From Metarhizium brunneum (lineage: Eukaryota; Ascomycota; Sordariomycetes; Hypocreales; Clavicipitaceae), in assembly GCF_013426205.1 (NCBI RefSeq), contig NC_089422.1, positions 496,001-560,000 of the forward strand: a DNA stretch of 64,000 nucleotides, in the 5' to 3' direction. Each line of letters begins with the position of its first letter. The stretch's first letter is position 1. Shown here piece after piece: positions 1 through 64,000 of this stretch. Below the pieces are notes generated by a model. It was not told where the DNA came from and did not search any database. It saw nothing but the letters and a program-made list of their open reading frames with translations. The position numbers and the translations under genes are program-made.

Positions 1-800
1 CAATAACCATGGCAGAAGAGCTTACATCAAATGGATACGTACTTAAGTACCTACATGTAGGTACTCCGTACATACTTGAATAGCAACCCGAAGTGCAATT
101 CAAAGCCGCCCCAAATCTGCCCATGTATGCCTGGGCCTCTCGCGGCTCATGCATACATCGTAAATGACACTCGCAGTACCCTTGTAATGATGGCTGGAAT
201 TTTTTGATGTCGGTGCAAGACGTGCCATATGGTCTAGTGGGAGCCTTTACGGCTTACGGCTTCAATGTAACACAAAGTCACGTTGACGCCGTTTTGCAGG
301 TGAGCGATCGGGACGGAGGTAGAGCAGCCTCGTGGGTGGTTTTGCTTAATGATGGGAAATGACAATGCTGATTTTATTATTCCCATTTTTGAAATTGTGT
401 GACGTATAGAATACAACTACAGAGTACTTGAGAGTTGTTACGCTAGTATGACCAAAGGCCCAGCTACTTCTCTTGCAAGCACGACAAGATTCACCATCTT
501 CAACAATACTAAAAGGGACTGTGTCAAATGCCGCACAACTTCTAATGTAAATAACCAGAGGTCTCGTACCAAAAAAAAAAAAACATCTGAAATATTTTCC
601 GCTCTGCCGAGTACTGCGTACATCATTGACGCTTACAAAAAACCAGACTCCAGCCATCATGGGCTACCCTAGGCAGCTGTCTGCTGACTCAGCAACCAGC
701 AGCTCTGACCTGGATACGCCATCACCCCCACAGGCTGCCACAGCTGGCCAGCTCGGGACGAAGCTCAAGCACGACGTCGCCGCTCACGCTCATTCTCGAC
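1..800. other. Intergenic region upstream of EMC1
   Basis: No convincing gene. Short open frames on both strands lack family features. Positions 61-71 carry GTACTCCGTAC, one copy of a motif scattered through the window. A 12-A run lies near 570. The stretch before 801 presumably holds the EMC1 promoter and 5' UTR. Confidence 0.5.
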
Positions 801-3773
801 ATGCGGCGCACTCTCCAATCAGCCCTGCTGCTGGGCCTGTCGTCGCTCGCAGGCGCAGTCTTCAAAGACGAAGTCGGCGACATCGATTTCCACTACTCCC
901 TCGTCGGTCTGCCCCAGGTCGAGACTACCTTCTTCCACCGACCGCGCAAGGAGGACAAGGCCAGCTTGCTCTACACACTCGGTGACGTTGGCGTCATTGG
1001 CGCCATCAATCCCAGCAACGGCGAGTTGATATGGCGCCACCAAATTAGCCATGGAATCGCCAACGGAGGCGGCCATCTCAGAGCCCCGGAAGGCGAGAAT
1101 TGGGTCACGTCGGCTTACGGACCAAAGGTACAGGCATGGAATGCTCTTACGGGCCGAAATATCTGGGACATGGAATTCAAGGGTGTCGTCAAGGACCTCG
1201 AAATATTGGAATTGACCGAATCCCCGAGGAAAGATGTTTTGGCCCTGTTTGACGAGGACGGCGTGACGGTTCTTCGCCGGTTACACGGCGCTCTTGGCAC
1301 CGTCGTTTGGGAGTTCCGCGAGACGAGCAAGGACCTGCCTGTCCAGGTCTCGACCAACATAGCCAACATCTACGTGCTCAGTCTACATGGCTCGCCCGGC
1401 TCTTATAACCTCAAGGTCACGTCTTTGGACATGGCCACGGGTGCCCGTGTTGATCACTGGTCCGTCGGCAACAAGGGTGACATCCATGGAGCCGAGGATG
1501 TCATGTTTGTTGGCGCCAACTCGGCTGCGCCCATCGCCGCCTGGGCAAGCAGGGGCCTTTCCAAGCTTAGTGTTAATGTGCTGGGCACGAAAACTAAGCA
1601 GGAGTTTACTCTCCCCGACGGGACAGAGACTCTTCGTATCCACGCTCCCCATCTCGCCCAGTCTCAGCCTCATTTCTTGCTTCATATTGGCACCAAGACT
1701 GGCCACAAGGCCATCGTCTACCACACCGATCTCAAGAGCGGGCAGGTCTCCAAGGCATATGAGCTGCCGCATCTTTCCGGCCCGGGGGCCTTTTCAACCA
1801 GCTCCGATGCTGCCAATGTCTACTTCACTCGCATTACAGCCAATGATATTTCGATTGTATCATCCGAGTCCCATGGCATTCTTGCCAGTTGGCCGTACCT
1901 GCCCAAAGATGGCCACGCTGCTGTCCATGCGGTTTCCGAAGTCATCAAGAAGGCCGGCGGCAAGGAATTTGCCATTCGTTCGGCTGCTGTTACTGATGCA
2001 GACGACTGGGTTCTGATCAAGAACGGCCAAGTTGACTGGACTCGCCACGAAGGCCTCTCTGGTGCCGTCGCAGCTGTCTGGGCTGAAATTCCCGAGGCAG
2101 AGAGACTTGCCGAGGTGCTGGCCGAGGAGGCTCACGCCAATCCTGTTGCCGCCTATATTCACCGCGTCAATCGACACATTGCAGACTTGGAGCATCTTCC
2201 TGCTTATCTTGCTCGCCTCCCCCAGCGCATCATCGATGGCATCTCTGGCGCGGATCTTACCGGTCACAAGGATGGGCTTCATCGCGATACATTTGGATTC
2301 AGCAAGATTGTCGTCGTGGCTACACGCCGAGGTCGCTTTTATGGCCTCGATACTGGCCGCCAGGGCAAAATCTTGTGGTCACAAGCTGTATTCAACGTGG
2401 ACCCTGGCGAATCTCTTGCTATCAGGGGCATCGTGGCCAAGGATGCTGAGAGCGAGGTGACCGTTGTTGGATCCAACGGTGAGCGTGCCACCATCGCGTC
2501 CGCCACTGGCAGGATCCTGGAAGCCCATCAAGCTGGATCTTTCACCAAGGTTGCTTCCACTGCCGTCATTGGCGATGAATCCAGCCAATGGCTGCTTTCG
2601 CTTGGTGCAAATGGACTTCCAGTACCCAACATGCCTATTGGGACCATTCCTAATGATACTATTGTCCTCCGTGATGGCAGCCTTGGCGTGAAGGGCGTCA
2701 AGTTTACCGCGAAAGATGGCGAGGTCATCAAGGATGATATTTGGCAGTTCCAGGTTGGCAAGGGTCAGAAGATTGTCGACATTGTCAGTCCACCCAGCCA
2801 CGATCCGATTTCCTCGATTGGGCGTGTTCTCGGAGACCGCAAGGTGGCGTACAAGTATTTCAATCCTAATACCGTTGTGGTTGCCGCCATTGAGGAGGCC
2901 ACGAGCACCCTTTCGGTTCACTTGCTGGACATCATTTCTGGCCAAGCGCTTGCATCTCAGGTCTATAACGGGGTAGACAGCACCAAGGGCCTGTCGTGTG
3001 CCATGGCCGAAAATTGGTATGCGTGCACATTCTTTGGCGATTACACCGTCAACGATGGTACCGACCGAACAATCAAGGGGTTCCAGGTTGCCGTTTCGGA
3101 TCTGTATGAGTCTCCCGAGCCCAACGACCGTGGGCCCCTCGGAGACGCTGCAGAGTTCTCCTCTCTGAACCCCGTCGACACCCCCACTGGTGTTCCTCTG
3201 CCCCATGTGGTCTCGCAAGCATACGTCTTTTCTCAGCAACTGAAGAGTCTGTCTGTCACCCAGACCCTGCAGGGCATCACTAGCCGCCAGCTTCTTGCAT
3301 ACCTGCCAGATAGCAACAGCATCCTTGCGGTGTCCCGACACATCATTGATCCCCGCCGTCCAGTCGACCGCGATCCCACGCCCGCCGAGGTCGAAGCAGA
3401 GGCGTTGATGAGGTACACGCCTCAGTTTGAGATTGACGGACGGGGCATTGTTTCACACGAATTAGACGTGCTCGGCGTGCAGGAGATTCTTGCCACGCCA
3501 GCCGTCATTGAGAGCACCAGCTTGCTTTTCGCTTACGGTGTAGACATTTTCGGCACCCGAGCCGCTCCTAGCGGCGTATTTGACATTCTGGGCAAGGGCT
3601 TCAACAAGGTAACGTTGGTGGGCACCGTTGCAGCCTTGTTTGTTGGCGTTTTGTTCTTGGCACCAGTGGTATGTCTGCCATGCTCACCCTCCCCTTGCGA
3701 CCCCTGCAGCAAGCTAACGTGTGCCTAGGTTCGGAGAAAACAAATCGACAGAAGATGGGAGGCGTTTTTGTAA
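801..3773 (+). CDS. EMC1: ER membrane protein complex subunit 1 (EMC1)
   Basis: EMC1 is the large lumenal subunit of the ER membrane protein complex, which inserts tail-anchored and multipass proteins into the ER membrane. The predicted protein has 970 residues. It starts with a signal peptide (hydrophobic to about residue 19), then FKDEVGDIDF, a long lumenal region with beta-propeller (PQQ-like) character, the C-terminal DUF1620-type region, one membrane segment near residues 935-955, and a short basic tail ending RRWEAFL. All of this matches fungal EMC1 in order and length. One intron near the end (3669-3728, GTATGT...TAG) is needed: the unspliced frame ends in a Cys/Pro-rich tail unlike the family, whereas splicing gives the expected cytosolic tail. 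Exons are 801-3668 and 3729-3773. The SDR gene on the other strand ends 110 bp away (convergent). Confidence 0.95.
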
Positions 3774-3882
3774 AACAATCCAAATGATATAAAAGAGACA
3801 CATAGACTTGTGCTAGCATGATGCGACAGAGCTAAATATACATAATATTATCCCAATGTCATCCTCTTCCTCAGGAGCCTCG

Positions 3883-4656
3883 TTATACCTCTGGCCAGTT
3901 GCCGTTGATGACGATACAGCTCCCGTTGGCACTCCGCGCCGTGTCGCCCTCACTTAGAAACGCCGCATACCGCGCCACATGTTCCGTCGGGACGGCCGCA
4001 CAGTCCGGCTGCGTGTGGTGCATCCGGTCCAGCCCCTCCTTGTGCAGGCCGTCGGCAAACGCGTCGTGGATGTTCGTCTCGGCCATGCACCCCAGCAGCA
4101 GGGCGACGGCGCAGACCCCCCTCCTGCCGTAGTAGCTCGCCGTGTTCCTGGTCAGCCCGACGAGGCCGTGCTTGGAGGCGACGTAGGCGGCGCCGCCGGC
4201 GAGCCCCCTCAGCGAGGCGTTGGAGCCGACGTTGACGACGAGCCCGCCCGGCGGCTCCTGCGCCTCCGTCATCTGCGCCACGGCGTGCCGCGTCACGAGG
4301 AACGGGCCCGTCAGGTTGACGGCCAGCACGGCGTCCCAGGTCGCCTTGCTGCAGAGGCCGGCGGGCTCGAAGCGGTCCATGACGCCGGCGTTGTTGACCA
4401 CCACGTCTAGGCGGCCGAACTTGCGGGCCGCGGCGGCGACGAGCTGCGCGACCGACTGCTCGTCGGTGACGTCGGCCTGGAGGACGAGCACCCTGTCTGG
4501 GCGGGAGGCGTGCTCCTCCCGCGCCTGGGTGAGCCGCGGCTCGCTGATGTCGCTGATGACAATGTTGGCGCCGCGCTCGAGGAAGGTGTTTGCGATTTGG
4601 CGGCCGAGACCGCCGCCCGCGCCTGTGACGAGGACCGTCTTGCCGTGGAGGGCCAT
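3883..4656 (-). CDS. Short-chain dehydrogenase/reductase (classical SDR)
   Basis: A classical SDR of 257 residues, a Rossmann-fold NAD(P)-dependent oxidoreductase. The cofactor motif TGAGGGLG is at residues 11-18, NNAG at 88-91, and the catalytic residues are Ser145, Tyr158 and Lys162 (YVASK). Asp36 at the end of the second beta strand favours NAD(H) over NADP(H). The start at 4656 is chosen because it lies ten residues before the glycine motif. An in-frame ATG at 4749 would add 31 basic, Pro-rich residues and could be used if a targeting peptide exists. The gene is intronless and GC-rich, and convergent with EMC1. The substrate cannot be deduced; bacterial-type 3-oxoacyl-ACP reductase-like or sugar/alcohol dehydrogenase activities are all possible. 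Confidence 0.88.
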   Translation of the reverse strand: MALHGKTVLVTGAGGGLGRQIANTFLERGANIVISDISEPRLTQAREEHASRPDRVLVLQADVTDEQSVAQLVAAAARKFGRLDVVVNNAGVMDRFEPAGLCSKATWDAVLAVNLTGPFLVTRHAVAQMTEAQEPPGGLVVNVGSNASLRGLAGGAAYVASKHGLVGLTRNTASYYGRRGVCAVALLLGCMAETNIHDAFADGLHKEGLDRMHHTQPDCAAVPTEHVARYAAFLSEGDTARSANGSCIVINGNWPEV

Positions 4657-6811
4657 TGCGGGCGCTTTTGTGTCTCTCTTCTTTCCTTGGGGCGGTTGAT
4701 GGGCCGGGAGCCGGGAGGTGTGCCTGGTTGCGGGCGGGTTTGTGCGCATGTTATATATGCGTCGAGGGACTCATTGTGGAATTGCTTGCAACCGCGGGCT
4801 GTGACTATTGACGGCGTCTTGGGACTTGGCGACCTGGGCTTCGCGCCTGGCTGGTCGTGAATCTGGGATGTTCTGCAACCAGATACTCTGCAGATGGTTG
4901 TCGTGTCTGGTGGATCCCGGTTGTTGCAAGCGGCATGTCGTATTCGGTGTCAAGGGGCGATCGGGTGCGTTCCGAGTACGATGCTGGACTGGATTTGTGT
5001 AGTTGGAGGGTTGGACATGTTCAGCCGATCTGGGGTTCGCAGGGGTTCATCACACGTCAATGGTGGGTCGTACCAGAGAGAAGTATAAACTAGAACACTA
5101 TTATTTTATAATATGGAGCTCTATTGCCAGGTAACTACCTGATCTGGCTATACCTTTTGCCTCTCACTGTCGGTGATGCATGTCATTGGTGAGTATTGAC
5201 AGATAGTACGGAGTAGGAGGCCCGTGTGAATCACGATCCTTGAATCCTACCCGTTTGCTCATAGTAGATGGCTGCGAATCAAGTCGACTGGACTTTTCTG
5301 TAAGTCTTGCCGAATACGTCGCTGCATTGCACTCGGTCCCATGAATGAGAATACCGCTGGTTCATCTGAGCTCACGTCGTGCTTGCAATAGATGCATGAG
5401 CCAATCAGACTCCAGAGTCCATCTGCACCCTGCAACGCCTCTGCTAGTTGAATGGGATTAGGCCAAGAAAGGAATTCCAAATGTTAGGGCCAACTTGGCA
5501 CGACTATCCGCAGACAGAATACGAATACCGGCCATACGACGGCAACCCTGACAGAAGCGTAGTGGAAATGCCATCACGGTTCCCTTGAAGCCTCACTGGA
5601 TCTTGTCCACTGTGCAACCTAGAACTCGCGGTGGACCAGTTTGAGCCCTCTGGAATAGAGGGACAGTGACCGATACCAACATGAAGCTACCAGTATGTAC
5701 TGGGCCTGTTTCATGCCTTTAAGTACTTTATTTAAGGACTTCAGGAATCAGCACAGTGCTATGTATAAGAGACAAACTGGCGCACTTGACACCCTTGCGT
5801 CCCAGCACCCCCTTCGCATAAAAACAACACCGCAACCCAAAATCGGACGCTTGTATCGTCCCCGACGGAAAATTCGCAAAGACGTAAAAGGCATGAATGC
5901 GGCCCAGGAACCCGCCCACAACGTCGTCAGTAATGTCGACAGACGGTCTGACTCTGTATTCCCCAAAACAGAGGCGTGTTGCATTGTCCGAAAGCAACAT
6001 ACCGCCCAAGACAGTCTAGTGGGTTCTAGAGACGCCCTTTTCGCAAGTCCCTCGCAATTTAGACTACACATGCAGACCAGACTTGCACGCCTTTCTTTGC
6101 AGCGAAACCTACTCCCCCCATCTCACCACCTGCGAGAGCACACGTGCACGCGTCGAAGACGGCGTCTCGTGCTTCCCAATGTGTACCGTGATACCGCATC
6201 CTGAAAGATCTAGAAGTCTCTCCCTCCCGCCTCGAAACAATGGGGTCAAGGTCGTATCCCGTCTGAATACTTGGCCAGCTGGCGCTTTAATCCTGTGAAG
6301 CGGTTGTTTGCGTGGTCTGAAACACTGACCACTAGTACGTACACGGCTGTCCACCGCGAGGACATGCCAGGCTGAGTCTCCTTCCCGCTATTAAATAAAA
6401 AGTCAACCAACATGTAAACTTTACCAAAAACTCACATATACCGCAGTGGGATGCGCTAGTTCAGCCGTTGTCCAGTTCTGATGGGTTGCTTTGTTCATCT
6501 GGGACTGCGGAATGGGAGTGCTGGTAAACGCAGCCTTGGAGTTCCTTCGTGGAGGAATACTACTGATTGTGTGCTCCGCAGGTTTGAACATGCACTTTCC
6601 ACACATTCTATGCCATCCAGAGTGTCACAGTCACAGACTTAGCGAGGCGTCAGCCTGTTGGGCAGCCCAAGTACATGGCCCCTTCTCGTCTCTCAAATTC
6701 GACTTTTTCCATTCAACTTGCATTCTGAACTAACACAACTTGCTTGATGATTTGGCCGTCAACGCTCAATGCTTGGTATCATATATGCTACACAACCAGA
6801 GCACAAAGCCC
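4657..6811. other. Intergenic, no supported gene
   Basis: About 2.1 kb between the SDR start and the end of the WW-domain gene. A 169-codon open frame at 5695-6204 (+) is Arg/His-rich, has no recognisable domain and overlaps other open frames; I do not call it. GTACGGAGTA at 5206-5215 is another copy of the scattered motif. The part near 4750 should contain the SDR promoter. Confidence 0.5.
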
Positions 6812-7728
6812 TTAGTCCTCATAATACTCATCAAACTCCTCTGCGTATTCTTCCTCGGCCTCATACAGCTCCTCCCGAGCTTCCTCCAGCGCTTCTATCT
6901 CGCTGCTGCTGGCGCTGGAGCTGGCAGCGTCCTCCAGTGCCTGCTGGTAGTTTGCACGAGCTTCGTGGACGTCTGCTCGAGCCTCGTCAAGAGACTCTCG
7001 GTCACTGTCGTACCGGTCGGCGGCATACATTGCTGGCGGCGGCTCGTTGTACGTGACGTATTCGGTATGATAGATATTGGTCACAGACGGAGCTGCAGCT
7101 TCGGCAGCGGCAGGGGCAGCATATGATGAGTGATGGGGTTTTTCGTCGTCGCTGCTGTCGCTGTCGCTTCCGTGGAGAGCGTGGTGAAGAACAGCTCCAC
7201 CAATGGCGCCTGCTGCAAGGCCGCCAGCAGCACCAAGAAGTAGGCCTCCTGCGCCGCTGCCCTTCTTTTCTTTCTTGTCGCCTTTGGTCTGACCTTGGCC
7301 ATCTCCATTGTAAGCTCCTCCTGGTGGAGGGGGACCAGCAGGAGGCCCGTAGCCTCCCTGGGCCGGAGGGCTCTGCACGGGAGGGCTTTGCATGGGCGGT
7401 GGACTGTAGCCCGGTGCTTCCCACTGCGTCCTGCCCGTCGACTCCTCTATGTAGTACCAACGCTGGTGTTGCTGGTCAAAATAGGGAGTCCATCCCTGAG
7501 GCAGTGGCGGCTTGTCGGATGGTGGTTGGTAGGAAGGTTGGGGGGGCGGAGGACCGCCTTGGTTTGCGCTGTACTGGCCATAGCCTCCATAGTTATTATC
7601 TGCGAGGTAGAGCATGGTAAGCAAGCGGCAGTAAAAGTTGCGTTGCGTCGAAGAAAAGACATACCGGGCTGAGGGGGGCCGCCAAATCCCATATTGCCAA
7701 ACTGGTTGGTCATGCCCTGGAACGACAT
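6812..7728 (-). CDS. WW-domain protein with Pro-rich, Gly-zipper and acidic coiled-coil regions
   Basis: Two exons (7665-7728 and 6812-7599; intron 7600-7664, GTATGT...GCAG) give 283 residues. The first exon supplies the true ATG (MSFQGMTNQF); without splicing the frame runs back into unrelated upstream sequence. Order of regions: Gly/Pro/Tyr-rich N terminus; one WW domain at about 54-85 with Trp58, the aromatic YY pair and Trp81; a proline-rich linker; a Gly/Ala segment at about 125-155 with small residues spaced as in glycine-zipper membrane motifs; a histidine/serine/aspartate stretch; and a Glu/Ala-rich C-terminal coiled coil ending in acidic and tyrosine residues. WW domains bind Pro-rich ligands, so this is probably an adaptor. 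Its partner and location are unknown. It is transcribed divergently from the metacaspase, whose N-terminal region is Pro/Gln/Gly-rich. Confidence 0.85.
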
Positions 7729-9186
7729 TGTGACGGCGCTTTGGTGCAGATGATGTCGACGAAATACAACGCTCGAAGCAGAGAATCAGAGCATCAGGAA
7801 ACAAGTACCGCTGCAGGAAGGACGGAGGATTCAGGAAAGAGGTGAAGAGAAGAGTATTTTATCCTCAAGCCCCCTGTTGGATCCCTCCCGCACTGCAACG
7901 AAGCGTGGGTGGTCTTGGTTGGAGGCATTGGGACTAGGTGGACGAGGACGAGGGGTCAATCACAGTCGAGCTTAGTGAATGCGGGACATTCGAGACGACA
8001 AGCAATGATATTGGCGCCTCGGACTGGAAAGGTCCAGGGTCCCAAGGGTCCAAATGGTCTGAAAGGTCAGATTCTGGCCCTGGTGCATACGTCCAAACGG
8101 GCCGCTCCATCAAGTTAGTTTGTCATGACGGCGGCCCCAACAACCTCCAAGGCTGCACAGTGTCGGCTGGCCATGATTCAGCACCGAACACTTATTGTCG
8201 CGACACGTATCGGCTGGGCACTTCTGACAATGCAGATGCAGACGGGCAACTGTTCAGGTTGCAGATCCACTGGGTGAGCACAGCCCCGAACGCCCCGAAC
8301 AGCCCCTTGGAACAAAGCCGAGCATTGGAGCGGCAGTTGGCAGTTAGCCATGAAGCTGGTGGGGTGTTGCAAGGCGGTGATGAGGGTGACAAAGGGAACA
8401 TTGAACAAGAGGGCCAACTTGTTGTTCTCACGCCACGCTCTAGCCGTGGCCAGGCAGACCAAGGTCAGGAGTCGAGAGAGGATTGACATGTTGGGTAAAG
8501 CTGTTGGAGCGTGGTCGTGCTGCCAAGACCTCGGGAACTCCTCCCTTGCCAAAGTGCGCGGCTGATCCACGCTTGATCCCGCCCGTCCATGACTACTCGC
8601 AGGTGTTTGGGTGTTTGGCAGCGTGCACCCTGCACATGTGAGGTGTCTCAGCGTCTTCAGAATGTTTTGGTCACATCATGGGGCTGAGCAGCGCTTTCCC
8701 AAAGAGGTGGGGGCGGGGCAACCACCCTCCGCGTCGCCATCGCCATCGTCATGCCAAGTGCCTCATCCACCACCTTCTTCTTGCTTCCTCTGCCAGAGAG
8801 ACAGCCTGGCCTTCTTTTCTTCCCCATCGCGGCCGTCCTGTGTCTATACCTGCGCTTGCATTTTCGTCAGTCCTGCGCGCATCACCGCTCACCGGCCCAT
8901 TCAGCCGCCATCGCCAACGTCGAACCTGCCCCTCCCTCGTCGGCCCACGGCCCGGGCTGAGAAGCTTGCAGCCAAGTCAGCATCGATAACCCGTTCACGT
9001 GGCGACACTCAACCTAGAGCCGCAAGCACCTTGGAAATTCCCATCTTCACGTCGCTGCCGACCTTGATACTTCTACACATCGCCTAGATCGACTTGAGAC
9101 TTTCAGCGCATCACATTGCGCCTACTTTGCAACATCGTATTCGGCTTTCTTCCCGACGACGCACGCGTACGTACATCGCAACCACC
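7729..9186. other. Divergent intergenic region between WW-domain gene and metacaspase
   Basis: About 1.46 kb. The second half (8700-9180) is C/T-rich with CAC/CCA runs, typical of a fungal promoter and 5' UTR. An open frame on the minus strand from an ATG near 8488 starts with a hydrophobic stretch, but it has no homology I recognise and is overlapped by an equally long frame on the plus strand. No gene is called. Confidence 0.5.
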
Positions 9187-10730
9187 ATGTCTGGTTATCC
9201 TGGCCAAGGACGCTACGGTGCTGCGCAGCATCACGGTGGCGGAGGAGGTTTCTCTCAGGGTCAAGGTCCTGGCTTTGGCTATGGCTATGGAAACTACGGC
9301 GGCCCCCCTCAAGGCCCTCCTCAGGGTCAATATGGTCCTCCGCAGGGGAATTACGGCCCTCCCCCAGGCCAGTACAATTCACCACCTCCCGGTAATTACG
9401 GTCCTCCCCAGGGGAACTATGGTCCTCCTCCTCCCGGCCCGCGTCCGCCATCCGGACCCCAAGGTTACGGCCACAGTCCCCAGCCTCAGTATGCCCGTCC
9501 TCCGCCGGCCAATCCACCGCCGCCCGGCTATGATGCTTACGGATATCCGATGCAAGGAGGCACCTATGCCTACCGCGCGCAGGCCGGCCCCCCCCCTCCC
9601 AGTGCTCCCCAGCAGTTTGGCCACGGTGCTCCCCAAGGCTATACATTCCAGTACTCCAACTGTACTGGTCGTCGAAAGGCCTTGCTGATCGGAATCAACT
9701 ACTTTGGACAAAAGGGAGAGCTTCGCGGGTGTATCAACGATGTCCACAACGTGTCCAATTTCTTGATGGAAAGATATGGCTACAAGCGGGAGGACATGGT
9801 CATCTTGACCGACGATCAACAAAATCCCGTTATGCGACCTACCAAGGACAACATGATTCGCGCCATGGGATGGCTCGTCAAGGATGCTCGCCCCAACGAC
9901 GCGCTCTTCTTCCACTACTCTGGTAAGTGTAATTCCGTGTCTCATACCCATGATGCAGTGCTCACCATAGTCTATATCAGGCCACGGTGGTCAGACCGAG
10001 GATCTCGACGGCGACGAAGACGATGGCTTTGACGAGGTCATTTACCCTGTTGATCACCAGCAAGTGGGACATATTGTTGATGACGAAATTCACGCTCGCA
10101 TGGTCAAACCCCTGCAGCCAGGTGTGCGCTTGACAGCTATTTTTGACTCTTGCCACTCGGCCACGGCGATGGACCTGCCATATGTCTACTCTACCAAGGG
10201 TGTATTGAAAGAGCCCAACCTTGCCAAGGAAGCTGGCCAAGGCCTTCTGAGTGCACTGGGATCCTATGCACGTGGCGACATGGCAGGGGTTGCAAGCACT
10301 GTCTTTGGTTTCGCAAAGACTGCATTCAAGGGAGATGATGCATACAACAAGACCATGGAGACCCGAACGTCGCCTGCCGATGTGATTATGTGGTCCGGAA
10401 GCAAGGACGACCAGACATCGTAAGTTCCACATGGAATGCGACCTGCCGCAGCTATATGTGCTAACCCGTGCGTTCTCAGTGCCGATGCCACAATTGCGAA
10501 CCAGGCAACTGGTGCCATGTCTTGGGCTTTCATTACTGCCCTTAAACAGAACCCTAAGCAGAGCTATGTCGAGCTCTTGAACAGCGTTCGAGATATCCTT
10601 GCATCCAAGTATACTCAGAAGCCTCAGCTATCCTGCAGCCATCCACTGGGTACGTTTACCTCGTGCCTGTCTTTCCCCACACACCAATACTAACAACCCC
10701 TTAGATACAAACCTGCTTTTTGTCATGTAA
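9187..10730 (+). CDS. MCA1: Type I metacaspase
   Basis: A metacaspase (peptidase C14B), a Ca2+-dependent cysteine protease cleaving after Arg/Lys and involved in stress response, proteostasis and fungal cell death. Four exons: 9187-9922, 9981-10419, 10480-10649, 10705-10730; 456 residues. The first about 160 residues form a Gly/Pro/Gln/Tyr-rich prodomain with repeated YGPPQG-like units. The p20 domain begins near [20 protein letters not shown]. Catalytic His247 lies in HYSGHGGQ, split by intron 1, and catalytic Cys303 in DSCHSAT. The C terminus after splicing reads [14 protein letters not shown], which is characteristic of the family and confirms intron 3. The start at 9187 follows ACCACC; an in-frame upstream ATG at 9094 would add 31 basic residues and is less likely. 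Confidence 0.95.
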
Positions 10731-11543
10731 TATTGTTCATTTGGCTAGATGAATTACGTCAACGATGAGAGGTTGCTTGGGTCTTGAGTTCCATGCGTAT
10801 AATGTAGCGTTGCATGTGGCTATTGCTCGACATTACATGCGATGAGCGGAGGAAGACATGTCGGATATACAGTGGGAGGCAAAAAGTATTTGGCCAAATC
10901 AGGTACACGGCCATCACGCTCTATACTATACCGTATTGTATTATGGCATATTGGTGTGTACTTGTCGATGGGTAAATATATTCTGCCGCAGACTGTACCG
11001 GTATACTGGGAACTGTACTGGCTTATGCTGAAAGAAAATGTCAAATGAAAAGTTATGCCCTTGAGTCATGTGATGTGCCGTCCTGTCCGGGATCAAGTTG
11101 TGCCCAGCTCTTTGTCATGTTCTTATTGCAACTCTTACCAGTGCCCATTCCGAGTCCAATCCTGAGTCGTCGTATTCGATGAAAAATCTCATGAGGGAGT
11201 GGCGTGCTTGATATTTGACATTGATGGCTGTACGCACTCAGGGCGGTTACCTGTGCGCTGCGCCTTGATGATGGGCTCGGCTGCCATCTAATCCCGATGG
11301 AAAGCCCGGCTGAAGCTATTGGACGCCGGCATGCGTCCAGCATCGTAGGCACGGCTGAGTCCGTCTTGCCGCCCGTCGCAGGGTCACGCACACCTAGAAA
11401 TTCTAACATACCTCAATGCTGCGAGCCAATCGGTTCCCGCACCCGTGCTCTCCGTCATGTCCGTGTTTCTAGGAAGCTCCTCGCCCGCGACACGGTTGCT
11501 GTGACCGTAATTGCGCACTCGTGAAGAACCCAAGCATGGATAC
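10731..11543. other. Intergenic, no supported gene
   Basis: About 0.8 kb between the convergent ends of the metacaspase and kinase genes. It holds the 3' UTRs. No open frame with family features was found. Confidence 0.5.
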
Positions 11544-13023
11544 CTACTTGATGCTCCGTTCAAAGTCCGGCCTCGCCCACTCGACTACCCAATCTGACTC
11601 TAGCACCTCTGCGGCCGTTGGCCGGTCCTTTGGATCAAACGACAGCATCTGGCGCAGCAGTTGTAGAAACGCCGTCTTTTCTCCTTGCGAAAACACGCCC
11701 ACGTTGAATTCGTTCCTGTACTTTTGGACCCAGGCGTCGAATGCTTCGCCGAGGGGAGGCGATGCGTATTCTCCTTGAGTCGGGTTTCCGTCCTCGTCGA
11801 AGAATTGATGCCGCTGCTCCCAGAGCTGCCACCAACGCGGTGGCAAGGGACCCAACACGTCTACTTGCTGTGCGACCACCGCGTCGGGTGGAATAAATTC
11901 ATCACTAAAGAGGGGCTTCATGGCGACGAGCTTCCACATGGTGATGGCGAGGGTCCAAATATCGGCGGAGAATGAAAGTGGTGATAGCGGCTCGAAGCGC
12001 GCTTCGGGTGGTCGGGCGGCCAGCGGTGACCGGCAGTCTTCGCAGGGGCGCGTGCTGGACGCGGGAGCGAATGCCTCGCCAAAGTCGACGAGAATCAGGC
12101 GCGTCTCTGGTAGAGAGATTTTATGGGCTTTTTTGCCGAGATAGAGTGGCAGAACCGCCTTTTCGGGGATATTATGCGGCAGAGGGGCTCCGTCGACGCG
12201 GGAGACGGCGACGGTCTCTGGGCGTCCGTACTTTTCGTACAGCTGTTCGACGGAAAGGCTGTTGAGGCTGGATGGAGATTTGAGCATGGCGTTGCCGAGG
12301 TGAATATCTAGCAGGGATGAGGCGTTAGGAGCAGTTGCAAGGGGTGTCGGAGTAGGCGTGGGCGGCGTGGGACAAACCTCCGTGAATATAGCCCTGGCTG
12401 TGCATGTATGCGACCGCCGACACGAGCTTCACAGATAGAGCCCTTGCTACCTCTAGCCTGAACAGGGAATGACGGGAAGCATCGCTGAGAGAACATTGGG
12501 CGGGAGTAGTTGCGTAACACGGGTGCGTCCCGTTGGGGCCGCGGACGGTAAATTCATCGAGGAGCCGGGGGATAGCATCGTATCCTGATGAAGCGACAGG
12601 ATCTGACGAGGTGCGAGGTTTGAGGTCGGAGAGCCTTTTCAGGATCGCAGTCTCGTGGAGCCTCGAATCTGAGATGCCGATTTTGAGGGCGACGTAAAGC
12701 TCTTGCTGGGTGTCGCGCGCAAGCCAAACGGTTGAATATCCCCCGTGACCTAGCTTATCGACAATTTGGTAGCGCTTGTTGAGTACGTCCCCAATCATTA
12801 CTGGATGGTAGCCACCGCGTGTGTATTTTTCGAGGGACTCGGCGCCGTCAATCCAGTGATACTGATCGCGGTATGCCTGTGCCGGGCCTTGTCCTGGCGT
12901 GATGGCGCATGAATGAAGAGAATGGCGCCTTGTGCGGGATGGTAAAGGGATTTGGCTGCTTTTGGGAGGATGAATGGCTCTTGGAGTTTTCCAGGAATGC
13001 GTCAAGGTCTTGAAAGACTTCAT
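11544..13023 (-). CDS. SRPK-like serine/threonine protein kinase
   Basis: A protein kinase of the SR-protein-kinase-like group that is expanded in filamentous fungi. Two exons (12378-13023 and 11544-12307; intron 12308-12377) give 469 residues. Landmarks: the conserved lead-in YHWIDGAESLEKYTRGGYHP; the glycine loop LGHGGYSTVW from residue 91; the ATP-binding Lys114 in VALKI; the catalytic loop HGDIHLGN, restored only by splicing; and DFGEAF as the DFG motif. The C-terminal lobe contains SADIWTLAITMWKL and ends with DPKDRPTAAEVLESDWV. Instead of HRD the loop has H-G-D, which is common in this group. The start used is the ATG at 13023; the frame continues upstream only through non-ATG codons. 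Substrates are unknown. Confidence 0.9.
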
Positions 13024-14060
13024 TCTGTTGATACAGGATATGACGCCCAAGTTATGGTGAAAAGGGCTGATTGATGCTTATGCGCCGTTCGATGAGCGTC
13101 ACCTTGATATTTATGGGTCTCCTCGATGTCGGTGCCTCAGGAAATACCAGGGCCATGGACATGGAGCGAACATTGAATCAATTCTTATTGATCGAGGCCA
13201 ACGTGCCCAAGGCGCCAATTTGGCTCATTTTACAGCCTGGCGCTTTGCAGCACACGACACCGCCTGGACAGTTACCAGATATGTCTGGTCAACTACTTAC
13301 CTAGGTAACCTGCAAGTTGACATCTGGATATGGCACTTTTTATTAATTAGATAAGTGCACTGGACGCGATCCCGCTTCCGTGAAATAATGCACTCGTTCC
13401 CGCTAAATAGCGGAAAGTCTTACTGCTAAATCTGGCAGGAAGATGTCTGCTTTTACGGAAAGAGCTCCGCGGCTAAGATAATAATAGTGGGCTATACTAC
13501 TAAATTGATAACTTAACCCCTGTCCTACTACCCTTGTAATTGTTGCTGCTAATACTACCAATTTTATTAAGTTTAATAAATAAGTTAAATGAATAGAAGT
13601 CAACAGCGGAGAACACCCGAACCTAGAACATTTCAAGGCAAATATCAAGCTTAACTAGCTTAGCCTAGGATAAATTCAACGAGTCCTACACTCAGCCGGA
13701 TAAATTCCCAGAGTACTATGTATAGTCAATCCGGTATCTACTATCCTCTTGGGGCTACTTTGAGAATGCCTAGACCAGATATTCTTATCTGTAATGGCTC
13801 CTTGAGGCTGAATATCTGGTTCGGAGAGCGCAAGCCATTGCTGACACAGCCAATACCTGATACAGAACTCCAGTTTAATAATTTAAATATAACAAATACT
13901 TTAGAATAGATGTATGTAAGCTGCATCCTGCTGCCATGTGCAATCCGGGAACATTAATAATACAATGTGTTCTCGGACTCTTCACAATCCTCTTTGATGG
14001 CTACCGCTGAACTTCCACCGCCGAACCACAACCATTGACATCATGGTCGTCGACGTTTAT
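13024..14060. other. AT-rich degenerate intergenic DNA
   Basis: Upstream of the kinase the sequence becomes AT-rich from about 13320 to 13990, with many TTAAT/AATAA words and no long open frame. The base composition differs sharply from the flanking genes and looks like an old, mutated (possibly RIP-affected) repeat. I could not identify the parent element. Confidence 0.45.
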
Positions 14061-14677
14061 CTACTTGCAAACTCGGGCAGTCAGATTGACTGGCTGAGGG
14101 CAGCCATACACTTTCTTGTGGGCAGGTGTGCTGTAGCAGCCAGCATCGTTTGCCTGGCAGTCAAAGACTTCGCAGCCATCGCCCGGGGTCAGAGTGTTTT
14201 GGCTTGCGGCAAACGGGTTGCCCCATTCCGTGCTGAACTCATCTAGAATCCAAGGTCAGAGAGATTCTCGAAAAGGGGCATCCAGTCCCAGTGGAAACTC
14301 ACAGTACGCGTAGTCGGGGTTTGAGGAGAACGAATACCCAAAGAACAAAGGCTTGTCAAGCGTCTTGGTCTTGGCAATCTTGACAGTCTACACACATGAT
14401 TAGCATTATCGAGACGGCATTTTTCGCGATATGGACGGGAAGAGTTGGTCGCGGAGCCATGCGACTTTTACTATCGGGATAAACATACCGAACCGCTAGC
14501 TCTGAATGGCTCAGAGAAGGACTTGCCAGGCTGAACAGTGGTAAGAGGGCCGGCAGCACTTCCATCATACGGGAAAGACTGCACATAGATGGCTGTGGGG
14601 CAAGTGTTCATGACGACGGCGTTCTGGGCAGAGGCCAGGCCCAAGAGGGCAGTGAATGCAACGACGGAGGCCTTCAT
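14061..14677 (-). CDS. Small secreted BYS1-like protein
   Basis: Three exons (14489-14677, 14303-14387, 14061-14242) with GTATGT and GTGAGT donors give 151 residues. Residues 1-17 are a clear signal peptide ending LASAQ, followed by NAVVMNTCPTAIYVQSF and a central FFGYSFSSNPDYAYYEFST. The layout resembles the fungal BYS1 family (named after the Blastomyces yeast-phase-specific protein), small secreted proteins of unknown activity. Cysteines in the second half (GDGCEVFDCQANDAGC, then YGCP and the final VCK) would be oxidised outside the cell. Both introns keep the frame and are needed for the full domain. Probably secreted; a role at the host or environmental interface is inference only. Confidence 0.82.
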
Positions 14678-16095
14678 ATTGTCACCCTGGGTTTACTGAG
14701 ATGAGAAGGAGAGAGATGATTCTGGTTCAAGTGCTGCTGAATGCTATCTGAAGGGGACATGGAAAAGGAACAGAAATGTGATCGTCTTATATATCCAGTG
14801 TCCGGGCTTGGCATTACCACTCAGATCTTACGTGCATGCGTCATAGCAGGCCGGTGTCTCGTATACGAGGCAACGTACGGCGGCCGACCCCATTACAGGC
14901 CCTACGTCTCGTATTCTAGAACAAGGTCCTGTAAGGGCTGAGCTTGGGCAAATGAAGTTGACACTCTTGTCTCACCGCCTTCCTCTGCCCGGATCCCCCG
15001 CATCGTCTTACTCCGAATGTGCCGAGACCGACAGCCCGGCTATGCCCTTTTTGGGCAGAAACTCGGTCCGGCCTGATTCAGCCCGACTACAATGCGCTGC
15101 CGTTGTTCCATCGAGGTAGCATTGGCCATCAGTCATGACGCACTTTTCTTGGCTGTCGCCAATCGAGCTGCATGACTGCGTGATGTTGGCAGCAGACGCG
15201 GTTGAACCTTGAGATGCCACTTGACGAGGCCGCCGACGACCCGCTCCCTTCGGAGCCATCCCAGCAGAGGATCAGCCGTTTGCTATTGAATTCTTGCTGC
15301 ATCTATTTCTCGGCTTGCTCCACTGGGCTGGAGGAGGGTTTCACGAACGAGCGTTTCCTGGGCATCAATATTTGAACATGTTTTTATTGGTTAGTTTCTA
15401 CAGACTGGGCACCGAAGCAGGCTGGATTGTTTGGCGGCCCGGAAAAGCAGACACTCACCAGACGCCATCTGTCAGTTTTGTAAATGACCCATCATCACGG
15501 ACAAACCACGTAAGAAACACGGGTATCAATAATAGGCAACTACACTCGTGTCTGGTGCTTTGGGAACATTTATCGGATGGGATCAACGCCCAGAACAGGC
15601 TTAGTGATTAAGACCACCAGGCAGTTCTTCCTCTATTTTTAGAACGTCCAGTGCGGCACTAGACAGAACTAAAGAAGAGACTAGCGCTATTGTTGTGAGC
15701 TTCCATTTGAATGATACAAGGGAGGCCGCGAAAGACGCCTGGCTGCAGAGGACACCGCAAGTTTCAATGCCGCTGAGAGGCCATGAGTCGATGAAGCAAC
15801 ACATAAAGGACACAGACGACAGCGCAGACCAGCATAAGTGTGACAAGGGCGTGATAAAGGGCATGAAGTAAAAGACTTGAATTCAATATTATCCTTGAAG
15901 GGTGTTAAGGCCCTTAATTTTCCAAGTGGAAGGGGGTGACGAGTGACCACTATATACATGAAGGGAACAGCTATACCTAGCTCTCTTGCCTAGGCACATG
16001 TTCAATTTGTGTAACCAATAGGTACTTTATCGGTGAAGTCCCTTTATTGGGCTTCACCATCTATTGGGCCTTTTCCGTGTAACAATAAGTGATTG
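14678..16095. other. Intergenic, start of the repeat island
   Basis: No supported gene. A minus-strand 83-codon frame at 15008-15259 begins with ATG and has a Cys-spaced segment (ITQSCSSIGDSQEKC), which may be debris of a secreted protein, but it lacks a signal peptide. From about 15.9 kb on, pieces of the LTR family appear; 16072-16085 (TTTTCCGTGTAACA) matches the 5' end of that LTR in reverse orientation. Confidence 0.4.
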
Positions 16096-16335
16096 TGTTA
16101 CACGGAAGTCACGCCACGGCACGGACCGACCCCTGAGTTTGGCGATAATTATCCAAGGGCTCGATACCCAGTTTATGTATCAGGCCTCGACGCTTCAGGG
16201 ATCGTCGCCGCTTTGTACAAATAAAGGCATCTACACCAGGGGCTTTAAGGGAAACAAAGGACCTTGGATATCAGCAAGTCATTAGCATGAATGGAACCTC
16301 CGTTCCAAACCTTTACAAAGTGAACGATTGTCACA
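16096..16335 (+). mobile_element. Solo LTR, 240-bp form, with 5-bp TSD GATTG
   Basis: Starts TGTTACACGG and ends TTGTCACA. It is flanked by a perfect 5-bp direct repeat GATTG (16091-16095 and 16336-16340), the signature of integrase-mediated insertion. It shares its 5' end and layout with the LTR at 16842-17081 but is diverged in the middle. No internal retroelement sequence is attached, so it is read as a solo LTR left by recombination. Confidence 0.8.
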
Positions 16336-16677
16336 GATTGGCAGGAACAAATTCCTTCTCTTGGGAACTTCATTTTGAATGTTGGTAGGGAGTGGGTGTA
16401 AGCAGTAACTGTGGGCTACTATAGGAAAAAAGTATTCAACCAGGGCAGATACCAGGCTATACAGAAATAGGGGGAAAGAGGCTTGCCAGTGCAGCCGCAA
16501 CAATATCACACGGGACCGATCTAATGCCGGAGCCCGAGCCCGAGGCAAAGCCTGACATCAAGCCAAAATCTACTCAGAATAAGAGAGGAAATTCGGACAT
16601 AATTAGCCGGCCTCGTTTTAAAGGGCCCGGGCAGGCGTTGGAATAAATTTGGCAAGACTGGTTGATTGAAGACTGAG

Positions 16678-16841
16678 TGTGAGTGTGGCAATGACTCAGT
16701 GAGGGCTTAGGGTCAGTAGCTTTATTCATCTAATAGTAGTCTCTGGTATTGAAATTCCTCGACTTTTTTAAGGCTTGGTTGATTAAAGAGCTCCTGTTGA
16801 TACAAGAAGTCAGTAAAGATCTTCTGCTCTAGGTCCCGTGG
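16678..16841 (-). repeat. Older LTR of the same family, reverse orientation, split by a nested element
   Basis: This stretch aligns with the reverse-oriented LTRs at 20329 and 23588: TTCATCTAATA, then TTTAAGGCTTGGTTGA, then ATACAAGAAGTC, then CTAGGTCCCGTG. The match breaks at 16841 and resumes at 17677 (CGTGGTCGTAGGCTTCC corresponding to CGTGACCGTAGACCTT). The 835-bp mini-element therefore landed inside it. Its outer ends are blurred; the left limit is approximate. Confidence 0.6.
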
Positions 16842-17081
16842 TGTTACACGGATGTCACGTTGCCATAAAGGCACGGGCCGTACCTTGAACATGACGATAG
16901 TTACACAAGGGCTCAAAGACCTAATAGAGGCCTCAGGCATCTAGGACAGCCCTTTGACCGCCTCTTGATATAAATAAGGGTCACCCGCCCTTCGAGGCCT
17001 TGAGGAAAACCAAGGACCTTTGATACCAAAGACTGTTAATAGATGAATTGAGTAATTGCTCCAAGCTAGGCCCTTGTCACA
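16842..17081 (+). repeat. 5' LTR of the mini-element
   Basis: Begins TGTTACACGG and ends TTGTCACA. A TATAAATA box lies at 16969-16976. The sequence AAGACTGTTAAT starts 60 bp downstream (17029), one mismatch from full complementarity to the primer-binding site. Confidence 0.75.
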
Positions 17082-17093
17082 AATAACAGTCTT
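17082..17093 (+). other. Putative self-primer binding site
   Basis: AATAACAGTCTT abuts the 5' LTR, where a primer-binding site must lie. It is the exact reverse complement of AAGACTGTTATT at 17624-17635 in the 3' LTR. I saw no matching tRNA 3' end. Confidence 0.6.
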
Positions 17094-17124
17094 CCAAGCA
17101 AAGGTATAAATCCTTCTATCCTTA

Positions 17125-17400
17125 GCTAGCAAGCAACCAGCCTCTGCTAAATCACAAGGATATAAAGAGCCTCTTTCCGAGCTAGCAAGCAGGTATTCCT
17201 GCCTCTGACTAGATTTACGGGAGGTTATAGCCTCTTTCTGTACTAGTAAGCAGGTAATCCTGCCTCTGAATAGATTTACGGGAGGTTAAAGAAGCCTTAC
17301 AGCGCTAGCAAGCCGGTATTCCTGCCTCTGACTAGGTCCTGTGGAGGTCATAGGAGTATTTTCGCGCTGGTAGTCAGACCCCCTGATACTAGGTCCTGCG
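17125..17400 (+). repeat. Tandem repeats of about 61 bp inside the mini-element
   Basis: About four and a half degenerate copies, each with GCTAGCAAGC, then GCCTCTGACTAG, then a GGAGGTTA-like box. Copies begin near 17125, 17181, 17242, 17303 and 17365. They fill most of the internal region. Confidence 0.7.
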
Positions 17401-17460
17401 GATCATTAACATTATTATCATCATCATTATGACCCGAATACTAGCTCGAGGTCGAGCTAG

Positions 17461-17473
17461 AAGAAGGGGGAAG
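17461..17473 (+). other. Polypurine tract of the mini-element
   Basis: AAGAAGGGGGAAG, four bases before the 3' LTR. This is the expected plus-strand primer position in LTR retroelements. Confidence 0.65.
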
Positions 17474-17477
17474 CTTG

Positions 17478-17676
17478 TGTCACACGGAAATGGGCCAATG
17501 TCACACGGTTACACAAGGGCTACGGTCACGGGATTAGGGCAGAAGGTCCTCACCGACTTCTTGTATAAATAGACGGCTTTGGTCCCTCAAGGCCTTGAGG
17601 AAAACTAAGGACCTTTGATACCAAAGACTGTTATTAGATGAATTGAGTAATTGCTCCAAGCTAGGCCCTTGTCACA
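17478..17676 (+). repeat. 3' LTR of the mini-element
   Basis: Begins TGTCACACGG and ends TTGTCACA. TATAAATA is at 17564-17571 and AAGACTGTTATT at 17624-17635, again 60 bp apart. It is followed directly by the TSD CGTGG. Confidence 0.78.
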
Positions 17677-17681
17677 CGTGG

Positions 17682-18654
17682 TCGTAGGCTTCCTGTGATC
17701 GTGTGACAGTAAGAGTGTCTGAGTACGTTAGTGGCATACGGCTTAAGTCTCTGTTTGTCGTCTATGAATCTAATTATTCTGGGAGTGGCGTTTTGTACAT
17801 CTACACTAAGAAATTGTGGCGTCAGACGATGTTAGAGTCTAAGAAAGCCCGGTACTGCCACCAGTCTTGCCAGGCGGTCGTCTTAGAATTATAGTTTCCC
17901 GTGCTGAAGTAGTACATGGACAGATGTGGATCATATCTGAGGAGGAATCATCCGTGGGAATGCACTTGGGGCCAAGTATACCTTGTGTTTGCCGAGAGAA
18001 AAGAGAGGCTGTTTGGAATGGCTGGCACGTCGTCGTTGTGACTGCCAGTTTGGCCTCGTCGTATCTTGCCCACGCGAGCTTATTTTCTATTGCTACTATT
18101 TTATTCCATTTTAGCTTTGAGTTTTATTTCAGTCTAAGGACTTGAGGCTTGAAATGGCACTTCCCATGACTCAGTAGGCTCAACGACGGGGAAGTCACTT
18201 CAGACCCGATAGGGTCACGTATAGAATTCAACAAAGTAGGCGTGAAGAACGGTTCCATTTTGTACAAACCAACTCAAAATAGCCTTGGCGCTAGAATATG
18301 GTAGGTTCACACCAGCATAACCTTGGAAAAGCCGTAGTGTCTGCAGACTGGAGGCTTAAAACCACGTAGTCTTTTTCCATCATTATAAAGATGTCTACTC
18401 CCCTGGTCGAGAAAAAAAAATTGACCTACCCAGAAGTAGTTCTCAAAGTCATTTCGATACACTCGATTCTCAAGACCCATTACAAAGCAAGTTTAACTTA
18501 GGATTTGAAGCTCGATTTCGCTGCAGACACTCCGTCGTATTACGAACTTTACATCACAAGCGGAAATACCGAGTGCTTCTGCCCAACATCAGTCAACACT
18601 GGCATCAATCAGAACAATCAGCTGCCTCTGGGACCACGCAGCTAACTTATCGCG
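17682..18654. other. Intergenic upstream of the F-box gene
   Basis: About 1 kb. The first 30 bp continue the older reverse LTR. The rest shows no supported gene; open frames of about 60-90 codons at 17703 and 17867 do not start with ATG and have no domain. The stretch before 18655 is the presumed F-box promoter. Confidence 0.45.
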
Positions 18655-20328
18655 ATGGACAGGCCTTCTTTACTCGGGCGTACTACATCTTTTGACAGTC
18701 TCACGGAACGTGTTGCTGAGGGTCCCATTCTCTTCGATCATACCGGGATTTATGCCCCAGCTGTTCCTGTTCTGGAAGTGGGCGGCGTTACAACTGAAGT
18801 CTCCAACTCATCACAGCAAGTTCCAGTAAAGAACTCGGACAGACAAGAGAACCAAGTTGGAGAGAAGAACCCAATCATGGAGGAGGCTGCGGTTGGGGAG
18901 GAGCGACAAGGGGTAAAAAGGAGATCGACGTTGCAGAATTTCTTACTGGAGACCCTCAAAGCGGCCTATATGGTAATGCGGCGATATTTTCTCAATCTTT
19001 TGAAAGATGCGGCAGCCACTTCCCCAGTGGAGGACGCGCAGGAAGTCGGTTCAGCATTCCCTCTCCTGGAATTGCCCAGTGAAGTTGTGCTGGAAGTCAT
19101 GTTACATCTGCCGGCACCCTCTTTGTATTGCCTTCGCCAGACTTCTACCAGGTTCATGAAACTCTTTGATACACATTACTTCAAAGAGTTTCACCGAGAA
19201 CCTGAATCACCGGGAAATCACAAGCGGCTTGATGTATCTCTGCTCACCCACGCGCAGAGGAACGACGTCGCCAATTCTCTACATCATGACATGTATTGCA
19301 CCGCCTGCCTTGCGGCCGAAGATTGCGGGACGATAGAAAAAAGATTAGAGACGCTGCGCAGCTTGCAATATTGCCACGGATGTGGTGTTCTACACGCAAG
19401 GGCAGTCTTCCCCGAGGACAATGCAGCATATGGAGTCCCCTCCAATGAGCAAATCTGCATTGGATGGCTCCAACGCTTTACGGTGTGCGATCACACTCTC
19501 GTTAGGTCACTGTCATGGCATGACCTCATAGATTTCCAAACCATTGCCGCCGACATGGCGTGTGAGATTGCATGCACCCGTCGGTCACACCAGCCGCAAC
19601 CGAGGGTCGGTCGATTTTGGAAAACCGGATCCGCATTCCCACGGTTCTCTGCTACGCTGGATTCAGAGGAGACCTGGACTCAGCATATAGGGTATGGATG
19701 GGATCTGCCTTTACTCGACCTTGAGCGTCGATCTGATCATACTGTGCCCGCCATTCAAGAAAGGCTGTCCAAGTTGGTTGCAGATGCGTTGCACAACCAC
19801 AAGCACAGGCTGTGCCCGCACATTTCTGCCGATAGAGAGATTCGCAAGTTTGTTCAGTCTGGCATCTGCAATTGCTTCGCAAAACATGACATTTGCCACC
19901 TTGGCATGAAAGCCCCATGGCCCAAAGGATGTGAGTGTGGACGGCAAGTGACGCTCGAATGTCGAATCTGTGGTGCGGTATACATGTGGCATCTTGCCAT
20001 GGGACAAGTCATTCTCTCGCTTCGCTACTCGTGGTATGTCCAGAAGCCTACTAGCTTTGGATGGCTGGGCCTTCTAGGGTTTCAAATCAAGTTTTCCTCT
20101 CGGGGCAATCAGCATGTCCTCTGGTGTGATACCCCGGACTGTCGGACGAACAAGAAGAGGCGGTGGGAAGCACTCGTGAAGGAGAATGTTAGGAGGGAAT
20201 ATTTTGAGGGCCTAGATGTTGAGTCTATTGACGTTGATTATCAAGACGGTTACATTGACCATGATACGACTATCGATTACAAGGAAATGGAAAAAGCGAG
20301 CGAGGAAGGTTCCTTTCAGACCTGGTAA
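18655..20328 (+). CDS. F-box domain protein
   Basis: An intronless frame of 557 residues. The F-box lies at about 135-172 (FPLLELPSEVVLEVML, then LRQTSTRFMKLF), the motif that docks proteins to SKP1 in SCF ubiquitin ligases. The N-terminal 130 residues are low-complexity and charged. The C-terminal part is rich in paired cysteines and histidines (CTACLAAEDC, YCHGCGV, CECGRQVTLECRICG), suggesting zinc-binding structure used for substrate recognition. Fungal genomes carry many such lineage-specific F-box genes. The gene is intact although embedded in repeats. Its stop codon TAA (20326-20328) forms part of the 5-bp target site of the solo LTR that follows, so its 3' UTR and terminator must lie inside transposon sequence. 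Confidence 0.8.
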   Translation: MDRPSLLGRTTSFDSLTERVAEGPILFDHTGIYAPAVPVLEVGGVTTEVSNSSQQVPVKNSDRQENQVGEKNPIMEEAAVGEERQGVKRRSTLQNFLLETLKAAYMVMRRYFLNLLKDAAATSPVEDAQEVGSAFPLLELPSEVVLEVMLHLPAPSLYCLRQTSTRFMKLFDTHYFKEFHREPESPGNHKRLDVSLLTHAQRNDVANSLHHDMYCTACLAAEDCGTIEKRLETLRSLQYCHGCGVLHARAVFPEDNAAYGVPSNEQICIGWLQRFTVCDHTLVRSLSWHDLIDFQTIAADMACEIACTRRSHQPQPRVGRFWKTGSAFPRFSATLDSEETWTQHIGYGWDLPLLDLERRSDHTVPAIQERLSKLVADALHNHKHRLCPHISADREIRKFVQSGICNCFAKHDICHLGMKAPWPKGCECGRQVTLECRICGAVYMWHLAMGQVILSLRYSWYVQKPTSFGWLGLLGFQIKFSSRGNQHVLWCDTPDCRTNKKRRWEALVKENVRREYFEGLDVESIDVDYQDGYIDHDTTIDYKEMEKASEEGSFQTW

Positions 20329-20525
20329 TGTGACAAGGGCTCGATTAGAGGGCTTGGAGCAATTTGGCTCAATCATCTAATAACAGTCTTTGATATCAAA
20401 GGTCCTTGGTTTTCTTTAAGGCCTCGTTGACTAACGGGGTCTTTAAATACAAGAAGTCGGTGAGGGACTTTGCCCTAGGTCTCGTGACCGTAGACCTTGT
20501 ATAACAGAGCCATTTCCGTGTAACA
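20329..20525 (-). mobile_element. Solo LTR directly after the F-box stop codon
   Basis: In reverse orientation it starts TGTGACAAGG and ends CCGTGTAACA. The flanks are GGTAA (20324-20328) and AGTAA (20526-20530), a 5-bp duplication with one G/A difference. AATAACAGTCTT (reverse complement of the presumed transcript start) is at 20379-20390. The element supplies all sequence downstream of the F-box stop. Confidence 0.75.
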
Positions 20526-20602
20526 AGTAACAAGAGCTGGTAACAAGATATGAGGGTAGCGGGTGCTCGCAATAGCCGACAACATACTGGATCATTTTCA
20601 GA

Positions 20603-20609
<7 letters not shown>

Positions 20610-20640
<31 letters not shown>
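20610..20640. repeat. (AG)n microsatellite
   Basis: About 15 uninterrupted AG dinucleotides. Confidence 0.95.
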
Positions 20641-20642
<2 letters not shown>

Positions 20643-20809
20643 AAGATATAGATATTTATAGCCTGGATATTGGTGATCTTAGGCTATGGGCTTTGATTGC
20701 TGGATGTTGCTTGCTTCATGCCAGTTGGTTCAGTAGTCAAACCCTATAACCAGCCTGACACTCATACTGAAGCAAGCTAAATCCAAAAGTGTGGCACTGA
20801 TAATAGACG

Positions 20810-21169
20810 CGTGTATTGTATGTACGATGTCTTTCGGCAGCGCGCACTGCCGCCGCCGCCTCCTCCGTGGAATATTGATATGCGTGAAATTATAAATTCA
20901 TGTACTATACGTACCGCGCTTTCCGATTGTCTCACTTTTCCATTGCCCGAATTTCGGCAGCTGGCTGCTCTTCTGTGAAGCGTTAAGATGCATAAAATAT
21001 TGATAAAATTCGGGTATTTACGCACTACGTTTCTCAACAGCACGACTTCGGCCAACAAGGCACAAGCCTCGGCGACTTCGGAACGCTTCTCAGCGGCCTC
21101 TGCTCGGATTTCTACAGCAAATTCTTCCTTAAGTATTATTATGGCTGGAGTGGCGCGGGTGTTGCTCAT
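20810..21169 (-). pseudogene. Inverted, decayed member of the micro-exon gene family (unit M1)
   Basis: On the minus strand the same upstream block found before the plus-strand units (GGATGCCAACCC, then AATAACGGCTGCAAGG) precedes an ATG at 21169. The first exon (21022-21169) encodes an Ala/Glu/Arg-rich helix (IRAEAAEKRSEVAEACALLAEV) and ends in phase 1 at a GTAAAT donor. The next exon begins EQPAAEIRAMEK but runs into TGA, and the following donor GTACGTATAGTACATGAA matches the first-intron start of the other units. The hydrophobic leader seen in units P1-P4 is missing. Frame damage suggests a pseudogene. Confidence 0.5.
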
Positions 21170-22512
21170 GGTGTTGTTGATGTCAAATCCCACTCAACTC
21201 GATTCCTTGCAGCCGTTATTAACGTGGGTTGGCATCCACGGGCGTTATTTTTAACGTGATCTGTCTCCTTATTCCACACGATGCAGTACCCGACCGCCTC
21301 GTCGCCGTCTCGTTGCCATTGTCGTCGTCGTTATTGGTCTCGTCGTGGCCGCCGCCTTGTTAGGAAAGGACGGAAGCTATCTGAGTTAATTCGTGCGCAG
21401 AAAAGGCTACTGCCATCTTATTAGCGGAGCTTGTCCCTTCCTCCAGTCAAGCTTCTTTGTGCTAGGCAACAAGACTGTCCGCTGTGTAGCAGGAAAAAAA
21501 TTGTGAGAGGAGACAAGGCCAGGCCAACAAACCTTCTTTTGTCCCTCCTTCAAACGAGATGCTTCTTGTGGTTGCTGATGGTGTCGAAGGCTATCGTTCC
21601 TCTCTTTTGTTTTGTATTGTGGTGATTTGGGCGAAGACGTTGTTAATTTGCCTCTTTCCGCCGAAAAGAACGGAATTCCCTTGTCCAAGTTTACCTTTGG
21701 CGTATCGTCAATCTTGGCGGTGCGGGTCGGATGCGTCGCCACATGCAAAAAAGAGCATGGTGCCAAAGTAAAGAAAATGACATGCTCTTCGCTCCGTGAG
21801 GATGGAATCTTGGCTGGATACCGTGCCATCATTTGCTGTATGGTGTCTAATGGCTGGCAAAACGCTGGTTTTGTCCACAAGCCCCGAGCTGGTCCACGCG
21901 ATGGAGTTGTGAAGTGGTTTGCAATAGCTCGGAACAAAGGGCCCAAGTTTCATCGTAAGGAAGCGGGTGCTGTTATGACTGGCATTTAAACAGCGCAAAA
22001 TAGACAATACCCAAATGTCTGGCCGGTCCATGTCTCCTTAAGTGAAGTCTGGCGCCGACTGGCTACAGCTGCCTTATTTGTGCCACCAGCTGTTGACACT
22101 TGACGCCATAATAGCTTAAGCTGCCACTTAATAAAGAGACTTGGGCCGTATTTGGAGCAGAGACCAAAGGCCAGAGCGACCGGAGGAGGGATAAAATATT
22201 TTTTCGCACTCATCCAGCTATTTGCCTGGTATACTACGATATCGTCAAATATATTTGGAAGTGCATGGGCATATTCCACGATACAATGCATACCATGCTG
22301 CAAACCAAAGGTCAAGACGATGAAGCGATTCGTCAATACCATGTGAAATCCAGACGTGCTCTTGCCGTCCTCGCATGGTCTGGTGCGCTCGGTCCTCGTC
22401 CGCCTCCTGGCAAAGGGACAAGGAAAGGACAAGGAAAGTCCTCTTGCCTGGCACGAACAAGTTTTACGGGAGGAAGGAAGGAGACCTGCTGCCGAGAAGA
22501 CAGTAGCCTGCC
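21170..22512. other. Spacer with inverted repeats, no supported gene
   Basis: 21173-21262 is the upstream/spacer repeat of unit M1. A segment at about 21435-21475 (CCTTCCTCCAGTCAAGCTTC) has a diverged inverted copy at about 22435-22480. Long open frames exist on the minus strand (21407-21946 and 21986-22567) but begin with non-ATG codons and show no known domain; their overlap with equally open plus frames makes coding unlikely. Confidence 0.35.
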
Positions 22513-22930
22513 ATGAGCAAGTTCGGTCGGTTTCTGTCCTGTTCCAACGAGATCGCGACAACCACAACCCCCATCATCGCCGTCACCGTCATCATCCTCA
22601 TTGTCTTCGTCCAACAACAACCATAGCACCATCACCACCACCAGCCACGATGATGGAACCGAGAGAAATCGCTCTCACCGTCATCGGGGCCATCACCATT
22701 GCCTTCGCGGCGTTCCAGCTTGGCCTCAACTAGAGCCCAGGAGAAGCGCTGTATGTGCAATGCACGAATCCATTATTATTCTATCCAAGGTAATATCAGA
22801 TTCCCCAGTCTTAGAGAAAGTCTCCTGCATGCACCCATCATTACTACAAGGTTTGACATTGGATAGAGTAGGGAAACAGGCTCGGGAGTGCGCGGCACGA
22901 TGCGACGACGGCGACAGCAGCGACCTATTC
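22513..22930 (+). pseudogene. Micro-exon family unit P1 (hydrophobic leaders, decayed heptad exons)
   Basis: Starts with CTGCC-ATGA like the other units. A 37-codon frame (22513-22626) encodes a short leader plus a strong hydrophobic stretch (PIIAVTVIILIVFV) and stops at TAG. A second ATG at 22650 opens MMEPREIALTVIGAITIAF, ending QLGLN-TAG (22731-22733). Downstream a donor GTATGTGCAATGCACGAATC matches the first intron of units P2-P4. A 21-nt-like exon (LEKVSC) follows an AG acceptor near 22809, but its donor is corrupted and later pieces are degenerate. Exon A ends in phase 2 rather than 1. It could still express the small hydrophobic peptides. Confidence 0.4.
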
Positions 22931-22944
22931 GACTCGCCTACATG

Positions 22945-23069
22945 TGTCTGACCCGTGTTGAGTAGGCAGACCATCACGTCGAAACAGCACCCGTGGATGC
23001 CAACCCGCGTTAACAACAGCTGCAAGGGATCAAGTTAAGGAGATTCAATATTGTTAAGGCATTCTGCCC
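22945..23069 (+). promoter_or_regulatory. Spacer repeat and conserved upstream block of unit P2
   Basis: One copy of the roughly 70-bp spacer repeat (GTGTTGAGTAGGCAGACC, then CCCGTGGATGCCAACCCGCG) followed by AACAACAGCTGCAAGGGATC, AAGTTAAGGAGATT and TTCTGCCC just before an ATG. The same block precedes units M1 and P3, with the same spacing to the ATG. It is the best candidate for a shared promoter or 5' UTR. Confidence 0.5.
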
Positions 23070-23357
23070 ATGAAGCCGACGACGACGACAAAGACGATGA
23101 CGATGAGGGACTACACCGGGGCGGTGTCCACAATCATCGGCGTTTTATACGGCGCATCCCGGATAGTGCTCGACACTTTCACCATCACCACCAACTACCA
23201 ACCACCACCGTCACCCGTCCCCGTCCCCGTCCCCGTCCTCAGCAGTAGCAGCAATAACAACACTACTACCACCACCACCGACGACAACGACGACGATGAC
23301 GATGACAGGGAGGGATTACGCCGTTGCGGTGGGCGTTATTATTGGTATATTTTATAG
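23070..23357 (+). CDS. Short hydrophobic, Thr/Asn/Asp-repeat peptide of unit P2
   Basis: An ATG right after the conserved block opens 95 codons: a Lys/Thr lead, a hydrophobic segment (RDYTGAVSTIIGVLYGASR), then Pro-Val repeats and runs of Ser, Asn, Thr and Asp. The Thr/Asn/Asp part is built of trinucleotide repeats and has a homologous counterpart just before unit P4 (25660-25814). A nested ATG at 23307 opens MTGRDYAVAVGVIIGIFY, matching the leader of P4, before an LTR fragment interrupts it. It may be an intact small gene or only the broken 5' part of an older unit; I cannot tell. Confidence 0.35.
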   Translation: MKPTTTTKTMTMRDYTGAVSTIIGVLYGASRIVLDTFTITTNYQPPPSPVPVPVPVLSSSSNNNTTTTTTDDNDDDDDDREGLRRCGGRYYWYIL

Positions 23358-23397
23358 ATGAGTTGAGTAAATTGCTCCAAGCTAGGCCCTTGTCACA
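23353..23397 (+). repeat. LTR 3'-end fragment
   Basis: TAGATGAGTTGAG, then CTCCAAGCTAGGCCC, then TTGTCACA matches the last 45 bp of the LTR family. Only the 3' end is present, and it truncates the hydrophobic frame from 23307. Confidence 0.7.
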
Positions 23398-23463
23398 GCG
23401 ACGGCCACTACAGCCTCCACGGCAATAACGGCACCATCACCACCATCACCATCACCAGCTGCG

Positions 23464-24456
23464 ATGGACTTGAGAGACATCTTTCTGACGGTCTTCGGGG
23501 CCGTCACCCTCTGCCTCGGGTCGTTCCAGCTTGGCATGAATTAGGGGTCAGACAAGCGGGCGAAAGAGAAGCACGGTACGTACGATGTGTGACAAGGGCT
23601 CGGAAAGAGGGCTTGGAGCAATAGCTCAATTCAACTAATAACAGTCTTTGGTATCAAAGGTCCTTAGTTTTCCTCAAGGCCTTGAGGGACCAAAGCCGTC
23701 TATTTATACAAGAAGTCGGTGAGGACCTTCTGCCCTAATCCCGTGACCGTAGCCCTTTGTGTAACAGGGCGATTTCCGTGTAACACGATGCACGAATCCA
23801 TCATGACTCTATTGATTCTAACGTTGGATTGTACAGAAAAGAAGTGCAAGAAATTGGGCAAGTCTTATACACGCATCGGTTATCGTATGTCATTGGTTCT
23901 AACGTTGATCCCACAGACTTGGAGATTGCAAAGCTGGGTAAGCCCCATACACGCATTTTTTTTTATTGTATTACTGGTGCCAACATTGATCCTGCAGTCA
24001 AGGACGAATTCAAGCGGGGTAAGTCCCATACACGGATTTTTTGTTATGTTTATTAATTCTGATAATATATAGAGCTGGAGCAGCGAAAGCTTGGTAAGTT
24101 TTATGCACTTATATATTACAATGTTTATTTGTTCTAATAATTCATAGTTCTGGAAGTAGACAAGCTGGGTCAGTCTAATGGACACATCTTCCAGTCTTTT
24201 ATTCGGCGATTTAACAATAGACAATGGCAGAGTACGACGCCGCCCAGCGGCAGCAGCAGCAACAGCAGCAGCCGCTGCCTCCCTCTCCCCCTTCTCCTCC
24301 TTCTCCCCCCTCTCCCCCTCTCCCCCCTCGCCTCATCTCCCCTCCCCTCCTCCCCCCTCACGCCCTCTCCCGCCTCCCTCACCTCCCTCGCCTCCCTCGC
24401 CTCGTCTCCCCTCACCTGTCACCGCCCCTAATGGCAGGATTCCATGGCGTTGCTAG
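23464..24456 (+). CDS. Micro-exon gene, unit P2: hydrophobic leader, five 21-nt heptad exons, Pro-rich tail
   Basis: No known family. Exon A (23464-23575) opens with ATG, encodes a hydrophobic segment (MDLRDIFLTVFGAVTLCLGS), meets TAG at 23542-23544, then stays open in the same frame (KRAKEKH) to a phase-1 donor. Five exons of exactly 21 nt follow: 23837-23857, 23917-23937, 23998-24018, 24073-24093, 24148-24168. All are phase 1-1 and encode (E)KKCKKL, (D)LEIAKL, (V)KDEFKR, (E)LEQRKL and (V)LEVDKL. The donor after the first is GC-type (GCAAGT); introns are 52-60 nt with CTAAC/CTAAT branch sites. The last exon (24221-24456) continues in frame as NGRVRRRP, poly-Ala and a Ser/Pro tail, ending at TAG. 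The first intron holds a solo LTR. Alternatives: two separate ORFs around the TAG, or a pseudogene. Confidence 0.5.
23588..23785 (-). mobile_element. Solo LTR in intron 1 of unit P2, TSD CGATG
   Basis: Reverse orientation, 198 bp, TGTGACAAGG to CCGTGTAACA, flanked by a perfect CGATG duplication (23583-23587 and 23786-23790). The paralogous intron of unit P3 (24788 on, GTACGTGTAATGCACGAG) shows the uninterrupted site. The TATA box (reverse TATTTATA, 23701-23708) and AATAACAGTCTT (23637-23648) keep the 60-bp spacing seen in the mini-element. Confidence 0.9.
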
Positions 24457-24617
24457 GTCAACCCCCCGGATGCCAACCCGCGTAAACAACGGTAACGTGT
24501 TGAACGAGCAGACAAATCACGTTCAAAAAAATATTACCTGTAGAGGCTAGCCCACCTCAATAACGGCTGCAAGAGATCAAGTTGAGGAGGATCCGACATC
24601 GTCAAGGCTTTCTGCCC
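24457..24617 (+). promoter_or_regulatory. Spacer repeat and conserved upstream block of unit P3
   Basis: Directly after the P2 stop (GCTAGGTCAACCC) comes one spacer copy (GGATGCCAACCCGCGTAAAC, then AACGTG and later CACGTT), then the block AATAACGGCTGCAAGAGATC, AAGTTGAGGAGGATCCGACA, TTTCTGCCC and ATG at 24618. Same order as in front of P2. Confidence 0.5.
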
Positions 24618-24865
24618 ATGAGTCTTGACGCCGACAGCGAAGACAATAATAATAGAAGAGAGGAAGAACGTCTCTGTGACGGTATACAGCGCCGTAACCG
24701 CCGTTCATAAGGTGGACGGGTGGTACTTGAACTAGAAAGCGGACCGCTAAGCAATCGCGGCAGAGGACCAGGCGCGTGAGAAGCACGGTACGTGTAATGC
24801 ACGAGTCCATCGTTACTCAATTATTCTAACGTTAGATTCTACAGAGAAAGAAATGAAGAAGTTCA
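24618..24865 (+). pseudogene. Micro-exon family unit P3, truncated
   Basis: The ATG at 24618 is out of frame with the leader homologue. In the leader frame one reads KNVSVTVYSAVTAVHKVDGW, then YLN-TAG (24733-24735), KADR-TAA, and AIAAEDQAREKH to a phase-1 donor at 24788. The first 21-nt exon follows an ACAG acceptor (from 24845, EKEMKKF) but has no donor, and similarity ends there. A deletion or rearrangement apparently fused it to unrelated sequence. Confidence 0.5.
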
Positions 24866-25655
24866 CAGCTGGCAGTTCACGTCTGGTCTGAGTGTAACCA
24901 CACCAGATGTGCATCGTGCATAACAGTTGGCCTACTAGGGAGGCGGCCAAGGGAATTCGGCCGAGTTGACTGAGTTGGAAATACAACAGCAATTTACACA
25001 GCGAATATGGCCGTTATTGGAGAGGGTTTTGGAAGCCGCAACTCCATGAATTTGATGATATTGATCATAGATGCAAATCTCTGCTGAACACACTTAAAAA
25101 CCTGGAAATTGACCCCTTTGTCTCCTTGTCGAGCCCCTGAAGAAGAACCCCGCCGTGACACTCCATCCAAACTTGACCCTAATTTGAGCTAGCCCTAGAA
25201 GATGCAATCGTCACGACTAACACCCTGTGAATATCACCTTTTTTTCCAACAGATTGAGGCTCTCGAAAGGTCTGTTGCAGGTCAACGGTATCAAATTTCA
25301 CGCCGTTGGGTGGGGTCGCCAAAAGCTTCTCACGAACTCCATGCAGCAAGTTGCTTGCCAGCGTTACGTCTACATGCCGCAAAGCCTCGCTTTCCCAAGT
25401 AAATTTTGGATTCGACAGGCCACGACCTGTTCCTAGGTGGCCTGTTCTTGCCACGACCTGTTCCTAGGTGGCCTGTTCTTGCCACGGGTTTTCAACCTCC
25501 TGCATACCGGTCAACAGCGACACTCGGGCGGAGAGCTCTTTACTTGATACGATGTAAAACCCATAAGTGCTCTTGCCTTCGGGAAACGATTCCCTCCTTC
25601 CTGCTTAAAGGCAGAAAGGGAAGAGCGACAACAACTACGGCTTCCACCACATATA
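24866..25655. other. Gene debris and short repeats
   Basis: At about 24970-25140 two plus-strand frames read like broken coding sequence (ELEIQQQFTQRIWPLLERVL, then after a frame change HEFDDIDHRCKSLLNTLKN), ending in stops; I do not recognise the parent protein. 25179-25454 is open on the minus strand and equally unassigned. No intact gene is supported. Confidence 0.3.
25419..25480. repeat. 31-bp perfect tandem duplication
   Basis: Two consecutive copies of a 31-bp unit starting GCCACGACCTGTTCCTAGG (25419-25449, 25450-25480), followed by the start of a third. Identical copies imply a recent event. Confidence 0.9.
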
Positions 25656-25814
25656 ATAACACTACCACCAACACTTTCACTATCACCACTACTCTCCCCG
25701 TCCCCGTCCCTGTCCTTGTCCTTAGCAGCACCACCACCACCACCACCACCACCAACAACAACGACAACGACAACAACGACGACGACGATGACGACGATGA
25801 CGACGACGACGACG
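25656..25814 (+). repeat. Trinucleotide-repeat tract before unit P4
   Basis: CACTTTCACTATCACC, then a CCCGTCCCCGTCC tract, then (ACC)n, (AAC)n and (GAC)n runs. It is homologous in order to 23190-23306 in unit P2. The reverse strand reads as poly-Val/Leu, which is a shadow. Confidence 0.8.
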
Positions 25815-26496
25815 ATGCTGACAGGGCGGGATTACGCCTTTATAGTCGGCGTAATTTTGGGGCTTTTTTGGGGCGTGCCCCGTGTCGTGTTCGACTAGAA
25901 ATCGAACACCCGGGCCGTCGCGGCCGAAGCCCGGGCCGTCGCGGCCGAGGAGCGGGCCAAGGAGGCCCATGGCTGGGCTGCAGAAAAGCATGGTATATAT
26001 TACACACGAATCTATTATAGTGGATCGAAGTTGACACCAGATTTCACAGCCCTCGACGTTATGAAGTCCCGTAAGTCTCATGCATGCACCTATAATTCTT
26101 TCTCTTGGTTCTAATATTACGCAGGGCTGGAGATCAAAAAGCTGGGTCAGTCTATTGCATACATCCATTTTCAGTATTGTACTTGGCGATTTAACATGAG
26201 ATAATGGCAGCCGACGAGGAGGAGGAGAGGGAGGAGGAGAAGAAGAAGAAGAAGAAGAAGGAGGCCCAGCTCCGCCGCCGCCGTCGCTTTCGCCGTCGCC
26301 TCGCCCCCCCCCGCCTCCGTCGCCGCCGCCGCCGCCGCCCCTGCCACCACCACCACCACCACCACCACCTCACCCCCCGTCGCCCCCCCCGTCGCCGCCC
26401 CCGCCACCGCCGCCCGCCCCCGAGCCCCCGCCACCGCCGCCCACGCCGCAGCCCGCGCCCGCAGGGCTTAATGGGTTGGACCTAGCTCTTAGCTAG
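25815..26496 (+). CDS. Micro-exon gene, unit P4: hydrophobic leader, two 21-nt heptad exons, Glu/Pro-rich tail
   Basis: The second well-preserved member. Exon A (25815-25992) encodes MLTGRDYAFIVGVILGLFWG, then VPRVVFD and TAG (25896-25898). The same frame continues as seven-residue repeats (RAVAAEA, RAVAAEE, RAKEAHG, then WAAEKH) to a phase-1 donor GTATAT. Two 21-nt exons follow (26050-26070, 26125-26145), coding (A)LDVMKS and (R)LEIKKL. The last exon (26201-26496) reads NGSRRGGGEGGG, a Glu run and a long Pro/Ser tail, and stops at the TAG of GCTAGGTCAACCC, the same boundary as P2. Keeping the phase-1 frame is what yields the Pro tail in both units, which supports the model. Function unknown; a membrane-tethered coiled coil with a proline-rich tail is inference. 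Confidence 0.5.
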
Positions 26497-26965
26497 GTCA
26501 ACCCGCGGATGCCAACCCGCGTAAACAACGGCCGTGTTGAATAGGCAGACAAATCACGTTAAAATCTTAACACCCGCGGACGCCAACCCGAGACAACAAC
26601 GGCAACGTGAGAAGAGGGTGACAAATCACGTTAAAAAATAACCCCCGCGGATGCCAACCCGCGTGAACAACGGCCACGTGTTGAATAGGCTGATAAATCA
26701 CGTTAAAAAATAACACCCGCGGAGGCCAACCCGCGTTAATAACGGCCGTGTTGAATAGGCAGATAAATCACGTCAAAAACTAACACCCGCGGATACCAAC
26801 CCGCGTCAACAACGGTAACGTGTTGAACAGGCAGACAAATCACGTTTAAAAAAATAACACCCGCGGAGGCCAACCCGCGTTAATAACGGCCGTGTTGAAT
26901 AGGCCGACAAATCACGTCAAAAACTAACACCCGCGGAGGCCAACCCGCGTCAACAACGGCTTCGA
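26497..26965 (+). repeat. Array of about 6.5 tandem repeats of about 70 bp (family spacer)
   Basis: Units begin CCCGCGGATGCCAACCCGCG and contain AACAACGG, AACGTGTTGAATAGGC, ACAAATCACGTT and an A-rich end. AACGTG and CACGTT within a unit are inverted repeats about 20 nt apart. Single copies of the same unit lie between M1/P1, P1/P2 and P2/P3. After the last unit the sequence becomes CGGCTTCGAAGGAGGGTTCG, a diverged version of the upstream block, but no unit follows. Confidence 0.85.
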
Positions 26966-28254
26966 AGGAGGGTTCGACATCTCCCAGTCTGGGGCAGGTC
27001 ACAGTCCCAGGCTGGCCCGGTACCACGGGTCTGTAGGTCAGGCGCCTCATCACACATGCGCACCTTGTCCGGGTCTAGTAGCCACAACATTTGGTGAAGC
27101 TAAAGCAGCCCCTTTACCATGCTCGCCTAGCTAGTCACTGGCAGCTGGTATAAAACGATGTCACCACAACCTCACACCCTTCTTCTCCGGCAGGTCCCAA
27201 CTCTTACCACGGATCGTCCAGACATGCACCAAACTGTCCTCAAGCTCCTGCAGTCTTCCATGGTCATGTCAAAGCCACGTCAAAAAAAACAACAACGATG
27301 AAATACGCACAGCATCTGTCGACGTTGGAATCGCAATCCTCGATATTGGACAGCCTCTACCCTTTCAGTCGGCTCCGCTTCTGCGCACCGCCGCGTTCAT
27401 CGCTACTCTTGCAGTGCTGCCATGAGAGCCAGAAGCAGCCACAGCAAGCAGCCACTGAAGCTGACTCAGCCCAAGAAGCGTCAAGTCCATCGGCCAATCA
27501 CATCAAGACAGCCAAGAACAGAACCATCTACGCCGCCTACGAGCATCGAAACTTCAATCCTTGACGCTCGACAATGACACTTGTGACACTCCTTTACCTT
27601 GTCATTGGCTCTGTTCACCGCTCTTCTCTGCTGGTTGGTATCATTCGCCCGGCTTTTCTCCGTGCTGCAGCCTGCTGTGGATCTCTTCGATGTTCAATTC
27701 AATGTTGGTCTTGCTTTCCCCTTCAAAGGCTCCGATGCATCGTCACTAATGTTCGACTTTCCAGATGCGACTATTTGCTTTTTCGTCTGTTGCTGGAATA
27801 GCATTTGTCGGCAAAAACATGCCTCCGATTTTATAGACACCAACTTCGGCATGTCGTCGCAAGTCCATTTTTTTCAGCCAATCACTTCGCCCACGGTCGC
27901 GTGCATCATTCGCATCTCGGCCCCTGGCTTTGAAACTGTCCGGCCGCGGACAAGATTATCCCGTTGTGCCCCGCCGATGGTATTCCTCCGCAACATTGAA
28001 CGTGGCGGCCGCGGAGAACAGCCAAGTCCGCCGCTAACCAAGTCCGACTGCGTGATGAGGACGATGCCGTTTCAGGCTCCCTCTCCCTGTCGCAGCGGCA
28101 TGACGTACATCTCTCAGCCTGCGCCGACGTCCTCTTCTTCTTCAACAAGAGCATGCGTCAACTTCAGACATGTACTGAATGCTTCACAGAGATGCCACCA
28201 ACTCTTGGTTAACTCTGTCCAAGCATCTTTGAACACATCTCAATTCCAGCTGGT
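26966..28254. other. Region between micro-exon cluster and P450
   Basis: About 1.3 kb, C/T-rich in its second half. Short ATG frames at 27298 (88 codons) and 27574 (75 codons) lack recognisable domains. It probably holds the P450 promoter and 5' UTR. A longer plus frame overlapping the P450 start is a shadow. Confidence 0.4.
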
Positions 28255-29943
28255 ATGCTGCTCCAAGGTCTGGTCGTGGCTGGAGGAGCCAGCTACGTCC
28301 TTCAAAAGAAAGCACCACACTACTCACTCGGCTTTTGGACAACTGCATTCGCTTTCCTCTTCATTTACTTCACCCTCGCCCAGACATGGCGCATCATTGT
28401 CTACCCACGCTTCTTCAGTCCTCTTCGGCACTTGCCGCGCCCTGGCGGTGGACACTGGCTCTGGGACCAAACCATGAGGATCCTCAAGGAGCCTACAGGC
28501 AGTCCCTTGCGTGATTGGATTGACAATGTGCCAAACACTGGTTTAATCACATACTCTACCTGGTTCGAGCCGCGAGTACTCGTGACCAATCCCAAAGGCC
28601 TCGCCGAGGTTCTTGTGACCAAAAACTACGACTTTGAGAAGCCGAAGCAGTTTAGCCAATCTCTAGGAAGATTCCTAGGCATGGGCATATTGTTTGCCGA
28701 GGGTGATGAACACAAGCGACAACGGAAAAACCTGATGCCTGCCTTTGCTTTCCGTCACATCAAGGACCTGTACCCAACCTTTTGGAGCAAGTCGCGGGAG
28801 ATGGCTCAGGTTCTGTCTGCTACCATCAAGGCAAAGCCCGACGCCGGCCTAGCGGCAGAGGAGAAGATCAATGCCGATGCCGATGCCGTTCAACATGCGC
28901 CTGGGGCCATTGAGGTATACGACTGGAGCTCTCGTGCCACGCTCGACATCATTGGCGTGTCAGGCATGGACCGCGACTTCAACTCCCTCAACGACCCTGC
29001 AAATAAGCTCAACCAAACCTACAAGACCATCTTCAACACAGGCAGAGTGGGAAGGTTCATTAGACTTCTGGCAATATTCGTTCCCATCCGACTCCTCCGC
29101 CTCCTGCCGTTGAAGCGCAATGCTGACATGACTGCAGCCAGCTCTTACATCAAGCAAGTTTGCCGGGATCTCATTGCGGGAAAACGAGAGAGACTCCATG
29201 TTGAGAAGCAGCGCTCCAAGGCAGACATTGATATTCTTTCTGTTGCACTCGAATCCGGCGGCTTTAGTGACGAAGATCTCGTTAACCAAATGATGACTTT
29301 TCTCCTCGCGGGACACGAAACGACTGCCACGGCAATGGCCTGGGCCGTGTACGAGCTCTGCAAACGCCCCGAAACCCAACAGAAATTACGCGACCAAGTT
29401 CGCTCCAAACTCCCTTCGCTTGAAGACGACATCACTGCCGCGGAAATCGACAACTGTTCTTACTTGCAAGCCTTCTGCAACGAAGTTCTCCGAGTGTGGT
29501 CTCCCGTTCCCCTGACCCTGCGTGTCGCCGCAAGGGACACCAGCATTCTGGGCCAATTCATCCCAAAGGGCACTCCTGTGATTCTTTGTCCATGGGCCGT
29601 GAACTTATCCGAGCAGCTCTGGGGCGCAGATGCCAAAAAATTCAAGCCAGAGCGCTGGCTCGACGCCAATGGCCATACAAACAACCGCGGATCCGCAGAC
29701 TCTAACTACTCTTTCATGACATTTTTACACGGTCCGCGAAGCTGTATTGGCCAGAAGTTTGCACAGGCTGAGTTTGCGTGCCTGGTTGCGGCTTGGGTGA
29801 GCAGATTTGAGACGAGATTCGAGGATGGAGGACCGCTGGCTAGGGGAGAAGAGCCGGACTTTGCCACGGAAATCACGACGAAGCCAAAGGGGGGATTGTG
29901 GGTGCAGTTGAAGGAGATTGAGGGACGTCGTCAAGAGGCTTGA
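28255..29943 (+). CDS. Cytochrome P450 monooxygenase (intronless)
   Basis: A 562-residue P450. It has two N-terminal hydrophobic segments (about 1-45) for ER anchoring, a proline-rich hinge (RHLPRPGGG), the I-helix motif AGHETTATAM, the K-helix EVLR, the FKPERW motif, and the heme loop FLHGPRSCIGQ with Cys497 as thiolate ligand. The broad similarity is to the CYP3/CYP4-like fungal clades that hydroxylate fatty acids, alkanes or xenobiotics, but the substrate cannot be read from sequence. The absence of introns and its place at the edge of a repeat island are notable. No reductase or other pathway gene is adjacent. Confidence 0.92.
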   Translation: MLLQGLVVAGGASYVLQKKAPHYSLGFWTTAFAFLFIYFTLAQTWRIIVYPRFFSPLRHLPRPGGGHWLWDQTMRILKEPTGSPLRDWIDNVPNTGLITYSTWFEPRVLVTNPKGLAEVLVTKNYDFEKPKQFSQSLGRFLGMGILFAEGDEHKRQRKNLMPAFAFRHIKDLYPTFWSKSREMAQVLSATIKAKPDAGLAAEEKINADADAVQHAPGAIEVYDWSSRATLDIIGVSGMDRDFNSLNDPANKLNQTYKTIFNTGRVGRFIRLLAIFVPIRLLRLLPLKRNADMTAASSYIKQVCRDLIAGKRERLHVEKQRSKADIDILSVALESGGFSDEDLVNQMMTFLLAGHETTATAMAWAVYELCKRPETQQKLRDQVRSKLPSLEDDITAAEIDNCSYLQAFCNEVLRVWSPVPLTLRVAARDTSILGQFIPKGTPVILCPWAVNLSEQLWGADAKKFKPERWLDANGHTNNRGSADSNYSFMTFLHGPRSCIGQKFAQAEFACLVAAWVSRFETRFEDGGPLARGEEPDFATEITTKPKGGLWVQLKEIEGRRQEA

Positions 29944-30484
29944 TAACAGGAATTGGCCGTCGCCCAAGAAGTACTGACGCAATCCGCCAAGTTCACCTAG
30001 GAGCGCTATCCAATTTTTTTCTTGAAATTGTGAATGGGACACGGCAAGGGTGTTTTCCTTTAAGTAGCCGGTTAGATTTCAATGTATACGGAGTCGCTGC
30101 TCAACAGTTTTGTGTATTTGGGTGATGCCTATGTCGTCTCTGCACTTCCCTCACTCATACATGTTGCACGTCACGGTTTCAAGTTTCATCACTCACATAC
30201 AATACGATTAGGTACCTGGCTATTGCGAACCATGCTAACATGCTATTGCATATCGATGTGTATTTCATAATGGGGAAACAGATTTTGTCAGACTGTAGAA
30301 TCTCACTTCGCCCAAGTTGCGTAAATGGCGGGTTAAACCATGCATACGCAAGCGAGGCACTGCACAGAATCCTACTGCTACGTATTCCAAGATCTTCCAG
30401 AAGCACATTCTCTCGGCCTTGAATGTTTAAAGAGAATTGGTCGAGATTCTGCGAATAGAGAGCAACATGGCTGCATTCTACTAT

Positions 30485-30681
30485 TGTTACACGGAAATCG
30501 CCCTGTTACACAGGGGCTACGGTCACGAGACCTAGGGCAAAGTCCCTCGCCGACTTCTTGTATTTAAAGAGGTCTTTGGTTAATGAGGCCTTGAGAAAAA
30601 CCAAGGACCTTTGATTCCAAAAATTTTTCTTAGCTGAATTGAGCTAAATTGCTCCAAGCCCTCTATTGAGCCCTTGTCACA
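30485..30681 (+). mobile_element. Solo LTR downstream of P450
   Basis: Begins TGTTACACGGAAATCG and ends CCCTTGTCACA, 197 bp. The flanks ACTAT (30480-30484) and ACTCT (30682-30686) are an imperfect 5-bp duplication. The internal AAGACTGTTATT is lost by mutation (AAATTTTTCTTA), so this copy is older than those at 20329 and 23588. Confidence 0.75.
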
Positions 30682-32434
30682 ACTCTAGCCCACCCCAACT
30701 AAGCTTCATATTGCATGTGCAATTATTTAGATGACTCAGACGATAGTAGATGTTAGCAGAGCTTTAATTTTTGGAAACATTCCTCAATCACAAGGTAATC
30801 CAGCAGTGGCCGCCAAGCCTAGTCCAGGTCCAAATTTCAGCATCTACTTTCCTCTTTAAACAAAGGCACTCAAGATCCGATATGCTTTACATTATACTGC
30901 TTTATGTACAATTCTTAAGCGAGTAGCGGTGCCTGGCAGCAAATTCAATTGCCTGTTTTGGCTTTCAAGCCGACTAGGAATCTTGACCATGCCTGTTCCT
31001 ATTGTAGAGCAGGTATAGGCGTACGGTAGTATGAGGTAGATTGACTCTGAAATGACATTGACAGTTTCTGTGGTGGCATTTTGACGCAGGGGGACGCCCA
31101 TTTCTGAATTTGATTTTGCGTCCCTGAAAAACGACTACTGCGTAGTATCGCCGAAAAGTCTGACGCCACAGGCCCTGCTGAGCACGACATTGTCGGCAGA
31201 AATGAGTCTCTGATAGAATGACTCGAGCGTCTGTCTGCAAATGTATAAAAACATTCGAATTCCAGGGTACATAGATTGAATGCCAACGGCTTATCCACTG
31301 TTCAAGGCGATCCATAGCTACTCGGTGACATTGTTTGAATTTCTCCACAGAGATGCAACACAACTTAGTCATGGGAACAGGGCGGTTTTGAACGGGGCCA
31401 CTTGTTACTAAAACGGTATCAGTTGTGGAGGGAGAGTCCTGGGGAGGTTTGTAAAGGATTCCGAATCTGGGGTCTAGACCGTCTGCCTCGCCGGTTTCAA
31501 TGGAATCTATGGGGGCGTAATGGCTCGGTAATAGAGCGCGTTGTTATTATTGACAACCAGTATCTAGGGAGCGGAAAGTATTCGAACACCATTTCGACAG
31601 ATTGTATTCCACTCTTCCGCGGGCAGGGGCAGCTACTATCGTCCGAAAAGAGAGAACAGGCCCTCGTCGCCCGCTTCGCTTCGGCGGCGTCTGCTCGGTT
31701 GTTGAGATGGACCATCTCCGCGGGCCGTTCTGCCAGGCTTACACGGACGCATTGGGCAGGCCGTCTATGAGGACGTGCTGCTGGGGCTGGGCGAGGTTCC
31801 CTTCTGGCATTTAATATCAACCTATTAGAGATGCTTGCAGCTTAAACGACATGCGGCGAATACTTGAATACTTGTGGGCCTGGAGAATGCTATATTCTAG
31901 TCGGCCGCGAGCGGCTTCATATTGCGATAAGAACCTGTACCCATTTTGATTAGCAAATCGTGAAGATTCATGAGATTGAATTGTGAATCAACATACGACT
32001 GACAGTCTGGTCGTACGCAGATGACAGGTCACAGGCGCTGGACGGCAACACATCTGCCCCGTGAGCACTTGCAAGATATTTCTTCAAAAAGTAAAACATA
32101 GTGTCTTGTATTATATCAGAATAATGTCAAGAGGTCGCTGAATGCCAGGTGAGACAACATGTAAAGAGGGTATGTAGAGCCATGGAAGACTTGCCGACAA
32201 AAAACCATGTCTATTGATTATGTTATGAATAAAAATTATATTTTTTCAAAAGTACAAGATGCCAGAAGAAAAGAAATTAATGTGGAAAATCAATACATTG
32301 CGTCACCTCCAAGAATGACAACTCCAGTCCCAATATCAACTACAATGAAAACAAGCTAGGCGTCGAGGCCATGTGCATCAGAAATTCAAACATTTTGACC
32401 CTCTCTGTCAATTTTCAGTCCCATGACTCTGTTA
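30682..32434. other. Intergenic, no supported gene
   Basis: About 1.75 kb. Minus-strand frames at 30974-31372 and 30999-31298 overlap in different frames and lack domains. 31400-31800 has a few open frames in both directions. Nothing here meets a coding standard. The 3' UTR of the glycosyltransferase probably lies near 32400. Confidence 0.45.
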
Positions 32435-34408
32435 TTATTTTCTCCAGCTGTTTGTCTCGGAGACTTTGGACGCAACGCCGCTCAACTCGGGTTCTTTTTC
32501 CGCCATGTTCTCCTTCTTCTCCCTGATTACTTTCCAAGCCGGCACGCTCTCCGTCACCCGGAGGTGCTGCCGTGCAAAGAAGACTGCGTACTGGTAAATG
32601 GTCCAATATACGCTCGCCACCGTCACAAACGTCATGACAAACTTGATGACGAAAAAGGCCGGAAACGCCAGCCAGGAGACTCGCTCATTCTTGGAACTCC
32701 CTCGTCTTAGAAGACTCAGATGAATCACGTTGAACCAAATGGAGAGCACAAAATTCGCCAAGATGGTTCCGAACCACAAAATCAGCGTCAAGCGCCAGTG
32801 GGCTATCATGGCGACGGGGAGGAAGACCGGGGTGAACAGTTTGATGAGCGTGTCGTAGATTTCTCCCAAGACGTACATCTTTGTAATGAGGACTCGCCAG
32901 CCCAGGCGCCAGCTGAATATCAGATACAAGGTGTTTGCCCAGATGCGAAAGAGGTAGAAGAAGCTCCAGCGGAAGAAGCGCTGCTGGACGACGGACATTT
33001 CGCCGTAGCCACCCCTCGAGTCTTTCGCGCGACAGAAGAACCAGTCCGGGAAAAGACGCGGCGGGGTCTCGGTTTCGACAAAGACCGACGAGCTCATGAG
33101 GATGCGGTAGCCGGCAGCTCTCGCCGTATGGCCGAGCCACCAGTCCTCGGAAATGCTGTACCCCGGATGAGCGCGCAGAATCTTCTCCAGAACATCGCGG
33201 CGCCACAGCGCAATAGCACCATGCGGGAAGACGGTGCTGCCGTACTTGGACTGAAACACCTTGGTCAATCCCGCGATCTTGTACTCGAGATCCTGGGCCT
33301 GCTGGACGATTGTCCCGCGAGACGAGTTCGACCCCACGCTCTTAATGGTATACCCAACACACGCGACGTTCTCGTGGCCAGGGCCATTGAACCACTTTGT
33401 CAGTATGGGCAGGCTGGGGGGCAGCAGGACGTCGTCGTCTATCAGCAGGCAGTACTGGAACTCCTTGCCCAGCGTCACGCCGACGAACTCGGCGGTGATC
33501 TTGCTGCCGACGGGGAGCCAAAAGTGCCGCACGCCAAACTCGTCGCATATATCGGCCGTGTTGTCCAGCGGCACGGTCGAGTTGCCGTTAGCCACGACGA
33601 AGATTTGCTTGGGGCCGAATATCGCCAGGCACGCGGGCAGCGTGGTGCGCAGCGTCTCGGCCGCCTTGTAGCATGGGATGATGACGCAGCACTGGGACAC
33701 GGCCGACTCCTCGGGTTCCCTTGGTTCTTGCCGGGAGACTTGGAAGGTGCAGAGGAACTGGGGCAGGATATTGCGAATCATGCCCGCGGCGAGAAAGGCG
33801 ACAAGGCCCGCGATGTGATGCTGGCCTACCTGGCCTTGGTACCAGCGCCAGAACCAGACCACGGTGCCGGGCCAGAGGGGCCAGCCGACGAGGACGAAGT
33901 AGATGAGCGCGGCGAGGAGTAAGAAGTAGAATGCCCTGAAGGCCATCTTTGCTTTGAAACTAGGTACCGTGTGTTTCTGCTTGTCGTCCATGAGCCTTGT
34001 CAGTGTCTCGAATTCGGCATCATCGAGGGTTGGTTGCTCAAAGGGCAGTTTCTTCGTCTTATTCATGATATTCCTGACCATGTAGCGCGGCGAATTTGAC
34101 GACGTGGCGTGGAAGGGTTTAAAGTCGGTGTATTTCGCCTGGTTGGGCTTCTGCGGCCATGGCTGGACGTGCTCGACTCTGTCCTCGGAAGAAGGACGCG
34201 CATCATGGTCGTGTTTGGCAGCAAAAATCTCACTCGAGGCAATAACACCACCGCCATCAGGGCCGTGAGTTGAGTCTCTGTCGGAAAGGAGCGGCGAATC
34301 TTGCGACTTGTCACACGGCAAGAAGGCAGCTTGCGGCCGTGTCACGCGCAACTCAGACTCATCTTGCTCACAGCTTTCTCTGCCTAACTTGTGAGTTGCT
34401 GAAGACAT
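32435..34408 (-). CDS. Processive family 2 glycosyltransferase (CPS1/GT2-like polysaccharide synthase)
   Basis: A 657-residue intronless membrane glycosyltransferase. After a polar N-terminal region (about 150 residues) come membrane segments at about 158-180 and 195-215, then the GT-A catalytic domain with VIIPCYKAAETL, the metal-binding D324-D326 in LLIDDDV, the acceptor motif SEDWWLG and the processivity motif QQRFFRW (475-481). Four to five further membrane helices follow. This is the architecture of hyaluronan, chitin and cellulose synthases, and closest to the fungal CPS1-like group, whose members in plant pathogens are needed for hyphal growth on solid surfaces. It would polymerise a UDP-sugar and extrude the chain. 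The divergently transcribed neighbour is a UDP-sugar 6-dehydrogenase, pointing to an uronic-acid-containing polymer. Confidence 0.88.
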   Translation of the reverse strand: MSSATHKLGRESCEQDESELRVTRPQAAFLPCDKSQDSPLLSDRDSTHGPDGGGVIASSEIFAAKHDHDARPSSEDRVEHVQPWPQKPNQAKYTDFKPFHATSSNSPRYMVRNIMNKTKKLPFEQPTLDDAEFETLTRLMDDKQKHTVPSFKAKMAFRAFYFLLLAALIYFVLVGWPLWPGTVVWFWRWYQGQVGQHHIAGLVAFLAAGMIRNILPQFLCTFQVSRQEPREPEESAVSQCCVIIPCYKAAETLRTTLPACLAIFGPKQIFVVANGNSTVPLDNTADICDEFGVRHFWLPVGSKITAEFVGVTLGKEFQYCLLIDDDVLLPPSLPILTKWFNGPGHENVACVGYTIKSVGSNSSRGTIVQQAQDLEYKIAGLTKVFQSKYGSTVFPHGAIALWRRDVLEKILRAHPGYSISEDWWLGHTARAAGYRILMSSSVFVETETPPRLFPDWFFCRAKDSRGGYGEMSVVQQRFFRWSFFYLFRIWANTLYLIFSWRLGWRVLITKMYVLGEIYDTLIKLFTPVFLPVAMIAHWRLTLILWFGTILANFVLSIWFNVIHLSLLRRGSSKNERVSWLAFPAFFVIKFVMTFVTVASVYWTIYQYAVFFARQHLRVTESVPAWKVIREKKENMAEKEPELSGVASKVSETNSWRK

Positions 34409-35441
34409 GGCAAAGTCATTGAGGCACTATATCGCGCCTATTCTGAAGCTAGCGGGTGGAAACCATCAAAGAGAAACAAGGAAGAAAAGGTCTAGCAGCG
34501 ATCTAGCAATGACATGGAGTGCCTCATTTTGAGTCAGATATTTGAACTATGGCTACTCCGTAGCTGGCTTCGTATGAGGGCGAATGATAGGTAGTCGGCG
34601 ACATATATAACATTACTTATACGCTATATCTCAGGCACATATGTCGTATGACCATGTCCGGGCGACTTGTTTCCACATCAGGGTCCTATCTCCCTTGCAT
34701 ACTCTACTCCCTTCGTGGAAATTTTCTGCGCCGGCCCTCCCTTGGAGACCGTTTGCGTTGGGACCGGCTTTACTGGCACGGCTTTACCGCGACGGCTGGG
34801 CGCGAAAGATAATCTCGTTTCGGGCCTGACTCGTAACGCCGCTCCAACTGAGGTTATATTAGTCGTACGACTTTGGTCGGTTGCGCTTAACGCAGAGCAT
34901 TGCCAAGAACGCTTCTTGCACAGGTTATCCGAATCCGCTCTCCCTCATTCCAAGCCTGGGCGATGCGGTTACCTTATCCAGGCAACATGGGCGACTGGGC
35001 TTGATCGCGACCGGAGATCTAGCCACCATGACCCTAGCATCGCGTTTTAATGACATCGTCAGATATGACCCGCCTGAGAAGGATTCGGGCGAGCTTTGGA
35101 GTATTTCGCTATTGTCCAATAGTTCGGTTTCGTCAAACGTTGAGGGCGTCGCCAATCTATAAAGTCCAAGATGCGGTCAAGGCTCCCTTTTTGTGCTATA
35201 TCGCGATCAAAACATTCGCCAAGCAATCTAATAACTCTACATTTGGTGTTGTGTCACCTCGGCAAGAGAAATTTCTTCACATTTCACCAGTCAAATATAA
35301 TTTTGGTAAGATTTCTATGGTTATGGCTTTTACTCCGGCAGTGGACACGGCAAGCTGACTTGAATTTTGAACACAAGACTGCCGCTTTCGAAAAGAGACA
35401 GACCAAAGTGAACATAGTCCGAGACACTCACATCAGAAACA
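34409..35441. promoter_or_regulatory. Divergent promoter region of the glycosyltransferase/dehydrogenase pair
   Basis: A 1.03-kb shared upstream region. CTACTCCGTAG at 34553-34563 is a copy of the scattered motif. A plus-strand frame at 34881-35162 (SLGDAVTLSRQHGRLGLIAT within it) reads like weak coding sequence but starts with a doubtful codon context and has no family match; it may be gene debris. Confidence 0.4.
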
Positions 35442-36719
35442 ATGCCCGCGCCGATCCCAATCTCTCCATCCACCGAGGTTCTGCTTCGCTGTTCCGAGGC
35501 CGCCGACGTGCGGCTACAGCAATACACCAAGGGACCTCGGGAAGCCGAGATTGTCGTGGCCGTCGTCGGAGTCGGCTACGTCGGGAGGCGGCTTGTGCAG
35601 TCCTTTTCGACCCAGTTCAAGGTCATTGCCTACGACATCTCGTCTGCGACGCTCCGTTCCGCAAGACGTGAGCTGTCCAGCGGCGCCAATGTCAAGTACA
35701 CGACGTGTCCGATGGACATGAAGCAGGCTACTCACTTTCTGATATCCGTGCCAACTCTGGTCAACACAGACGCATCCATCAATACAACACATATCAAGGA
35801 CGCCATCAACACCGTGGCCACAGTTGCTCAACAGGGCTCGACTGTTGTCCTAGAGAGCTCTGTAGCCATCGGCATGACGAGAAGCCTCCTCGGCCCTATT
35901 GCCGTCTCATACGGCTTGTATGCCGGCATGTCTCCGGAGCGCGTGGACCCTGGCCGCACGAATCCCCCGTGCGCGAGCATTCCCAAAATTATATCTGGAC
36001 TTGACGACGCGGTGCCGGGCTCGCTCGCCTCCATCGAGCAGGCATATGGACAGGTATTCAGCAGGCTGGTCCCGGTTTCTTCCCCCGAGGTGGCGGAGAT
36101 GACTAAACTCTACGAGAACTGCCAACGGATGATGTGTATAGCCTTTGTGAATGAGATGGCTGATGCCGCTCTGTCGCACGGCATTGATCCATATGAGGTT
36201 TCAAGAGCCGCCGCCACCAAACCCTTTGGATATGCGCCCTTCTCACCGTCGGTGGGCGTCGGTGGTCACTGCATCCCCGTAAACCCTTACTATCTATTAT
36301 CCAATAGCTCTTTTCCGCTCTTGCAGGCCGCCACGGAGGCCATGGCCGCCCGCCCGGCACAGATTGCCAGGCGAACTGTGGAGGATTTGAAGCTTTCAGC
36401 TACCATGGATGGCTTAGAGAAAGGTCGAGTCCTTGTTGTGGGCGTGGGCTTCAAGGCCGGTCAGTCAGTGTTGAGTTATTCCCCCGGCGTGGCGCTCTTG
36501 AACGCGCTGCATGAGCAAGGACAGGTTGAAGTGAACTTTGCCGATCCTCTTGTCTCACAAGAGGACCTGCCTCATGTCACACGGCTGAGTGAAGCTGAAT
36601 GGAACCAGAAAACCTTGGAAACATTTGACGCCATTATTATATGCGTGAAGCAGCCCGGCCTGGATTATCAAGTTTTACAACACTTGAGCGGTGTAAGGGT
36701 TGACATTTGGTGCGAGTAG
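35442..36719 (+). CDS. UDP-sugar 6-dehydrogenase, UDP-HexNAc (WecC/TviB) type
   Basis: A 425-residue nucleotide-sugar dehydrogenase that would oxidise the C6 hydroxyl of a UDP-sugar to a carboxylate in two NAD+ steps. The NAD-binding motif VVGVGYVG lies near residue 40, the central domain has MTKLYENCQRMM, and the catalytic Cys277 is in VGVGGHCIPVNPYYLL. The GGHCI-P/A-V-D/N-P loop is the signature of UDP-ManNAc/UDP-GlcNAc dehydrogenases; UDP-glucose dehydrogenases have FGGSCF-x-KD instead. One position is N where D is usual. The gene is intronless and head-to-head with the GT2 gene. This enzyme type is mainly bacterial, so horizontal transfer into fungi is possible but not shown. Confidence 0.87.
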   Translation: MPAPIPISPSTEVLLRCSEAADVRLQQYTKGPREAEIVVAVVGVGYVGRRLVQSFSTQFKVIAYDISSATLRSARRELSSGANVKYTTCPMDMKQATHFLISVPTLVNTDASINTTHIKDAINTVATVAQQGSTVVLESSVAIGMTRSLLGPIAVSYGLYAGMSPERVDPGRTNPPCASIPKIISGLDDAVPGSLASIEQAYGQVFSRLVPVSSPEVAEMTKLYENCQRMMCIAFVNEMADAALSHGIDPYEVSRAAATKPFGYAPFSPSVGVGGHCIPVNPYYLLSNSSFPLLQAATEAMAARPAQIARRTVEDLKLSATMDGLEKGRVLVVGVGFKAGQSVLSYSPGVALLNALHEQGQVEVNFADPLVSQEDLPHVTRLSEAEWNQKTLETFDAIIICVKQPGLDYQVLQHLSGVRVDIWCE

Positions 36720-38400
36720 GAGATTTCATTATAAATATATATATTGCGTGTAACAAGGAAGAGGCCAATTGTCGGCAACGACGAGTCCTGTATCGAATAT
36801 ACTTCTTTCAGATTCCCTCTAGACATAGTGATGCGCGCTGCGGCCTATGTTCAACTTCTGCAAAGCAGGGCGGACTGTGGGCGAGGATAGCATCTAATCT
36901 ATTGGTTACACAATCACCGATAGCTTAATGCCCTTGTTGCGGATTCTATGCCGGAGGGACAGTCTTCAAGTGCTGTGACACATCTGAACTCCAGGTCTGC
37001 GTGCCAGGCAGTATAGATGCCGCCACCGCCCAAAGGCAGCATTGCGGGATACTACCTAAGACATCCCCGCGGCGTCTGACTCATGTAGAATGTATAAATG
37101 TGTAGCTGAAAAGACCCCGCAGCTGGTGTGAGGGGTTTCAAGCTGAAAAAGAAGCAGGACATGCAGGCGAGGTTGAAGAGGAGTCATATGCAGAGCAATA
37201 TGCTGTGACCGGCCATACAATGCAACGCTTGTCAGGCCGGAATACTTCGGCTCTTCTCGGGATGAAAAGCGACGGAAATAAAGTGATGGTACGAAATACC
37301 ATGTTCCTTTTCAACAATATTTGTCGAAAAAAAGGTACATGCCCGTACGCGTTCATCGGCCATCAACCTCAACTCTGTTGCAATTCCGGAAATAGAAGCC
37401 TTTCAGGCTTGCACTGCCCAGGTTTCTGATACATTGTATGTGAAACAAGGTAACGGAAATTTTCGTCATTGGTTGGTCGGCTCCCGACCCTGCTTGAGAC
37501 ATGTCCACAAGTCGGTGATGAGAAGCTATTAGTCCAAGTCTCTGCTGCCCATTTTCCTTATTCGTCAACAGCGGCATAGATAGTAATATGACGTTGCTCA
37601 GCGTATGTTGCAATTGGGCCTTGCAATGTCACAACGGCAAGCTGTAGAGAGTCTAGGGTGCATCACGTCACCTCGTAGCACATGCTCTTTTGTATTGTCG
37701 AGCTTTTTGCCGTGTCGTGATGTCGATATGCTTGTCGACATCAATGGCCACCTGTCATAAAGTACAGAATTGTTCTTTCCAAGTTATGAATTTGTATCTG
37801 TGCGAGAGGGAGAGCAAGAGACGGACAGACAAGCAAGATTTGACGTTTGGCTCCAATATGCTACCAGACACATGTGTAGCCCATCCTACCACGACGGCAT
37901 GCAAGACTTGTCATAATGCGGCAGTGGACAATCCAGGACAGGTAGGTGAGCAGTAGTCGACTCATCTATTCCGTACGCCCGCACAGATGAGAGGTTCGTA
38001 TTTGCGCAATGGGTGCCCGATGATCCATGTCTCAAAAGCCTCGGTTGAAGACAAAAGTCCATTTGACAGACGGCAGACAGATGTCTTGGTGTGACGACGC
38101 ACTGGCACAATGGTCTGCGTGATGGTGGTGACGATGCAACTTGATACCCCCCTCGAGATATGCATGGTTGAAACTTGAATGACTCTTGAGGAGCGACTCT
38201 TGACTCTTGAGTCTTGATTCTTCAAGACTGGCTGTCACGTGCCCCGAGATTGGTTGGATATTTAACGACGACGACGACATCTTCTCTTGTCCGCCTCGGT
38301 TCGAAAACCAACACGACTCCTTTCCCGTTTCTTTCCTGCTCACAGTCGCAGTGGCACTACCCTCGTAATTCTTTCCCCAAACGCCTTCACCATCGCAGCC
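36720..38400. other. Intergenic, no supported gene
   Basis: About 1.7 kb. Short frames on both strands (60-90 codons) have no recognisable features. The 38220-38400 stretch is pyrimidine-rich and is the likely promoter and leader of the next gene. Confidence 0.45.
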
Positions 38401-40986
38401 ATGTCCAGCATCACACGCACCGTAGAGGTTGGGCCAAACCCAACTGAATGGTATGGCACGATGATCGTGAAGGGCATCAAGTACAGTGATGGTAGTCAAG
38501 TGGCCATTGACAAGTTCCTCGGCATCGCATTCACGTCTCCCGCCGCTGTTGACAAAGATGCCTTCAACGTGTCTGTAAGTCCTTGGCAGGATGTCAAGGC
38601 AGAGGTCATCAATGAACCAATTGACGCGTCGACGTGTCTCGTCACGGCGAAACTCAACTTCGAAAAGAGCTACAAGTTCAACGCGTCCGACACAATAACA
38701 ATTGGCGTCGAGGCCGACCTGAGAGATCATCCTGAGCCCTACACGGAATCTGTCAGGCTCGGCGCCGACGCGGTTCCCAACGTCAACGGGACTGTGGTGA
38801 TTACAACGGCAGATGCCCCGAATCCGGCGCTCGAGTCCCGAGAGGTGACCTTGTCGTTTGCACAAGGCTCACGAAACTTCACTGCTACCGCACTGCCCGG
38901 AAAAACCACGTCGATTCAAATTCCATACGGCAAATACGTTGTGTCGAGCTCAGAGCTCACGACTGCGGACGAAACCGTTGTCGCGACGTCTGAGGTTTCG
39001 CCCTCGTCTCTGCCCGTCGACGCTGACCAAGAAGTTGCTGTCAAGGTCACTTTTGGCTCGGTCCAAACGTACGGCGCCATAGATGTATCGATTGGAGACA
39101 TTCCGTCTCTCGAGTCTGAGATGGTCCATGTGTACCTGACGCGTGACGGCAGCCAATTCACGGACTTTTACAGCAAAGACAACGAGACAACGTCACTGCG
39201 GCGACTTCCGGACTCGGGAAACGTCCAAGTTTCCATCCATGCCATTACACTAAATAATGTTCAATACGGCTTTTCCACCAAGAGTCTGGATCTCGCTGCC
39301 CAACTTTTCACCGTCACGTTTGGCCAAAGTGACGTTACAGCTTCGCCCGTGGATACCACAGGCTTTGTTGAACTGCCTATTGTGATGCAATCAGATGGTG
39401 TCACGTCAGATCAGGATGTGTCGCTCCGCATGGCATCAGATGAGCTCATCTACACCCAAAAGGTTCCAGCCAAGGCAGGCACCACGCCGTTCTCGGTACC
39501 TGTAGCTCCGGGAGAGTACCAACTTCAAGACTCCAGCTTCGTCGTAAGCGGAACCGTCTATGCTGTCAACGGCCCAAGCACCTTGACGGTTGCGAAAGAC
39601 GGTAGCACACAGCTCAATCTGGAGCTGGTGAAGGGAGCCAATCTCCACGTCAAAGGTTTCCCCGACGTCTTGGCGTTCGGCGGTCTCGCAGACATGACTC
39701 CAACCAACGCAGATGACTTTGTCGCGGCACGCGCCTCGTCCGTCTTCAAGTATGCCGGCAACGACGGTGCCGGCGACAGCGGTAGCTTCTTGACAGACGA
39801 TCCTGCCACCACGCGCACTATTCAACTCGCGCGCGACATCGAGGCTAAACTCGGAGACGGGAGCTCCGTGCTGCCCATCATGATTTCCTACACGGTCAAC
39901 CTTTCCCTGGGCGACATTTACACGAAGCTGCAGGACACGACTGGCCTCACGCACAGCTTCGCCAATCTGATTCTGTCACTCAATATATGCAACACCTTCA
40001 TCGATCAGGACCATCCCGTGCCCGCGGGCTTCATTGTCAACGCCGACTTCCTCGGAGAGGGCCAGAAGGAGAATCTGGTCGACTACGCCATGCCCGTCAG
40101 AGAACCATTACAAGGCGCACTTGACCACTGGAGCGTCAAGGCAACCATTCCCGATTCCATCAACGACACGTTTGCCGGCTATACTCTAGCCGTGAACTGG
40201 CTCGTCCGCACCGTCGCACCCGCCGCCACGTTTGGCTGGCAAGTCAATATCTGGGGCGGCGGCACTTCCACTTGGATCTACGACTCGGGGCCCGGTGATC
40301 AGCAACCGCTCGACCAGGCCAAGCAGACGGCCGACTACATCAAGAAACTCGGCACCTACGCCAGCGGCGACTACACGCCCGACTTCCTCGCCGTGGACCG
40401 GTACGAAGCCGACGACTGGACTGTGCGTGCCTACGTCCCCGGGTACTTCTACGGCCCGTACGAATGGCGTCGCTACTACGACTTTGTCAGGTATCTCGGC
40501 CTCGAGCTGCAGGTGCCCGTGGCGCCGTGGCAGATTCCGACGAGCCACGCGCCGCTCGTCATGGACGCCGTCGCGAGCGACTTTGATTCGCAGCACTGGG
40601 GCACCGGAGGCAGCTACCTGCTGGGCGATGCCGACGTCGGTTCCGACATTGGCAACATCAACCCGACGGTGCTGGACCTGGAGCTCAATGCGACGCTCAT
40701 CAAGGCCAAGACTGCCAGGGAGGTCTGGCAGCGCGGCGAGCCGTTCGATCTGACACAGCCGGCGTACCAGGACTTTCCGGTGCGTGGTATATTCGCGGTC
40801 CTGCTGGGAGGAGGCTCGACGACTGGCATTATCTCGACTGTTGGCAATGCGGGGGAGTGGGTGGCCGGCAGGCTTCGCGCGTACGCGGACAATCCTATCC
40901 CGCTTGATAAATATCCCGTTGAAGCGTCTGGCTCCGGGGGCGCTCGTGTCGGGGCCATTGCCAGAAGGCGTGTTCTGAGGAAGTGA
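38401..40986 (+). CDS. Large protein of unknown function with beta-rich N-terminal and possible barrel-like C-terminal half
   Basis: An intronless frame; the first ATG in a good context is 38401 (GCC-ATG-TCC), giving 861 residues. The frame extends upstream only without an ATG. The first about 450 residues are Val/Thr/Ser-rich with alternating hydrophobic patterns, suggesting several beta-sandwich (carbohydrate-binding-like) modules. The second half has FPDVLAFGGLADM, LPIMISYTVNLSLGD, FIVNADFLGEG, FGWQVNIWGGG, FLAVDRYEADDW and LQVPVAPWQIPTSH. Acidic and Trp residues following short strands in this way are typical of TIM-barrel glycoside hydrolases, but I cannot place it in a named family. There is no N-terminal signal peptide. 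Function is not assigned. Confidence 0.75.
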   Translation: MSSITRTVEVGPNPTEWYGTMIVKGIKYSDGSQVAIDKFLGIAFTSPAAVDKDAFNVSVSPWQDVKAEVINEPIDASTCLVTAKLNFEKSYKFNASDTITIGVEADLRDHPEPYTESVRLGADAVPNVNGTVVITTADAPNPALESREVTLSFAQGSRNFTATALPGKTTSIQIPYGKYVVSSSELTTADETVVATSEVSPSSLPVDADQEVAVKVTFGSVQTYGAIDVSIGDIPSLESEMVHVYLTRDGSQFTDFYSKDNETTSLRRLPDSGNVQVSIHAITLNNVQYGFSTKSLDLAAQLFTVTFGQSDVTASPVDTTGFVELPIVMQSDGVTSDQDVSLRMASDELIYTQKVPAKAGTTPFSVPVAPGEYQLQDSSFVVSGTVYAVNGPSTLTVAKDGSTQLNLELVKGANLHVKGFPDVLAFGGLADMTPTNADDFVAARASSVFKYAGNDGAGDSGSFLTDDPATTRTIQLARDIEAKLGDGSSVLPIMISYTVNLSLGDIYTKLQDTTGLTHSFANLILSLNICNTFIDQDHPVPAGFIVNADFLGEGQKENLVDYAMPVREPLQGALDHWSVKATIPDSINDTFAGYTLAVNWLVRTVAPAATFGWQVNIWGGGTSTWIYDSGPGDQQPLDQAKQTADYIKKLGTYASGDYTPDFLAVDRYEADDWTVRAYVPGYFYGPYEWRRYYDFVRYLGLELQVPVAPWQIPTSHAPLVMDAVASDFDSQHWGTGGSYLLGDADVGSDIGNINPTVLDLELNATLIKAKTAREVWQRGEPFDLTQPAYQDFPVRGIFAVLLGGGSTTGIISTVGNAGEWVAGRLRAYADNPIPLDKYPVEASGSGGARVGAIARRRVLRK

Positions 40987-42695
40987 GTGTCGTGGGTTGA
41001 TGCTGGCAGAATGAATTACAGAGATTGAAACATGACGGGGCGGCTTTTGTTTCCTTGCTGGGGGACTTGTATTACGAGATTGGTGCTGGTGAGCTGAGGG
41101 TTCTTGACGAGGAACAAACACTCCTTTTCGGCTGGAAATATAATCATAATAGCGTGCGAAGTAACTGAATGCTAGGGGTCTAATTGCAAAGATATTCAGG
41201 TTAATCTGGAGCACTATGCGGACTTTATGCCGGGCAGTCCGTAGTACCTGACCACGACCAACTACTCTTTATTAGGCCTTGGTATATTCGTATATATATT
41301 TCTGCAGACAGATGTATCTTACCGTAGGTTGTAAATTCTGGGGTTTGTGGTCAACTGATACTGTCTAGCGACATTCAAGTGCTCCCAGTTTCAATAACTA
41401 TTGGTGGATTAAAATGTGCATAAACACTACAGCCTGAGGTGCCTTTTTGTTTCCTGGCTTCAGTTTCGTGGTAATTAAAGGCAGTTGGTGCATATTGACC
41501 ACATGGCTAATACAGAGAATTCCATCCACATGATGTATAGCAAGTTTACATATGGCATCCTAGATGTTAATTCAGGAACACCTGGGCGTAGCACTTGTAG
41601 TCCACTCATTAGGCACTCATTCAAGTATCTTAAATTCTCAAGTACATCGCGGCGACGCAAACCGGAGATGTTGACTGTGCATCAAATCTTCTCTTCCATG
41701 GCCCATGACTGAATTTCTGCCTAGGTGTCATGTCAGGCTGCGTACAATGTTTTCAGCAACTAGTTTGCTTTTGAAGGGGGTGGTCCCTAATTTGCCCGTT
41801 GGCCGTATTTCGAGCTCGTTGGCGATGTAACAGTCGGAAGTAAGAAGCGTTGAAATGACCACGTGCAGATCAGATCCCCGGCCATCTCGTTATACACTTT
41901 AATATATTACAATATCTAAGTGTATGCCGCGTGGTTAGGCCACGCTACGGCTAAAACATAGAGTGACTAGATGTCTTACATGACTATCTGGCTCATTTTT
42001 CTTTATTGTATTCATCAACTTGAGTGATATTACGTAGTGCATACTTTTCGATGGGTAATATTATGCCAGACTGTACATTCATCACCGACTTGAGACATGG
42101 CCACATTTCGGTCGGCATTGGACCCTGGTGGAAATCTTCCTTTGGTGAGGTAGCCCTCGCCTTAACCTGTGGCTGGCTGTGTTTCTTCATCCGACGCAGT
42201 TCAACCCGCCACCGTCTCCAAATCTCACCAGATGCTGGCGAGCTTGTGGAGTGACTACCAATAACCTGCCAGAACGACGGCATGGCGTGTTCACCAAGAT
42301 TAATTCCAGACATAAGAAATGAAAACACGACCAAGGTTGGTTCTTTATACCCATCCTTTAAACTAGCAGGGCTGATTCAGCAAGCGAATTAAACTTGTCT
42401 CATCACAAAGATGGCCCCGATTGCTCCAAGACAGGGTGTGAAATCCGAGTGTACACAATGGTTTCCTGCCAATTTTAGCCCAAGACATTTCTGCCTGCTG
42501 TAAACGGCGAGCCCATCACAATATATCGCTGGTTCTGACGATTCTTTATTCACATTATTACCCCCGGTGGCCTATGTCCGCATGTTGATTCGTCTCACCT
42601 TATATATCGCACGGTGTTGACTCCAGCCCATTCTGTAAAGTTTTCTTGATGCAGGGACTAGGCGCACGGATCGTATTGCATTGTTCATTTTCACA
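40987..42695. other. Intergenic, no supported gene
   Basis: About 1.7 kb of mixed AT-richer sequence. Frames at 41475-41712 and 41993-42334 are short, overlap in opposite directions and have no domains. Confidence 0.45.
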
Positions 42696-43843
42696 ATGAA
42701 GAAGCACGGCAGAAATAGTCTGACTGCCGTGGGCATGGCTATCTTGGCCAAACTTCCAGGTTTGTTAAGTAACACCCTGTAGTGAATCAGAAAGGCTAAA
42801 CTTTTTCAGATACTCTTGCGTCGCTCAATCTACCCATCACGGACATGTTTACACATGGCGCAGTGAACATTGACATTGGATTGCCTGATACTCAGTACAC
42901 GCTGCTGTTTGACCCGGGTTCATCCAATACATGGATTGGTGCTCAGAAGGCATATGTCATCACCTCATCCAGCCAGGAGACGTCTGATTCTGTGGCCGTA
43001 ACCTATGGTTCCGGCAGCTTTTCCGGGCTCGAGTACAACGACATCTTGACTATAAGCGGAGCCGACTTTAATCAGAGTATCGGAGTGGCAAATACAACTA
43101 CTGGAGTCACTGAAGTTGACGGGCTTCTTGGTTTAGGTCCCACCGACCTCACCCTGGGGACTCTGACTCCGGATAAGAGCCAGACGATTCCCACCGTTCC
43201 AGATAATTTATTCTCACAGGGACATGTTGAAAGCGCAACTGTCACCATTGTCAAGCAAGCCATCACCTTTGGCTCAACGTCTCTGACAAACGTCACGTAC
43301 GCCCCTATTACAGAAGTCGCAGTGGCCAAGACATTTTGGGGATTTGATGCCAGCGTTGCCTACGGCGACAGCAGCTTGTTGTCAGCTAAAGCCGGCATCA
43401 TTGACCATGGCTCTACGGCAACGTTGCTGTCTACCAGCAGCTTCAACCACCTGCTGAATCTAACAGGAGCAACTGTAGACGATAATACAGGCCTCCCGGT
43501 TCTTTCGTCGTGCTCTGCATTGGATCCTATGATTTTGACACTGGCAGGCGTCAACATCACCATCCCCGTCGACATATACAGGTGGCCCGCCGACAACAAC
43601 ACTGCTATTGGGGGCGACAAGAATAAATGCTACCTTGCCATTAGCAACATTGGCACTTCCTTTGAAAACCTCTCGCAAAGACCAAACCTTCAGTTTCGGA
43701 AGTCTTCGTTTTCGGGAAACCAAGCTGATGAGGACAATGTCAGTTTTATCCTCGGGTACACCACCTTGAAACACTTTGGTGTTGTTCTCGACAAAGAAAA
43801 TTCGCTCATCGGCATGACGAGCCAGGTCATGGAGGCTCGATAG
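42696..43843 (+). CDS. Pepsin-like aspartic protease with altered active-site motifs
   Basis: Peptidase family A1. Two exons (42696-42759 and 42810-43843; the 50-nt intron has branch site GGCTAAAC) give 365 residues. The first exon provides MKKHGRNSLTAVGMAILAKLP, a weak signal-like start. The first catalytic Asp is D56 in FDPGSSNTW and the second D220 in IDHGST. Normally these read DTGSS and DTGT/S: both aspartates are kept but the following Thr is Pro in one lobe and His in the other. The flap motif VTYGSGSFSG is intact, as are the hydrophobic-hydrophobic-Gly segments (VDGLLGLG, FILGYTTLKHFGVV). Several NxT/NxS sites fit a secreted glycoprotein. It may be catalytically changed or weak. Confidence 0.85.
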
Positions 43844-46800
43844 TGGGAATCGTCTGCCTAAACTCGCAATAAATGACTTGCGCCGCGTTCACGGAGTTGG
43901 CTGCAAGCGCTTGGGAGACAACACCATGATGGGCAACTAGTCAGTTCCAACAAACATAATTCACTTACGTCTTCAGGAAAGCATTATTGGTCAGGACTCA
44001 GGAAAGGGGAATCCAGTTCGCTGTAGTTCCGGCAAAGTCCAGGACTCTACTAATATCTTACTTTTGATCATAAATTTCTTTAATACAAAATGCCAACTCC
44101 CCGGGGTGATTCGGGTATTGGGTCGAAAAACACGTGCTCAATGTGACCTGATAATATGAAGAAATAGGTTGGACAATGAAATCAGCGAGCCTGTGCTGGG
44201 ACATTTGTGACTCGGCATGTCGCGCGACAGCATGGCCTGTGAGGGCAAGGGGCTATTTCCGCAAATTACTAATTTGAAGTGCCTATTCCTCGAAGACTGA
44301 GACGTGCTTTATGTCCTATTACCACGTCCCTCAGACCCTGCAAGGTCAGCGAATGGATTCGTTGCTTGAACCGCCACGCTTCTACCTGACAATGTCATTG
44401 TCATGTAACGTCGGGTATCAGCACTTCTGCATTGGCTACATATGCACTCTGTATATTCCGTACTCGGTGCAGAGGCGGCTCTTGCCGATGTGGCATACTT
44501 CTGAGCGAATCCCCTTCTTCCCGTCGCGTGAGTCGCAGAAACAATGGGCTTGCTAAGGAGATTGGCACCATCCCAAGCAACCAGCCGGTGCTTGTTCTGT
44601 GGCCCCTGGAGCTACATCAAACTATTTGCAACCAGGCTACTCCGTAGTTTAGCAGCGTTTCAATCTCCCACTCGTACATTCTCTGAAGAGCCAATACCGT
44701 GATTCTTTCATGTTGCAGCCTGCACCGCGCCTCAAAGACCTGATGTAATGCTCAGTGACCTGGGAGATGCCTTAAGGAAGAGACGTCAAGTTGAGGCCTG
44801 ACACGCAGCCAGGGCGGAGCAATTACTCGCTCCGTTTTTTTTTCATAATCCATAGCACAATACGTAGTAGACTGTATGGAGGACTCAGTTGATCTCCTAT
44901 CATGATCACCATAGCTGCTTTTCCCTTGCTCCATGGCGTTTGGAGTCGTTGGCAACGGAATAGCACAGCCACAGCCACGCATCTCGCCAGGGTCCCGGCT
45001 CGGTACCCCATACATTCTCCACTTTGGATCGGCGTGATCTCTTAGTCATCTGCGTGGCTCGTGCGAGAGATCTCACGTGATCTGGTCATTGAAAAGAAAA
45101 TTGTACCGCAAAATATTTCCTTTCCGTCCCTCAACATTTTTCTTCCTCTCAGCCAACACCGCTACGGCGCTGCATCGCATCCCCGATGGCGCTTTGGCCC
45201 AGATCAGAAGAGTCCTCCTCTACCCAGGCCGAGTAAGTTGTTGCCATTCTCCTGTTTTTGCTATTTTCTGTGACCATTATGATGAATTTTCCCTTGTGAA
45301 ATTACCGCGGCTTATGACACTCGTCAGAGTGGCCTGATTACGAACATTACTCAACTATTTCCTGATTTTGTGTATCTTCCACTATTTCATCTCGCGAGAC
45401 ATGTACCATGTTCAGAGTGGTTGCTAACAACTGTCCAGTTTCCAGATATGCCGTTGACAACGGACCGAACTTGTATTTTCACCGACTGACGTAGCAACCC
45501 ACCATTTGTCGATATAGTTCTATCAGCTCCTCATCCATATTTTCTCTGTAGGGTACAATCCGTTTGTGTATCGCAGATATACATTCGTTGGGTATCCCAA
45601 AACTGGAAGTTCTTTGTGGCCACCTTGTGTTTAGATACTTCAAGCGGCTTCGGCTTCTAGCTAGTCCCAAAAAAACATTTTGCATGCTCTCTGACACTAT
45701 GTATCGTTCCATGTGATTGCAGTTGCCGCCGCGTACGCACTTGACTGTTGAGAAATGTGAATCAAGCCAACGAATCTTTCTTACGAGGAGAGCACTCGGA
45801 CCTCGCAATCTCGTTGTTCAGTTTGCTTGCTTCCGACAACCATTTTAGACTTTTATAATCTCTTATCGACTGCCCGTATGAAGTGAAACGGTGATGGCTG
45901 GGAAACTCTTCCATGAAGATCATTGGCTTTCTACGTGCAATGGGTGCAAGATGATCCTTGGAGAAATTTTGTCTCGTCGCATTGCAAGGATCTATGCGCG
46001 GCCAGCGAGCGTTGGTCACGGCCAACTCCAATTATAACGCTTTGGCAAGCAGTATCGGACAACCACGGAGTCATGTTCGACTCAAGGAGCGAATATCAGC
46101 ACGGACAAAATCAACAACTCAAAGAAAAGTCACGAAACTAAGCTGGCTGGTCTATTCACACCCCATACAACAATTGATAACATCGCCGTTGGAAATAAAT
46201 TACAGCGTGACCTACCCTATGGCCAGATTGCACCAGACTCTTGTGGTGCTGATTCGGCGATGCAGACCGGAGCCCCCTGGTATTAACCCACGGCTCGGGC
46301 GTCTGCCTAATTAACCCATTCACTGAATCTCACATGGCAGTCCGACCAGCCAGACGATTTTCCCGCCAGGCGCGGATCCTGTGGGCTTTGCGGCGTCGTT
46401 GATTTCGGAAGTGACGCAGCACACAAAAGCAAAAATGACAGTTTACAGACGTTAGGCGCATGCACTCCGTACCTACGCAGGCAATGAAACGCTGACTGTA
46501 CTTGGGTACTATATGCATGGATGATATGATCGTCCGCGTCTTCAGTAAGCCGTGGTATGTCGTTGTGAGGATTGCGTGCCCTGTCCCGTGCCGTCTACAG
46601 CCAGGGGAGTCAGTGCACGCCGAGACATCGCCGCCAGATCGACACGACGGCGATGAAGAGGGGAGGCTGAAAATTATCAATCTTGTTTTATGGCAGATCG
46701 CAGACGCCACCCGTACATACAACACGCCTCCTGTTATTGCACGCCAACCTGTCTGGTGGCACACACCTGAGAAATACTCCGTAGTCTCAGCGGAGATCAA

Positions 46801-47007
46801 CACATGCGGAGTATGTCTTGTACGAATGATCGAATATGACTGAAATGATGCTGCGCGGTATGGCGGTAATGAGGGAGTGGGCAAACTCGCCCAACACTTA
46901 ATACTTGAGCCACTTCTTGTCAACACGGGCATACAATTTACTCCCATGCCAAAGACGACCTTCCTTACTACCCCTTTACCCATTACTAGCTCTCACCGCA
47001 GCCAGCC
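43844..47007. other. Long intergenic region, no supported gene
   Basis: About 3.2 kb without convincing genes. Frames of 70-120 codons occur on both strands (45077-45337, 45479-45808, 45958-46314, 46330-46983), overlap each other and lack domains or consistent codon bias. Three copies of the scattered CTACTCCGTA-like motif lie at 44638-44648, 46462-46473 and 46774-46784. Confidence 0.45.
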
Positions 47008-48063
47008 ATGTCTACGCTCATCTCAGCAGACAACGAGTGGTCCCCGCTCAAGGCCGTCATTGTCGGCCGGGCAGAGCACTCGGCCTTCCCGTCTGAGCCA
47101 CGGGCCGTGTTCGAGGCGAGCATGCCAGCCGAGCACGTCGACGAGTTCCGGCCGGGAAACCCGTTCCCCGCCGACATTGTGGCCAAGGCGCAGGAGGAGC
47201 TGGACAACCTGGCGGCGGTGCTGCAGCAGCACGGCGTCAAGGTCTACCGCCCGGACGAGGTGGACTGGCTCAAGGTCGGGGGCTACACGGGGTCGATGCC
47301 GCGCGACACGCTGATGACGGTGGGCAACACGCTCATCGAGTCCCCCTTTGCGTGGGCCTGCCGCCGGCGCGAGGTCGAGCTCGGCTACTCGAGCATCCTG
47401 CGCGAGCTGTCGTCGGGCGGCGGCGGCGCGGCACGCATCTGCCGGGCGCCGACCATCATCGGCAAGGACACCATCTACGACCAGGCCGTGGTGGACGGCA
47501 CGCGCGCGCCCAACGGCAGCCCCAGCTGGACCATCAACAACACGCGGCCGGCGGCCGACGTGGCCGACTTCATGCGGCTGGGCAAGACGCTCGTCGGGCA
47601 GCTGAGCCACGTCACCAACATGAAGGGCGTCGAGTACCTCCGCGCGCAGGTGCCCGACGGCTACTCGGTCGAGGTGCTGCGCACGACCGACGACCACGCC
47701 ATGCACATTGACACGACGATCCTGCCGCTGCGCCGCGGCCTGGCCGTGTACAACCCGGAGCGCGTGTCCGAGGCCGAGCTGCGCCGGCACGCCGTCTTTG
47801 CCGGCTGGGACCTCCGGCCGTGCCCGATCAAGCCCAAGCCGCGCGCGCCCCCGAGCCCGCCCATGTACATGTGCTCGCCGTGGCTGGTGCTCAACGCGCT
47901 GAGCCTCAACGAGAGGCAGATCTTTGTCGAGGAGCACGACGTCGAGTTTGCCGACTGGCTCCGCGACGAGTTTGGCATGGAGCCCATCATGCTGCCGTTT
48001 CAGCACGTCAATTGTCTCGGAGGCTCGTTTCACTGCGCAACGGTGGACTTGGTGCGCGGGTAG
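47008..48063 (+). CDS. Amidinotransferase (glycine/inosamine amidinotransferase-like)
   Basis: A 351-residue intronless enzyme of the amidinotransferase family, which moves the amidino group of arginine to an amine and releases ornithine. N-terminal WSPLKAVIVGRAEHS is the family start. The catalytic residues fit: His233 in HAMHIDTTILPL and the nucleophile Cys343 in CLGGSFHCAT, close to the C terminus. Length is slightly under that of animal AGAT. The gene is strikingly GC-rich compared with its flanks. The nearest downstream gene (1.8 kb) is a mitochondrial ornithine-type carrier, which would suit an ornithine-producing enzyme, though the link is only positional. The acceptor amine is unknown; fungal homologues occur with secondary-metabolite genes. 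Confidence 0.88.
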   Translation: MSTLISADNEWSPLKAVIVGRAEHSAFPSEPRAVFEASMPAEHVDEFRPGNPFPADIVAKAQEELDNLAAVLQQHGVKVYRPDEVDWLKVGGYTGSMPRDTLMTVGNTLIESPFAWACRRREVELGYSSILRELSSGGGGAARICRAPTIIGKDTIYDQAVVDGTRAPNGSPSWTINNTRPAADVADFMRLGKTLVGQLSHVTNMKGVEYLRAQVPDGYSVEVLRTTDDHAMHIDTTILPLRRGLAVYNPERVSEAELRRHAVFAGWDLRPCPIKPKPRAPPSPPMYMCSPWLVLNALSLNERQIFVEEHDVEFADWLRDEFGMEPIMLPFQHVNCLGGSFHCATVDLVRG

Positions 48064-49910
48064 GAGGATCCGGGTGGGACAGAGTAGCAGTAGCCGGCTA
48101 TGAAACTGTGTTGATAGTCAAAGAATCACAGTGTGCCCAGAAGTTTTGTTGCACAATGTCAAGTGTGCTGCTGCGACGCGGTGAGCCCAATGTAGCACAT
48201 GGTCTGGGTGACGGCTCTCACAGGCCAGCGGGGGTGACTGGATCGGCTATTGATGCGGCGTAACAATCTGCCATGTATGCAGGTATTTCCCGAAATAGCA
48301 TTGAGTCTGGTATGAGTTTATTTGATACTTCATCGCTGGAGGCGGGTCCAAGGGCATGCTTTTTTCCCCGTTCTTCTTTTGCAACCAGGCAAGTCTTAGC
48401 GGGATCCATTAAACGGCCCAAGAAAAAAAATACGGCACCTGGGGTAAAATAATATCCCTCATGTCTCGCCTACTCCATCGGAATCGCAACAGAGGAAGGC
48501 GTTGTCAACAGAAATGAGCCGCCAGTGTCCGGTTTGCGCAGCCAGAAAACCCCGTGGCGAACAGTTGGTCGCAATATTTTGCCTGGTTTGTCTCCGGCCG
48601 CAGCAAACGAGACCAGACAGACGTGCAAGTCTCAGTTACGTACTCCGTATACGCAAACACAAGACATGTTGTGATGTGTCGTTGCGGTCGATCCCTGCCA
48701 TGGAAAGAGGGACATGCGGAACAAAGGCAAGCATGGACCCACCGTTGCCGATTGACTGGCGGAGCAGATCTTTTTTCCCTCTTTTGAAACCAATTGGCGC
48801 CAATTGAGGGCTCTCGTCAATGGTGTGAAAAGTGTGAATGTCCAATGCTGGCCCGCCTCATGGTGATGAGAGGGACAAAAAGAAACGTCGACGGTTGAAA
48901 TAAAACTAAAACCTGCTTCCCTTTTCCGGCATGGTCAGTCGGTTCCCAACAGGTGAAGACTGACATGGATGCACAAACCCGTCAAGCGGCGCTCACTAGC
49001 TGGCGTTGCATGTGACCAATGACGCCAAGCCTGTCACAAACAATGCTGTGCAATGACATGCAACCCCTGGCGGCTCGGCAGCTGTCAACTACTAGTCTCT
49101 TGGCGCTCGGGCACAGCTGCCTTTCTGCACGACGGCCACACCGGGGATCTAGGCATGTAGTTGCATATGCACATACAGAGGATACGCCCCAGAGATCCGC
49201 ATATGCAATCAGTTCAATATCAAGTTGGATTGGGATGTGCAGGTTGGCGGCTGGCGTAGCACCCAGACGGCAGTGGCCCCGCTGCCGCCCAGAGATCAAT
49301 TGATCGCCATGTCCCGAAGCCACGGGGCCGCGTGGGGGTTCGCGGGAAACGTCAACTCCGACCCAAACACCTCGGGGCGTTCCTGCAACACATCTGTCAT
49401 GGGCACGTCACTTTTCCCCCCTTCTTTTTCGCGCCACTACCATCTTGTCCTGAATCGGAACCAGCCCGAGACTGGCCCCTTTTGCCGTATCGGTCGCGAC
49501 CTTTTGTGCCGCGACGCCGCCATGTCGTGATGCCGTGAGAAGATGACGACTGTCGGAGCAGCATGGTAGCGCCAGAAAAGCCCCTTTCCCTGTTATCCTA
49601 TTCTGTCGTCCCCCGCAGCTTGCTGACCGAACCATTGACCGCCCCTTGGCAGCATGATGCGCGAGACGAGAGTCGAGACACTCTGCCTCTCCCATCATCC
49701 TCCGACAGCGTCATCAACAACAAACCTTGACCGCCGCGCTCGCCTCACGGCACCGGATTCCACCGTATTTTTCTATCCCCTCCTCATGAGGGGCGCAGGG
49801 TTTCAAGTCAAAATGGGAAAAACATTCCTGGCGACGTTCCAATCCGCTTCATAGCAAAAAGCACCCACCGTCCGGGTCCTCACCCCAGCGCTCGTCCAAG
49901 ACGCCCGCCG
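48064..49910. other. Intergenic, no supported gene
   Basis: About 1.85 kb. Only short overlapping frames. GTACTCCGTAT at 48640-48650 is a scattered-motif copy. 49550-49900 is the likely promoter of the carrier. Confidence 0.45.
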
Positions 49911-50887
49911 ATGGAACCCGTAGAAGATGTCCTCTACGGAACGGTAAGTCTCCCCCCTCAACCGCGGCCCTTGGCGCCAGGCAGCAAATTCACACGGCCC
50001 AGTTCGCCGGCATGCTGGGCAAATACATCGAGTACCCCTTCGACACAGTCAAGGTGCGCCTCCAGAGCCAGCCGGACCAGCTGCCCCTCCGCTACGCAGG
50101 CCCGTTCGACTGCTTCCGCCAGTTCCTCAAGTCCCACGGCGCGCTAGGCCTGTACCACGGCATCAGCGTGCCGCTGGTCGGCGCCGCCCTCGAGACCAGC
50201 AGCCTGTTCGCCCTGGAAAGCGCAGGCCGCGAGGTGCTGTACGCGTGCGGGCTGGCGTCCCGAGGCGAGCGGCTGCCGCTGCCCGCGCTCCTGGCCACGG
50301 GCGCCTTCGCGGGCGCCCTCGCCTCCTTCGTCCTCAACCCCGTCGAGCTGGTCAAGTGCCGGATCCAGGCGCCGGCCGACGCCGCCGCGGGGCCCCTCGG
50401 CGTCATCCGGGACGTGTTCCGCCACGGGGGCCTGCTCGGCTTCTGGCGCGGCCAGGTGGGCACGCTGATCAGGGAGACGGGCGGCGGCGCGGCTTGGTTC
50501 GGCGCCAAGGAGGCCGTGACGGCCGCGTTCTACGCCCGGGCACAACAGTCTGCCGCGTCGCCCTCGCAGAGGGAGGATATTCTGCGCAGGCCGCTGCCGC
50601 TGTGGCAGCAGGCTGTGGCTGGCGCCTCGGCCGGCGTCTCGTACAACCTCTTGTTCTTCCCGGCCGACACTATCAAGTCCCGGGTGCAGACGCGGGCCGG
50701 GGGCGGGCTGCGCGTGGTGGAGGAGCGTCAACTTACCTTTTGGCGCGAGGGCCTGGCTCTTTGGCGGGGCTACGGGCTGCGCGGCTTGTATCGCGGCTGT
50801 GGCATCACATGTCTCCGGTCCGCGCCTAGCTCGGCATTCATCTTCATGTCGTTTGACGGCTTGAAACGTGTCTTTCCGCTGCACTGA
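49911..50887 (+). CDS. ORT1: Mitochondrial carrier, ornithine/basic amino acid type
   Basis: Two exons (49911-49943 and 50003-50887; intron GTAAGT...CCAG) give 305 residues. Three carrier repeats each have the Px(D/E)xx(K/R) signature: [20 protein letters not shown] and [10 protein letters not shown]. The N terminus [20 protein letters not shown], then [13 protein letters not shown], is characteristic of the fungal ornithine carrier (yeast ORT1, Neurospora arg-13), which exchanges ornithine and arginine-pathway intermediates across the inner mitochondrial membrane. The short first exon is required: without it the protein would begin inside the first membrane helix. Very GC-rich coding sequence. 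Confidence 0.88.
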
Positions 50888-51960
50888 GTCCCGCAGCCGC
50901 CTCGCGTCACATGTCGTGGTGGTTTACCGTCCGGGGCGGGAGACAAGAAGTTGTGTGGGTGGGAGTGTGACTGAGACAGTATGTAGCGGCGAGAGTCATG
51001 GTAACATGACGGGTTAGTGCTAGATCCTGCGTCAGCCCTGCCCATATTGCACATATATTATCACGCCTTGTTCCGTGCAACGGGCCAATTGTCTCTCTTT
51101 GTATTCTAGTGCGTAGCTAGCTGCCAGCTCGTCGGATTTGGAGCCTGTACAGGAGTACAAGACTTCCTACTTGGGGGTTTGATGATGAGGAATCTTAAAT
51201 GTCGGGTTATACCTCGCAAAGTGGTGAATGAAGTAAGACATTGGACCCTTTCATAATGCTCTTGCTGTTGAATTCAATATTATGTCTGCTATTTATAGTC
51301 ATTCCGTTTCTGGGGTGTTTCTGCGAGGAGTGATAAGTCGTCTGGTGTGCAAAGCCTCTAGTATCAATTTTGCGAGGTTGGATTTACATAGTCTTGCTCC
51401 ACATGGATGGTTTAAGATTCTGCCATGTGGATCATTTCTTCCTTTTTAGACTGCGGACATACTAGGCTTTCGGGTGGGAGTATTAGAACATCTTACGGAG
51501 CAGAAAACAATGCGATGAGCTTGTTGTGGTGAGCCGTGCCCATGTACACGGCAGGCGGGTGGAGGACCAGAGCCATGGATGGTCAGCGTAGCACACAAGG
51601 ATTCCTGGACAGATTCATGGCCGACGGTATACCGGGTCGCTAGACAAGCCTGGGCATTCACCCCAAGTCAGAGCTTGGCACTTGATCTTCGTTGCAGGGG
51701 AGGGGTTTGGCTACAGGGATAACAAGCATCAATTCAAGCTAAGGGCGGGATAGGCCCCGTAATCATCGATCATCTGAAGTCTGGTCGCAATGGCGAAGCG
51801 GGTCGACGATACCCTCCCCCGCCGCTAGCATTATTGTATAACCGCTCACCCATTCGTGTATCCTAGTAATGAGACTGGCTAGAGCATAGTATATCATGTG
51901 TTCTTGCATTGGCTCTAAACTTCAAAGAGAAAGGGGAACAGAAAAGAACGCGCATTTTGT
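50888..51960. other. Intergenic, no supported gene
   Basis: About 1.1 kb between the convergent ends of the carrier and the ABC transporter. No supported feature. Confidence 0.5.
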
Positions 51961-54900
51961 TTACTCGGCAGCGCTGCCTCCACTCGTGTATAGCTTGTAG
52001 AATGCCGACGTTGGGTTCGCCAGAAGCTCCTGTGGGTTTCCAGATTCAACCACCTTTCCCTTGTTAACCAGTACGATCCGATCAAAGTCCGTCACGGTGT
52101 GTAGCTTGTGGGCAACGGCTATCAGGGTACGCCCGTCAAGCTCCTGCCGCAGTACCCGCTGCATGAGTTCGTCTGTTTCCGAATCAACACTGCCACATTG
52201 TTAGCAATTCCGTATTCTGTAGATAGCAAGCTATTGACTACATCATTCGATTCATACCTGCTTGTTGCCTCGTCGATAATGACAATGTTGCCTGGGCGCG
52301 CAATCGCACGCGCGAGACAGAATAGCTGCCGCTGACCATGGGACAGAGAGTCCTCGCTCACTGGCGCGTCCAGCCCGCCGCGACTCTCTAGCATATCCCA
52401 AAGTTGAACAGCACGCAGAGTTTCAATGATGCGCTCATCAGTAGATATGTGCAGCGGGTCAACGTTCTCTCGCACACTTCCGTGTAGGAAAAACGGTTCC
52501 TGGGGCAATGTGTTCAGGCGCCGTCGTAATTCTTCGCGCGATATCTTGCTGGTATCGTGCCCATCAATCATGATGCTGCCTGCATCCAGCTCAAGCATGC
52601 GAAGAATCGTTAAGAGAAGCGATGATTTGCCACTAGAGAAATCTTTCAGTTAGTATTCAAGTTGTGGCATGAACTGCGCAGAGGAAGCTCACCTTCCAGT
52701 TCGTCCGCACAGGGCAATCTTTTCTCCCGGCTTAATTGTTAGGTTGAATCCATCTATAGCAGGCTTAGAGGATGCCTCGTACGAGGCTGAAACATTGTCA
52801 AAGACCATAGAGCCGGCTGACGGCCAATTGTCTGGCAAGTCGTCCACCTCCCCATCCGAATTCTCCGGCTTGGTATCCTGAACGAAGGCTTTTATGCGGC
52901 CAATCGCACCAAGGCCCGTCTCCAACTGTGTCCATTGTGTGACAAAACTTTGGAGAACGCCGCTAAAACTAATAACGTTAAAAAGAGCCACACCCAGCAA
53001 TCCAGTTGATCCGTTGTGAACCATTGTTGCGAACGCAACCAGCATCACGGCAATGCCAGCTGCCAGCAGATCCAGAACCAGGGTCAGCCATCTCTGAATG
53101 CACCATAGCAAGTAGTATGGCTTCTGCGAGGTGTCAAGAGCGTCGTAGCTCTGATCCATGTACTGTGCAGACCACCCATATGCGCGGATGCAAGTGATAC
53201 CCCCTAGAGTCTCAATGAAGTGAGAAAATAGTGGTGCTTTGGTTTCAATATCGAGCAATCGCAGCTGACGGGAAGTTCGTAGATAAAACGTCTGAATAAG
53301 GAAGATGAGGGCTGCACAAACGGGAATGGAAGCAGAAATGTATCCAGAGCCAGTGAACACCAGTACGGCCGAGGTGATGACGCCAAGGAAATTCATAACG
53401 GTCTCGTCAAGAGATTGCGGAAGATCGCTGTCAATCAGCTGTAAGTCTTGACTGAACCTGTTTGTAGTTAATCCAGCGTTGGTCGATGTGAGAAATGACG
53501 TTGTTGCGCTAGAAGATCATCAGTACCTGCCATCGAACGGAGGATAGCCCTCTCCAACCGAAAAAAAAGGTATCAGTACTTACTGCATGGTTGTATCAAG
53601 CAAAAGCTGGTGAAATTTCCGTGACGTTTTCGGAACCAGCATCATACGGAAAGCCCTAAAAGGCAATTAGTTGAGCTATTTCGCCGTGCCTTGTGATACA
53701 GCCAACGTACCAGTCAGATCCCATGCAACCTACAACCGCCAAAGCGGCGAGGCCAAAATATATACCCAGCCAGTATCCAATGTTCTCATTTGGATGCTTT
53801 GCATTGTAGTCGGTCCACCATTGCAGCCATATTGCTAAAGGAAAAACAGAGTTAATAGGTTGACAAAAGGACGGACTCGAGAACACCTACAGGGGAAGCT
53901 GAGCCCAAAGGTGTAAGCCGCGCAGATGAATATATAAATGGAAAACGTCCATGTACCAGCAACTTTGATGTAATACGCATAAACCTGGAAGTCGCTTGTT
54001 TTGCGTGCAGACCCCAGCTCGTCTTCCTCATTGGAGAGACCAAGTTCCTGGTAGATTTCTTCCGGCAACTCCAGCAACTCCTGCCGCGACGTCTCAACGG
54101 CTGGCAGACTTGCAAGTCGCTGCACATAGCCGCCAGACGCGGAAACTTGCTCAAGAGTACCTTGCTCAGCGATGCTACCTTCCTTGTTGAGGACCACGAT
54201 GTGGTCGGCAAAACGAAGATGACCAACTGAATAGTACTTAGTAAGTAGACATGGCGTCGTGGCCTCAGATGGATTACGGTACCTGAATTTGTGGCAAGAA
54301 CGACAGTTGATTTGGTCTTCTTGAGAACACCACCAGCACCAAAGACAGCCTCCAGAACGCTGGCTTCGGTCTGCCGATCAAGTCCTGTGAGGACATCATC
54401 CAAGATGATAAGTGGGTTCCTGGAGTATAAAGCACGAGCCAATGACTACCTCTAGTTAGCGCCTGAGTTCTACCACTTCCGAAACAAGACATCACGAATT
54501 CTGCTCACCAAACGCATTTGCTGGCCGCCACTTAGACGCGAGCCTCGCGTACCAGTTCTTGTTTGGTCTCCGTCCGGCAAGTCTTTAAAGTCAGTATCTA
54601 GCGAACACGCGCGAATAACGGTATTATACCACTCTGTGTCCCAAGCAGACATTCCTAAAATGTTGCTTTGCACCGTGCCCCAGGTTATCCAAGGCGACTG
54701 GGGAGCGAATGCACATTTAGAATAGTCAGAGATAACAGAACCAGAGACTTCGGGCAGTTCGCCCAGGATTAGCCGTAGCAATGTTGATTTACCAGAACCA
54801 ACAGGCCCAACAATCATGGTTATCTTGCCGCGAGCGATTTCGAGATTTATGTCCTTAACAACCATTGTTTCGGAATATCCTGCTGCGGCATCCTTCAAGC

Positions 54901-57218
54901 TAACAGCACTAGCGCCAGCACTGAAAGTAGAAGTATCGAGGCTTTCAGACCCCCTCAGGATACCATTTCCAGGCACATTTGTGTCGGACTTTTGCGGTAG
55001 GTTTTCATCGGATGACGTGCCAGACTTTTGAACAGGAATGACTCTGAAGTCTTCTCTCTCAGCGGACAGGATATAGGTTTGCACACGATAAAACGCATTG
55101 ATGATAGTTTGAAAGTCCTCGAAGCCATGCAGCAGGGACATGACAGGCCTGTCTTGCAATTGGAACAGACTCAAAACTGCAAAAGCAACACCTTCCGTCA
55201 AGGTCTCTGTATTATTGACTTTTGCCAAGATGGTAAAGGTCCCAAGACCTAAGACGGGAGCAAAAGTAAATGTGCAGTTTGCTGTCAACACTCGAGTTAG
55301 ATAGTGCTAAAAAGAGGAGGCGCTCCGGGCGGAGTGTGGGAGCGACGAGACTCACCAGCGCCAGTCTGTAACACGGACAAGAGACGAAAAGCGCGTGAGG
55401 ACCGGATTTCTTTGATTCTGAGATTCGACACAATTGCGTGAATGGTTTTTGTCAAGCCAGCCATCCTAATCGCCTTCATTGTTCCCAACATCTTGGATGT
55501 TACAGCCAACCTTTTTTCAATTGCCTCAAGCCATGGTACTTGAGCGTTTCCGGCTGCAGAGGCAATAGGAATGCCAATAGAAAGACACACTTGGGGGATG
55601 TTAGCGTTTTGCAACTACGACAATCTAATATCTTGAACCGGGCTATACTTGCAAATAATGAAGCCGGTTGGGGGGAATACGGCGATGCCGAGGAGCCTGT
55701 AGAGAAGCCATAGGGACAGGGCAAGCTCCACAAGACTGGCATATGAATCATGCAGAACTGGCATGCAGAGACCAATACGGTCAACATCAGCGCTCATTAA
55801 TGTTATCGCTTCGGCATCGTGAACAGCACTGGCGCTGAGGCGAAGAGTTTTGCCGAAAATAATGGTGATTAAACTGCCGCGGAACATTGTTAAGACACGA
55901 TATGTCATATGCTCGTACAAGGCCAGCGACAACTACAGAAGATGCAATTAGACTATGAGCGGCGATACAAATGGATAGGAACTACATCGTACTGCTTTAC
56001 CAATGTGAACAAGTGCATATGCTCCAATTAGACCGTAGCCGAAATTTCTCGTATTGGGACCATCCGGTTCCACGGTGAAATCTAGTACTCTCTTGACTAA
56101 AAAAGGTTCAGCAAAAGTGAACCCTACATAGGCCAGCCTCGGCAAGACACCAGCCAACAGATCCCACTTATAGTGCCGAATAAAGACCCAAAGCAAAGCG
56201 GTTTTGCTAGATTTGTCAGCTGCGAGGTGTGTGGATGTCAGTGAAAGACGGACTTGACAGTGGAATGGGGCGTCTAGAAGAACTACCTTTTCCCCATCTT
56301 TCCTCCAGCTTAGTAGGTCGAGAGGCATCAAGAATATCTTGGTCGAGCGGCGTCAAAGTGTCCACAGTCAGAAGCGTTTTATATCCCTTGAGGAACAAAC
56401 TATTTAGCCAGACGAATAGTACTCTACTGTAAAACGAGGCCGTAGCTTCTGGTGATGTGTTTCTCCATTGCAGCATAAGCAGCCTTCGCTTTTCAGTTGT
56501 TTCCAAGGCCAAAAGCACCAACTTGAAAAAGTAGCTGGCGAGGTGAATGGGCGCCACGATATGGTAGCCCGGAATGAAGAAGACGGTACGCGCACAAGCC
56601 ATGTCCAACAAGCAAGATATGCCGAGGTAGATACACAGTATAGTCGATGGCCGAACAGATCGGACGTGCTCTAGGTACGACACGTAAACAAACCAGATAA
56701 AACTGGCGATGATGATGGCTCTTAGTGGTATGGTGAGCCTAGTCGTAGGCGTATTCGGCTGTGTCCAGAGAGCAAGCATAGCAACCTGGAGGGCGATGTA
56801 GACAGAGAATGTCACCTAGGACATCATCATATTTGTTAACTATCTAGTAGGTCTGGGCGATACGAAAGAAGGGGTCGAAGTATCAATTACAAGTTTTAGC
56901 GTAAAAAGCCATGATCTATTGACTTTGGGAGCAGTATTCCAAAGAATTACGGCGCGGGGGACGAGGATCAGAACTAGAAGTTTGACTTAGCAAGCGTGAA
57001 CACCGAGAAAAGAGGCCATCATTTCTCTTACCCGTAAGCAGAAGAGGCAAAAGAGTGAGGATGCTCTCTTCGAATAGCAGCGTGAAGTCGAAGCCATTGA
57101 GACAAGCGTATGCCACTGTGGGGCCAAACACGTTGTGAACATCAATCGAGCACGAGCTATCGGCTATGCTGGCGAGTTTGCTGGTGGTGGGCACAGCATT
57201 TCCCCTTGGTGATGCCAT
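51961..57218 (-). CDS. ABC transporter, ABCC/MRP type (full length, 14 exons)
   Basis: A full-size ABCC exporter of 1482 residues. Exons on the minus strand: 57032-57218, 56891-56985, 56287-56815, 55993-56219, 55653-55932, 55356-55589, 54509-55290, 54283-54445, 53891-54226, 53711-53834, 53584-53655, 52693-53508, 52258-52632, 51961-52189; all junctions keep frame. Order: N-terminal membrane domain TMD0, first TMD, NBD1 (Walker A GPVGSGKST, signature LSGGQ, Walker B LIILDDVLTGLD), linker, second TMD, NBD2 (Walker A GRTGSGKSS, signature LSHGQRQ, Walker B IVIIDEATSSVD). NBD1 lacks the usual catalytic Glu after Walker B (D instead), typical of ABCC proteins. The intron at 55590-55652 uses a GC donor (GCAAGT). 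Near a P450 and an NRPS, it may export the cluster product. Confidence 0.93.
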
Positions 57219-58192
57219 TTTGTGAATCGACGAGCCCGTGATTTGGCTCTAGAGTGGTGGCGAGGCCAATTGCGATTTTGGTACGCGGTAATCATGGGGG
57301 AAAGGGCATGAAGGTGGCAAGTGTCAAGTCCAAAGACACCGCGTCAACATGATGGAATTGTGATGATGGAAATTGTCGCGCATCATCTGCAGACGTAAAA
57401 TTTTGGGGGATCACCCCAACCGCCTTTGTTGAGCTTACCCCGCGGGGTGAACAGAGCAGGGACCCCACCAACTTCCCACTCTTCAATCTGATCTTGACCA
57501 GCTTTCCCCTTTAGGGGCCTTGTGCTCCACCATCGTATTTACCACGATACATTGACAGAGAGCCAAGACATTTATTAGTAAGAGCAGCTGTTGTACAATT
57601 CAAAGATTCGCATGGTGACGAAATATCGGCGAACACGACAGCGGGTGAAGCGTGATGACGACCGGTATGCGCTGTGGGACTCGGCATTGGACAACATTGA
57701 AGCAAGACTTGCAGATTTGGTAGCCAGGGTGCCCAAGTGCCCAGGTATGAGTACTAGCTGGCCCGAAACTGTCTTGGACTCTTGGATCACAGCATATTGA
57801 TCATCGCCTCAGCTCGCAACTAGACGCCACATGCGCCACCCGAGCGGCAGAAAAAGACGAGTTCGGAGCCACGGCTGCCGTGACGGACCAATAGGGAAGA
57901 ATCCAGTCTGGTCCAGAGCAGACTGGGCCAGGTACGGAGCACGGAGTAAAGAGAACAATGGTCAACGGTGTACGGAGTACTTGACTCCGTAACTCACAAA
58001 TTGCAATTTACCAAGGCCTTCCCAAATTGCAGCACACCGCATGCTCTGAGCTGTCTATCACCAGTCACTTTTGTTGCCCGCTGTGATGGCTAATGGCATG
58101 CGGAACACTTTATTGGATAGATCGTTTTCTCATTCATTTGCTACACTCTGGTGGTCTGTCTTGTTCGTCGAGCAAAGCCTGCAGACTCGCCA
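57219..58192. other. Intergenic upstream of the ABC transporter
   Basis: About 1 kb. A plus-strand ATG frame at 57612-57800 (62 codons; DDDRYALWDSALDNIEARL) could be a small gene but has no family support. GTACGGAGTAC at 57970-57980 and a variant at 57983 belong to the scattered motif. Confidence 0.4.
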
Positions 58193-59849
58193 TCACGGCG
58201 CACCTTGCGTGCCATTGCCACGCTCCCGCTCCCACTCCGCCAGTTGCCTAAAACCGAGGTCACATCGCTGCCCCCGCGGCATGGCGTTTTGCGTCCCAAG
58301 CTGCTCCATACTCCTCTCCGTCGTTGGCGACTGAGGATCGTCCCAAAGTCGGAATTCCGTCACAATGCCCGCAATCAAGAGCTTGATCTCCGCCACGGCG
58401 AACGCCTTGCCCAGGCACAGACGCGCGCCGTAGCCAAACGGCATGTAGCACGACTCCATAGCCCGCAGGGTTGCTTCGTCCGCCTCCAGCCAGCGGTCAG
58501 GCCTGTACATGTGGGCGTCTGGGAACACGTCTGGCCTGTGGTGTATCGACAGCGTTGACGTTGACACAATGGTCTGCATTCACGGGTCAATTGTTAGCGC
58601 AAGCAACCGCCGTCTATAGAAAGAAACGAAAAAAACTCTGCAGGGGATAGAAAGTGCTCCAAAAGAATTCACTCACCCCAGCTGGGAGCACCACCCCATT
58701 GTATGCCTTGGTAACGGGCACTACCCTCTCGGCCCTTCCGCTCGACAGAGGACACAGTCGGCTGGATTCTCGAAAGCAAGCGTCCAGGATTGGGGCGGCC
58801 ATGACGTCGTCGAAGTTGGGCAAACCATCTTCTTTGACTGGCAGCGCAAGAAGCTCTGCTCGAATACGGTCCTGCCATTCAGGGTGGCGGGCCAGGTTCC
58901 AAAGCGTATACGTGAGCGAGAGAGCAACCGTAGTTTGCGCGGCATGGATATTGTCCAGCATTTCGGCGGCAATCCATGATGTGGGAAACGCCTCACCGTC
59001 GGGCGTCTTCATGTTGCTCAGCTGGTGCAGCAGAGAGCCGGCAACCATCTTGTCCGGATTCCGCCTGGCAGACTCAATTTTGTCCATGTTCCAGTCGGTC
59101 AATCGCTCCTCGGCCGACAGAAAAGCCGGGTCTTTTCTGGCATAGGAGACGACGGCCCTAATCATCTTGTGAACCAGCGGAAAGTTGTAGGAGAGATTGT
59201 TCCAGACCTCGACCTCCTTCCAGCCCTTCAGTATCGCGCGCTCCTCGCACTCGGCATCCCCTATTGTGCGGGCGCAGAGTTCGGGGCCGTACACCAGGTT
59301 CGTGATGTTGTCGAACGAGTAGAAATTGCAGTAGAGCAGGACGTCGACCGTCGGCTGTACCGCAATGTCTCTCTTCAGCTGGTCGACAAACCTCCTGACA
59401 TTGGTCCACAGGGGCTGCAGGCTGGCCGGCTTGTAAATTGAGGTCGGCTGGTAAAAGGTAAACGTTCGCTTGAGCATTTGGCGGTGGTCTCTCACATCCA
59501 GTGTGCAGAAGATTGGTCGTTCGCCGTACATGAGGAAGTTGTCAAAGTATTTACTCTTGGGATGTCGCCCGGTAGAGCCGTATATCTCCCTCGTCAGCGC
59601 CGCATTGGAAAACGACACTTCTCCTGGCGCAACCATCACAACGTCGCCATATTCGCGATGCCACTCGTAAATCTTTTCAATGCGGCGCAGCCACATGTCA
59701 TGGTAGACGGCCCAGTACCGTGTGATTTTGCAAAGCCTTGGCCCTGGGACGTTTCTGTATGGCGACAAGAACAGGGCGTAAATAACTTTACCGGCTGCGA
59801 GGCTTAGAACGAAGAGAGGGAAGAAGCCTAAAAGGGCGTAGAGGGCCAT
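58193..59849 (-). CDS. Cytochrome P450 monooxygenase (secondary-metabolism type)
   Basis: Two exons (58677-59849 and 58193-58573; intron 58574-58676, GTGAGT...GCAG) give 517 residues. The start is the ATG at 59849, directly before a hydrophobic anchor (MALYALLGFFPLFVLSLAAG) and the hinge YRNVPGPRL. The I-helix region is HAAQTTVALS, a weak version of the usual AGxxTT; the K-helix is ESSR, then YRPDRW, and the heme loop FGYGARLCLG with Cys444. The intron lies between the K-helix and the heme region. The overall layout resembles pisatin demethylase/benzoate hydroxylase-like fungal P450s found in toxin and metabolite clusters. It is divergent from the NRPS at 61620, so the two may share regulation. 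Confidence 0.9.
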
Positions 59850-61619
59850 GCTGAATATGTTTCCACCGTCTTGAAGTTTCAATTATGGTATTAGCTTGCA
59901 GTAGGGTAGATTAGCGTGAATTGAAACTCCGCGGCAAGAGGCAAGAAGCGTCGTAGACTTGGGGGCAAAGGTGGGCTCTGTAAAAGGCGACTACAAGAAA
60001 CCAGGTATGGAATTAATTCCGTAAAATTTGCTCACATTGTTTTAATAAAGGTGATTGCTGGGGTAAACGGAATTGCATCATGCCTCGTCGTGCTAGTCAC
60101 TACGCTCCGACTAAACAATGCTCTTATGATACGGAGTAATTCGGACCAGGAACCATACAAGCCTACAGATACGGAGTACCGATCTCTATGACTTGGTGAG
60201 CAAGACATGGTTGATTAACGGCCGGTTGAGGAACATCGGTTGCGAATTTCCGCTTTTCTTAGACAACAAATTTGTAAGACGGCACTCTGTTCCGGTTCAA
60301 GGAGGGTGTCTTTTTTTTTATTGCCTTTACACTCTTTTTGAAACCGGCGTGCGTGTATTGTGAACAGGTTTGTCGCTATTCTCTGCATCCCGGAAAGCGC
60401 CTTCCTCATGCCATAGTAATGCTATAGCCGGCATCAGTATCTCATGATGCCCCCGGCCCGCAGCAACATAAAGGGGGGGAGTGTGCATGGAAGGTATACG
60501 CGGGGGTACGAAGTCGGGATCTATTTCCTTTTCTAGGCGGCGGCAGCAAGTCCCGATAGCGACTATCCTGATTTTGACTACATACAGCTCTCGTCCTCAC
60601 TCTGATCCTCACCGAATCCTTGATTTAAGAAAAAAAAGCACGCAGTGATCCGTAAGCAAATACTACGTCAAATCATGCTTGCGTTAGCTCGTTGTTTAAA
60701 GTCAGTTAACACGGGCAGGCAAATGGAACGAGAAACAAACCCAGGGTAGTTAGCGTGAAGCTTGAAGGGGAAAAGCTCACATATGTGGAACCAGGCCGTA
60801 CGCCGTTGCTGTCACACGTGATAAAAGATGAAGGGGTGCGCTCAGACCCAATATTTATGCAATAATTGGTATGTAGATCCTTCTCCGGGGGCCCGGGCCA
60901 GGGGCAGAAGGACTGAAACGTCCAATTGATAGAATGATGCAAGGACCCCACGCGCGTTAAAAGCGGTCCAAGGCGTCGGGCCGCCTCAGCCGCTCGGCCG
61001 CGGCGTGGATCCGGAGGCGTGTCTATTGGCGGCTGACAACGTTATGCATGGCCAAATATTGCGATAGCTCTTCTGCAGAACGGCAATTGTACGGAGTACA
61101 CGATCGTCATCGATTTTACCTCTTGATCCGTACCATACAGTTGCGTTTTACGACGGAATACGTAATAATGACTTAGCACACGATAATTACACGCCCAACT
61201 ACCCTGCCCGGGACGACAGAGGATCTTGTTTGCGTGTGACAAATGTCGTGTACTCCGTACGGAGTAAGTGTTTGCTACAGTCATCATTACGGCACTACTG
61301 TTGCCGGTCTGAAATGGCTTGGAATGAGCTCTAGGGTGTAATTGGGTGTGTAACCTTAAATCATCGACCTGATGGACAGTCACGGATTATAAGCCGTAGG
61401 GGAATTGAAAACTTGCCAGCTTCACGTCTCCCACCACTGCCTGTATTGCAACAATTTTTGCGGCCGGTGGTTTTGTTTCGAGACACAGAAGCTTCTTGAG
61501 AAACAAACGAAACGTGCAGAAAACATTTCATTGCGTGTTAAACTACACGCGGTGAGTCTGACAACGATCCCGCTAGATACCGTACAAACAGCGAAAGTGC
61601 AATCACGGTCATCGAAAAA
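59850..61619. promoter_or_regulatory. Divergent P450/NRPS intergenic region
   Basis: 1.77 kb between two divergently transcribed metabolite genes. It has the highest density of the scattered motif in the window: 60129-60139, 60169-60179, 61089-61099 and an overlapping inverted pair at 61250-61267 (GTACTCCGTACGGAGTAA). No supported gene; a 75-codon minus frame and a 113-codon minus frame (61042-61383) have no domains. Confidence 0.45.
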
Positions 61620-64000
61620 ATGTCCGCAATTGCACAAGATGAGGTGCAAGATTCCTCACCGCCGCACCACGACGTGCCCCAGCATGCTGCTACTACTGCC
61701 GCTACTCCCCAAGATCTTCAACTCATTTGGAAATGGAACGAGGCTGTTCCAGAGACGGTGGACGGCCGCGTTCACGATCTCATCACGCAGAGGGCGCAAT
61801 TGCAGCCCGACGAGCAGGCTGTCTGCGCTTGGGACGGAAACTGGAGCTATCGCGAGCTTGATGAGCGCTCAACTAATCTGGCACACCGACTCGTCCACAT
61901 GGGCATCGGTCCCGACATCGTTGTTCCCCTCTGCTTCCCAAAGTCAAAATGGACCCCGATTGCGATGCTTGCTGTCATGAAGGCAGGTGGTGCATCAGTC
62001 GTTCTCGAGACAAGTCTACCCAGCGACCGGCTGTATAGCATTGTTCAACAAGTCGAACCGATTTTAATACTTTCCTCCTCTATGACCACTGAGCTTGCCG
62101 CGCAGCTCACCACGCGGCCAGTCATAATTGTCGACGAGGCCAGCACAACCCCCGATGTCACTAGCATATTACCAGAGGTACAGCCATGGAAATCTCTCTA
62201 CCTCGTCTTCACTTCTGGCAGTACCGGTACCCCCAAAGGCACAATCATTACCCACTCCAACTTTTGCAGCGCGATTCACCACCAGCGGGCCATATTGGGC
62301 TACTCCAGTTCCTCGCGAGTGTACAATTTCACCAAACACTCCTTTGATGTAACTTGGTCTGATTTCATCTTCACCATGACTGCTGGTGGCTGCCTCTGTA
62401 TTCCCTTGCAACAAGACGCTATGAGCAACCTCGCTGGCTCAATACTGGCATATAACGCAAACTTCATAAATATCACACCATCAGTTGGTAGCATGATACG
62501 GCCATCCGATCTCAAAGGCACATTAAAGCAAGTAGTTTTCGCCGGTGAGGCTTTGCCAAGCCATCAGGCTTTGGAGTGGGCACAACATACCCGCGTCATT
62601 AATTTGTACGGCCCGGCCGAATGTACAGTCGGGATTACTTTGGCTGTAATAAGCGATATTGCCAATATAGACTCCTCCTCCGCCACTATCGGCCACGGTA
62701 TTGGTTCGTGCAGCTGGATTGTCGACCAGTCCTGCCACGATAGCCTGGTGCCTGTTGGAGCCGTTGGTGAATTGCTAACGGAAGGACCAGTTGTGGGAGC
62801 TGGATATTATAGAAATGCTGAGAAAACAGCTGCAGTGTTCATCGAAAACCCAAAATGGCTGTTGGCTGGACCGCCGGGAGGCTCGGGACGCCCGGGCCGA
62901 TTATATAAGACCGGTGATCTTGTACGATATGAAGCGAATGGACAACTTGCTTACCTGGGCCGAAAAGACCTGCAAGTTAAGATCAACGGCCAGCGTGTGG
63001 AATTGGGCGATATCGAACATCATGTGCGGGCGCATCTCGCCGAAAGCACGGATGTAGGGGTGGTTGCCGAGCTCGGAACTCCGCGTGACAGCGATAGACC
63101 TCTGCTCACTGCCTTCCTGCAAATATCAACACCAGCTGCTAGACAAGGTAGAGACGGGCTTGAAGGGGAGTTGAGGAGAGTCATCGTTGGACTCAACAAT
63201 CGATTAGCCACTCAAATACCGGCATATATGATCCCTTCCGTCTACATCCCACTGGAGGTCTTTCCAAAGAATGCCAATGGCAAGATGGATAGACGCAAAC
63301 TGAGGGAAATATGTGAAACCTCTTCAATGCAGGAGCTCATGGCCTGGGGCTCGCCTCTTCCCGAGAAGAAAAAGCCAACCACGCGCATGGAATGTCGTCT
63401 ACAAGACCTCTGGTCTTCTGTTCTCGGCCTTGATATCGGCAACATCGGTGTCAACGATAGCTTTTTGCGACTAGGCGGGGATTCTATTGCAGCCATGAGA
63501 TTAGCTGGAGCCGCGCGAGGGCATGGTCTGTCGCTTACTGTCGCCGACATCTTCAACCACTCGGTACTGCACGACATGGCAGGTGTCGTTGGCGAGCTTT
63601 CCGCAACTAGCAGCTTCATCCAGCCTTACGAATTACTGAACGACCATACTGAGGTGGGAGTTATTAGAAGCCAAGTTGCTGGCGCCTGCGGAGTCAACGC
63701 AGCTGAGATTGAGGACGTCTTTCCCTGTACACCTCTCCAAGAGGGTTTAATCGCCCTGACAGCGAAAAACCCAGGCGACTACGTCTCTCGTCATGTATTC
63801 CAGCTGCAACCCACAGTGGATATTAAACGTCTCAAGAGGGGGTGGGGGGAGGTTGTAGCGATGACACCCATTCTTCGGACACGTATTGTCAACCTTAACC
63901 AACAAGGGCTGGTGCAGGTAGTCCTAAACCAGCCCATAAGATGGGCGCCTAAAGGTGGCGAAATGGATCTTGCGAAATATCAGAAAGAGGATGGGGGGCT
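61620..64000 (+). CDS. Non-ribosomal peptide synthetase, N-terminal part (A-T-C..., cut by window end)
   Basis: The frame is open from ATG at 61620 to the window end (793 codons). It begins with an adenylation domain: LVFTSGSTGTPKG (A3, 195-207), SFDVTWSDF (A4), NLYGPAECTV (A5), LYKTGDLVRY (A7), GQRVELGDIE (A8), NGKMDR (A10). A thiolation domain follows with LGGDS, Ser622 being the phosphopantetheine attachment site. A condensation domain starts near residue 695 (IEDVFPCTPLQEGL) and is incomplete. Starting with A rather than C marks this as the loading module. The specificity pocket begins D-V at the GrsA 235/236 positions; the amino acid is not predictable by eye. With the adjacent P450 and ABCC exporter it outlines a peptide metabolite cluster extending beyond 64 kb. 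Confidence 0.95.
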   Translation, partial: MSAIAQDEVQDSSPPHHDVPQHAATTAATPQDLQLIWKWNEAVPETVDGRVHDLITQRAQLQPDEQAVCAWDGNWSYRELDERSTNLAHRLVHMGIGPDIVVPLCFPKSKWTPIAMLAVMKAGGASVVLETSLPSDRLYSIVQQVEPILILSSSMTTELAAQLTTRPVIIVDEASTTPDVTSILPEVQPWKSLYLVFTSGSTGTPKGTIITHSNFCSAIHHQRAILGYSSSSRVYNFTKHSFDVTWSDFIFTMTAGGCLCIPLQQDAMSNLAGSILAYNANFINITPSVGSMIRPSDLKGTLKQVVFAGEALPSHQALEWAQHTRVINLYGPAECTVGITLAVISDIANIDSSSATIGHGIGSCSWIVDQSCHDSLVPVGAVGELLTEGPVVGAGYYRNAEKTAAVFIENPKWLLAGPPGGSGRPGRLYKTGDLVRYEANGQLAYLGRKDLQVKINGQRVELGDIEHHVRAHLAESTDVGVVAELGTPRDSDRPLLTAFLQISTPAARQGRDGLEGELRRVIVGLNNRLATQIPAYMIPSVYIPLEVFPKNANGKMDRRKLREICETSSMQELMAWGSPLPEKKKPTTRMECRLQDLWSSVLGLDIGNIGVNDSFLRLGGDSIAAMRLAGAARGHGLSLTVADIFNHSVLHDMAGVVGELSATSSFIQPYELLNDHTEVGVIRSQVAGACGVNAAEIEDVFPCTPLQEGLIALTAKNPGDYVSRHVFQLQPTVDIKRLKRGWGEVVAMTPILRTRIVNLNQQGLVQVVLNQPIRWAPKGGEMDLAKYQKEDGG

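Follow-up and report, generated by a model that had tools for sequence, protein, structure and literature searches.

The 54-bp exons of collagen genes are a familiar example of how a repeat-protein gene grows when symmetric exons are duplicated in tandem. Consecutive very short exons are found in the MEG genes of Schistosoma, where, according to the available part of one report, exons of 3 to 81 bp are separated by introns of up to 5 kbp and the products are secreted (PMC10526429). In Trichoderma virens, a single regulated micro-exon is described for the transcription factor Xlr2 in the accessible text of PMC11121469. About 70 genes of F. graminearum besides PUK1 need a UAG-to-UGG correction, as stated in the portion available of PMC11156358. 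Here we describe an array of 21-nt micro-exons, a real and unusual case of tandem exon duplication, in a 64-kb window, positions 496001-560000 of chromosome 1, of the genome of Metarhizium brunneum ARSEF 4556. A literature search, with most subscription journals outside its coverage, revealed no fungal example of equal, symmetric micro-exons in an array. Judged from the DNA alone, the array probably belongs to a lineage-restricted tandem family that grew at a single locus by head-to-tail copying of an exon-plus-intron module some 75-80 bp long.

The array lies in a gene-like unit on the forward strand, termed unit B, and consists of five consecutive AG-[21 nt]-G(T/C) segments between positions 23837 and 24168, all in phase 1-1. 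The predicted micro-exons read (E)KKCKKL (23837-23857, followed by a GC donor, GCAAGT), (D)LEIAKL (23917-23937), (V)KDEFKR (23998-24018), (E)LEQRKL (24073-24093) and (V)LEVDKL (24148-24168). Upstream of them lies exon 1 (23464-23575), with a 26-codon ORF that has a hydrophobic, membrane-helix-like stretch, a TAG, seven further codons and EKH; it ends at a phase-1 donor, GTACGT, which opens intron 0 (23576-23836, 261 nt). The last exon (24231-24456), rich in Gln and Pro, has an end frame unlike that of Metarhizium robertsii. If spliced as read, the exons would give EKKCKKL DLEIAKL VKDEFKR ELEQRKL VLEVDKL and then, in frame, EYDAAQRQQQQQQQP, with which the last exon begins. With 21 nt in phase 1-1, every further copy of the exon would lengthen the product by seven residues (x-L-E-x-x-K-L) and keep the frame.

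The five segments had been pointed out in a preliminary description, and they were borne out at their exact positions. The chain of five, the longest in the window, was compared with the longest chains of 150 simulated 64-kb windows (second-order Markov), which were of length 1 in 33, 2 in 106 and 3 in 11, and never above 3. Chains reached at most 2 at 35 loci, each of about 3 kb, from other parts of the genome. It is extremely unlikely that the array is due to chance, or is a non-coding tandem repeat with meaningless AG/GT borders. Such an origin would fit with a second open frame in the joined exons of unit B (two of the three frames are open), and the borders are not independent because adjacent modules are related repeats. 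However, the donor and acceptor motifs are found again in copies that have diverged, and the M. robertsii protein described below implies identical borders and an identical peptide; on the strength of this protein and the simulations, chance or a simple repeat was rejected.

The introns carry the evidence for duplication of the whole module. Those inside the array of unit B measure 59, 60, 54 and 54 nt, which replaces the range of 52-60 nt given before. Of the CTAAC branch sites claimed at the same time, exact copies were found only in intron 0 and in the first of the internal introns; the next three introns have CCAAC, CTGAT and CTAAT. The last intron of the unit (24169-24230, 62 nt, GTCAGT...CAG) is related to the internal ones. 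Eleven introns of the locus (B0-B5, D0-D2, C0 and A0, named after their units) were compared, and their pairs had a mean alignment score of 11.5 (n=55) versus -0.2 for 4000 control draws. Of the 55 pairs, 31 scored as high as the uppermost 2% of these draws, a tail that is coarse because the pool was small (15 intron-like controls). With 200 shuffles for each pair, 29 of 45 pairs beat 95% of the shuffles and the other 16 did not. Among B1-B4, neighbours were most alike (B1-B2 22, B2-B3 24.5, B3-B4 22, all others at most 14). Identity among the introns of the locus was 58-82%, and exon copies matched at 6-15 of 21 bases. Between units B and D, 14 of 21 bases of the last micro-exon and 51 of 62 aligned bases of the last intron were identical; a coding-constraint test between the paralogs found no exon conservation above the intron level. 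The intervening introns are homologous as a set and between neighbours within B1-B4, and the adjoining exons are of equal length and phase, five in B and two in D, all 21 nt and 1-1. The earlier proposal of a tandemly duplicated exon-plus-intron module, symmetric and 21 nt in its exon, is therefore well supported. Also supported is the proposal that copy number can change without shifting the frame, as the exon is symmetric; the paralogs do differ in their number of micro-exons. Introner-like elements were also considered and were rejected: when units B and D were searched as DNA together with their introns, this locus alone was matched, apart from two 36-base hits to the repetitive leader of D, and the introns are no more than 58-82% alike.

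Unit D (25815-26210), on the same strand as all units of the cluster, has the plan of unit B with two micro-exons. Its exon 1 (25815-25992) comprises a 27-codon hydrophobic ORF, a TAG at 25896, 28 codons and EKH. The micro-exons, (A)LDVMKS (26050-26070) and (R)LEIKKL (26125-26145), are followed by a last intron of 65 nt (26146-26210) and then by a Glu/Lys-rich exon, with a Pro-rich part in another frame. A 21-bp unit is repeated almost twice in unit D with zero mismatches. Two further units are degenerate. Unit A (22650-22808) has a hydrophobic ORF running to a TAG at 22731-22733, 7 nt from that TAG to EKR, an out-of-frame exon end and an intron 0. Unit C (24652-24865) has an ORF without ATG, a TAG at 24733-24735, a further TAA, an intron 0 (24788-24844) and one homologue, of the first micro-exon, which lacks a donor. 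In addition, two N-terminal fragments, C1 and C2, occupy 23070-23361, the former running into the leader of the latter.

Several other repeats occur in the region. Intron 0 of unit B owes its length to a transposon-like, MITE-like repeat of 198 bp inside it (23588-23785, forward strand, CGATG on both sides). A second copy of this repeat of about 200 bp, which has TGTGACA...TGTAACA ends and 5-bp flanking duplicates, is located at about 20329-20525; the repeat made up 45 of the 46 genome matches listed, on contigs C1 to C6, with 40 of 335 first-look candidates scored. Behind unit D lies a 72-bp tandem repeat of 6.5 copies (26501-26960). Its genome matches are all within the cluster, namely behind D, behind B (24463-24567) and inverted at 21212-21280, and a further related copy is present at 22982-23042. 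A separate 61-bp tandem repeat of about three copies was noted at 17168-17368. Two neighbouring genes code for a family 2 glycosyltransferase (32435-34408, reverse strand) and a UDP-glucose/GDP-mannose dehydrogenase (35442-36719, forward strand), a pairing that resembles the one in hyaluronan-type polysaccharide synthesis.

When the conceptual protein of unit B was searched against a database of some 5.8 billion proteins, five candidates of suitable length (84-267 aa) shared words with it, and one of them scored, M. robertsii MAA_09782 (185 aa). This protein, which is a gene model and not a transcript, contains LEIAKLVKDEFKRELEQRKLVLEVDKLEYDAAQRQQQQQQQP. From the first heptad on, 57 of 58 residues are identical to unit B spliced alike, and from LEIAKL to QQQP all 42 of 42 are. 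Heptads 2-5 and 15 residues of the tail are thus unchanged between the two species, and heptads 2-5 are joined at borders identical to those in unit B. At micro-exon 1 the model differs, in that the exon is nine codons longer and extends to a GT donor, which in M. brunneum would leave an implausible intron of 32 nt. The model therefore supports micro-exons 2-5 and is ambiguous for the first. The nine extension codons are identical in both species, and this weighs against our preferred reading because a GC-AG intron would not require their conservation. No paper naming MAA_09782 was found in the literature search, and sequence searches of Pfam and PDB with it gave weak matches alone, mostly to the Gln/Pro part. 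The model has five heptads, as does unit B, and the system of length variation that had been suggested for the array was consequently not supported.

The N-terminus of MAA_09782 corresponds to the C1/C2 ORF, not to exon 1 of unit B; its residues 1-86 match 23070-23330 at 88%, with 10 differences in 86 columns. Being annotated in this way, the model speaks for translation of the heptads from a fused C1/C2 ORF that starts at the ATG at 23070, the TAG exon lying inside a long intron. We consider this unlikely for the M. brunneum locus, where it would depend on a weak donor, GTGGGC, and on an intron close to 500 nt long. Also against it, a donor of the form GTACGT, GTATGT or GTATAT recurs after the TAG exon in all four units. 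Moreover, the 10 differences in the N-terminal columns stand against none in the 42 columns of the heptads. The heptads were less changed than the N-terminus by Fisher's test (p = 0.03, or p = 0.05 once the first heptad and the nine-codon extension are counted).

Several findings stand against the preferred reading of a duplicated module. Besides the 16 intron pairs that do not stand out from shuffles, they include the second open frame in the joined exons, the other N-terminus of the M. robertsii model, exon conservation between B and D no higher than that of the intron, and the weak coiled-coil contrast given below; in addition, the tail is read in different frames in B, in D and in M. robertsii, and a TAG precedes the heptads in every unit. 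The TAG in exon 1 of unit B (23542-23544) had been overlooked in an earlier reading. It is in frame and at an equivalent codon in A (22731), B, C (24733) and D, between the membrane-helix-like peptide and the heptads, and it is of consequence because in unit B no ATG follows it in frame before the Gln/Pro tail. The N-terminal ORFs of A, B and D are of 26-27 codons and end in this TAG, with best 17-residue mean hydropathies of 2.08, 1.79 and 2.06, respectively. In an ungapped alignment of the four units, anchored on the TAG itself, it alone among 30 codons was the same in every unit; the Arg/Lys of an RD motif also falls in a single column. Outside the TAG, D agrees with A, B and C at 23-32 of 78 bases, which is near chance. 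From TAG to EKH there are 21 nt in B, 42 in C and 84 in D, corresponding to 1, 2 and 4 in-frame steps of 21 nt. The frame behind the TAG is kept to EKH in B and D, meets the further TAA in C and is broken in A. From the sequence, the shared TAG may reflect decay, may terminate an independent micropeptide, or may be subject to editing or read-through.

In the first case, the gene would once have been functional and the copies in M. brunneum would now be pseudogenes, with the TAG, the repeat in intron 0, the shifted tails and the truncated A, C, C1 and C2 as stages of loss. This is possible, if doubtful. It is favoured by the in-frame TAG in four of four units, the extra TAA in C and the out-of-frame exon end in A, and equally by the repeat insertion, by tail frames that are out of step, and by the finding of a single database relative among candidates of 84-267 aa. 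However, random decay would not predict the TAG as the sole invariant codon, nor heptads 2-5 and 15 tail residues that are unchanged relative to M. robertsii. There was also no clear RIP signature over 23464-24456, where TA/AT was 0.87 versus 0.69-0.72 in long flanks. RIP as the source of the TAG was rejected on these grounds, the indices over unit B being not clearly raised.

A working, conditionally decoded stop is quite unlikely on what the DNA offers. Left unread, the TAG would release a membrane peptide of 26-27 residues; edited to UGG, as in fungal A-to-I editing, or read through, it would join the hydrophobic helix to the heptad stalk. The constancy of the codon, always TAG and the sole invariant of 30 in four of four units, would agree with this, as would the spacing to EKH, which in B, C and D is a multiple of 21 nt and keeps the frame. 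Yet the frame of A is broken after the TAG, C has its TAA, D, outside the TAG, is hardly more similar to A, B and C than expected by chance, and the stop of a plain micropeptide explains the conservation too. Fungal editing favours a U at -1 and hairpin loops, according to the available part of PMC11156358. The A of the TAG was in a predicted hairpin loop in all four units with flanks of 15, 20, 24 and 30 nt; at 40 nt it was looped in three of four, C dropping out. Such loops are common, however: of 1170 background TAGs sampled on both strands of the window, 584, 484, 405 and 347 were looped at flanks of 15, 20, 24 and 30 nt, so that the comparison gives only a hint of editing. The TAG of D (25896) is located in the loop of a hairpin with a perfect 8-bp stem, one of two such TAG hairpins on the forward strand of the window, the other (25843) being in the same exon. 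The stems of the other three units are 3 bp, the four hairpins do not form one conserved helix, and the units are related. A combined scheme, in which a membrane-anchored stalk is grown by the heptad module and also joined to its anchor through an edited or read-through UAG, is very unlikely.

Under the preferred reading, that of a duplicated module, the protein would begin with a short membrane helix, followed by a helical stalk and a Gln/Pro-rich tail, and the length of the stalk would be set by the number of micro-exons together with the 21-nt steps within exon 1. Joining of the N-terminal ORF to the stalk, and oligomerisation of the latter, would be part of this arrangement. Over the seven micro-exons of B and D, heptad positions 4 and 7 are hydrophobic in five of seven each, Lys is at position 6 in seven of seven and an acidic residue at position 3 in six of seven. 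The coiled coil suggested in the preliminary description was only weakly supported in its classical form, since a third hydrophobic column, at position 2, departs from a plain a/d arrangement, and the a/d contrast versus shuffles (a = position 4, d = position 7) gave p = 0.06 for the five heptads. For heptads 2-5 the value was 0.40, and for the two heptads of D it was 0.24. AlphaFold2 predicted helices at residues 12-29, 76-91 and 98-142 of MAA_09782 alone, with low confidence (mean pLDDT 48, pTM 0.21), and the heptads are likely to be helical according to this model.

The genome (37,771,916 bases, 7 contigs) was searched for further copies. Units B and D, the N-terminal peptides and MAA_09782 served as queries at the DNA and protein levels, and none of them revealed an array elsewhere. 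Outside the locus, the low-complexity leader of D had two 36-base matches, on contigs C6 and C1; the protein search listed eight matches outside the cluster (best E 0.03), which were taken as low-complexity. The micro-exon pattern, with one mismatch allowed, had 51 genome matches versus 22 for the reversed control. Four of the 51 belong to the array and unit D, one exact match is on contig C3, and no chain longer than 2 was present at the 26 of the 47 outside matches that were examined with their surroundings. A protein-database search with unit D gave nothing among 83 candidates. A padded composite query, for which the length range excludes MAA_09782, gave no match, with 1861 candidates and none scored. 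The family is apparently confined to Metarhizium.

If spliced as read, the array would be an unusually clean instance of protein growth by the smallest useful step, one heptad per exon. As the duplicated introns are still recognisable, the order of duplication could be reconstructed. Micro-exon genes are easily overlooked by gene finders, and one annotated relative was found. In comparison with symmetric-exon repeat genes such as those of collagen, the locus likewise has exons that encode whole structural repeats, equal phases and copies arranged head to tail; it differs in that its exons are 21 nt and code for a single seven-residue repeat, and in that its introns are short and still related. 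With the Schistosoma MEG genes, as described in the part of their report available, it shares consecutive very short exons and a lineage-restricted family. Unlike there, the micro-exons are all 21 nt, the introns are 54-65 nt (261 nt with the repeat), and the product, as predicted, appears to be membrane-anchored. Like Xlr2 in the accessible account, it is a case of micro-exons in a filamentous ascomycete, but arranged as a tandem array of equal units. The in-frame UAG with a coding frame behind it resembles that of PUK1 and AMD1, so far as these are covered in the available part of PMC11156358; in contrast to them, the TAG here is common to the paralogs of an orphan family and its editing is hypothetical, and the shared codon offers a direct test case for conditional decoding in an insect-pathogenic fungus.
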